Shown here one piece after another: positions 1-35,301 of a stretch of 35,301 nucleotides of DNA. Both the position numbers and the translations under genes were made by a program. The stretch is taken from the NCBI RefSeq assembly GCF_024684275.1, contig NZ_JAIKXF010000109.1:1-35301 (forward strand). Direction: 5' to 3'. The DNA is from Ruminococcus sp. (lineage in GTDB: Bacteria; Bacillota_A; Clostridia; Oscillospirales; Ruminococcaceae). How positions within the stretch are numbered: the stretch's first letter is position 1; each line of letters begins with the position of its first letter. Under the pieces are notes generated by a model. That model was not told the origin of the DNA, did not search any database, and saw nothing but the letters and a program-made list of their open reading frames with translations.

Positions 1-1903
1 CTATAAGCTTCCCGAGGGCTCGGGATATATCCTCTATGTTGAGACGGAAGAGGGAACAAGTGATTTCAGCATTGACGAGGCTATCGTTGCCAAGGCTGGC
101 GTAAAGATCGACGGTCCTGTTGTTACTACAACTACTACAACTGTACCTGTCACGACTGCGCCTCCTGTAGTACAGGACTCTAAGGCTGCATATGAAGCTA
201 AGGTTTCCAAGTGGGGCGACGCTAACAACGACAATGAAACAGATATGAGCGATGTAGTTCTTATCATGCAGTCTCTTGCAAACCCAAATAAATATGCACT
301 TAAAGAGCCGGGGCTCTATAATGCAGACGTTTTCGAGACAGGAAGCGGTATCACATCTAACGATGCGCTTTCGATACAGAAGTTCCTCTTGAACACAATT
401 TCAGCCCTTCCTGAGAGCTGGTCAGACAGTCTCACTGTTACACAGCCCACAACACAGGCTACAACAACTACAACGACGATACCTGTCCAGCAGATAGATT
501 TTTCAGCAATGGCTCAGAAATTCGGCAGTGTGAACCCTGCTAAATCATACAAAAACGATAACGAACACAATCCGCTGATCTCTCAGTATTTCGGCGCTGA
601 TCCCGGTGTTATGGAGTATAACGGCAGAGTTTATATCTACATGACAGACGATCATCTGCTCTATAACAACGGTCAGGTAACAAAAGAGACCTACAGCACT
701 ATCAACTGTCTGCGCTGCATTTCATCAGATGACCTCGTAAACTGGACAGACCACGGCCTTATCAATGTTGCAGGTCAGAACGGTATTGCAAAATGGGCAG
801 GAAACTCATGGGCGCCAACTGCCTGCCACAAGAAGATCAACGGCAAGGAGAAGTTCTTCCTCTACTTTGCAAACAATGCAAACGGCATCGGCGTACTGAC
901 TTCCGACAGTCCCATCGGTCCGTGGTCCGATCCTAACGGCCGTGCAATGATAGACCGCAAGACCAACGGCGTCACAAATGTTCCGTGGGTATTCGATCCT
1001 GCGGTACTCGTTGATGATGACGGCAAGGGCTATCTCTACTTCGGCGGCGGTACAGACAATCTGCCGAAGGATCATCCGAAATCTGCCCGCTGCGTCGCTC
1101 TAAGCGATAATATGACATCTATCGTCGGCACACCTGTTACCATTGACGCACCGTATATGTTCGAGGACAGCGGGATCCATAAGTACAACGGCAAGTATTA
1201 CTACAGCTACTGCACCAACTGGAGCACAGGCGGCAACCAGTACGGTCTTTCAACCGCTGCTATCGACTATATGGTTAGCGACAGCCCTCTCGGACCATTC
1301 ACCTATAAGGGCGAGGTGTTCAAGAATATCGGCAACTTCTTCGGAACAACAGGAAATAATCACCACACTATCATGGAGTTCAAGGGACAGTGGTATCTGT
1401 TCTACCATGCACAGTATCTGCAGGACGTTATGAATCTGAAGGATATGGGCTACAGAAGCTCACATATCGACAAGATCACCATGAATTCCGACGGAACGAT
1501 GCAGCAGGTCAAGGGTACAAAGACAGGTGTTTCACAGATCAAGGCATTTGATCCGTATACAACTTCACGTGCTGCTACATTCTCTCATCAGGGCGGTATC
1601 ACTATAAGCGGAAGCGGTAATTCTACCGTAAGCGCAGAAAAAGGCAGCTGGTATCGCGTATCTAAGGCAGACTGCGGAGACGGTGCTGCAAGTCTGACGA
1701 TAAAGGCTTCTTCCAAAAACGGCTGTATCGTAAAGGTATGCAAGGGCAGCGCTTCCGGTACTGCTGTTTCGTATGCAGAGATACCCGCAGGAAGCTCTAT
1801 GCAGGAAATTACTGTTCCTGTTCAGGGACTCAGCGGCGAGCAGGACCTCTGCTTCGTATTCAACAATTCAGCTTCCGTTGACAGCTGGAAGCTCAACAAA
1901 TAA
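1..1903 (+). CDS. Dockerin-bearing GH43 arabinofuranosidase/xylosidase, 5' end outside window
   Basis: The reading frame is open from base 2 with no stop, so the N-terminus lies upstream. The first ~39 residues (SGYILYVETEEG, FSIDEAIV) match the end of the CBM22 module seen in the xylanase at the right edge. A Thr linker follows, then a dockerin (nt 212-415; first calcium loop DANNDNETDMSD; second loop carries one extra residue, as remembered for R. flavefaciens dockerins), a second Thr linker, a GH43 five-blade catalytic domain and a CBM6-like C-terminal domain. Probable GH43 catalytic residues are the Asp codon at 599 (base), Asp at 995 (pKa modulator) and Glu at 1163 (acid). The enzyme is expected to remove arabinose or xylose from arabinoxylan while docked on the cellulosome. 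An upstream GH10 or other catalytic domain is plausible but not visible. The stop is TAA, followed by a terminator hairpin. Confidence 0.88.
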   Translation, partial: YKLPEGSGYILYVETEEGTSDFSIDEAIVAKAGVKIDGPVVTTTTTTVPVTTAPPVVQDSKAAYEAKVSKWGDANNDNETDMSDVVLIMQSLANPNKYALKEPGLYNADVFETGSGITSNDALSIQKFLLNTISALPESWSDSLTVTQPTTQATTTTTTIPVQQIDFSAMAQKFGSVNPAKSYKNDNEHNPLISQYFGADPGVMEYNGRVYIYMTDDHLLYNNGQVTKETYSTINCLRCISSDDLVNWTDHGLINVAGQNGIAKWAGNSWAPTACHKKINGKEKFFLYFANNANGIGVLTSDSPIGPWSDPNGRAMIDRKTNGVTNVPWVFDPAVLVDDDGKGYLYFGGGTDNLPKDHPKSARCVALSDNMTSIVGTPVTIDAPYMFEDSGIHKYNGKYYYSYCTNWSTGGNQYGLSTAAIDYMVSDSPLGPFTYKGEVFKNIGNFFGTTGNNHHTIMEFKGQWYLFYHAQYLQDVMNLKDMGYRSSHIDKITMNSDGTMQQVKGTKTGVSQIKAFDPYTTSRAATFSHQGGITISGSGNSTVSAEKGSWYRVSKADCGDGAASLTIKASSKNGCIVKVCKGSASGTAVSYAEIPAGSSMQEITVPVQGLSGEQDLCFVFNNSASVDSWKLNK

Positions 1904-1947
1904 TGACACTGCGGCTCAGCCGTAAGGTTATTCAGTAAAACAAAGCT

Positions 1948-1980
1948 ATAATGGCGGTGTGTAATGCACCGCCATTATTT
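1948..1980 (+). terminator. Rho-independent terminator after GH43 gene
   Basis: Stem ATGGCGGTG (1951-1959) pairs perfectly with CACCGCCAT (1967-1975), is extended by A-T pairs, and is followed by a T-rich tail. Confidence 0.8.
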
Positions 1981-2006
1981 TGATATAAGGTTTTCGGACG
2001 CAAAAG

Positions 2007-2077
2007 CAGTGACAAATGTCACTGAAAAAGTGACAAATGACATCTTGTGAATGCTCTGCATATATGATATTATCATA
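2007..2077 (+). promoter_or_regulatory. Promoter with two operator-like palindromes
   Basis: A perfect 8-2-8 inverted repeat (CAGTGACA-AA-TGTCACTG, 2007-2024) is followed 21 bp downstream by a further AGTGACA half-site (2029-2035). A promoter follows: TTGTGA (2045-2050), 17-nt spacer, TATTAT (2068-2073). A second perfect palindrome, TATGATA-T-TATCATA (2063-2077), sits over the -10 element, where a repressor would block RNA polymerase. It resembles Fur-family boxes but does not match the 7-1-7 consensus. The regulator is unknown. Confidence 0.6.
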
Positions 2078-2123
2078 TCAACATCAGATCTGAGTATTAT
2101 ACGACTAAAAAGAGGTGTTGGTA

Positions 2124-2348
2124 ATGGAAGCATTGATCGTTTTATTGGGATTTATGGTGTTTACGGTAATATTGTGGATAATAATTGCAGAAACGGACAG
2201 AAAAAGCAAAACAAAAAATCTGATCTTTATGATAATAGCAGCAGTGCTCCTATTAGTCGTTGTTTTTGCCATGAGTGAGGTGTTTGCATTTCTGGCTTTT
2301 CTTGAATCATGTAATAACTGTGTAACAGAGGTCGGCAGAATAGGATAA
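2124..2348 (+). CDS. Small two-helix membrane protein with GRIG tail (first of pair)
   Basis: This is a 74-residue protein. The ATG at 2124 is preferred over an upstream in-frame GTG because AGAGG (2111-2115) lies eight bases before it. There are two hydrophobic segments, about residues 2-22 and 33-60, separated by a charged turn (ETDRKSKTK). The tail reads ESCNNCVTEVGRIG. The next gene encodes a protein of the same layout and the same last five residues (VGRIG), so the two look like a diverged tandem duplication. The family is not recognised. Possible roles include a regulated membrane peptide or an export-related accessory protein, but nothing in the sequence decides this. Confidence 0.6.
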   Translation: MEALIVLLGFMVFTVILWIIIAETDRKSKTKNLIFMIIAAVLLLVVVFAMSEVFAFLAFLESCNNCVTEVGRIG

Positions 2349-2367
2349 GGTGAAAGGAGCAGATAAT

Positions 2368-2610
2368 ATGCTGTTTATTGTAATAACCATCGTGATAATC
2401 GGGATATGGGTGAGCCTTGCATTTATTGATACCTCATCAACTGCCGCAGAAGATAAGGAAAAATTCAAAAAAGCAGCTAAAATAGTGCTCATCATACTTG
2501 CAGTGCTGATAGCAGGGATATTGCTCATCCTGAATTCCTTAGCCAATGCGGCGGCAGATATGTTTTCTTCCTGCTGTGAGACTGCGGAGGGAGTGGGAAG
2601 AATTGGCTGA
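2368..2610 (+). CDS. Small two-helix membrane protein with GRIG tail (second of pair)
   Basis: This is an 80-residue protein starting at ATG 2368, with AAAGGAG at 2353-2359. An earlier in-frame GTG lacks a ribosome site. Hydrophobic segments span about residues 1-20 and 38-58, with a charged linker (EDKEKFKK) between them. The C-terminus SSCCETAEGVGRIG parallels the upstream protein's Cys pair plus VGRIG ending. The 19-nt gap to the previous stop indicates one operon under the promoter at 2045-2073. Function unknown. The conserved Cys residues and identical tail suggest selection on the C-terminus. Confidence 0.6.
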   Translation: MLFIVITIVIIGIWVSLAFIDTSSTAAEDKEKFKKAAKIVLIILAVLIAGILLILNSLANAAADMFSSCCETAEGVGRIG

Positions 2611-2647
2611 CCAAAACAGCCGGTATTTTCCGCAAATGCGTAAAAAT

Positions 2648-2710
2648 AGCCCAACCTGAGAGGGCTGAACAGTCTTTTTTGTGTAAATAGCGGACTTTGT
2701 CCGCTATTTA
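2648..2710 (+). terminator. Terminator hairpins before secA
   Basis: The first hairpin AGCCC (2648-2652)/GGGCT (2662-2666) is followed by a T6 run at 2674-2680. A second, perfect 11-bp hairpin is AAATAGCGGAC (2685-2695)/GTCCGCTATTT (2699-2709). Together they insulate the small-protein operon from the secA promoter. Confidence 0.65.
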
Positions 2711-2721
2711 TATTATGGGTA

Positions 2722-2750
2722 TTGACAAACAATGTCGTTTGATGTAAAAT
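2722..2750 (+). promoter_or_regulatory. secA promoter
   Basis: TTGACA (2722-2727), 17-nt spacer, TAAAAT (2745-2750): a near-consensus housekeeping sigma factor promoter about 65 nt before the secA start. Confidence 0.8.
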
Positions 2751-2814
2751 ATATTATGTCTATTTATATGATTTATCAGACTTACACTATAATAAGTAAA
2801 GGCGGAAAGCAAAA

Positions 2815-5577
2815 ATGGGTTTATTCAAAAACATTTTTGGTTCAAACGCTTACTCAAACCGTGAGCTCAAGCGTATCGAACCTATTAAAAATAAAGTCCT
2901 CGATCTTGACGAGGAGTATCAGGCACTCTCCGACGCAGAGCTCAAGGGCAAGACCGCTGAATTCAAGGAAAGACTGGAGGACGGCGAGACTCTCGATGAT
3001 ATCCTCCCCGAGGCTCTTGCTACCGTAAGAGAAGCTGCTTGGCGTGTACTTGAGAAAAAGCCTTATCCCGTACAGATAATCGGTGCTATCGTTCTTCATC
3101 AGGGACGTATCGCCGAGATGAAGACAGGTGAAGGTAAAACTCTCGTTGCCTGCGTAGCTTCTTACCTTAACGCTCTTTCGGGACTTGGCGTTCACGTCGT
3201 TACTGTAAACGACTACCTCGCTAAGACACAGGCAGAGGAAATGGGCAAGGTGCTCCGCTGGCTGGGACTTACAGTCGGCTGTATCCTCCACGGACTCAAC
3301 AATGACCAGCGCCGTGCAGCATATAACTGCGATGTAACCTACGCTACAAATAACGAGCTGGGCTTTGATTACCTCCGTGACAACATGGTAACACACAAGG
3401 AAGAGCGCGTTCAGCGAGCTCCTAACTTCGCTATCGTGGACGAGGTAGACTCTATCCTCATCGACGAGGCTCGTACTCCGCTTATCATTTCGGGACGCGG
3501 AGATAAGTCAACAGACCTCTATGCTATTGTTGACCGCTTTGCAAAGACTCTTACAGCTACTACCGTAGTTGAAATGGACGACAAGGTGGATCAGGACGCT
3601 ATCAACGATACCGCTGACTATATCATCGACGAAAAAGCCAAGACCGCTACTATCACACAGCGCGGCGTTAAGAAGGCTGAGCAGGCGTTCAGAGTAGAGA
3701 ACCTTATGGATTCAGAGAATATGACGCTCCTCCACCACATCAATCAGGCTATCAAGGCTAACGGCGTTATGAAGAACGATATCGACTACGTTGTCAAGGA
3801 CGGCGAGATCATTATCGTTGACGAGTTCACAGGCCGTCTTATGATGGGACGTCGTTTCAACGACGGTCTCCACCAGGCTATCGAGGCTAAGGAAGGCGTT
3901 AAGATAAAGAGCGAGTCAAAGACTCTGGCTACTATCACCTTCCAGAACTTCTTCCGTCTTTACACAAAGCTCTCAGGTATGACAGGTACTGCCATGACCG
4001 AAGAGGACGAGTTCAAGGAGATATACAAGCTCGACGTTATCGCTATACCGACTAACAAGCCTGTTATCCGTATCGACCATAACGATCAGGTATATACAAC
4101 AGAAAAGGGCAAGTATGCCGCTATCATCGAGAAGATAAAGGAGTGTCACGACAAGGGACAGCCTATCCTCGTTGGTACTGTTTCTATCGAAAAGTCCGAG
4201 CTCCTCTCCGCTATGCTCAAGAGAAAGGGCATCAAGCACGAGGTACTCAACGCCAAGCAGCACGCTAAGGAAGCTGAGATAGTTGCTCAGGCAGGTAAGT
4301 ACGGCGCTGTTACTATCGCAACCAACATGGCAGGACGTGGTACCGATATCATGCTGGGCGGTAACGCTGAGTTCCTTGCAAGAGCAGAGCTGAGAAAGCG
4401 CGAGATACCTGAGGAGATAATCACCGAGGCTATCGGCTTCGCTGATACAGACGTACAGGAAGTTATCGAAGCAAGAAAGCTCTACCGTGAGCTTTATGAT
4501 AAATTCAACGCAGAGGTAAAGGAAAAGGCTGTTGCAGTCAAGGAAGCAGGCGGACTTTATATCCTCGGTACAGAGCGCCACGAGTCACGCCGTATCGACA
4601 ACCAGCTCCGCGGACGTTCAGGACGTCAGGGTGACGAGGGCGAAAGCTGCTTCTTCCTCTCGATCGAGGATAACCTCATGCGTATCTTCGCAGGCGACCG
4701 CCTCGAAAACCTTATGAAGACTCTCAACGTTGACGAGAATACTCCTATCGAGAGCAAGATGCTCACAAAGATAATCGAGTCCTCACAGAAGAAGGTCGAG
4801 GGACAGAACTTCAGCATAAGAAAGAACGTCCTCAACTACGACGACGTTATGAATACACAGCGTGAGATAATCTACAAGCAGAGAGCTCAGGTCCTCGACG
4901 GCGAGGATCTCCACGAGAGCATTCTCAAGATGATGGAGGATCTTATCAGCTCTACTGTTGATACCTACCTCGTTGACGACGAGGTCAAGGACGACTGGAA
5001 CATTGTCGGACTCAAAGAGCACTTCCTCGGCTGGCTCATCGGTCCTGAGGACCTCACATTCACTGATGAGGAGCTTCAGGAGGTATCCAAGGAGGATATC
5101 GTAAACGCTCTCAGCACCAAGGCAGGCGAGATATATCAGGCTAAGGAAGAGGAATACGGCTCAGAGATCATGCGTGAGCTCGAAAGAGTTATCCTCCTCA
5201 AGGTCGTTGATACAAAGTGGATGGCTCACATCGACGACATGGAAGAGCTCAAGAAGGGTATCGGACTCCGTTCATACGGTCAGAAGAACCCTGTTATCGA
5301 GTACCGTTACGAGGGCTTTGAGATGTTCGACGCTATGGTCGAGGCTATCCGTGAGGATACTATCCGTATGCTCCTTACTGTCAAGCTCCAGAGAAACGAA
5401 GCTCCCGAGCGTGAGCAGGTGGCTAAGCCTGACGCTCCTAACGCAGGAGCAGGCGACGGCAGCTTCTCCGACGAGCCTGTACGCGCAAAGAAGATCGGCG
5501 ATAATGATCCATGCCCATGCGGAAGCGGCAAGAAGTATAAAAAATGCTGCAAGGCTAAGGATATGGAAAGCAAGTGA
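2815..5577 (+). CDS. secA: Preprotein translocase ATPase SecA
   Basis: SecA is the ATP-driven motor that pushes unfolded precursors through the SecYEG channel. The 920-residue protein has the expected parts: Walker A GEGKT (residues 105-109), Walker [14 protein letters not shown] (208-220), the second helicase half with [14 protein letters not shown], the arginine-finger region [19 protein letters not shown], and a C-terminal zinc site (C900, C902, C911, C912) of the SEC-C type that in relatives contacts SecB or ribosomes. Length is normal for Firmicutes. It stands alone between its own promoter and terminator. It would export the large cellulosomal proteins encoded nearby. Confidence 0.98.
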
Positions 5578-5585
5578 TACCATTA

Positions 5586-5633
5586 CCGAGAGGGGGCGGC
5601 TATCGCCCCTTTCGGCATGAAAGGCTTTTTTTA
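5586..5633 (+). terminator. Terminator after secA
   Basis: GGGGCG/CGCCCC stem extended by CCGA/TCGG, followed closely by a T7 run at 5626-5632. Confidence 0.7.
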
Positions 5634-5665
5634 AAGAGAAAGAAAGGTTTTATGAGGTGACATTA

Positions 5666-6655
5666 ATGAAAAAGTATATTCTTCCCGTTGTTCTTCTCAC
5701 GCTGTTGGCGGGCTGCGGCAAGGTCAAGGTCTCTGAGGTCGACAGCCATATCGAGATAGTTTCTGGAACGGCTTCCTCCACAATCAAGGAGGTCACAACA
5801 TCTGAGACTGAGACAACTACAGAGCGCGGCGATAAAAAGACCACCACTACTAAAAAAGCAGGTGAAAAGATATCGGGAACGACTACTACTGCTGCTAAGG
5901 CATCAGGGCGTGTAGTCACAAGAGCTTCGGGCGGAAACAGCGTAATACACGGAACCACAAGGATCGTTCCTACAGCTCCGAGATCTACTTCCAGAACCAC
6001 TACCTCTGCGACTTCGACTCAGCAGCCTTCTACACAGCCTGCTACATTCGATCCTAAGGACTATAGCTCACTGACATTCGATTTCAAGAGCGACAAGCCC
6101 GATAAGCTTGAGGTTATCCGTCCCTACAGCGACGGCAGGAGCCATTCCTGTCAGACTCTCATCATCGATACCTCTGAGATAAAGGAAAAACTTGAAAAGA
6201 ATTCAAACAAGACTATCAATGATTTCATTGAAAAGATAGATCTTGACGGCGACGGCTATCCCGACCTCTTTGTAAAGGAAAAGGAAGACGAGCTGAATAC
6301 ATCAGGCAAGTACTTCAGATATGATCCCGATAAGGGCAAGTATGACGATTGGGATGAACTCAATGCTCTTAAATATGAAATAAAGAAGGATTCGGCTTCT
6401 AACCGCCTTATCGTTCTCGACAAGAAAGAGGACAAGATAGAGTATGAGAAGAAGTCATATGAGTGGAACTCACAGAACGCGCTTGTGCTCAGAGAATATA
6501 TCCACCAGTATACCGCAAGTAACGGGGATATCCTCATCGACTACATCAACTATGATGCAAGCGGTGCTGAGGTATCAAGAGAAACTCGTGACAGCGAGGG
6601 TAATCTCATAGGCGAAAATACTCAGCCTACATCAGAAGAGCAAAATGAAGAATAA
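5666..6655 (+). CDS. Thr/Ser-rich lipoprotein with EF-hand-like motif
   Basis: This is a 329-residue lipoprotein. The ATG at 5666 is chosen because GAGGTG lies at 5654-5659; an in-frame GTG at 5657 falls inside that site. The signal peptide ends in a lipobox (L14-A15-G16-C17), so Cys17 should be lipidated and the protein anchored outside the membrane. Residues ~30-130 form a low-complexity Thr/Ser linker resembling the linkers of the neighbouring cellulosomal enzymes. The C-terminal half contains a repeat-like acidic motif, DLDGDGYPDLFVKEKED, of the kind that binds calcium in EF-hand or FG-GAP proteins. No enzymatic family is recognised. It may be a cell-surface or wall-spanning protein. It has its own terminator. 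Confidence 0.8.
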   Translation: MKKYILPVVLLTLLAGCGKVKVSEVDSHIEIVSGTASSTIKEVTTSETETTTERGDKKTTTTKKAGEKISGTTTTAAKASGRVVTRASGGNSVIHGTTRIVPTAPRSTSRTTTSATSTQQPSTQPATFDPKDYSSLTFDFKSDKPDKLEVIRPYSDGRSHSCQTLIIDTSEIKEKLEKNSNKTINDFIEKIDLDGDGYPDLFVKEKEDELNTSGKYFRYDPDKGKYDDWDELNALKYEIKKDSASNRLIVLDKKEDKIEYEKKSYEWNSQNALVLREYIHQYTASNGDILIDYINYDASGAEVSRETRDSEGNLIGENTQPTSEEQNEE

Positions 6656-6690
6656 TTATCTGCACTTCGGCTTTGCTGAATAACAGAAGC

Positions 6691-6725
6691 GGGCTGCGCC
6701 GGTATGGTGCAGCCCTTTATTTGAC
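6691..6725 (+). terminator. Terminator after lipoprotein gene
   Basis: GGGCTGCGCC (6691-6700)/GGTGCAGCCC (6705-6714), ten pairs with one G-T, followed by a T-rich tail. Confidence 0.75.
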
Positions 6726-6742
6726 AATAAGGAGATATTGTT

Positions 6743-7510
6743 ATGAGCAGATACAGTGCGTTTGCGCGGTACTATGACGAGCTTACAGCGAATATTGACT
6801 ATAAAAAGCGCGGAGAATACTTCCACAGCATTATCAAGCGCTTCAAGACTACAAGGGATAATATTCTCCTTGACCTTGCCTGCGGTACAGGCAGTATCTC
6901 AGAGGTTATGGCAGGGCTTGGCTATGATGTCATAGGCGTGGATTACTCAGAGGAAATGCTGAGTATCGCTATGAACAAGAAATTTGAAAGCGGACTTGAT
7001 ATACAGTATATCTGCCAGGATATGCGTGAGCTGGATATGTACGGCACCGTAGATGTGACTGTATGCGCTCTTGACAGTATCAATCACCTTGCAGGTCTTG
7101 ACGACGTAAAAAAGGTGTTTGAGAGCGTGGCAATGTTCTCAGAGAAGGACGGGCTTTTTATTTTTGATGTGAACACTCCCTACAAGCACCGCGAAGTACT
7201 GGCAAACAATACCTTTACCTATGAGACAGAAAACGTCTACTGCGTATGGGAGAACACTCTTGACGAGGATACTCTTGAAGTCAGCATGGATCTGGAATTT
7301 TTCGAGCTTGAAGATAACGGGCTGTACTCACGAAGCTCAGATACCCTTTCAGAGAGGGCATTCAGCGAGGCTGATATTGAGAGGCTTCTTGACGAGTGCG
7401 GTTTTGAGGTGCTGGGTAAGTACGGCGACGATACATTTGAGCTGCCGAAAGCTGATTCACAGCGTATAGTCTACGCCGCAAGGTGTATCAGAAACGGACA
7501 GAAAAACTGA
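6743..7510 (+). CDS. Class I SAM-dependent methyltransferase
   Basis: A 255-residue Rossmann-fold methyltransferase with the SAM-binding motif LLDLACGTG (residues 42-50), an acidic second strand (VIGVDYSEEML) and a CQDMREL loop. The N-terminal SRYSAFARYYDELTANIDY is typical of the small-molecule or tRNA-type methyltransferases of Firmicutes that begin with a Y-x-x-FA-x-YYD segment. The substrate cannot be assigned from sequence. AAGGAG precedes the ATG. hslO starts 13 nt downstream with no terminator, so the genes are probably one transcript with hslO and the HAD phosphatase. Confidence 0.9.
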   Translation: MSRYSAFARYYDELTANIDYKKRGEYFHSIIKRFKTTRDNILLDLACGTGSISEVMAGLGYDVIGVDYSEEMLSIAMNKKFESGLDIQYICQDMRELDMYGTVDVTVCALDSINHLAGLDDVKKVFESVAMFSEKDGLFIFDVNTPYKHREVLANNTFTYETENVYCVWENTLDEDTLEVSMDLEFFELEDNGLYSRSSDTLSERAFSEADIERLLDECGFEVLGKYGDDTFELPKADSQRIVYAARCIRNGQKN

Positions 7511-7523
7511 AAGGATAAGGAAA

Positions 7524-8396
7524 ATGGGTAATTTATACAGGGCAATATCAGCAGACGGCTCAGCCTTTGCGGCTGTTCTTGATGCTAAGGATATAGTTTC
7601 AGAGATAGAGCGTATACACAAGACCTCTGCTGTCATCACAGCAGGACTTGGAAGACTTACAATAGCCGCTTCACTTATGGGCTATATGCTCAAGGGCGAG
7701 GAGGACAGCGTTACTCTCCGCGTGGACGGCGGCGGTCCCTCGGGACAGCTTGTGGCTGTTGCCGACAGTATGGGAAACGTAAAGAGCTGTGTGAACAATC
7801 CCGTTGTTGAGCTGCCGCTTAATGCGCAGGGCAAGCTTGACGTAGGCGGTGCAGTGGGCAGGGACGGTACGCTGTCCGTTGTCAAGGATATGGGGCTGAA
7901 AGAGCCCTATGTGGGCGTTATCCCCCTTGTTTCGGGCGAAATAGCAGAGGATATCGCAAGCTATTACGCCACAAGCGAGCAGATACCCACAGTTTGCAGT
8001 CTCGGAGTTCTTGTGAATCCTGACCTTACAGTAAAGGCAGCAGGCGGCTTTCTTGTACAGCTCCTGCCCTTTGCTGATGAAAAGTGCATAGACATTATCG
8101 AGAAAAATGTGGCTAAGATACGTCCGATATCAGCTATGCTTGACGAGGGCATAGCTCCCGAGGAGATAGCAAATATGCTCCTTGAGTGGGTAGAGCCGAA
8201 TGAGCTTGACACATCTCACCCTGTATACAAGTGCGACTGCAGCCGCGAGCGTACAGAGAGAGTACTCATAAGTATCGGTAAGGACGAGCTGAAGTCCATA
8301 GCGGACGAGGGTAAGGATACAGCGGTAAGCTGTCATTTTTGCGGTAAGGAGTACGTTTTTACTCCCGACGAGATAAGAAAGCTGATAGGTGAATGA
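7524..8396 (+). CDS. hslO: Redox-regulated chaperone Hsp33
   Basis: A 290-residue Hsp33. The holdase is activated by oxidation, when four zinc-bound cysteines form disulfides and the linker unfolds. The zinc site is complete at the C-terminus: C237-x-C239 and C270-x-x-C273. The N-terminal domain carries the family features VDGGGPSGQ and VGRDGTLSVVKD. Both length and architecture match bacterial HslO. It sits in the middle of a three-gene run; the next gene starts three nucleotides after its stop, which implies translational coupling. Confidence 0.97.
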   Translation: MGNLYRAISADGSAFAAVLDAKDIVSEIERIHKTSAVITAGLGRLTIAASLMGYMLKGEEDSVTLRVDGGGPSGQLVAVADSMGNVKSCVNNPVVELPLNAQGKLDVGGAVGRDGTLSVVKDMGLKEPYVGVIPLVSGEIAEDIASYYATSEQIPTVCSLGVLVNPDLTVKAAGGFLVQLLPFADEKCIDIIEKNVAKIRPISAMLDEGIAPEEIANMLLEWVEPNELDTSHPVYKCDCSRERTERVLISIGKDELKSIADEGKDTAVSCHFCGKEYVFTPDEIRKLIGE

Positions 8397-8399
8397 GCA

Positions 8400-9044
8400 A
8401 TGACAACAGCGATTTTTGACCTTGACGGAACTCTTGCCGACACTATCTGCGACCTCGGTGATGCAGTGAATTACGGACTGGAAAAGCTGGGCTGTCCCAC
8501 CCATGACTATGAGAGCTACAAGCAAATGGTGGGAAACGGCGCAAAAAAGCTGTGCGAAAGAGCGCTTCCCGATGACAAAAAGGACAATGCAGGGGAGCTT
8601 CACAGGCTTTTCAAGGAATATTATTCCAAGCATTATCTTGACAAGACAATGCTGTATAACGGCATCAAGGAGACTCTGGAGAAGCTTCAGAGCAGGGGAG
8701 TGGTCCTTGCAGTTGCCACAAATAAGCCCGAGGACGTCGCAAGGGAGATAGTAGGGAAGTTTCTTCCCGATATAGATTTTGTGAAGGTTCTCGGCGGCGT
8801 GGACTACAGACCGACAAAGCCTGACAGTGCTATACTTGTTGAGATATTCGCGGCTCTGCCCGATGTGGAGAACCGTGTATACATGATTGGTGACAGCAAT
8901 GTGGACGTTCAGACGGCGAAAAACGCTGGTATAGAAAGTATCGGCTGTGTATGGGGATTCCGCGGACGTGCCGAGCTGGAAGCCGAGGGTGCGGACTACA
9001 TTGCGGAAAATCCCGAGGACATTGTAAAAATCATATTAGCATAA
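8400..9044 (+). CDS. HAD-superfamily phosphatase, phosphoglycolate phosphatase-like
   Basis: A 214-residue HAD hydrolase. The nucleophile and acid are D7 and D9 in FDLDGT. Motif II is AVATNKPED, the motif III Lys lies in YRPTKPD, and motif IV is MIGDSNVDV. A helical C1 cap (about residues 15-80) places it with Gph/PGP-type phosphatases, which hydrolyse small phosphate esters such as 2-phosphoglycolate. The true substrate is uncertain because this subfamily is promiscuous. It starts three nucleotides after hslO and ends the operon. Confidence 0.9.
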   Translation: MTTAIFDLDGTLADTICDLGDAVNYGLEKLGCPTHDYESYKQMVGNGAKKLCERALPDDKKDNAGELHRLFKEYYSKHYLDKTMLYNGIKETLEKLQSRGVVLAVATNKPEDVAREIVGKFLPDIDFVKVLGGVDYRPTKPDSAILVEIFAALPDVENRVYMIGDSNVDVQTAKNAGIESIGCVWGFRGRAELEAEGADYIAENPEDIVKIILA

Positions 9045-9047
9045 TAA

Positions 9048-9128
9048 CGGGATTCCAAAGGGACTGTGTTCCTTTGGCAGAGTCCAGAGGCAGCGCCTCT
9101 GGTGGGGAGTGGGGCAAAGCCCCACAGT
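9048..9128. repeat. Intergenic three-hairpin element
   Basis: Three adjacent perfect stems occur in 71 nt: CCAAAGG/CCTTTGG (9055-9077), CCAGAGGC/GCCTCTGG (9084-9102) and GTGGGGC/GCCCCAC (9109-9125). This GGGATTCC...GCCCCAC layout resembles dispersed intergenic elements remembered from Ruminococcaceae genomes. There is only one copy in this window, so the repeat status is inferred. Confidence 0.5.
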
Positions 9129-9152
9129 TACAAAGCGCTTCGCAAGGGTGAA

Positions 9153-9185
9153 TTAAAAAAACAGTCCAGTGGACTGTTTTTTTAA
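9153..9185. terminator. Bidirectional terminator, perfect 16-1-16 palindrome
   Basis: ACAGTCCA-G-TGGACTGT is flanked by seven A on the left and seven T on the right, so it can terminate transcripts in both directions. It closes the hslO/HAD operon. Confidence 0.8.
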
Positions 9186-9186
9186 G

Positions 9187-9215
9187 AGGGACGCCTTGCA
9201 AGTGAAGGCGTCCCT
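9187..9215. other. Hairpin AGGGACGCCTT/AAGGCGTCCCT
   Basis: Perfect 11-bp stem with a 7-nt loop between two terminators. There is no T run next to it, so its role is unclear. Confidence 0.4.
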
Positions 9216-9227
9216 TAATGTGATATT

Positions 9228-9257
9228 AAAAAAAGCCGCTGCAATTGCAGCGGCTTT
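9228..9257 (-). terminator. Terminator of the dockerin-protein operon
   Basis: Perfect palindrome AAAGCCGCTGCAA/TTGCAGCGGCTTT (9232-9257). Read on the minus strand it is followed by a T7 run (9228-9234). It lies just past the dockerin gene's stop. Confidence 0.85.
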
Positions 9258-9262
9258 GCTGT

Positions 9263-11149
9263 TTATTTCTCAGGTTCAAGAGTTGTCACCTTATGGAGCA
9301 GATACTCCTGTATGCGCAGGGCGTCATTTGCGGTGATACCTGCGCTGGAGCGGTCAACATCAGCGTTCCCTGCACCCTTTTCCGTCATGTGCTTGCTGTC
9401 AGTGCCCTCTAATCCGAATTTGTTGGGATTTGCAAGGTACTGCATTATAAGCACAACATCGGACATATCCACAGTACCGTCGCAGTTGGCGTCGCCATAG
9501 ACTGACTGTACAGCTGAGACCTTGACAGTATATGTGCTTATCATTGTCGCAGTATCAAGTACGTAGTCAATATCCTCATCGGAGAATGTATATTTGCCGT
9601 CTGCCGACGTGAATTTACCAAAGGAATAGGATTTCGAGCTCTTTGGTATTGCAGGTACGACAATGAAAGGATTGTACTTAGCGGTCTTTATCTCATAGAC
9701 CGTGTCGGATTCATGACCGTTATCATATACCACAGTCAGTGCTGCTGTAAAGCTGCCGTCATTTATGAGCTTGCCTGTTGCCTTGTCGACCACATAGAAC
9801 AGGCATGAACCTGTAGAGATCTGAGGTTCGGCTCTTTTGGTGAGCTTGATAGTGTAGTTTATGGTGTGGTTTGCATCGTCTTTTTCGATAACAACGTCAT
9901 TTTCACTGTAGGTGTAGTAGATATGATGACTCATGCTTCTAATCTCAAGGTCATAATCTGTTACATTGGTCAGGTTTCCGGGAGTGAGAGTAACAGGATT
10001 TTCGCTCTCTGTGCTGAATGTAGAGGTGCTTGAACGCTTTTCGCCGTTGTTATACGTCATATTCCATGCGATTATGAAGCTTGCATCGTCTATGGGTTCA
10101 CCTGTCTCCTTATCGACTGCCTTCATGACGTATTTTTTCTGCACAGAAGGTGTCGGGATAGTTGAGGTCGTAGTGGTTGTTATGTCAGAAGTCACAGTAA
10201 CGGTAGTAGTTGTTGTGGTTGTCTCCTGCTTTTCCTCTATGGGAGCCATGCTTGGAACACCGTCGCCCCACCAGTCCCAGCGGTCGGGAGTACGGTACTT
10301 ATTGATAGCCTCTCCGTTGGCAGATGTCCATGTGAAAACGTTGTCGTAGAGATGTCCCTCATTGTAGTAGAACTGAGCCATTGCACAGATCTCATCGGCG
10401 TATGTGGCATAAGCGCCTTCGTCCTCAGCCTTTGTACACCAGCCTGTGTTGAAGCCCTTGAGGCTGTTGCGCACTACCTGATAGTCGTGCATATCCTGCT
10501 CATTTATGCATATCTCCGCAAAGTGGAGTATCTTTCTGATACCCATATGATTTGAGATGATACAGTCATAGAAGTTTGACTTGGTAAAGGAATACTGGAA
10601 CATTTCGGGAACATTGTCCTCGGGCATGAACTTTGGATCGCAGTCCGCAAAAGCCGTAACAGCGGTCTGCAAAGTGCCGTATGCATGGGCAGAGTTTACT
10701 CCCCAGCCGTCCTCATAGGCGGTTTCATGGTCTGAGCCTATCTTGCCCTCGCCCAGGGTGGACTCTCTTGAGCCGAGGCCGAGGAACAGCGCATACATCT
10801 TTTCACGGTCTGTTTGTCCCAGACGTGTGGAGATAAGGTCCCAGTGCTCGTCAATTTCCTTGTAAAGGGCATATTTTACCTCCTGAACTGTCATTTTGTG
10901 GTTTATAGCGCGTATCTCAGCTTCAGAAGCGTCCGCAGGAGTATTTCTTTCACCGAAATTCAGAGGATTGCCAACACCCTCATTCTGAACGTCCCTTGAA
11001 GTATCATGGAGGGGAGCGCAGGTCTCTCCTGCGAAGCACCATTCGTCAGCAGAAGCGTAAAAGCCCTTGTCGCCGATATTGGCTATAGTGAGCGAAGATG
11101 TGCATATTACAGCCGCGGTGAGAAGTCCGCAAATTTTAGTCAGTTTCAT
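9263..11149 (-). CDS. Secreted dockerin protein with lysozyme-like (possibly GH124) domain
   Basis: A 628-residue secreted protein. It has a signal peptide (residues 1-~33); a mainly helical domain (~75-275) with GLGSRESTLGEG (candidate catalytic Glu129) and AYGTLQTAVTAF, reminiscent of lysozyme-like/GH23 folds; a Thr linker (~310-332); two homologous beta modules (~339-438 and ~447-546), each opening with VDK-x-TGk.I-d..F, like Cna-B/SpaA folds; and a dockerin (552-620). The dockerin loops are DANCDGTVDMSD and DVDRSSAGITAND, the second with the extra residue. GH124, a cellulase family known from Clostridium thermocellum, has a lysozyme-like superhelix and is a reasonable candidate, but the assignment rests on memory of the fold. 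A peptidoglycan hydrolase is the alternative. It follows a MIF-like gene by 10 nt. Confidence 0.82.
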   Translation of the reverse strand: MKLTKICGLLTAAVICTSSLTIANIGDKGFYASADEWCFAGETCAPLHDTSRDVQNEGVGNPLNFGERNTPADASEAEIRAINHKMTVQEVKYALYKEIDEHWDLISTRLGQTDREKMYALFLGLGSRESTLGEGKIGSDHETAYEDGWGVNSAHAYGTLQTAVTAFADCDPKFMPEDNVPEMFQYSFTKSNFYDCIISNHMGIRKILHFAEICINEQDMHDYQVVRNSLKGFNTGWCTKAEDEGAYATYADEICAMAQFYYNEGHLYDNVFTWTSANGEAINKYRTPDRWDWWGDGVPSMAPIEEKQETTTTTTTVTVTSDITTTTTSTIPTPSVQKKYVMKAVDKETGEPIDDASFIIAWNMTYNNGEKRSSTSTFSTESENPVTLTPGNLTNVTDYDLEIRSMSHHIYYTYSENDVVIEKDDANHTINYTIKLTKRAEPQISTGSCLFYVVDKATGKLINDGSFTAALTVVYDNGHESDTVYEIKTAKYNPFIVVPAIPKSSKSYSFGKFTSADGKYTFSDEDIDYVLDTATMISTYTVKVSAVQSVYGDANCDGTVDMSDVVLIMQYLANPNKFGLEGTDSKHMTEKGAGNADVDRSSAGITANDALRIQEYLLHKVTTLEPEK

Positions 11150-11159
11150 TTACATCACC

Positions 11160-11501
11160 TCAGAAGTTTGAGCCGTTCCAGCCCCAGTCGTTGGTACTGG
11201 TGTACTTAACGTACACGCGGTCGGACGGGATACCGATATTGTCTGTGAGAATACCTGTGATATGGCTTGTGAGGGTGGTCAGTGCGTTTGAAGAAGCGCT
11301 TCCGAAAATGGATACCTCCACCATAGCGGCAGGAGCGCTTTCACCCTTGAACCACAGGTCGTACTCAGGCTCGATGCCCACCATGAGCCAGCCCTCTGAC
11401 TTGCCGGGAATAGCGGTGATAGCGCGTCCCATAGCGGATTTGATGCTTGTTTTCTGCTCCTCGGAAACAGAAACATTAGTCTTGACATTGATAAATGGCA
11501 T
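11160..11501 (-). CDS. MIF/4-oxalocrotonate tautomerase-superfamily protein
   Basis: A 113-residue protein of the macrophage migration inhibitory factor family. Pro2, which becomes the N-terminal catalytic base after Met removal, is present (MPFINVKTN). GWLMVGIEPE followed by LWFKGESAPAAMVEVSIFG corresponds to the MIF core strands, and length matches the family (~115). Bacterial members are tautomerases of unknown natural substrate. AGGAGG precedes the start. The stop codon overlaps the ribosome site of the downstream dockerin gene (10-nt gap), so the two are cotranscribed, an unexpected partnership of a cytosolic enzyme with a secreted cellulosomal protein. Confidence 0.88.
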   Translation of the reverse strand: MPFINVKTNVSVSEEQKTSIKSAMGRAITAIPGKSEGWLMVGIEPEYDLWFKGESAPAAMVEVSIFGSASSNALTTLTSHITGILTDNIGIPSDRVYVKYTSTNDWGWNGSNF

Positions 11502-11566
11502 AATTTTTCCTCCTCATTGATTTATAATGCGGAATCAGGGATTCCGATTTTTATTTAATGGTTTCT

Positions 11567-11581
11567 GCGTTAAATTATGAT
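11567..11581. repeat. Remnant of the 135-nt repeat end
   Basis: GCGTTAAATTATGAT is identical to positions 13018-13032 near the end of the 135-nt repeat copy A. It may be the trace of an older, lost copy downstream of the PLP-enzyme gene. A 15-nt match of AT-rich DNA could also be chance. Confidence 0.35.
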
Positions 11582-11603
11582 CGATCAGAAAAGCTGAAAG
11601 GAT

Positions 11604-12884
11604 TTAGAGCTTAATAAGTCCCTCTGAAAGCATTTCCTGAGCCGCAAGCATTACACCCAGCTTACCGCTTGTGTAGGTAATACCGCCCTGCATCCATACA
11701 GCGTATGGCTCGCGGAGGGGAGCATCTGCGGACAGCTCGATGGAAGCGCCGTTGGTGAAAGCACCAGCCGCCATGATGACCTGACTTGAATAGCCCGGCA
11801 TATCCCAGGGCTCCGGAGTTACAAATGAGTCTATGGGAGCGCCCTTCTGTATTCCGCGGCAGAATGCGCAGAGATGTTCCTCGTCACCCAGCTTTACGGC
11901 AGTGATTATATCTCCTCTTGGCTCGTCCTTGCGCGGAGAGCACTCAAAGCCGAGAAGTGTGAACAGCTCACTTGCAAAGGTGCAGGTCTTGACTGCGTTT
12001 GCCACAACATCGGGAGCGAAGAATATTCCCATGAGCATTTCGCGGTTCATGCCGAGAGTACAGCCGACCTCCTTGCCCATGCCCACGCAGGTAAGACGAT
12101 AGGAGCAGAGCTCCACAAGGTCTGCTCTGCCTGCGATATATCCGCCTGTACGGGCGATACCGCCGCCTGCGTTCTTGATGAGTGAGCCTATGATAACGTC
12201 AGCACCTACAGCAGTAGGCTCTCTGTCCTCCACGAATTCGCCGTAGCAGTTGTCCACCATGATGATGACATCGGGATTGCCTTTTTTGGCGGCATTTATC
12301 ATCTTCTCAATATCGGCAATAGTGAAAGCTCCGCGGAGGGAATAGCCGCGTGAGCGCTGTATGTAAGCCACTTTAGCGTCCTTTACAGCTTCGGTTATCT
12401 CGTCCAGCTTGGGAGTACCGTCCTCATTCAGGTCTACCTGTCCGTAATTTACGCCGTAGTCCATGAGAGAGCCGTTGCCCTTAGTGCCGCTGATACCGAT
12501 AACTTCTTCAAGAGTGTCATACGGCTTGCCTGTTATGGAAACTATCTTGTCGCCTGTTCGGAGAACTCCGAAAAGTGCAACAGACAGGGCATGAGTGCCC
12601 GAAACGAAGTTGAAGCGCACCAGAGCGTCCTCAGCACCGAGAGCCTGAGCGAATACCTTGTCGATGACCTCGCGTCCCATATCGCCGTAGCCGTAGCCTG
12701 TAGAGCCGTAGAAGCAGGGCTCGCTGACCTTGTTATCGGAAAATGCTTTAAGCACTTTTGCGCCGCAGTACTCAGCATTAGCGTCTATTTTTGCAAAGGC
12801 TTCGGCGCAGTTTTTTTCTGCCTGAGCGGCGAGCTCGGCGAGTCTGTTGTCGAAGCCGTAAATTTCATTTATTTTGCTGTTCAT
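11604..12884 (-). CDS. Methionine gamma-lyase family PLP enzyme (aluminium-resistance/YnbB type)
   Basis: A 426-residue fold-type I PLP enzyme. The PLP-binding lysine is probably K237 (GSLIKNAGGGIA), preceded by the Asp that contacts the pyridine ring (MVDNCYGEF, D211). FVSGTHALSVALFG corresponds to the phosphate-binding turn. The family (Met_gamma_lyase, often called aluminium-resistance protein) is widespread in Firmicutes, and its true reaction is poorly defined; C-S lyase activity is presumed. AAAGGAT lies just before the ATG. The 135-nt repeat copy A begins 16 nt upstream of the start codon, so the repeat forms the immediate leader. Confidence 0.92.
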   Translation of the reverse strand: MNSKINEIYGFDNRLAELAAQAEKNCAEAFAKIDANAEYCGAKVLKAFSDNKVSEPCFYGSTGYGYGDMGREVIDKVFAQALGAEDALVRFNFVSGTHALSVALFGVLRTGDKIVSITGKPYDTLEEVIGISGTKGNGSLMDYGVNYGQVDLNEDGTPKLDEITEAVKDAKVAYIQRSRGYSLRGAFTIADIEKMINAAKKGNPDVIIMVDNCYGEFVEDREPTAVGADVIIGSLIKNAGGGIARTGGYIAGRADLVELCSYRLTCVGMGKEVGCTLGMNREMLMGIFFAPDVVANAVKTCTFASELFTLLGFECSPRKDEPRGDIITAVKLGDEEHLCAFCRGIQKGAPIDSFVTPEPWDMPGYSSQVIMAAGAFTNGASIELSADAPLREPYAVWMQGGITYTSGKLGVMLAAQEMLSEGLIKL

Positions 12885-12900
12885 TTGTTATCCTTTCTTG

Positions 12901-13035
12901 TAAATCAAAATTTAATGATGTAGGGGCGCACAATGTGCGCCCGCAAACATACACATCAATTTTGACACGGGCGAACAATGTTCGCCCCTACAATACCAAT
13001 TTTTCGGGACGCCAAAGGCGTTAAATTATGATTTA
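12901..13035 (+). repeat. 135-nt perfect inverted repeat, copy A
   Basis: It is identical, base for base, to the reverse complement of 15152-15286. It contains a 74-nt core (12919-12992) with TGTAGGGGCG and CGCCCCTACA ends and two 9-1-9 hairpins, GGGCGCACA-A-TGTGCGCCC and GGGCGAACA-A-TGTTCGCCC. The outer arms are AT-rich (TAAATCAAAATTTAATGA; GCGTTAAATTATGATTTA). No coding capacity is seen. It is MITE-like in form. Confidence 0.95.
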
Positions 13036-13078
13036 TTGTATATTTAGATTATATCGTTTTTATTAAGCTGTGTCAACC

Positions 13079-14326
13079 TCAGACCCTGTAATTTTCCGCC
13101 TCTTTTATCAGCTTAATGTCCACAAGGGCGTCGATAAGTGTTCCGTTTTCAGCGTACTCCTCTGAGAATATCTTTCCGTCCTGACGTATCTTGCCGAGAA
13201 ATGCTCCCTTATCGTAGGGGATAAGGAGCTTCATGCGCTTTGCGGTCTCAGGAAGGTTTTTCATTATACATTCAAGGAGCTTATCAAAGCCCGTGCGCTC
13301 CTTTGCACTTATCATAACAGTGGTGTCGTCCTCGAATACCGTATCCGTGAACGGTGCCGCGTCAGCCTTGTTCATGACGTATATCTGAGGTATCCCTTCG
13401 CAGCCAAGCTCACTGAGCAGGCTTGCTGTGACCTCTGCCTGCTCTTTTATCTCTGGTGATGAAAGGTCCTGTACATTGAGGATAATATCCGCAGCCGCAG
13501 CTTCTTCAAGTGTGGATTTGAATGCCTCGACCAGATTGTGGGGAAGTCTCCTGATAAGTCCTACCGTATCTATGAGCATGACGCTTCTGCCGTCGGGGAG
13601 CTCTATAGAACGTGAGGTTATATCCAGTGTTGCAAAGAGCTTGTTTTCCGCAAGAACTCCTGCATCGGTAAGGGCGTTCAGCAGAGTGGACTTTCCTACA
13701 TTTGTATAGCCGACTATAGCCGCGCAGAGAACACCATCTTTTTTTCGGCGAGAACGTGAGAAATTACGGTGCTTTTTAAGCTCATCAAGCTCAGCCTCAA
13801 GGTAGCTGATACGCTTGCGGATATGGCGCTTATCGGTCTCAAGCTTTGTTTCTCCGGGACCTCTTGTACCGATACCGCCGCCCAGTCTCGAAAGGGCAGT
13901 ACCCATACCCGTAAGACGGGGGAGCCTGTATTTCTGCTGGGCAAGCTCTACCTGCAATTTACCTTCTTTTGTTCGGGCGCGCTGAGCGAAAATATCAAGT
14001 ATCAGCGTAGTCCTGTCGATAACTCGGACGTCCAGAATCTCCTCGATATTACGCACCTGAACTCCCGTGAGCTCGTGGTCGAAGATGACCAGCTCAGCGC
14101 CGAGGGCTTCAAGCTGATCCTTTAGCTCTTCAAGTCTGCCTGCACCCATACAGGTAGCAGGATCGTAGGTGGGACGTCTCTGGATTATTGAGCCAACCAC
14201 CTCGGCGTTTGCGGTGGCTGCCAGCTCTTCAAGCTCGCCTATGGAGACCTCGGCGTCAAATTCTCCTGTATCCACGCAGGCGAGGACTGCTTTTACGGGA
14301 AGGTCGTCGGTCTTGTTTTCGTACAT
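13079..14326 (-). CDS. hflX: Ribosome-associated GTPase HflX
   Basis: A 415-residue HflX, which splits stalled or stress-damaged ribosomes using GTP. The N-terminal HflX domain (~1-195) includes RRPTYDPATCMGAGRLEEL and GGGIGTRGPGETKLETD. The GTPase domain has G1 GYTNVGKST (206-214), G3 DTVG and G4 NKAD. Size is normal. It starts 13 nt after the GIY-YIG stop, with AAAAGGAG before the ATG, and follows ispF and the GIY-YIG gene in one run. The whole run lies inside the 2.1-kb segment bounded by the 135-nt inverted repeat. Confidence 0.97.
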   Translation of the reverse strand: MYENKTDDLPVKAVLACVDTGEFDAEVSIGELEELAATANAEVVGSIIQRRPTYDPATCMGAGRLEELKDQLEALGAELVIFDHELTGVQVRNIEEILDVRVIDRTTLILDIFAQRARTKEGKLQVELAQQKYRLPRLTGMGTALSRLGGGIGTRGPGETKLETDKRHIRKRISYLEAELDELKKHRNFSRSRRKKDGVLCAAIVGYTNVGKSTLLNALTDAGVLAENKLFATLDITSRSIELPDGRSVMLIDTVGLIRRLPHNLVEAFKSTLEEAAAADIILNVQDLSSPEIKEQAEVTASLLSELGCEGIPQIYVMNKADAAPFTDTVFEDDTTVMISAKERTGFDKLLECIMKNLPETAKRMKLLIPYDKGAFLGKIRQDGKIFSEEYAENGTLIDALVDIKLIKEAENYRV

Positions 14327-14339
14327 ATGGTACTCCTTT

Positions 14340-14648
14340 TCAGATGATCTCTCGGCAGTAAAACTCTGTGTTTTCGTCGCTTATCAGCTCAGAAAAGCAG
14401 GTATTGTCTGCAATAAGCCGAAGCTTCTGTGCTTTTTTGAGATGCTTTATGCGGTATTCCAGCTTTGAGGCGAGACTTCTGCTGCCGCAGCTCCAGAGAG
14501 CTTCAAGTGACTTGAATTGGTGAGAGCGTGTGAACTTTGCGCCTTTGGGCGTTTTGCGCTCATGCTCGTCCATTCGTCGGTCAACGTCGGTAGTTATGCC
14601 AGTATACAGCAGGTCGCCCTCGCATTTTATGATGTAAACGTAGTACAT
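14340..14648 (-). CDS. GIY-YIG domain protein (UPF0213/YhbQ type)
   Basis: A small GIY-YIG nuclease-fold protein. MYYVYIIKCEGDLLYTGITTD provides the GIY-YIG core strands (here VYI...YTG), followed by the Arg in DRRMDEHE, KFTRSHQF and a conserved Glu in SKLEYRIKHLKK. The ATG at 14648 is preferred because relatives start right at YYVYII. A GTG at 14672 would add eight residues and overlap the end of ispF. The stand-alone members have uncertain roles; DNA nicking or repair is suspected. It is coupled to ispF and hflX. Confidence 0.88.
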   Translation of the reverse strand: MYYVYIIKCEGDLLYTGITTDVDRRMDEHERKTPKGAKFTRSHQFKSLEALWSCGSRSLASKLEYRIKHLKKAQKLRLIADNTCFSELISDENTEFYCREII

Positions 14649-14659
14649 CTGCGGATATT

Positions 14660-15136
14660 TCAGGCTTTGCACATGAGTGCGACAGCGTGGGCGGACATAC
14701 CCAGCTTTTCGCCTGTGAATCCGAGGTGCTCCTCAGTGGTAGCCTTAACGCTTATCTGTGACACGTCACAGCCGCATACCTTAGCGATATTTTCACGCAT
14801 AGCCATGATGTGTGGAGCGAGTTTCGGAGCCTGAGCAATGATAGTTGCGTCGATATTGCCTATTTCCCAGCCCTCTGCTCTTATCCTGCGGCAAACCTCA
14901 GCCATGAGCTTCATGCTGTCGGCGTCCTTGAAGCTGTCGTCGTTGTCGGGGAAGAGGTGACCGATGTCGCCCATAGCGAGAGCGCCCAGCATGGCGTCCA
15001 TTATGGCGTGGACAAGAACGTCAGCGTCCGAGTGACCGAGAAGCCCCGTAACGTGTGGTATCTCGATGCCGCCGAGTATGAGCTTTCTGCCCTCCACCAG
15101 CTTGTGAACGTCATAACCGTGACCTATTCTGAACAT
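14660..15136 (-). CDS. ispF: 2-C-methyl-D-erythritol 2,4-cyclodiphosphate synthase
   Basis: IspF makes the cyclic diphosphate intermediate of the MEP isoprenoid pathway. The 158-residue protein carries the zinc ligands D9 and H11 (GYDVH) and H43 (VLVHAIMDA), the HSDADV loop (35-40), and the C-terminal [13 protein letters not shown] motif. Length is standard. GAAAGGAG lies before the start. Its leader begins at the edge of repeat copy B (15152-15286), so no room for a separate promoter is seen between repeat and gene. It may be transcribed from the antiporter promoter or from inside the repeat. Confidence 0.98.
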
Positions 15137-15151
15137 ATTATTCTCCTTTCG

Positions 15152-15286
15152 TAAATCATAATTTAACGCCTTTGGCGTCCCGAAAAATTGGTATTGTAGG
15201 GGCGAACATTGTTCGCCCGTGTCAAAATTGATGTGTATGTTTGCGGGCGCACATTGTGCGCCCCTACATCATTAAATTTTGATTTA
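15152..15286 (-). repeat. 135-nt perfect inverted repeat, copy B
   Basis: Exact reverse complement of 12901-13035. Its last three bases (15284-15286) supply the TAA stop codon of the antiporter gene, so the element abuts or overlaps that coding end. Together with copy A it brackets 2,116 bp holding ispF, the GIY-YIG gene and hflX. Confidence 0.95.
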
Positions 15287-16489
15287 TTTCCCTGCCTTTA
15301 CAGCTGCTTTTTCTGTATCGTCTTGTGATCTGCCGAAAAGCAGCTTCAAAATTATCGGCGTAACTATACTTGATACGATAATGAGCAGTATTACTGCGGT
15401 AAAATAGGACGAGTCGATTATGCCAAGTCCAAGTCCCTTGTTTGTGATGATAAGGGCTACCTCGCCTCTTGTCATCATGCCTGCGCCTATCTTCAGGCAG
15501 TCGAGCCAGCTGTATCTGAAGCACTTTGAAACCAGTCCGCAGCCGATGACTTTGCTGAGCATAGCTACCAGAACAAAGCCTATTGAGAACACTATCATGC
15601 TGGAGTCAACGGTTTTAAGGTCGGTTTCAAGACCGATACCTACAAAAAACATAGGTGCAAAGAACATATATCCGTTGATATTTACTCGGCGGTCTATGTA
15701 TTCGGCGTCGCGGACGTTGCAGAGGATTATTCCTGCGATATATGCGCCTGTTATGTCGGCGATGCCGAAGTACTTTTCGGCGATATATGCCATTATAAAG
15801 CAGAGAGTGATCGCAATTATAGGTATTCTTCTTGTATGAGCGTGTCTGTCATCGTAGAACTTGAATACCTTGTAGATGATAAAGCCTATCACAAGCGACA
15901 ATACAAGGAAAAGCAGTATCTTTCCCGTAACGAGGAGAGTATTGCTGTTGGGGTCCTTGAAGCCGAGAACAAAGGTGAGGACGATAATGCCGATAACGTC
16001 GTCTATGATAGCGGCACTGAGTATGGTCTGTCCAACTCGGCTGTTGAGCTTGCCCATTTCCTTGAGCACCTCAACGGTTATGCCAACTGATGTAGCTGTC
16101 ATGATACAGCCTATGAACACTGCCTTGAAGAATTCGTCAGAGCCGAATTCAGAAAAGCCGTAAACGCACATATACAGCAGGCTTCCGCCGATCAGCGGCA
16201 CTAAAACTCCCACGCAGGCGATAAGGAACGCCGCAAATCCCGATTTTTTCATTTCCTGAAGGTTCGTTTCGAGTCCTGCCGAGAACATAATGAGTATAAC
16301 GCCTATCTCAGCCATTTGCTTGATAAAGGGAGTAGGCTCCACCCAGCCCAGCAGACAGGGACCGATAAGCAGTCCGGCGACTATCTCACCTACGACCATA
16401 GGAGCTTTCAGCCGTCTTGCAAGAAGACCTGCACCCTTTGCGCATATGAAAATTATCGCAAGGTCTTTGAGTATCTCATAGGTTTCCAT
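15284..16489 (-). CDS. CPA2-family cation/proton antiporter
   Basis: A 401-residue integral membrane protein with about 12 hydrophobic segments, matching the Na+/H+ exchanger domain of CPA2 (NapA/KefB-like). Diagnostic stretches are LKAPMVVGEIVAGLLIGP, IGVILIMFSAGLETNL, the unwound-helix region IMTATSVGITVEVL, AAIIDDVIGIIVL (the ion-binding acidic pair) and MTRGEVALII. It lacks the C-terminal TrkA-N domain of Kef proteins. It probably exports Na+ or K+ in exchange for protons. It is transcribed from a consensus promoter (16545-16573) and begins the minus-strand gene run. Its stop codon lies inside repeat copy B. Confidence 0.93.
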   Translation of the reverse strand: METYEILKDLAIIFICAKGAGLLARRLKAPMVVGEIVAGLLIGPCLLGWVEPTPFIKQMAEIGVILIMFSAGLETNLQEMKKSGFAAFLIACVGVLVPLIGGSLLYMCVYGFSEFGSDEFFKAVFIGCIMTATSVGITVEVLKEMGKLNSRVGQTILSAAIIDDVIGIIVLTFVLGFKDPNSNTLLVTGKILLFLVLSLVIGFIIYKVFKFYDDRHAHTRRIPIIAITLCFIMAYIAEKYFGIADITGAYIAGIILCNVRDAEYIDRRVNINGYMFFAPMFFVGIGLETDLKTVDSSMIVFSIGFVLVAMLSKVIGCGLVSKCFRYSWLDCLKIGAGMMTRGEVALIITNKGLGLGIIDSSYFTAVILLIIVSSIVTPIILKLLFGRSQDDTEKAAVKAGK

Positions 16490-16516
16490 TCATATTCATA
16501 TCCTTTCGTAAATAAA

Positions 16517-16573
16517 GGGAGCATCATGGCTCCCATATACATCTATTATACTATGGAGCTGGTCAGTTGTCAA
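16517..16573 (-). promoter_or_regulatory. Antiporter promoter and leader hairpin
   Basis: On the minus strand, TTGACA (complement of 16568-16573), 17-nt spacer and TATAAT (complement of 16545-16550) make a perfect consensus promoter. The leader carries a GGGAGC/GCTCCC hairpin (16517-16534) just before the ribosome site. Confidence 0.8.
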
Positions 16574-16725
16574 CTTTTATTGATGTACCAGCTGAATCTT
16601 TGATCTGATATTTCGTCTGAACTTCATGTTCTGATTGAGGATACATTATTTACTGCGCCAAAGTCTCATAAATGCGCGAATATATCTGTACAAAGCGGAA
16701 CGATTCGTTTTTTTGGAAAAAGTGC
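16574..16725. other. Divergent intergenic region, nothing distinct
   Basis: The stretch between the antiporter and rpsF promoters is AT-rich and shows no open frame, clear hairpin or repeat. Confidence 0.5.
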
Positions 16726-16754
16726 TTGACAAGTACAGAATGAAATGATATAAT
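16726..16754 (+). promoter_or_regulatory. rpsF operon promoter
   Basis: TTGACA (16726-16731), 17-nt spacer, TATAAT (16749-16754): perfect consensus, as expected for a ribosomal-protein operon. Confidence 0.9.
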
Positions 16755-16784
16755 ATTTGAGTATCTTGTGTAAACAGGTACTAT

Positions 16785-16830
16785 TATCCTTGCCCGCAGT
16801 GAGTTGTCGGGCATGATCCCAGAAGGAGGT
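16785..16830 (+). promoter_or_regulatory. Possible S6:S18 autoregulatory leader
   Basis: A hairpin TGCCCG (16791-16796)/CGGGCA (16808-16813) lies between the promoter and the GGAGG site of rpsF. In many bacteria the S6:S18 complex binds a CCG-containing stem in this leader and represses translation. The position and CCG fit; the detailed motif was not verified. Confidence 0.45.
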
Positions 16831-16837
16831 GTGCTAA

Positions 16838-17134
16838 ATGGCAAAGGTATCCGCTAAGTATGAAGTAATGGTTGTTTTCAGCCTCAAGAACGGCGAAGAG
16901 CCTATGAAGGCTCTCGTAGAGAAGTTCAAGGAGAGAATCGAGCGTCACGCCGAAGCTGTTGAAGTCAACGAGGATTGGGGTAAGCGCAAGCTTGCATATC
17001 CTATCGAGGACGAGACAGAGGGCTACTATGTGATCTACACATTCCAGTCACAGCCTGATTATCCTGCTGAGCTTTCAAGACGTCTCAACATCACAGACGG
17101 CGTTCTTCGTTCACTCGTAACAGTTGTTGAATAA
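16838..17134 (+). CDS. rpsF: 30S ribosomal protein S6
   Basis: A 98-residue S6. YEVMVVFSLKNGEE opens the ferredoxin-like fold, and EDWGKRKLAYPIEDETEGYYV is the signature region. S6 pairs with S18 on the 30S platform, and the S18 gene is two genes downstream. The start ATG follows AAGGAGG. It is first in the classical rpsF-ssb-rpsR operon. Confidence 0.98.
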   Translation: MAKVSAKYEVMVVFSLKNGEEPMKALVEKFKERIERHAEAVEVNEDWGKRKLAYPIEDETEGYYVIYTFQSQPDYPAELSRRLNITDGVLRSLVTVVE

Positions 17135-17163
17135 TTCTACTTCATTATTTAGGAGGCGCTCAG

Positions 17164-17682
17164 ATGAATAAGGTTATATTAATGGGCAGACTTACTGCTG
17201 ATCCCGAGCTCAGACAGACTCAGAGCGGTGTCGCTTCTTGCAGATTCACTGTTGCAGTCAACAGAAATTTCGTTGACAAGCAGAGCGGTGAGAGACAGGC
17301 TGATTTCATCACCTGTATTGCATGGAGACAGACTGCCGAGTTTGTAACGAGATATTTCAATAAAGGAAGCATGATCTGTGTTGAGGGTACTCTCAGAACG
17401 GGAAGCTATCAGGACAGAAATCACAGTGATGTAACTCATTATACTACAGATGTTTATGTAGATAATGTTGAATTCACAGGCTCCAAGAGGGAATCAGGCG
17501 GCAATGGCGGCGGTTATAATAACGGCGGCTATAATAACGCCCCACAGAATAACTATAATAACAATTATTCTGCTCCTCCTCAGCAGGCAGCTCCGCAGCA
17601 GCCCGCAGCTAATGACAGTATGTCTTACGGCAACCTCAGCGATTTCGAGGAAATACTCAGCGACGGCGACGTTCCGTTCTGA
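17164..17682 (+). CDS. ssb: Single-stranded DNA-binding protein
   Basis: A 172-residue SSB. The OB fold spans residues 1-~108 (MNKVILMGRLTADPELR, DFITCIAWRQTAEFV, KGSMICVEGTLRTGSYQ), followed by a Gly/Asn/Gln-rich disordered linker (~115-155) and the acidic interaction tip ending DGDVPF, which recruits replication and repair proteins. It sits between rpsF and rpsR, as in most Firmicutes. Confidence 0.98.
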   Translation: MNKVILMGRLTADPELRQTQSGVASCRFTVAVNRNFVDKQSGERQADFITCIAWRQTAEFVTRYFNKGSMICVEGTLRTGSYQDRNHSDVTHYTTDVYVDNVEFTGSKRESGGNGGGYNNGGYNNAPQNNYNNNYSAPPQQAAPQQPAANDSMSYGNLSDFEEILSDGDVPF

Positions 17683-17721
17683 GTAAACTAACTTTACTTT
17701 ATTACGATAGGAGGAAAAGTC

Positions 17722-17964
17722 ATGGAAAAGGAAAGAAATTCCCGTCCTGCGAAGAAGCCACGCAAGAAGGTTTGTATGTTCTGTGCTGACAGAATCGAGA
17801 AGATCGATTATAAGGATCTCGCTAAGCTCAGAAAGTGCATGACCGAGAGAGCTAAGATTCTTCCAAGACGTGTAACAGGCACTTGCGCTTACCATCAGCG
17901 TGAGCTCACAGTTGCTATCAAGAGAGCAAGACACATCGCTCTGCTTCCTTATATCAGCGACTAA
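17722..17964 (+). CDS. rpsR: 30S ribosomal protein S18
   Basis: An 80-residue S18 with [57 protein letters not shown] in family order. The retained Cys residues (CxxC and later Cys) suggest the zinc-binding form. AGGAGG lies before the ATG. It is last in the operon and is followed by a strong terminator. Confidence 0.98.
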
Positions 17965-17975
17965 TTCATAAATTC

Positions 17976-18002
17976 AAGGGAGGCATTAAGCCTCCCTTTT
18001 TG
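17976..18002 (+). terminator. Terminator of rpsF-ssb-rpsR
   Basis: AAGGGAGGC (17976-17984)/GCCTCCCTT (17990-17998) followed by T5. Confidence 0.9.
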
Positions 18003-18031
18003 CATATTCAGATCTTTTGACAATATGTATC

Positions 18032-18059
18032 CGCTCCTTACGGCATCGTTAAAGGAGCG
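18032..18059. other. Hairpin downstream of DUF378 gene
   Basis: CGCTCCTT/AAGGAGCG stem just after the minus-strand stop. It has no T run, so it is a weak terminator candidate or an mRNA 3' stabiliser. Confidence 0.4.
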
Positions 18060-18068
18060 TGTTCAGGT

Positions 18069-18287
18069 CTATCGGTCGATATTCTGAACGGCGAGCTCCT
18101 CGTCCTTTCGGAAGAGAAGGGATATACACCATACTGCCGAAATCGCTACGAGAATGTAGACGGCACGGCTGATGACGCTTCCTGCGCCGCCGAAAAGCCA
18201 GCCCACCATATCAAACTCGAAAATACCGACCAATCCCCAGTTTATTCCTCCGATTATCAGAAGAATAAGAGCTAATTTGTCCCACAT
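18069..18287 (-). CDS. DUF378 small membrane protein
   Basis: A 72-residue protein with two hydrophobic helices. LALILLIIGGINWGLVGIFEFDMVGWLFGG matches the DUF378 (YuzA-like) signature, whose INWGLVG core is highly conserved. The C-terminus is charged and probably cytoplasmic. Function unknown. It is divergent from the NERD gene. Confidence 0.88.
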   Translation of the reverse strand: MWDKLALILLIIGGINWGLVGIFEFDMVGWLFGGAGSVISRAVYILVAISAVWCISLLFRKDEELAVQNIDR

Positions 18288-18425
18288 ATTGAGAACACCT
18301 CTTTGTTCGGGAATTACGGCGCTTATGCGCCGACGACCACTGATTTCGGCTTGTGCCGTGTTTCAGCGGTACAAAGCTATTATCGCCGCTTATCCCGTGA
18401 TTATTCATTTTTGAAGGAGAAAATT

Positions 18426-19073
18426 ATGGTTTTTGAAAATATTGCTTTATTTGACTTTGACAAAAAAACGTGGATTCTCATCGCCGCCGCAGCTATCGCT
18501 GCATTGCTGCTCATTCTCTATATATGCGTTCATTTCAGCAAGGGCAGGCGCAAGGGCAGAGCTGCTGAGCGAAAGGTTGGCAAATTTATTAAAAAACTGG
18601 GAAAAAAGGACCACATAAGGATAATCAACAACGCCTATCTGCCTCTTTACAACAAAGCCTGCGAGGTTGACCACCTTGTTTTCGGACGCTTCGGAGTTCT
18701 TATTGTGGAGACTAAGGGTATCTCGGGCAAGGTAACAGGCAGCGGCAAGAACCTTACCCATACCATAGGCAGCCAGACTCATAAGCTCTATAATCCACAG
18801 ATGCAGAACAAGACACATATCGATAATGTTATACATCACCTGAAAAAAGGCGGCTTCGACAAGGTGCCTGTTACGGGAGCTGTTGTTTTTTCTGCAAATG
18901 ACATCGAGTTTCCCTCTGAGATAGGCACAGACCTCAAGGGGCTTGAACAGCTCTACGGCTCTCTTAAAGACGCAGGCTGCAATCAGGACGTGCTGTATAA
19001 CTATTTCAGCGATATGCAGGTGCGAAACCCGTTAAAAAAGGCGTGGATCAAAACACGCAAGAAAAATGACTGA
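18426..19073 (+). CDS. Membrane-anchored NERD-domain protein
   Basis: A 215-residue protein starting at ATG 18426 after GAAGGAGA; an upstream in-frame ATG (18303) adds a poor-quality extension across a GC hairpin (18317-18332) and is rejected. It has one membrane helix (~residues 16-36) and then a NERD (nuclease-related) domain: GRAAERKVGKFIKKL, NNAYLPL, CEVDHLVFGRFGVLIVETKG. The E-x-D...ExK pattern keeps the restriction-endonuclease-like catalytic acids. The family's role is unproven; DNA processing is presumed. It lies 23 nt before the GH53 gene without a terminator, so they are probably cotranscribed. Confidence 0.88.
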   Translation: MVFENIALFDFDKKTWILIAAAAIAALLLILYICVHFSKGRRKGRAAERKVGKFIKKLGKKDHIRIINNAYLPLYNKACEVDHLVFGRFGVLIVETKGISGKVTGSGKNLTHTIGSQTHKLYNPQMQNKTHIDNVIHHLKKGGFDKVPVTGAVVFSANDIEFPSEIGTDLKGLEQLYGSLKDAGCNQDVLYNYFSDMQVRNPLKKAWIKTRKKND

Positions 19074-19096
19074 TACGGTACAGAAAGGAGTTTATC

Positions 19097-20737
19097 ATGA
19101 AGATCAAAAGAATGATCGCACTGGCAGCGGCAGCTCTCATAGCCTTTCCCTCGGCACTTCATACAGATATTGCTCCCTCACAGACAGCTGAGGCAGCAAG
19201 CATCAGCTCGGTGACGTTCAATAATTTTGACAGCAGGATCAACGGCGGAGAGCCTATCCGAGGTGTCGATGTATCCTCGATAATCTCCCTTGAGGAGGCT
19301 GGAGTGAAGTTCTATGGCGACAATGGTCAGGAACAGGATATATTCCAGACTCTTGCAGAACACGGCGTAAACTATATCCGTGTCAGGATATGGAACGAAC
19401 CCCACGACGACAGCGGCAACAGCTACGGCGGCGGTCACTCTGATCTTGAAACTGCCGCTAAGATAGGCAAGCGCGCTGCTGACCACGGAATGAAGCTCCT
19501 TGCGGATATACAGTATTCCGACTTCTGGGCTGATCCTGCAAAGCAGACTCGTCCGAAGTACTGGCAGCCCCACAGCCACGACAAGCTCAAAGGAGAGATA
19601 TACAACTGGACATCATGGGTAGTGAAGTATCTTACCGAAAACGGCAGCGACATCGGTATGGTCCAGATAGGCAACGAGACAAACTGTTTCTTCTGCGATG
19701 AAAAGGATATGAATAAGATATGTGACTTGTTTGCAAGCGGTGAAAAGGCTGTACGCGATTATGACAGGAATATCCTTATCGCTCATCACTTTGCAAATCC
19801 GGGAAGCGGCCACTTCGACTGGTATGCACAGGTAATGAACGAGTGCAGGCTGGATTACGATGTTTTTGCTTGCTCTTACTATTCATACTGGCACGGCTCC
19901 CTTGACAATATGCAGAAGGTTCTGACAGGCATCGGCAACAAGTACAACAAGTACGTCATGGTGGTCGAGACTGCCTACCCTTACACCGATAATGACGGTG
20001 ATAACTTCGGAAATACCGTTACTTCAAGCTCAAAGGACGTTGACCTCAGATATGATATCTCAGTGGACGGACAGGCTAAGGCGATAACCGACGTTTTTCA
20101 GACTGTTGCAAACTGCAGCGGACACGGTATCGGCGTATTCTACTGGGAGCCTGCATGGCTGGGAGTTCCTGACATCTCATGGCAGCAGCAGAAGCAGCTC
20201 TGGGATAAGTACGGCAGCGGCTGGGCAACCTCCTACGCAAAGGGCTATGATAAGGACGTTACAGAGTCAGGCGGTTCTTCCTTTGATAATCAGGCGCTTT
20301 TCGACTTTCACGGCAAGCCGCTGGAGTCTCTGGACGTATTTCTGGACATATATCCTCAGAAAAAGCCTGTTGTAACTACCACAACTACAACTACAACTAC
20401 AACGACAACGACTACGACCACCACCACAACTACAACAACATCAACAACGACAACAACAACTACTGCTGCCACAACGACTACTGTTACAACTACTACAATG
20501 CCAACACAGACTGTAACCGAGGTACGCGGTGATATAAACCATGACGGTGTTATTGACAGCTTTGACCTTATTGCGTTCAGAAAAATCGTTTTGACCGATA
20601 AAAAGCCGTTGGAGCATTATGATTTCAACTCTGACGGAGAAGTCGGAATTGCCGATCTTGTGAAGCTCCAGAGATTTATACTGGGCTATAAGGACGATGA
20701 TTTTACGATGATCACGTTTACTACCTGGAATACATGA
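19097..20737 (+). CDS. Cellulosomal GH53 endo-beta-1,4-galactanase
   Basis: A 546-residue secreted enzyme that cleaves beta-1,4-galactan side chains of pectin (arabinogalactan I). It has a signal peptide (1-~34), then a GH53 TIM barrel (~50-415): RGVDVSSIISLEEAGV, NYIRVRIWNEP, acid/base E194 in QIGNETN and nucleophile E291 in VVETAYPY. A pure Thr-type linker (~427-468) leads to a C-terminal dockerin with two canonical 12-residue calcium loops (DINHDGVIDSFD and DFNSDGEVGIAD) and a short GYKDDDF tail. The dockerin is of a different type from those of the GH43 and lysozyme-like proteins. AAAGGAG precedes the start. Confidence 0.96.
   Translation: MKIKRMIALAAAALIAFPSALHTDIAPSQTAEAASISSVTFNNFDSRINGGEPIRGVDVSSIISLEEAGVKFYGDNGQEQDIFQTLAEHGVNYIRVRIWNEPHDDSGNSYGGGHSDLETAAKIGKRAADHGMKLLADIQYSDFWADPAKQTRPKYWQPHSHDKLKGEIYNWTSWVVKYLTENGSDIGMVQIGNETNCFFCDEKDMNKICDLFASGEKAVRDYDRNILIAHHFANPGSGHFDWYAQVMNECRLDYDVFACSYYSYWHGSLDNMQKVLTGIGNKYNKYVMVVETAYPYTDNDGDNFGNTVTSSSKDVDLRYDISVDGQAKAITDVFQTVANCSGHGIGVFYWEPAWLGVPDISWQQQKQLWDKYGSGWATSYAKGYDKDVTESGGSSFDNQALFDFHGKPLESLDVFLDIYPQKKPVVTTTTTTTTTTTTTTTTTTTTTTSTTTTTTTAATTTTVTTTTMPTQTVTEVRGDINHDGVIDSFDLIAFRKIVLTDKKPLEHYDFNSDGEVGIADLVKLQRFILGYKDDDFTMITFTTWNT
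20373..20508 (+). repeat. ACN simple repeat encoding Thr linker
   Basis: About 135 nt of near-continuous ACA/ACT/ACG/ACC codons. The synonymous third bases vary, but the tract is still slippage-prone, so linker length may differ between strains. Confidence 0.8.
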
Positions 20738-20775
20738 AAAAATCCCCCTCATATTAAGAGGGGGATAACTTTTTA
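20737..20775. terminator. Bidirectional terminator between GH53 gene and dapB
   Basis: ATCCCCCTC (20742-20750)/GAGGGGGAT (20758-20766), with A6 on the left (T run on the minus strand) and T5 at 20770. It serves the two convergent genes. Confidence 0.85.
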
Positions 20776-21525
20776 TCATACCATTTGTGACATATCGTAG
20801 AGACCTGCTGTCTTATCCTTGAGGAACACTGCTGCATTTACAGCTCCCTCGGCAAATACCATCTTTGAAGCAGCCGAGTGGGAAAGGGTGATGACCTCGT
20901 CATTTCCTGCGAAGATAATGTCATGTTCGCCCACGATAGTGCCGCCGCGGATAGAGTGCATACCTATCTCAGTCTTTTCACGTTTCTGACGGCGTGAATG
21001 GCGGTCGTAAACATAGTGCTTTGAGTTATCAAGTGTCTCATTGATAGCGTTTGCAAGCATTATTGCAGTACCGCTGGGAGCGTCTATCTTCTGGTTATGG
21101 TGCTTTTCAACTATCTCGATGTCAAACTGGTCGCCCAGTACGGAAGCAGCCTTCTTGGCAAGCTCAACAAGGAGATTGATACCCAGTGACATATTGAATG
21201 TAAAGAATACAGGTATCTGCTGTGCAGCGGACTTTATCTTGCTTATCTGAGCGTCGCTGTAGCCTGTAGAGCCGATAACAAGTGGAGTACCTGTTGACAG
21301 ACAGTATTCAAGAAGTCCGTCCAGAAGAGCAGGATTTGAGAAATCTATGATAACGTCGGGCTTCACGGGGAGCTGTGCAGGAGTCTCAACGATAGGGAAG
21401 TCTGCATACTGCTCGGTGTAGATATCAACGCCTGCAACTACTTCGCAGTCCTCGCGCTCCTTGATGCAGCTGTAAATGTTTTTGCCCATTTTTCCGTTAG
21501 CGCCGCAAATAGCGATATTGGTCAT
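20776..21525 (-). CDS. dapB: 4-hydroxy-tetrahydrodipicolinate reductase
   Basis: A 249-residue DapB, the NAD(P)H-dependent second committed step toward diaminopimelate and lysine. It has the nucleotide-binding GANGKMGKNI at the N-terminus, DVIIDFSNPALLDGLLEYC, VIGSTGYSD, FFTFNMSLGIN, and the catalytic/substrate motif EKHHNQKIDAPSGTA. AAAGGAG lies before the ATG. Third gene of the asd-dapA-dapB operon, separated from dapA by a 130-nt gap that carries a hairpin repeat. Confidence 0.98.
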   Translation of the reverse strand: MTNIAICGANGKMGKNIYSCIKEREDCEVVAGVDIYTEQYADFPIVETPAQLPVKPDVIIDFSNPALLDGLLEYCLSTGTPLVIGSTGYSDAQISKIKSAAQQIPVFFTFNMSLGINLLVELAKKAASVLGDQFDIEIVEKHHNQKIDAPSGTAIMLANAINETLDNSKHYVYDRHSRRQKREKTEIGMHSIRGGTIVGEHDIIFAGNDEVITLSHSAASKMVFAEGAVNAAVFLKDKTAGLYDMSQMV

Positions 21526-21566
21526 TTTTCTTTCTCCTTTACTTTAAAATATAATTCCGTATATAA

Positions 21567-21642
21567 TGTAGGGGAGCCCGCCCTCGGGCTCCCGCGAAAT
21601 ATCTTAGAATATCGTGGGAGGGCGAGGGCGCCCTCCCCTACA
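21567..21642. repeat. Hairpin repeat between dapA and dapB
   Basis: TGTAGGGGAG...CTCCCCTACA ends enclose two 9-4-9 stems, GGGAGCCCG/CGGGCTCCC and GGGAGGGCG/CGCCCTCCC. It has the same architecture as the 74-nt core of the 135-nt repeat but different stem sequences. Confidence 0.85.
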
Positions 21643-21655
21643 AGATAATGTTCAG

Positions 21656-22546
21656 TTATTTGACAAGTCCGTGCTTTGCAAGTGTAGCCTGAAGCTTAGC
21701 CTTGTGCTCGTCGGTCATCTCGCAGAGAGGCAGACGACATGGACCTGCATTCCAGCCCACCATGTTCATAGCTTCCTTTACAGGGATAGGATTGACCTCA
21801 ATGAACAGGTCGTTGATGATGTCGAGGTACTTGAGCTGGAGCTTCATAGCCTCTGCGAAGTTGTTATCGAGGCAGAGCTGAACCATATCGTGCATTTCCT
21901 TAGGGATAATGTGAGAAGCAACAGAGATAACGCCCTTACCGCCGAGAGACATGATAGGAACTACCATATCATCGTTTCCGCTGTAGATGTCAATATCGTC
22001 GCCGCAGGCAGCAGCAAGCTTTGCAACATAGCTGATGTTGCCGCTGGCTTCCTTGATAGCAGCGATGTTCTTGTGCTTAGCGAGCTCCTTAACAGTAGCA
22101 ACATCGAAGCCGCAGCCTGTTCTGCTGGGAACATTATAGAGTATTATCGGGATATTTACAGCGTCAGCAATAGCGGTGAAGTGAGCGATAAGTCCCTTCT
22201 GAGTAGCCTTATTATAGTAAGGAGTAACGTGGAGGAGAGCGTCAGCGCCTGCTGCCTCAGCCTCCTTTGAGAGCTCAACTGCATAGCGTGTGTCATTGCT
22301 GCCTGCACCTGCGATAACAGGAACTCTGCCTGCGGTGTGCTTTACAGCGAACTTTATGCAGTCGCGGTGCTCGTCATCTGTCATAGTAGCGGATTCTCCT
22401 GTAGTACCGCAGATAACGATAGCGTCAGTGCCCTTTTTAATCTGGTCGTCGATAACACGGCCGAGCTCGTCGTAGTTTATAGAACCGTCGGCGTTCATAG
22501 GAGTGATTATAGCCACAGCAGCGCCGGTGAAAATGGTATTCTTCAT
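21656..22546 (-). CDS. dapA: 4-hydroxy-tetrahydrodipicolinate synthase
   Basis: A 296-residue DapA TIM barrel, which condenses pyruvate with aspartate semialdehyde. The Schiff-base lysine is K165 (AAIKEASGN), the catalytic Tyr is Y137 (LYNVPSRTG), and GTTGES (47-52) binds pyruvate's carboxylate. Length is typical. It lies downstream of asd and upstream of dapB on the same strand, with hairpin repeats in both gaps. Confidence 0.98.
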   Translation of the reverse strand: MKNTIFTGAAVAIITPMNADGSINYDELGRVIDDQIKKGTDAIVICGTTGESATMTDDEHRDCIKFAVKHTAGRVPVIAGAGSNDTRYAVELSKEAEAAGADALLHVTPYYNKATQKGLIAHFTAIADAVNIPIILYNVPSRTGCGFDVATVKELAKHKNIAAIKEASGNISYVAKLAAACGDDIDIYSGNDDMVVPIMSLGGKGVISVASHIIPKEMHDMVQLCLDNNFAEAMKLQLKYLDIINDLFIEVNPIPVKEAMNMVGWNAGPCRLPLCEMTDEHKAKLQATLAKHGLVK

Positions 22547-22564
22547 AGACTCAAATCCTTTCGT

Positions 22565-22605
22565 CTAATTCATAATTCATAATGCATAATGCATAATTAT
22601 ATGCA
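22565..22605. repeat. Short CATAAT direct repeats
   Basis: Tandem TTCATAAT / TGCATAAT units immediately upstream of dapA; low-complexity DNA of the sort found beside small insertion elements. Confidence 0.4.
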
Positions 22606-22640
22606 TTCGCCCATTATGTTACAAATTTTGAGTATTGAAC

Positions 22641-22757
22641 TGTAGGGGAGCCCGCCCTCGGGCTCCCGAAAGGTTGCTGTTGTTGTATTGCGGGAGGGCG
22701 AGGGCGCCCTCCCCTACAATTGACTTTTTTCTCGGGCGGATAATATCCGCCCCTACA
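22641..22757. repeat. Hairpin repeat plus half-element between asd and dapA
   Basis: A full element (22641-22718) repeats the GGGAGCCCG and GGGAGGGCG stems of the copy at 21567 with a different central spacer. It is followed by a half-element (22734-22757) with a 9-1-9 stem, GGGCGGATA-A-TATCCGCCC, ending CTACA. Confidence 0.85.
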
Positions 22758-22809
22758 AATATATTCGTTGCCGTAAGCGTCAACGCGGAAGCCTGCGGGG
22801 GCTCCCCAC

Positions 22810-23889
22810 TTAATCAAAATAGCCCTTTGCTGCAAGGAGTTCAGCAAGAAGCACGCCGCCGCCTGCTGCACCTCTCAGTGTATTATGTGAGAGGCATACG
22901 AACTTGTAGTCGTACTGTGAATCCTCTCTGAGACGGCCTGTAGAAACAGCCATACCGCCTTCGAGGTTTCTGTCAAGCTTAGCCTGTGGACGATCGTTTT
23001 CCTCAAAGTAGTGAATGAACTGCTTTGGAGCGCTTGGGAGCTGGAGTTCCTGAGGAACGCCCTTGAAATCAGCCCAGAGCTTGAGGATCTCTTCCTTTGA
23101 AGGCTTGTTTTCAAATGTTACGAATACAGCAGCTGTGTGTCCGTCTGAAACAGGAACACGGAGGCACTGTGTTGTGATATTCGGAGCTGTAGCCTTAACG
23201 ATCTCATTACCCTTGATCTCGCCCCATACCTTTAATGGCTCCTGCTCGGATTTTTCCTCTTCGCCGCCGATGTAGGGGATAAGGTTATCTACCATTTCAG
23301 GCCATGTCTCAAAGTTCTTGCCTGCGCCTGAGATAGCCTGATAAGTACAAGCAAGGACGTTCTTCAGCCCGAACTTTCTCAGTGGGTGGAGTGCAGGAAC
23401 ATAGCTCTGGATAGAACAGTTTGACTTAACAGCAATAAAGCCTCTCTTTGTGCCGAGGCGCTCACGCTGAGCCTTGATGATCTCGATGTGCTCCGGATTT
23501 ATCTCAGGCACTACCATAGGAACATCAGGTGTGAATCTGTGAGCGGAGTTATTGGAGACGATAGGGCACTCAGCCTTTGCATAAGCCTCCTCAAGAGCCT
23601 TTATCTCGTCCTTCTTCATATCAACTGCACAGAAGCAGAAATCCACCATGCCTGCGATCTTCTCTATGTCATTTGTGGCATCAAGAAGCACCATATCCTT
23701 CATAGCTGCCGGCATAGGAACAGCCATCTTCCAGCGGCTGCCAGCTGCCTGCTCATATGTCTGTCCTGCGCTTCTTGGTGAAGCAGCAAGCACCTTTACA
23801 TTGAACCACGGGTGGTTCTCCAGCAGAGTTGCAAATCTCTGTCCTACCATGCCCGTTGCGCCTATAATACCTACGTTGTACTGTTTCAT
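22810..23889 (-). CDS. asd: Aspartate-semialdehyde dehydrogenase
   Basis: A 359-residue Asd, reducing aspartyl phosphate to the semialdehyde, the branch point for lysine, threonine and methionine. The ATG at 23889 is chosen because GGAGAGG lies just before it; a longer frame reaching 23928 would run into the terminator hairpin. It has GIIGATGMVGQRF (NADP site), catalytic C158 in VKSNCSIQSYVPALHPL and the substrate residues near SDGHTAAVFV. The sequence is of the archaeal/fungal-like class found in many Clostridia. Its transcript leader contains a lysine riboswitch, so the operon should be shut down when lysine is plentiful. Confidence 0.97.
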   Translation of the reverse strand: MKQYNVGIIGATGMVGQRFATLLENHPWFNVKVLAASPRSAGQTYEQAAGSRWKMAVPMPAAMKDMVLLDATNDIEKIAGMVDFCFCAVDMKKDEIKALEEAYAKAECPIVSNNSAHRFTPDVPMVVPEINPEHIEIIKAQRERLGTKRGFIAVKSNCSIQSYVPALHPLRKFGLKNVLACTYQAISGAGKNFETWPEMVDNLIPYIGGEEEKSEQEPLKVWGEIKGNEIVKATAPNITTQCLRVPVSDGHTAAVFVTFENKPSKEEILKLWADFKGVPQELQLPSAPKQFIHYFEENDRPQAKLDRNLEGGMAVSTGRLREDSQYDYKFVCLSHNTLRGAAGGGVLLAELLAAKGYFD

Positions 23890-23925
23890 ACTTACCTCTC
23901 CTTGAAAAAATTTTCCTAAAAATAA

Positions 23926-23956
23926 CAAAAACCGGTTGCAAACCGGCTCATCATGC
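23926..23956 (-). terminator. Riboswitch-controlled terminator of asd leader
   Basis: On the minus strand CCGGTT/AACCGG forms a short stem followed by T5. Directly before it, GCATGATGA (complement of 23948-23956) can pair perfectly with TCATCATGC inside the aptamer (complement of 24014-24022), a likely competing antiterminator pairing. Confidence 0.7.
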
Positions 23957-23989
23957 GTTATAATAGAAATGTTGACATATCAAAACGAA

Positions 23990-24157
23990 ATATGCCGATA
24001 GCTCTCCATCAAAGCATGATGACAGCTGTATACCTGTTGAGCATACAGCCAGAGCTGAATCTACCAAAGACAGCTCTTCGGCGGCATTGCCTTTCGCTGC
24101 ACACCATAGGACAGGTGATCCCGTGTACAGGTACTTTTCGCAGCCGCGCCTCTACCT
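23990..24157 (-). promoter_or_regulatory. Lysine riboswitch (L-box) aptamer
   Basis: Read on the minus strand, the conserved blocks appear in order: GGTAGAGGCGCGGCTGCGAA, AGTACCTG, GCGAAAGGCAATGCCGCCGAA, then CTGGCTGTATGC...ATACAGCTGTCATC and GGAGAGCTATCGG. These match the lysC-type lysine aptamer of Firmicutes. It lies 16-21 nt inside the transcript from the promoter at 24165-24193 and ahead of asd, so lysine binding should favour the downstream terminator. Confidence 0.9.
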
Positions 24158-24164
24158 TGTAACT

Positions 24165-24215
24165 ATAATAGCACTTTAGCGCCCCATTGTCAACAGTTTT
24201 CGGAAATTTTACAAA
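24165..24215. promoter_or_regulatory. Overlapping divergent promoters, asd and alkD/queA
   Basis: Minus strand: TTGACA (complement of 24188-24193), 17-nt spacer, TATTAT (complement of 24165-24170), good for the asd leader. Plus strand: TTGTCA (24187-24192), 17-nt spacer, TACAAA (24210-24215), weaker, for the AlkD-like gene. The two -35 boxes overlap. Confidence 0.65.
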
Positions 24216-24237
24216 AATAATTTGAAAGGACACAGCC

Positions 24238-25968
24238 ATGAGTATCCTCACTGATACAGAAGAAGCCCTTTTCGGCATGAAAAACGAAGAGTACGCTGTA
24301 TTTATGCAGAAGCTCACGCCAACTCACAGCACAGACCACTTTATCGGTGTAAAGACTCCCGAGCTGAAAAAGCTTGCAAAGGATATGCGGAAGCGCAGCG
24401 ATACAGATGAATTTCTCGGAGCGCTGCCCCACAGGTATTTTGAGGAGGATCAGCTCCATGCTTTCATTATATCTGAGGAAAAGGATTTTTCCCGCTGTAT
24501 CATGCTGACAGAAGCCTTTCTGCCATATGTTGACAACTGGGCGACCTGTGACCAGCTTTGTCCGAAGGTATTCGCAAAGCACCGCAGCGAGCTTATATCA
24601 TATGTGGATAAATGGATAGGCTCGGGGCAGACCTACAGCGTCAGATTCGCCATTGGCGTATTGATGAGACATTTTCTCGGCGAGTACTTCCACACGGAAT
24701 ATGCTGACAGAGCTGCTGCGGTCATTTCAGATGAGTATTATATTAATATGATGCGTGCGTGGTACTTTGCAACTGCACTTGCTAAGAATTACGGCGAGGC
24801 GCTTCCTTACATTGAGCAGAAGCGCCTTGATAAGTGGACTCACAACAAGACCATACAGAAAGCTGTTGAGAGCTTCCGCGTTTCAGATGAGCATAAGCAG
24901 TACCTGCGCACCTTGAAAAAAAAAAGGAGAATAAAATTGGAACTTCTTAAATCGGATTTTTACTATGAGCTTCCCGATGAGCTTATCGCGCAGACTCCCA
25001 TAGAGCCGCGAAATGCCTCGCGCATGATGTGTGTTGACCGTAAGACGGGGGCAATAACTCACGACCACTTCTATAATCTATGCGGCCACCTCAAAGAGGG
25101 TGACCTGCTGGTCATGAACGACTCAAGAGTTATCCCTGCAAGGCTCTACGGCGAGAAAATAGGCAACCAGACCTTTATCGAGTTCCTGCTGCTTGAGCAG
25201 AAAGGGGACAAGCTCTGGGAGATAATCTGCCGTCCGGGAAAGAAAGCAAAGGTGGGAACACGCTTCTCATTCGGCGGCGGAAGGCTTGTTGCAGAGGTAG
25301 TTGAGGTAAAGGACGACGGCAACCGTATCGTACAGTTTCAGTGCGAGGGGAATTTCTTTACCGCTCTTGAGGACGTGGGACAGATGCCCCTGCCTCCATA
25401 TATAAAGGAAAAGCTGAAGGACCGCGAGCGCTATCAGACGGTATATTCAAAGGAGCTTGGCTCTGCGGCGGCTCCTACGGCAGGGCTGCATTTCACCCCC
25501 GAAATGCTTGATGACCTTCGTTCACGGGGCATAAAGACGGCATTTGTGACGCTTCATGTCGGACTTGGGACCTTCCGTCCTGTCAAGGAGGACAACGTCC
25601 TCGACCACAAAATGCACAGCGAGCATTATTATCTCCCCAAGGAGACTGCTGACCTGATAAACGAGACAAAGAAAAACGGCGGACGGGTTATTGCAGTCGG
25701 CACTACCACCTGCCGTACATTAGAGAGCGTAGCTACCTTTTACGGGGATATTTCCGAGCACGAGGGCTACACAGACATATTCATTTACCCGTCATATGAG
25801 TTCAAGTGCATAGACGGACTTATCACAAACTTTCACCTTCCCGAGAGTACACTTATTATGCTGGTTTCCGCATTTATGGGCTATGATAACACAATGAACG
25901 CATACAGAACGGCTGTTGCAGAGCGATACCGCTTTTTCAGCTTTGGTGACAGTATGTGCATACTATAA
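24238..25968 (+). CDS. AlkD-like DNA alkylation repair domain reading in frame into QueA
   Basis: An open frame of 576 codons. Residues 1-~228 are an AlkD-type HEAT-like repeat protein, a family that removes bulky or alkylated bases: GVKTPELKKLAKDM, FLPYVDNWATCDQL, SVRFAIGVLMRHFL, MMRAWYFATALAKNY. The domain ends LRTLKKK, normal for stand-alone AlkD proteins (~225-235 residues), but no stop follows. The frame continues through a ten-A run (24916-24925) into QueA. With nine A the frame would stop after LKKKGE, and with eleven it would stop a few codons later. So this is a genuine fusion, a slippage-controlled junction, or a homopolymer sequencing error. Confidence 0.8.
   Translation: MSILTDTEEALFGMKNEEYAVFMQKLTPTHSTDHFIGVKTPELKKLAKDMRKRSDTDEFLGALPHRYFEEDQLHAFIISEEKDFSRCIMLTEAFLPYVDNWATCDQLCPKVFAKHRSELISYVDKWIGSGQTYSVRFAIGVLMRHFLGEYFHTEYADRAAAVISDEYYINMMRAWYFATALAKNYGEALPYIEQKRLDKWTHNKTIQKAVESFRVSDEHKQYLRTLKKKRRIKLELLKSDFYYELPDELIAQTPIEPRNASRMMCVDRKTGAITHDHFYNLCGHLKEGDLLVMNDSRVIPARLYGEKIGNQTFIEFLLLEQKGDKLWEIICRPGKKAKVGTRFSFGGGRLVAEVVEVKDDGNRIVQFQCEGNFFTALEDVGQMPLPPYIKEKLKDRERYQTVYSKELGSAAAPTAGLHFTPEMLDDLRSRGIKTAFVTLHVGLGTFRPVKEDNVLDHKMHSEHYYLPKETADLINETKKNGGRVIAVGTTTCRTLESVATFYGDISEHEGYTDIFIYPSYEFKCIDGLITNFHLPESTLIMLVSAFMGYDNTMNAYRTAVAERYRFFSFGDSMCIL
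24937..25968 (+). CDS. queA: tRNA preQ1(34) S-adenosylmethionine ribosyltransferase-isomerase
   Basis: QueA transfers the ribosyl part of SAM to preQ1 at tRNA position 34, forming epoxyqueuosine. Translation probably begins at TTG 24937: AGGAG (24925-24929) is well spaced before it, and the protein then starts ELLKSDFYYELPDELIAQTP, the normal QueA N-terminus. The resulting 343 residues match the family. Motifs: NDSRVIPARLYG, GSAAAPTAGLHFT, HVGLGTFRPV, GTTTCRTLES and TNFHLPESTLIMLVSAF. tgt, the partner enzyme of the pathway, lies one gene downstream. The TTG is in frame with the AlkD-like region. Confidence 0.95.
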   Translation: MELLKSDFYYELPDELIAQTPIEPRNASRMMCVDRKTGAITHDHFYNLCGHLKEGDLLVMNDSRVIPARLYGEKIGNQTFIEFLLLEQKGDKLWEIICRPGKKAKVGTRFSFGGGRLVAEVVEVKDDGNRIVQFQCEGNFFTALEDVGQMPLPPYIKEKLKDRERYQTVYSKELGSAAAPTAGLHFTPEMLDDLRSRGIKTAFVTLHVGLGTFRPVKEDNVLDHKMHSEHYYLPKETADLINETKKNGGRVIAVGTTTCRTLESVATFYGDISEHEGYTDIFIYPSYEFKCIDGLITNFHLPESTLIMLVSAFMGYDNTMNAYRTAVAERYRFFSFGDSMCIL

Positions 25969-25991
25969 ATATTTGATTTGAGGAGTAAGAA

Positions 25992-26369
25992 ATGGCAGAA
26001 ATGGAACTTTATGATTTTTTCAAGGGAATAATCGATTCCGAGGAAGGACCTATAGTCCTTTGCAATCTCGATTACAGGGTGATATATGAGAATACTGCGG
26101 CTGAAAACTACTATGCACCTGTAGCGCCGCTTACAGGCAGGCTTCTTTCAACAGTCATGAACGATGAGCAGATGAGCAAGGTAGTCATGAGCGTGGAGTG
26201 GTTCAAGGAGGACGAAAAGAATAACAAGGTATTTGCTTTGCACGACGAGAAGCATAATATGGATATGTACATTCTTGCTATAAGAAATACAAAGGGGGAG
26301 CTTATCGGCTTCTACGGACGCCGTGAGGACAGGACTCCTGATTCAGGCAAGGAATTTGACCTGGATTGA
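25992..26369 (+). CDS. PAS-like small protein between queA and tgt
   Basis: A 125-residue protein resembling a single PAS fold: GPIVLCNLDYRVIYENTAAENYY corresponds to the first strands and helix, GRLLSTVM to the F-helix region, and NMDMYILAIRNTKGELIGFYG to the last strands. There is no output domain, signal peptide or membrane segment. It lies 23 nt after queA and 42 nt before tgt, with RBS GAGGAG, so it is probably in the queuosine operon. The ligand and partner are unknown. Confidence 0.75.
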   Translation: MAEMELYDFFKGIIDSEEGPIVLCNLDYRVIYENTAAENYYAPVAPLTGRLLSTVMNDEQMSKVVMSVEWFKEDEKNNKVFALHDEKHNMDMYILAIRNTKGELIGFYGRREDRTPDSGKEFDLD

Positions 26370-26396
26370 GACTTGCACTTCTGCGAAATTCAATAA

Positions 26397-27542
<1,146 letters not shown>

Positions 27543-27571
27543 GAGCCCTGCTCTGAAAAAACGGAGATATT

Positions 27572-29956
27572 ATGGAAACTTTTCTTTTTATTTTAATGTT
27601 TGCGGTCTCTGTCGCTGTGACCGCAGTCTTTTTGCATGAAACAAAGAGCGACATCAGAGGAAAAGAGCCTGTGAGCAAAAGGCTTGCCGCAGTGCGCAGA
27701 GTATCCCTCTGTGCGGCTCTGGTGCTTGTATTTATAGCAGCTGCTGAGCTCCTTCACATAATAAATATCGGAGCCTATTCGGGAGCATTTACTGTTCTCG
27801 GTGCTATGGCTGGTATATCGGCTCTTGTCTGTACCATGAACAAAAAGCGCCGCTACCACTCGGCAGTATGGGTGGTAAAGGCTGTCATTATTGCGGCGGT
27901 GCTGGAGACTACTGTATTCAATGCTCCTACATTCCGCCTCTGGTTCGGCACCTATAAAAGCGTTTATTTCTCAGCAGAGGAGTGCTCCGACAGCGCAGAT
28001 GTCAATTTCCATGCCGACACAGGGAAGCTTGATGTCCGCGGCGACAGGACGTCGGTATTCACCCTTGAGGATATAAACTTTGAGGTGGCAGACGTTTTTG
28101 TTGATCTTGATTATGATACCCGAACAAAGGCAGCTGAGGTCTCAGTCGACGCTATGGACGAGACCTGTGCAGTTGATTACAGACCTGCTGTTGCAGAGGG
28201 CAGACCTGTTATAAAAAGACCTCATTCCCAGTACATACAGCTTCATCTTTCGGGAGATGTCAGCAGGCTGAAAGTATCAGTTTCTCCATTTAACAGCGGA
28301 GCAGTCTCTATAAAGGGCATAGGCTTGAATCAGCAGATACCCATGAGCATATCATGGGCGAGGCTGGCACTTATAATCTTTGGCATTGTCTTCTGGCAGC
28401 TCATGATGAACAGCAAGACAATGCAGCAGAGCATAACAAAAAACAAGCGTATATTCCGTCTGGCGGCGGTGTTCATTACAGATGCAGCCTGTCTTGCGGC
28501 AATAGTAATCACCTTTGTCAAGCTTGACAATTACTCTATAACCGACATAATGAAGCGTACAGAGGGAAATCAGATGACTCAGGAGCTGGTTGAAGCCTTT
28601 GAAAACGGCAGCACAAGCCTCCTTGAAAAGCCTTCTGATGAACTGAACAGCTTTGATACTCCGTATACAGGCGACGCCCGTGACAAAGCTAATTTGGAGT
28701 ATGAGTGGGACCACGTTTATTTTTACGGAAAGTACTACAGCTACTACGGCATAGCGCCTGTAGTGCTGCTGTTTCTGCCCTATCATAAGCTGACGGGGTA
28801 TTATTTCCCCGATTCTATGGCGGTGCTCCTGTTTGCCCTGATAGGCATTATCGGACTTACCAAGCTTTACAGAGAGTTCCTTAAAAAGCTCTTCCCGAAA
28901 ACTCCCACAGGCATAGCCGTAGCAGGACTTATCATATTACAGGTGGTAAGCGGTATATGGTTCAGCATAGGCAGACCTGATTTCTACGAGATAGCAATGT
29001 CGGCAGGCTTTGCGGCACTGACATGGGCAGTATATTTCATGCTTTCCGCAGACATAATAGGTACGGGCAAGCCCGTTCTCTCACGTACAGCTGTTTCGTC
29101 GCTGCTTTTTGCCATAGCAGTGCTTTGCAGACCTACGCTGGTGCTTTACTGTATCACCGCAGGAGCATTCATGTTTCTTGCAGTTCCCAGAGCCGCAGGA
29201 GCGGTGAAAAATGGGAAAAAGCCCGAGGACGGCTCGCGGAAGCTTCGCTATATCCTCTGTGCGATTCTGCCTATGGTCTGTATCGGAGCGATACAGATGT
29301 GGTACAATTATGACCGTTTCGGCTCTGTGTTCGAGTTTGGCATACAGTATTCGCTGACTATCAACGATTTCACAAAGACTCAGTTCCACAGCAGGCTTTC
29401 ACTTGTACCTATATATAATTATATGTTCAATCCGCCGACATTCTCAATGACCTATCCGAATATAAGCACTGAATTCCAGTTCCTCAACGCAGGCGGCTTC
29501 TTCTACGCAGACCTGCCCTCAACACGCAATACCTCAGGATTGTTCTTCCTTGCACTGCCTATGTTCGTGTATCTGCTGTCATTTAAGGCGCTCAGACAGC
29601 TCCGCGGCAGAAAAAAGAAGCTCCTCATGGCATTTTACGTAGGAGTACCCTGTCTGCTGATCCCCTTCGGCATAATCGCCTCTGTATGGGAAAGCGGCTA
29701 TGCAGTGCGCTATATGGTGGATTTTTCATGGCAGTCGCTCCTCGGAGCATTGGCTATAATGTTCTTCCTCTATGAGAGGCTTACAGACAAGACCAAGAAA
29801 AAGCTGGTATTCGGCTTTATGTGGTTCTCGGCAATGTGGGCACTGATAGTCGGAGGCGTACAGGCGTTCAATCAGGCATTCCGATTTGATGTGTTTGACC
29901 TTAGCTATCCTGAAATGGCATATGACGTGCAGCGCATTTTTGCCTTCTGGAACTAA
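27572..29956 (+). CDS. Large polytopic membrane protein, possibly GT-C glycosyltransferase
   Basis: A 794-residue protein with about four N-terminal membrane helices, a soluble beta-rich insert (~residues 125-255) and then roughly nine more helices. An extracellular-type loop with PYTGDARDKANLEYEWDHVYFYGKYYSYYGI, the pattern AVLCRPTLVLYC and a late NPPTFSMTYPN loop resemble membrane glycosyltransferases of the GT-C fold, but no acidic DD/ED motif of the classic type is secure. It may modify surface glycans. AAAACGGAG lies before the ATG; the 30-nt gap after tgt suggests cotranscription. Family not identified. Confidence 0.75.
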   Translation: METFLFILMFAVSVAVTAVFLHETKSDIRGKEPVSKRLAAVRRVSLCAALVLVFIAAAELLHIINIGAYSGAFTVLGAMAGISALVCTMNKKRRYHSAVWVVKAVIIAAVLETTVFNAPTFRLWFGTYKSVYFSAEECSDSADVNFHADTGKLDVRGDRTSVFTLEDINFEVADVFVDLDYDTRTKAAEVSVDAMDETCAVDYRPAVAEGRPVIKRPHSQYIQLHLSGDVSRLKVSVSPFNSGAVSIKGIGLNQQIPMSISWARLALIIFGIVFWQLMMNSKTMQQSITKNKRIFRLAAVFITDAACLAAIVITFVKLDNYSITDIMKRTEGNQMTQELVEAFENGSTSLLEKPSDELNSFDTPYTGDARDKANLEYEWDHVYFYGKYYSYYGIAPVVLLFLPYHKLTGYYFPDSMAVLLFALIGIIGLTKLYREFLKKLFPKTPTGIAVAGLIILQVVSGIWFSIGRPDFYEIAMSAGFAALTWAVYFMLSADIIGTGKPVLSRTAVSSLLFAIAVLCRPTLVLYCITAGAFMFLAVPRAAGAVKNGKKPEDGSRKLRYILCAILPMVCIGAIQMWYNYDRFGSVFEFGIQYSLTINDFTKTQFHSRLSLVPIYNYMFNPPTFSMTYPNISTEFQFLNAGGFFYADLPSTRNTSGLFFLALPMFVYLLSFKALRQLRGRKKKLLMAFYVGVPCLLIPFGIIASVWESGYAVRYMVDFSWQSLLGALAIMFFLYERLTDKTKKKLVFGFMWFSAMWALIVGGVQAFNQAFRFDVFDLSYPEMAYDVQRIFAFWN

Positions 29957-29989
29957 TTTATCAATTTTATTATAAAAAGGAGAATCAAT

Positions 29990-30391
29990 ATGGTATCAAA
30001 TGAAGAACTCGAAAAGGTACGCGAAATATTCCGCGGTGACAGATATGCTACAGAGACAGGCGCAGTTATTGACGAAATAGGTGACCATTATTCAAAATGC
30101 AGTCTCGTTATCAACGAGCACCACAAAAACGCTATGGGCGGAGTTATGGGCGGAGTTTACTTCACCCTCGCTGATTTTGCCTTTGCTGTCGCTTCAAACT
30201 GGCAGCAGCCAGGAGTAGTAGGACTCAATGTTGATGCTTCTTTCATAGGAGTTCCAAAGACAGAGCGTATAATCGCTGAGGCTAAGCTTGTAAAGGACGG
30301 CAGGACTATCTGCTGCTATAATGTTGACATCAGGGACGATATAGGAAATCCTGTTGCAGCTGTTCAGTGTGTTGGTTTCAGAAAAGCGTGA
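29990..30391 (+). CDS. PaaI-type hotdog thioesterase
   Basis: A 133-residue hotdog-fold protein. HHKNAMGGVMGGVYFTLADFAFAVAS contains the family's Gly-rich turn and the Asp of the catalytic helix, VVGLNVDASFIGVPK forms the central strand, and EAKLVKDGRTICCYNVDIRD the last strands. Members hydrolyse acyl-CoA or aryl-CoA thioesters; the substrate is not evident. AAAAAGGAG precedes the start. A shared terminator follows. Confidence 0.9.
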   Translation: MVSNEELEKVREIFRGDRYATETGAVIDEIGDHYSKCSLVINEHHKNAMGGVMGGVYFTLADFAFAVASNWQQPGVVGLNVDASFIGVPKTERIIAEAKLVKDGRTICCYNVDIRDDIGNPVAAVQCVGFRKA

Positions 30392-30407
30392 TGATGCGCT
30401 GATAAGT

Positions 30408-30447
30408 GCAAAAAAGCCATGAAGCGAAAGCTTCATGGCTTTTATCA
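30408..30447. terminator. Bidirectional terminator between thioesterase and GGDEF genes
   Basis: AAAAGCCATGAAGC (30412-30425), GAAA loop, GCTTCATGGCTTTT (30430-30443): a perfect 14-bp stem with A and T runs on either side, serving both convergent genes. Confidence 0.9.
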
Positions 30448-32355
30448 TATCTTTTCTGATTTTCTTGCGGCTTTTTTCTCCTTTTTGACCTCATACATCT
30501 TGTCGTCAGCCATTTTTATGACACTGAACAGAGTATCCTCCTTCTGAGCCACAGTGATAACACTTCCGATACTTGCAGAAATGGTATAGGGCTTCTGGAT
30601 AAGCTTATTGAGGCTTTTGAGTGACTTTGTTATCTTCTTGCTGAGGACATCTGCGGTGCCGGCATTGGCGTTTGGATCAAAATATACGAACTCATCGCCG
30701 CCGAAACGAGCGCAGATACAGTCCTGACCGCAGCAGCTGCTGATGGTGCTGGCAAGTCGCTGTATAGCAAAATCGCCCTCATTGTGACCGTAGTTGTCGT
30801 TGATGAACTTCAGACCGTCCATGTCGATAAAGCTTATCATGATACGTCTGCCCTCGGCAACACACTTGTTGAAGACATCATCTGCATGATTATAGAAGCC
30901 GTTTCTGTTATATATGTTGCACAGCGGATCAATGACGTAAAGACGCTTCAGCTCGGCGTTGACCTTGTTGAGGTGGAAGAGCTTGCGGATATTTTCCAGC
31001 GAGTTGCTGAGTATCATAGTCAGGGTATGGCAGAGGAGACTGTATGTCGGAAACTCACTGTTTGTGAATATGTAATAGCCGAGACAGCGGTCGCTGTAAT
31101 GCAGGGGCAGGAAATAGTTCACGCAGCCTCTTTCCTCGAAGCCCTCAGGGAACATTTCGCTGCTGTGGAAGGTTTCCACGCTCCTGCGCTCGCCTTTATC
31201 CCAGATAAGCGGAGCGCTCATGCATTCGGAATAATACTCCTGAGCCTCGGGAACGCTTTCAGAGCTGTAATCGTCCTGCCAGTCCTCACTTAGGCAAAGG
31301 GTGAACTTTTCACATTCAAGCTCGCCGATAAGGTTGTTTATAACATTGAAGTACTGTTCGGCGGTGAATGCCTCTGCAAGACCGGCTGTAAGGCGGTTTA
31401 TCATGTGGATATTGTTATTGGTATCCTCAGATTTGCGGTAGGTGAGCTTCTTGTACTCTACCAGCTCGTCCGTGCCCGAGCATTTGCAGCCGCAGCTTTC
31501 GCTGAGAGCAGGCTCGGCATCGAGGATAGTGCTCTTAGGCTGAGGGATACCGTCAAGGACGTTGGCGAGTATTTCAACCGCCTTGTATCCAACATCATAA
31601 AGTGGACATTTTACAGATGTGATAGCAGGGCTGGAATTACGTGCACTGAATGTGTTGTCAAAGCCTGTTATCATTATATCGTCAGGTATCTTGTATCCCA
31701 GCTTTTCCAGTGACGAAGCAACGGTAAGAGCCATACTGTCGTTTGCGCAGATGAACGCATCGGGGAGGGGGAGCCCTGATTCCACAAAGGCGTCTACAGC
31801 CATTTTACCGTCATAGCTCTTGAAATCACCGTAGAATACACGCTTCTGGTCAACAGTGAGACCATTTTCCTCCATAGCACTGACAAAGGCGTCATAGCGC
31901 GATTTTCCGTCCGGATTGCCGAGAGGACCTGAAACGTAGTTGATTGTTTTTGCACCGTGATCCTTTATTATGTGGTTCACGAGCTTTTTCATAACGTCGA
32001 AATTATCTATGCTTATATCGTAGAAATCGGAGTTTTCGTGATTTTCAAAAACAACAGCAGGGATATCTGCGGCAAGAACATTTTTGAATATCCTGTTTCG
32101 CAGTTCGGTATCGCCGAAGGTGTTGGTCATAAGGATAGCGCCGTCGAATCGGGTATAATCGATAAGATTGTAGATGCTGCTCTCACCGATGTCGAATGTG
32201 GTACTGCCGACCATTCCACCGAAGCCTGCAACATAGGAGATATTCACATTGTGGCTGTAGGCATAGGTGCTGATACCCTTGAAAACATTATGCTGGTATT
32301 CTTCATCAAGTCCCGAAACCACAACAACAATTTTTTTGGTTTTGTTTTTGTCCAT
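30445..32355 (-). CDS. LacI-type ligand-sensing diguanylate cyclase
   Basis: A 636-residue cytoplasmic protein. Residues ~8-285 form a periplasmic-binding-protein-like (LacI effector) domain: GLDEEYQHNVFKGI, VNYVSGP-type strand, DAFICANDSMALTVASSL, GFDNTFSA. There is no DNA-binding HTH before it and no signal peptide. A Cys-rich turn (SCGCKC), a GAF-like region (~320-460) and a GGDEF domain follow (DPLCNIYNRNGF, IDMDGLKFINDNYGHNEGD, ARFGGDEF with 552-556 intact). The inhibitory I-site Arg is replaced (CGQD instead of RxxD). It should make cyclic di-GMP in response to a small ligand, probably a sugar. It is divergent from the xylanase gene. Confidence 0.93.
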   Translation of the reverse strand: MDKNKTKKIVVVVSGLDEEYQHNVFKGISTYAYSHNVNISYVAGFGGMVGSTTFDIGESSIYNLIDYTRFDGAILMTNTFGDTELRNRIFKNVLAADIPAVVFENHENSDFYDISIDNFDVMKKLVNHIIKDHGAKTINYVSGPLGNPDGKSRYDAFVSAMEENGLTVDQKRVFYGDFKSYDGKMAVDAFVESGLPLPDAFICANDSMALTVASSLEKLGYKIPDDIMITGFDNTFSARNSSPAITSVKCPLYDVGYKAVEILANVLDGIPQPKSTILDAEPALSESCGCKCSGTDELVEYKKLTYRKSEDTNNNIHMINRLTAGLAEAFTAEQYFNVINNLIGELECEKFTLCLSEDWQDDYSSESVPEAQEYYSECMSAPLIWDKGERRSVETFHSSEMFPEGFEERGCVNYFLPLHYSDRCLGYYIFTNSEFPTYSLLCHTLTMILSNSLENIRKLFHLNKVNAELKRLYVIDPLCNIYNRNGFYNHADDVFNKCVAEGRRIMISFIDMDGLKFINDNYGHNEGDFAIQRLASTISSCCGQDCICARFGGDEFVYFDPNANAGTADVLSKKITKSLKSLNKLIQKPYTISASIGSVITVAQKEDTLFSVIKMADDKMYEVKKEKKAARKSEKI

Positions 32356-32895
32356 GATATCCCCTCTTTTAATCTGAAATAATATAAAGCCTTTATGTAC
32401 ATTATAACACTTTTATTGCAAAAATAAAGTTGAAAATGTGAAAAATCGGTGTACAGAGAAATTTTTGTAGGAAGTGACATGAAATTACCACTTTATTTGT
32501 GCATAAAGCTGATTTACAATAAGTTAAACAAACGATGATTAGTTCAACCAATTATATATAGTTATAAGATAATATTAAAGTGACATAAAAGTGACACGAA
32601 AAACAGCTTTTTATGCACGGGATAATACCAATAAATAGCTAAAAAACAATAATGTATAAAAAAACTGCTGTTGCGTGACCGAAAATGTACAAAAAAAGCA
32701 AAAAATGAGCAAGGCAAAAAATACTTAGCAAGAATTGACTTGAATAGTTCACAGAAATGTAATAAAATGATTACAGAAGCTGAGGAAAAAGGAGGGACGT
32801 GAGACCAAATAGGGTTTCGGCGCTTTTACTCGGCGAGAAAAGGGAAAAATCATTTTTTAGGTTTTATCAATTTTGGAAAGTGAGGAATGATCAAC
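32356..32895. promoter_or_regulatory. Long divergent control region of GGDEF and xylanase genes
   Basis: 540 nt, very AT-rich, without a credible gene. Elements seen: a minus-strand TATAAT (complement of 32401-32406) for the GGDEF gene; AGTGACA motifs at 32473, 32579 and 32590 (the last two 11 bp apart); an imperfect inverted repeat GTGCATAAAGCTG (32499-32511)/CAGCTTTTTATGCAC (32604-32618); and a plus-strand promoter TTGACT (32735-32740), 17-nt spacer, TGTAAT (32758-32763). The ~130-nt xylanase leader holds a CTTTTACTC/GAGAAAAG hairpin (32823-32842) and an AAGGAGG (32789-32795) that is not next to the xylanase start. Confidence 0.6.
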
Positions 32896-35301
32896 ATGAA
32901 AAAAGGCGCATTCAAGAAGATCGTCAGCGCAGGCTTGACAGCAATGATGGTCGCTTCAAGTGTACCTTCGATCCCCGCAGCAGTTGTTCACGGTGCTGAT
33001 CAGCAGCAGAGAGGCAACATCGGCGGATTCGACTATGAGATGTGGAACCAGAACTATACTGGTCAGGTTTCCATGCAGCCCGGCGCTGGCTCATTTACCT
33101 GCTCATGGAGCGGAATCGAGAACTTCCTGGCACGTATGGGAAAGAACTACGACAGCAAGAAGCAGAGATATAATCAGATCGGTTCTGATATCACTCTTAC
33201 ATATGATGTAGAGTACACACCAAGAGGAAATTCGTATATGTGTGTATACGGCTGGACAAGAAATCCTCTTATGGAGTACTATATCGTAGAAGGCTGGGGC
33301 GACTGGCGTCCACCCGGAGACGGAGCTGAGAGAAAGGGCACAGTTTCTCTCGATGGAAATACATACGACATTGCTAAGACAATGCGTTACAACCAGCCAT
33401 CACTTGACGGTACTGCTACATTCCCTCAGTACTGGAGCATCCGTCAGACAAGCGGTTCAAGAAATAACACTACAAACTATATGCAGGGTACTATCCACGT
33501 AGGCAAGCACTTTGACGCTTGGTCAAAGGCTGGTCTCGATATGAGCGGTACTCTCTATGAGGTTTCTCTTAATATCGAAGGTTACAGATCCAACGGTTCT
33601 GCTAACGTAAAGAAGATCGCTGTTTATGAGAACGGACTTCCAAATGGCCAGACAGGACAGACAGGTTCAACTGGTTCAACAGGATCTACTCAGACACAGA
33701 CAGTAAAGGCTGACTCAAACGGCAATTACTTCACAAATACTTTCGAGAGCGGCGCAGGCGACTGGACCGGCAGAGGAGATGCAACTGTTACAACAGATTC
33801 CTCTAATTATTATGACGGCAGCAAGTCACTCTATGTATCAGGAAGAACACAGGAGTGGAACGGCGCAGCTATCGCACTTGATCCAAATGCATTCGTTCCG
33901 GGCAATACATACAGCTTCAGCACTGCTGTTCTCCAGAAGTCAGGCAGCTCTGCAACTGTACAGATGTCACTCCAGCAGGGCGACGGCGACAGTGCATCTT
34001 ACACACAGATCGCTGAAGCAACAGCAGAGAGCGGTGAGTGGACAAAGCTCGAGAATACAGAGTTTACAATTCCTGCAAACTCAGGAGATATGATCCTTTA
34101 CGTTGAGACTCCTCAGGATTCCGGCGATCTCTTCGATTTCTACATCGATGCAGTTCAGGTATCCGACAAGGGTAAGAAGTCTTCAGTAGTAACAGGTCAG
34201 GGTACAGTTTCCGGCGGAAGCAGCACTGGTTCAACAGGCAGCACAGGCAGCACTGGCAGCACTGGCTCAACAGGTTCTTCAAGCAACTACACAGGTGTTC
34301 GCAAGCACCAGAACCTTGATTACACATACAACAAGGGCGGCGACGGTTTCAAGGACTACATGGGACCATACTTCCGTCTTGGTACATCAGTAAGCGGTTA
34401 TGAGATCGGCAACGCACAGGCACAGCAGTTCATCAAGAAGAACTACAACTCAATTACCTGTGAGAACGAGATGAAGCCTGATTCTATCGTTAAGGGCGTA
34501 AGCGGTGATAACGTAAATATCAGCCTTCAGTCTGCTGACCAGATCCTCAAGTTCGCTGAGCAGAACGGTATCGGCGTTCGTGGTCATACCTTCGTATGGT
34601 ACAGCCAGACTCCTGAAATGCTCTTTAAGGAGAACGGAAGTTACGTATCAAAGGACAGAATGAACAAGAGACTTGAGAGCATGATCAAGAACACATTCTC
34701 ACAGCTTAAGTCCAACTATCCTAAGCTCCAGGTTCACTCATACGACGTTTGTAACGAGCTCTTTGAGAACGACGGCGGCGGAATGAGAAACTACTCAAAG
34801 TGGAAGGACGTATACGGCGCAGGCAACTATGACTTCGTAGTAAACGCATTCAAGTATGCAAGACAGTATGCACCTTCTGAGACAAAGCTTTACCTCAACG
34901 ACTACAACGAGTATATGTCCAAGAAGACAAGCGACCTCGTTAATATGGCTAAGAATGTAATGAAGGAAGGCGACTATATCGACGGTATCGGTATGCAGGC
35001 TCACCTTGCAGCAAGCTATCCTTCAGCAAGCGAGTTCGAGACAGCTATCAAGCAGTTCGAGTCACTCGGTCTTGACGTTCAGATCACAGAGCTCGATATT
35101 ACAAAGAATCAGAGCAATCAGGGTACACTTTATAAGCAGATATTTGAAGTTGCTATGAAGCACGCTAAGAACATCTCATGCGTAACTCTCTGGGGTACAA
35201 CAGATGAGAGAAGCTGGAGAAAGAGCGAGAACGGCGGAGATCCTCTCCCATTCAGCAACTACCAGCCAAAGAGCTTCTACAACGACATCATCGGTCTTAC
35301 A
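32896..35301 (+). CDS. Secreted GH11-CBM22-GH10 xylanase, 3' end outside window
   Basis: The reading frame is open from ATG 32896 to the last base (802 codons). Order: signal peptide (1-~34); GH11 xylanase (~38-245) with nucleophile E127 (PLMEYYIVE) and acid/base E228 (NIEGYRSNGSA); Gly/Ser/Thr linker; CBM22 (~271-425); a long Gly-Ser-Thr linker (~434-463); GH10 xylanase (~466-802+) with acid/base E621 (YDVCNELF) and nucleophile E732 (VQITELDIT). Two xylanase folds in one chain, a layout known from R. flavefaciens, where a dockerin follows; a dockerin is expected beyond the edge. GTGAGG lies 12 bases before the ATG. The divergent GGDEF gene shares its control region. Confidence 0.95.
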   Translation, partial: MKKGAFKKIVSAGLTAMMVASSVPSIPAAVVHGADQQQRGNIGGFDYEMWNQNYTGQVSMQPGAGSFTCSWSGIENFLARMGKNYDSKKQRYNQIGSDITLTYDVEYTPRGNSYMCVYGWTRNPLMEYYIVEGWGDWRPPGDGAERKGTVSLDGNTYDIAKTMRYNQPSLDGTATFPQYWSIRQTSGSRNNTTNYMQGTIHVGKHFDAWSKAGLDMSGTLYEVSLNIEGYRSNGSANVKKIAVYENGLPNGQTGQTGSTGSTGSTQTQTVKADSNGNYFTNTFESGAGDWTGRGDATVTTDSSNYYDGSKSLYVSGRTQEWNGAAIALDPNAFVPGNTYSFSTAVLQKSGSSATVQMSLQQGDGDSASYTQIAEATAESGEWTKLENTEFTIPANSGDMILYVETPQDSGDLFDFYIDAVQVSDKGKKSSVVTGQGTVSGGSSTGSTGSTGSTGSTGSTGSSSNYTGVRKHQNLDYTYNKGGDGFKDYMGPYFRLGTSVSGYEIGNAQAQQFIKKNYNSITCENEMKPDSIVKGVSGDNVNISLQSADQILKFAEQNGIGVRGHTFVWYSQTPEMLFKENGSYVSKDRMNKRLESMIKNTFSQLKSNYPKLQVHSYDVCNELFENDGGGMRNYSKWKDVYGAGNYDFVVNAFKYARQYAPSETKLYLNDYNEYMSKKTSDLVNMAKNVMKEGDYIDGIGMQAHLAASYPSASEFETAIKQFESLGLDVQITELDITKNQSNQGTLYKQIFEVAMKHAKNISCVTLWGTTDERSWRKSENGGDPLPFSNYQPKSFYNDIIGLT
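34217..34293 (+). repeat. GGCAGCACT-type repeat encoding Gly-Ser-Thr linker
   Basis: Nine-base units (Gly-Ser-Thr codons) repeated about eight times in tandem between CBM22 and GH10. Prone to length change; low complexity. Confidence 0.75.

Follow-up and report, generated by a model that had tools for sequence, protein, structure and literature searches.

Two 135-nt sequences that are reverse complements of each other flank ispF, a small GIY-YIG domain protein gene and hflX in a 35,301-nt contig from the rumen bacterium Ruminococcus sp. (NZ_JAIKXF010000109.1; this whole stretch of DNA is referred to as the window). The window is Ruminococcus flavefaciens-like, and its HflX protein finds its best match in R. 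flavefaciens MA2007 (96%). Why would three genes be enclosed by such a pair? One hypothesis, put forward in the original prediction, is that the arms act together, either as sites through which the intervening segment inverts or as the two strands of a long duplex in the transcript. An alternative hypothesis is that each arm is an element in its own right and that the two happen to have landed on either side of the same genes.

Results

Each arm is a complete non-coding element

A repeat search and direct comparison found the arms to be 100% complementary over 135 nt (0 mismatches, 2116 nt apart), with 0 further identical bases past the arm ends on either side, which bears out the abrupt limits noted originally, and the genes between them are hflX, the GIY-YIG gene and ispF, as had been described. 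The number of exact pairs of such length expected in a random window of the same composition is about 4e-73. All five genes of the locus (mgl, hflX, GIY-YIG, ispF and nhx) lie on the minus strand, and copy B ends 15 nt before the ispF start (Table 1).

Each arm is built of 15-bp terminal inverted repeats (TIRs) of the TAAATCAAAATTTAA type that enclose two palindromes, GGGCGCACAATGTGCGCCC and GGGCGAACAATGTTCGCCC, which are inverted to each other and carry TGTAGGGG at both feet. This layout is that of a GTAG-type REP doublet (REPIN-like) inside an AT-rich TIR shell, and each arm is a complete non-coding element, not half of a dedicated inversion pair. When folded as single strands, the copies reach −50.3 and −55.3 kcal/mol as RNA; for DNA and RNA alike, z is about −7 and none of 200 shuffles matched this stability. 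Because each copy folds strongly alone, local hairpins should win over the long duplex of the two arms that had been proposed.

Three other associations were considered and dropped. An Rfam search of positions 12000-16000 returned a single sub-threshold chance match, so a riboswitch or other known RNA was set aside; the window holds no tRNA, which removed tRNA-linked insertion; and phage carriage was abandoned after a 35-mer of the element interior gave 0 exact matches in viral_contigs. Elsewhere in the window, two more composite repeats of similar layout occur at 21562-21647 and 22638-22721.

Table 1. Positions of the genes, element copies and sequence features at the locus, in window coordinates
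Feature	Position	Strand	Remarks
mgl, methionine gamma-lyase-like gene	11604-12884	minus	Downstream of copy A
Element copy A, 135 nt	12901-13035	plus	Between hflX and mgl, in the presumed 5' UTR of mgl
Copy A terminal inverted repeat, TAAATCAAAATTTAA	12901-12915	plus	Pairs with 13021-13035 at 14/15
Copy A REP-like palindrome 1, GTAG-footed, TGTAGGGGCGCACAATGTGCGCCCG	12919-12943	plus	
109-nt core	12919-13027	plus	Invariant in six full-length copies (window 2, MA2007 2, RUI288 2)
Copy A REP-like palindrome 2, GTAG-footed, inverted, TGTAGGGGCGAACATTGTTCGCCCG on the minus strand	12968-12992	minus	
Copy A opposite terminal inverted repeat, TAAATCATAATTTAA on the minus strand	13021-13035	minus	
Sigma-70-type promoter match, TTGACA-17-TATAAT	13048-13076	minus	Before copy A and mgl; 12/12 positions, consensus match only
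hflX, GTPase gene	13079-14326	minus	
Small GIY-YIG domain protein gene	14340-14672	minus	Adjoins hflX in relatives too
ispF	14660-15136	minus	PF02542
Element copy B, 135 nt	15152-15286	minus	Exact reverse complement of copy A; between nhx and ispF
Copy B REP-like palindrome 2	15195-15219	plus	
Copy B REP-like palindrome 1	15244-15268	minus	
nhx, Na+/H+ exchanger gene	15284-16489	minus	Upstream of copy B
nhx stop codon	15284-15286	minus	First three bases (TAA) of copy B

Identical copies occur at unrelated loci of two other genomes

R. flavefaciens MA2007 and RUI288, the latter a metagenome assembly, each contain one copy that is 100% identical over 135 nt, located upstream of an asparagine-synthase-like ORF and a sigma-factor-like ORF, respectively (both named by eye), together with a second copy that has 7 mismatches in MA2007 and 6 in RUI288. 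Variation among the six copies is confined to the outermost 18 nt at one end and to the opposite TIR, such that the 109-nt core is constant and is found with two kinds of ends. Meanwhile, hflX DNA identity to the window is 88% in MA2007 and 83% in RUI288 (differences of 12% and 17%), and divergence at that rate would predict about 16 and 22 differences per 135 nt, respectively, where 0 were observed. Zero differences despite the divergence of hflX point to recent spread rather than conversion between the arms, and recent movement, including between species, would be the simplest reading of these sequences. The original prediction had named a single orientation in all strains, together with scattering of the same 135 nt over many unrelated loci, as the mark of two chance insertions, and identical copies at unrelated loci of two genomes come close to that picture and argue against a functional inverted pair.

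The complete element is rare. When 20 whole genomes were searched, 18 gave some match at E 1e-3, mostly REP fragments (at least 41 matches in MA2007 and at least 55 in FD-1, again mostly fragments), and the full-length copies among the matches listed were only those of MA2007 (2) and RUI288 (2). The 109-nt core at E 1e-25 matched in 5 of 120 genomes from the genus and was complete only in the same two, and the full element was found in none of 80 hflX loci of relatives, many of which do not reach both sites.

Both insertion sites hold other elements in relatives

The mgl and ispF sites can be followed in several relatives. Beyond about 2.0 kb, the window is collinear with G049 (blocks of 79-91% DNA identity), whose IspF is 100% identical to that of the window; G049 has no full copy of the 135-nt element, and carries instead an insert whose ORF, named by eye, is sulfatase-like at the mgl site and a REP mosaic without AAATC ends at the ispF site. 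MA2007 likewise has other repeats at both. Different elements occupy the ispF site in G013 (155 bp), G014 (203 bp) and G009, and on the ispF side these and the window element stop at the identical base before the ribosome-binding site; G015 retains a remnant there, and G008 and G011 have no element. At the mgl site, elements with other cassettes occur at the matching position in 8 other genomes, with only one end matching in G003, and the cassette of G008 and G009 is flipped, ends included, relative to that of G013. Two window pairs pass a rule that requires agreement at both ends, namely the mgl site versus G009 and the ispF site versus G013, and the other window pairs are 16-20 bp off at one end (118 bp versus G003), at least partly through BLAST alignments that end early. 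The flank letters beside the elements of these window pairs look alike by eye.

The terminal repeats define a wider family

The terminal motif AAATCAWAATTTA is abundant in some of these relatives, with counts of 77 in G008, 59 in G009, 78 in G011 and 98 in G013, and 8 in MA2007 and 6 in RUI288, and the reversed motif used as a control gave 0 in all six. Across a survey of 120 genomes from the genus, the TIR motif was present in 78, and at least 14 copies were reached in only 9 (G007, G008, G009, G010, G011, G013, G014, G015 and G049); the reversed pattern, used as a control, never exceeded 2 per strand and genome.

The same terminal motif bounds different cassettes in relatives. By allowing one mismatch in the 12-nt TIR core and requiring both a plus and a minus end, with clusters of one sign left out, 105 TIR-bounded elements were called in the fetched regions, which represent part of the motif sites (for G008 and G013, taken among the matches listed). 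Regions of G008, G011 and G013 were picked for carrying the motif, except for four contigs or contig parts that were read through, and G009, G013, G014 and G015 are metagenome assemblies. Sizes of 33, 150, 155-157, 172-179, 184, 296-298 and 358-360 bp recur. As a separate observation, the bare 33-bp palindrome occurs alone in R. flavefaciens relatives.

According to a simple ORF caller, none of the 94 elements in G008, G011 and G013 lies inside an ORF; by their flanking ORFs, 42 are convergent, 42 codirectional, 5 divergent and 5 one-sided (raw counts). TA is found at both ends of 76 of the 105 elements, where it is also merely an extension of the TIR, and no target duplication of 3-9 bp is in clear excess. 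The 208 pooled ends do show a flank preference, with T at −1 (85%), A at −2 (61%) and T at −6 (72%).

Shared sites carry changing contents

Flank matching placed 41 of the 105 elements at 15 sites that hold an element in at least two genomes. The 58 same-site pairs comprise 5 with a similarity of at least 0.8 in the same orientation, 4 that reach it when inverted and 49 that are different; this level was thus reached by 9 of 58 same-site pairs versus 77 of 1051 random cross-genome pairs. A strict rule, under which both ends must agree within 6 bp, retained 10 sites and 35 pairs (4 same, 4 inverted and 27 different), pair counts being dominated by the mgl site; a differing pair is found at 8 of the strict sites, among them both the mgl and ispF sites, an inverted pair at 2 and a same pair at 2. 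One inverted call (G014/G015) joins near-palindromic 33-37-bp hairpins and is meaningless, and site [48,83], scored different at 0.77 similarity, may be a length variant.

Occupancy was also compared directly using the four contigs or contig parts and the window, sequences that were not picked for single elements. The orthologous place was occupied in 28 of 35 directed comparisons, empty in 6 and a remnant in 1, over sites that are few and non-independent. Boundaries at shared sites mostly agree to the base, and the different cassettes at one site mostly have 12-19 terminal bases in common in the pairs printed. Many elements have a sibling at least 97% identical within their own genome (26 of 40 in G011, 15 of 25 in G008 and 4 of 16 in G013). 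From these sequence comparisons, the sites seem to be older than their contents.

How could contents change while sites persist? For the family at large, it is plausible, at somewhat less than an even chance, that the sites are hot targets where elements of one TIR family insert independently at the same base, either after precise loss or on an empty site. The preferred context of the pooled flanks is consistent with such targeting, as are sites that are empty in some genomes, such as ispF in G008 and G011. However, an element was present at both places in 28 of the 35 comparisons with boundaries that are mostly base-exact, and old sites with exchanged content fit this at least equally well.

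Exchange in place is only slightly less probable for the family: a long-lived TIR socket would persist while its interior, or the element in full, is swapped or turned around, be it through site-specific recombination or through ectopic conversion with other copies of the same genome. The differing cassettes at 8 of 10 strict sites and the 2 sites where a cassette is flipped along with its ends would follow from such a process, and the near-identical siblings in G011 and G008, the terminal bases common to most differing same-site cassettes printed and the two end types found with the window's 109-nt core all fit it. On the other hand, no recombinase was identified, RecA-type conversion would have very short shared ends to work with, and the few close siblings in G013 argue against homogenization; four of the genomes concerned are metagenome assemblies, and same-site pairs are alike more often than random pairs, which means that exchange is incomplete. 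For the window copies themselves, in-place replacement and a new hit on a hot target carry about equal weight.

A more specific model can be offered tentatively. Ruminococcus may possess fixed intergenic sockets, delimited by 13-bp AAATCAWAATTTA ends, where a site-specific exchange system replaces and flips non-coding hairpin cassettes as units time and again, such that each species refills old sites with its own current cassettes, and the window pair would be one instance involving two sockets.

Candidate mobilizing enzymes

Which enzyme might move such an element? A scan of 13 relatives detected Y1-type transposases in 7. Ten Y1 frames were tested, of which seven are IS200-type and three (in G002, G005 and G006) match the RAYT model only, with scores of 60.8, 51.4 and 31.6 bits that lie under the 80-bit cut-off; the weakest falls within the 24-35 bits that IS200 proteins reach on the RAYT model, and the G005 frame has a stop. 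For MA2007, the one tested Y1 frame is IS200-type, and 16 other Y1 hits are shorter pieces. No Y1 transposase was detected in five of the six scanned genomes with at least 14 TIR motifs (G008, G009, G011, G014 and G015, G013 being the exception), and for this reason another enzyme should be sought for the TIR shell. No transposase with the same TIRs was recognized in the regions read, including the two longest ORFs enclosed by TIR pairs that lie far apart, and an IS630-type partner (DDE_3, PF13358) was dropped after it was found in 0 of 9 genomes.

Conversion between the arms and inversion of the segment

Perfect identity had been taken as a sign of recent duplication, gene conversion or selection. 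Recent copying is upheld, and conversion between the arms is not, given that identical copies exist in other genomes. It is very improbable that the identity of the arms is kept by conversion between them or that one arose from the other by local duplication; the arms are indeed identical and 2.1 kb apart, but copies outside the locus in two genomes are equally identical, which makes local conversion unnecessary, and the other elements at the ispF site in G013, G014 and G009 mark it as an insertion site in its own right.

The adjacencies at the locus are conserved, with nhx adjoining ispF in all 9 sources (8 genomes) where the two occur together and hflX adjoining mgl in 21 of 21. Least probable is that the arms are recombination sites of an invertible segment conferring phase variation on ispF, the GIY-YIG gene and hflX: 135 nt of perfect inverted identity would permit RecA-dependent inversion, and in relatives the nhx-ispF block does shift in position and orientation relative to hflX-mgl, but the junctions expected from arm-arm recombination are seen in none of 86 sources, among them the window (most span only part of the locus, some genomes enter the count twice, and hflX DNA identity to the nearest is 88%), the nhx-ispF-giy-hflX-mgl order is common to the window, MA2007 and, by collinear match, G049, and element copies sit at unrelated loci in other genomes. 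No recombinase was found among the five locus proteins scanned (mgl product, HflX, GIY-YIG, IspF and exchanger). The GIY-YIG gene, noted from the start as a possible coincidence, adjoins hflX by DNA match in 18 of 80 loci of relatives, all of which are without the full 135-nt element; for this reason it is probably an ordinary neighbor whose presence inside the segment is coincidental.

Discussion

We consider it very probable that the arms are individual copies of a short non-coding element, presumably mobilized in trans, that they occupy two insertion-prone sites, and that their pairing has no function of its own. The two copies in the window are most likely recent arrivals of one non-autonomous element, in which an AT-rich TIR shell surrounds a REP doublet. 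Both would be recent insertions, oppositely oriented, in the intergenic sites upstream of ispF and of mgl, and a RAYT-type HUH transposase would be the best candidate for moving the REP doublet.

How does this element compare with known systems? REPINs and GTAG-type REP doublets are linked to RAYT transposases in the accessible sections of the literature, and the inner part of the element is already covered there (PMC3116915, PMC3733652); REPs are described as lying mainly between unidirectional and convergent ORFs (PMC3733652). As in those systems, two inverted GTAG-footed palindromes form a hairpin here (PMC3116915, PMC3733652), and the TIR-bounded relatives of the element are intergenic. 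Many related genomes have numerous REP-type partial matches, and three have RAYT-like frames that score below the cut-off. Unlike REPINs, the doublet here lies within an AT-rich TIR shell, the 135-nt unit keeps the same ends at different loci, and the full element is low-copy (2 copies in MA2007 and 2 in RUI288). Long palindromes with REP dimers inside them have been described, for example GTAG-15 of Anabaena variabilis, which resembles the present element in having GTAG dimers within a longer palindrome, and according to the accessible sections of that account, A. variabilis yielded no target palindromes without a linked REP (PMC3733652). In contrast, a lone 33-bp palindrome exists in R. flavefaciens relatives, where several unrelated cassettes are enclosed by the same ends.

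In pdif modules and integron cassettes, exchangeable inserts are bounded by short inverted ends. The likeness to the present family is limited to this arrangement, and the inserts here differ in looking non-coding. RUP and NEMIS are associated with a TA target duplication. Both are MITEs (PMC3733652, accessible sections), and the elements described here share with them a size of roughly 100-400 bp, terminal inverted repeats, a position beside genes and TA at both ends in 76 of 105 cases; they differ in that no IS630-type partner was found (0 of 9 genomes) and in that subfamilies with common ends have unrelated interiors. No description of such elements in Ruminococcus was found in the literature, and none of shared-end, content-swapping sockets in that on REPs, MITEs and Ruminococcus, although the search terms were narrow and subscription papers poorly covered, which makes this weak evidence of absence; the word "Ruminococcus" has 0 occurrences in the main text of PMC3733652. 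We take the family to be REP/MITE nesting in a new form, where the sockets stay fixed and their inserts can be exchanged.

Recognizing each arm as an element removes a tempting phase-variation reading of the locus, and the pair itself is ordinary mobile-repeat biology. The wider family is more unusual, its positions persisting across species as contents are apparently exchanged or flipped. Changing hairpins are placed directly before ribosome-binding sites, here those of ispF and mgl, and may alter expression between strains. If confirmed with isolate genomes, the family would provide a clean system for how non-coding elements excise, re-target and homogenize.

Rearrangement and insertion around the ispF and mgl sites

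The position and orientation of the nhx-ispF block vary between species relative to hflX-mgl (contigs G008:C8, G011:C4 and G013:C40 of relatives versus the window) and also relative to the HAD-hsp33 genes, and in G008 and G011 a TIR element adjoins the HAD gene at one breakpoint of this rearrangement (HAD and hsp33 were named by eye). In the relative G049 (L321-L322), a 2.2-kb insert between hflX and mgl fills the mgl leader region and carries a sulfatase-like protein, named by eye, split into two ORFs.

Repeat and cassette composition

Within the window, a dapA-like gene (named by eye) is flanked by two further composite repeats, distinct from the 135-nt arms, spaced ~1.07 kb apart. By eye, several cassettes, including L008 and L013, appear to consist of short tandem units, each 7 bp long (GTTGAGA, GCCNTTA and AGTAGAG are examples), in an inverted layout about a palindromic core. 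Some minimal 33-bp hairpins, for example G008:C8:79175-79207, have GCAAAGC or GCGAAGC as their tip, sequences that form unusually stable DNA mini-hairpins.

Coordinates of composite repeats and of RAYT-like frames
Feature	Location	Observation
Composite TGTAGGGG...CCCCTACA repeat	window 21562-21647	direct orientation relative to 22638-22721 copy
Composite TGTAGGGG...CCCCTACA repeat	window 22638-22721	direct orientation relative to 21562-21647 copy
RAYT-like frame of a relative	L190:1363-1860	internal in-frame REP palindrome pair
RAYT-like frame of a relative	L187:1459-1983	internal in-frame REP palindrome pair
RAYT-like frame of a relative	L183:1567-1974	internal in-frame REP palindrome pair

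REP palindromes within RAYT-like genes

All three RAYT-like frames, whose matches to the RAYT model fall under the 80-bit cut-off, hold GTAG-footed REP palindromes as an inverted pair within the coding sequence. Inspection by eye suggests that the two palindromes of one gene are alike and differ from gene to gene. It is as if each RAYT-like transposase gene contained its own cognate REP doublet.
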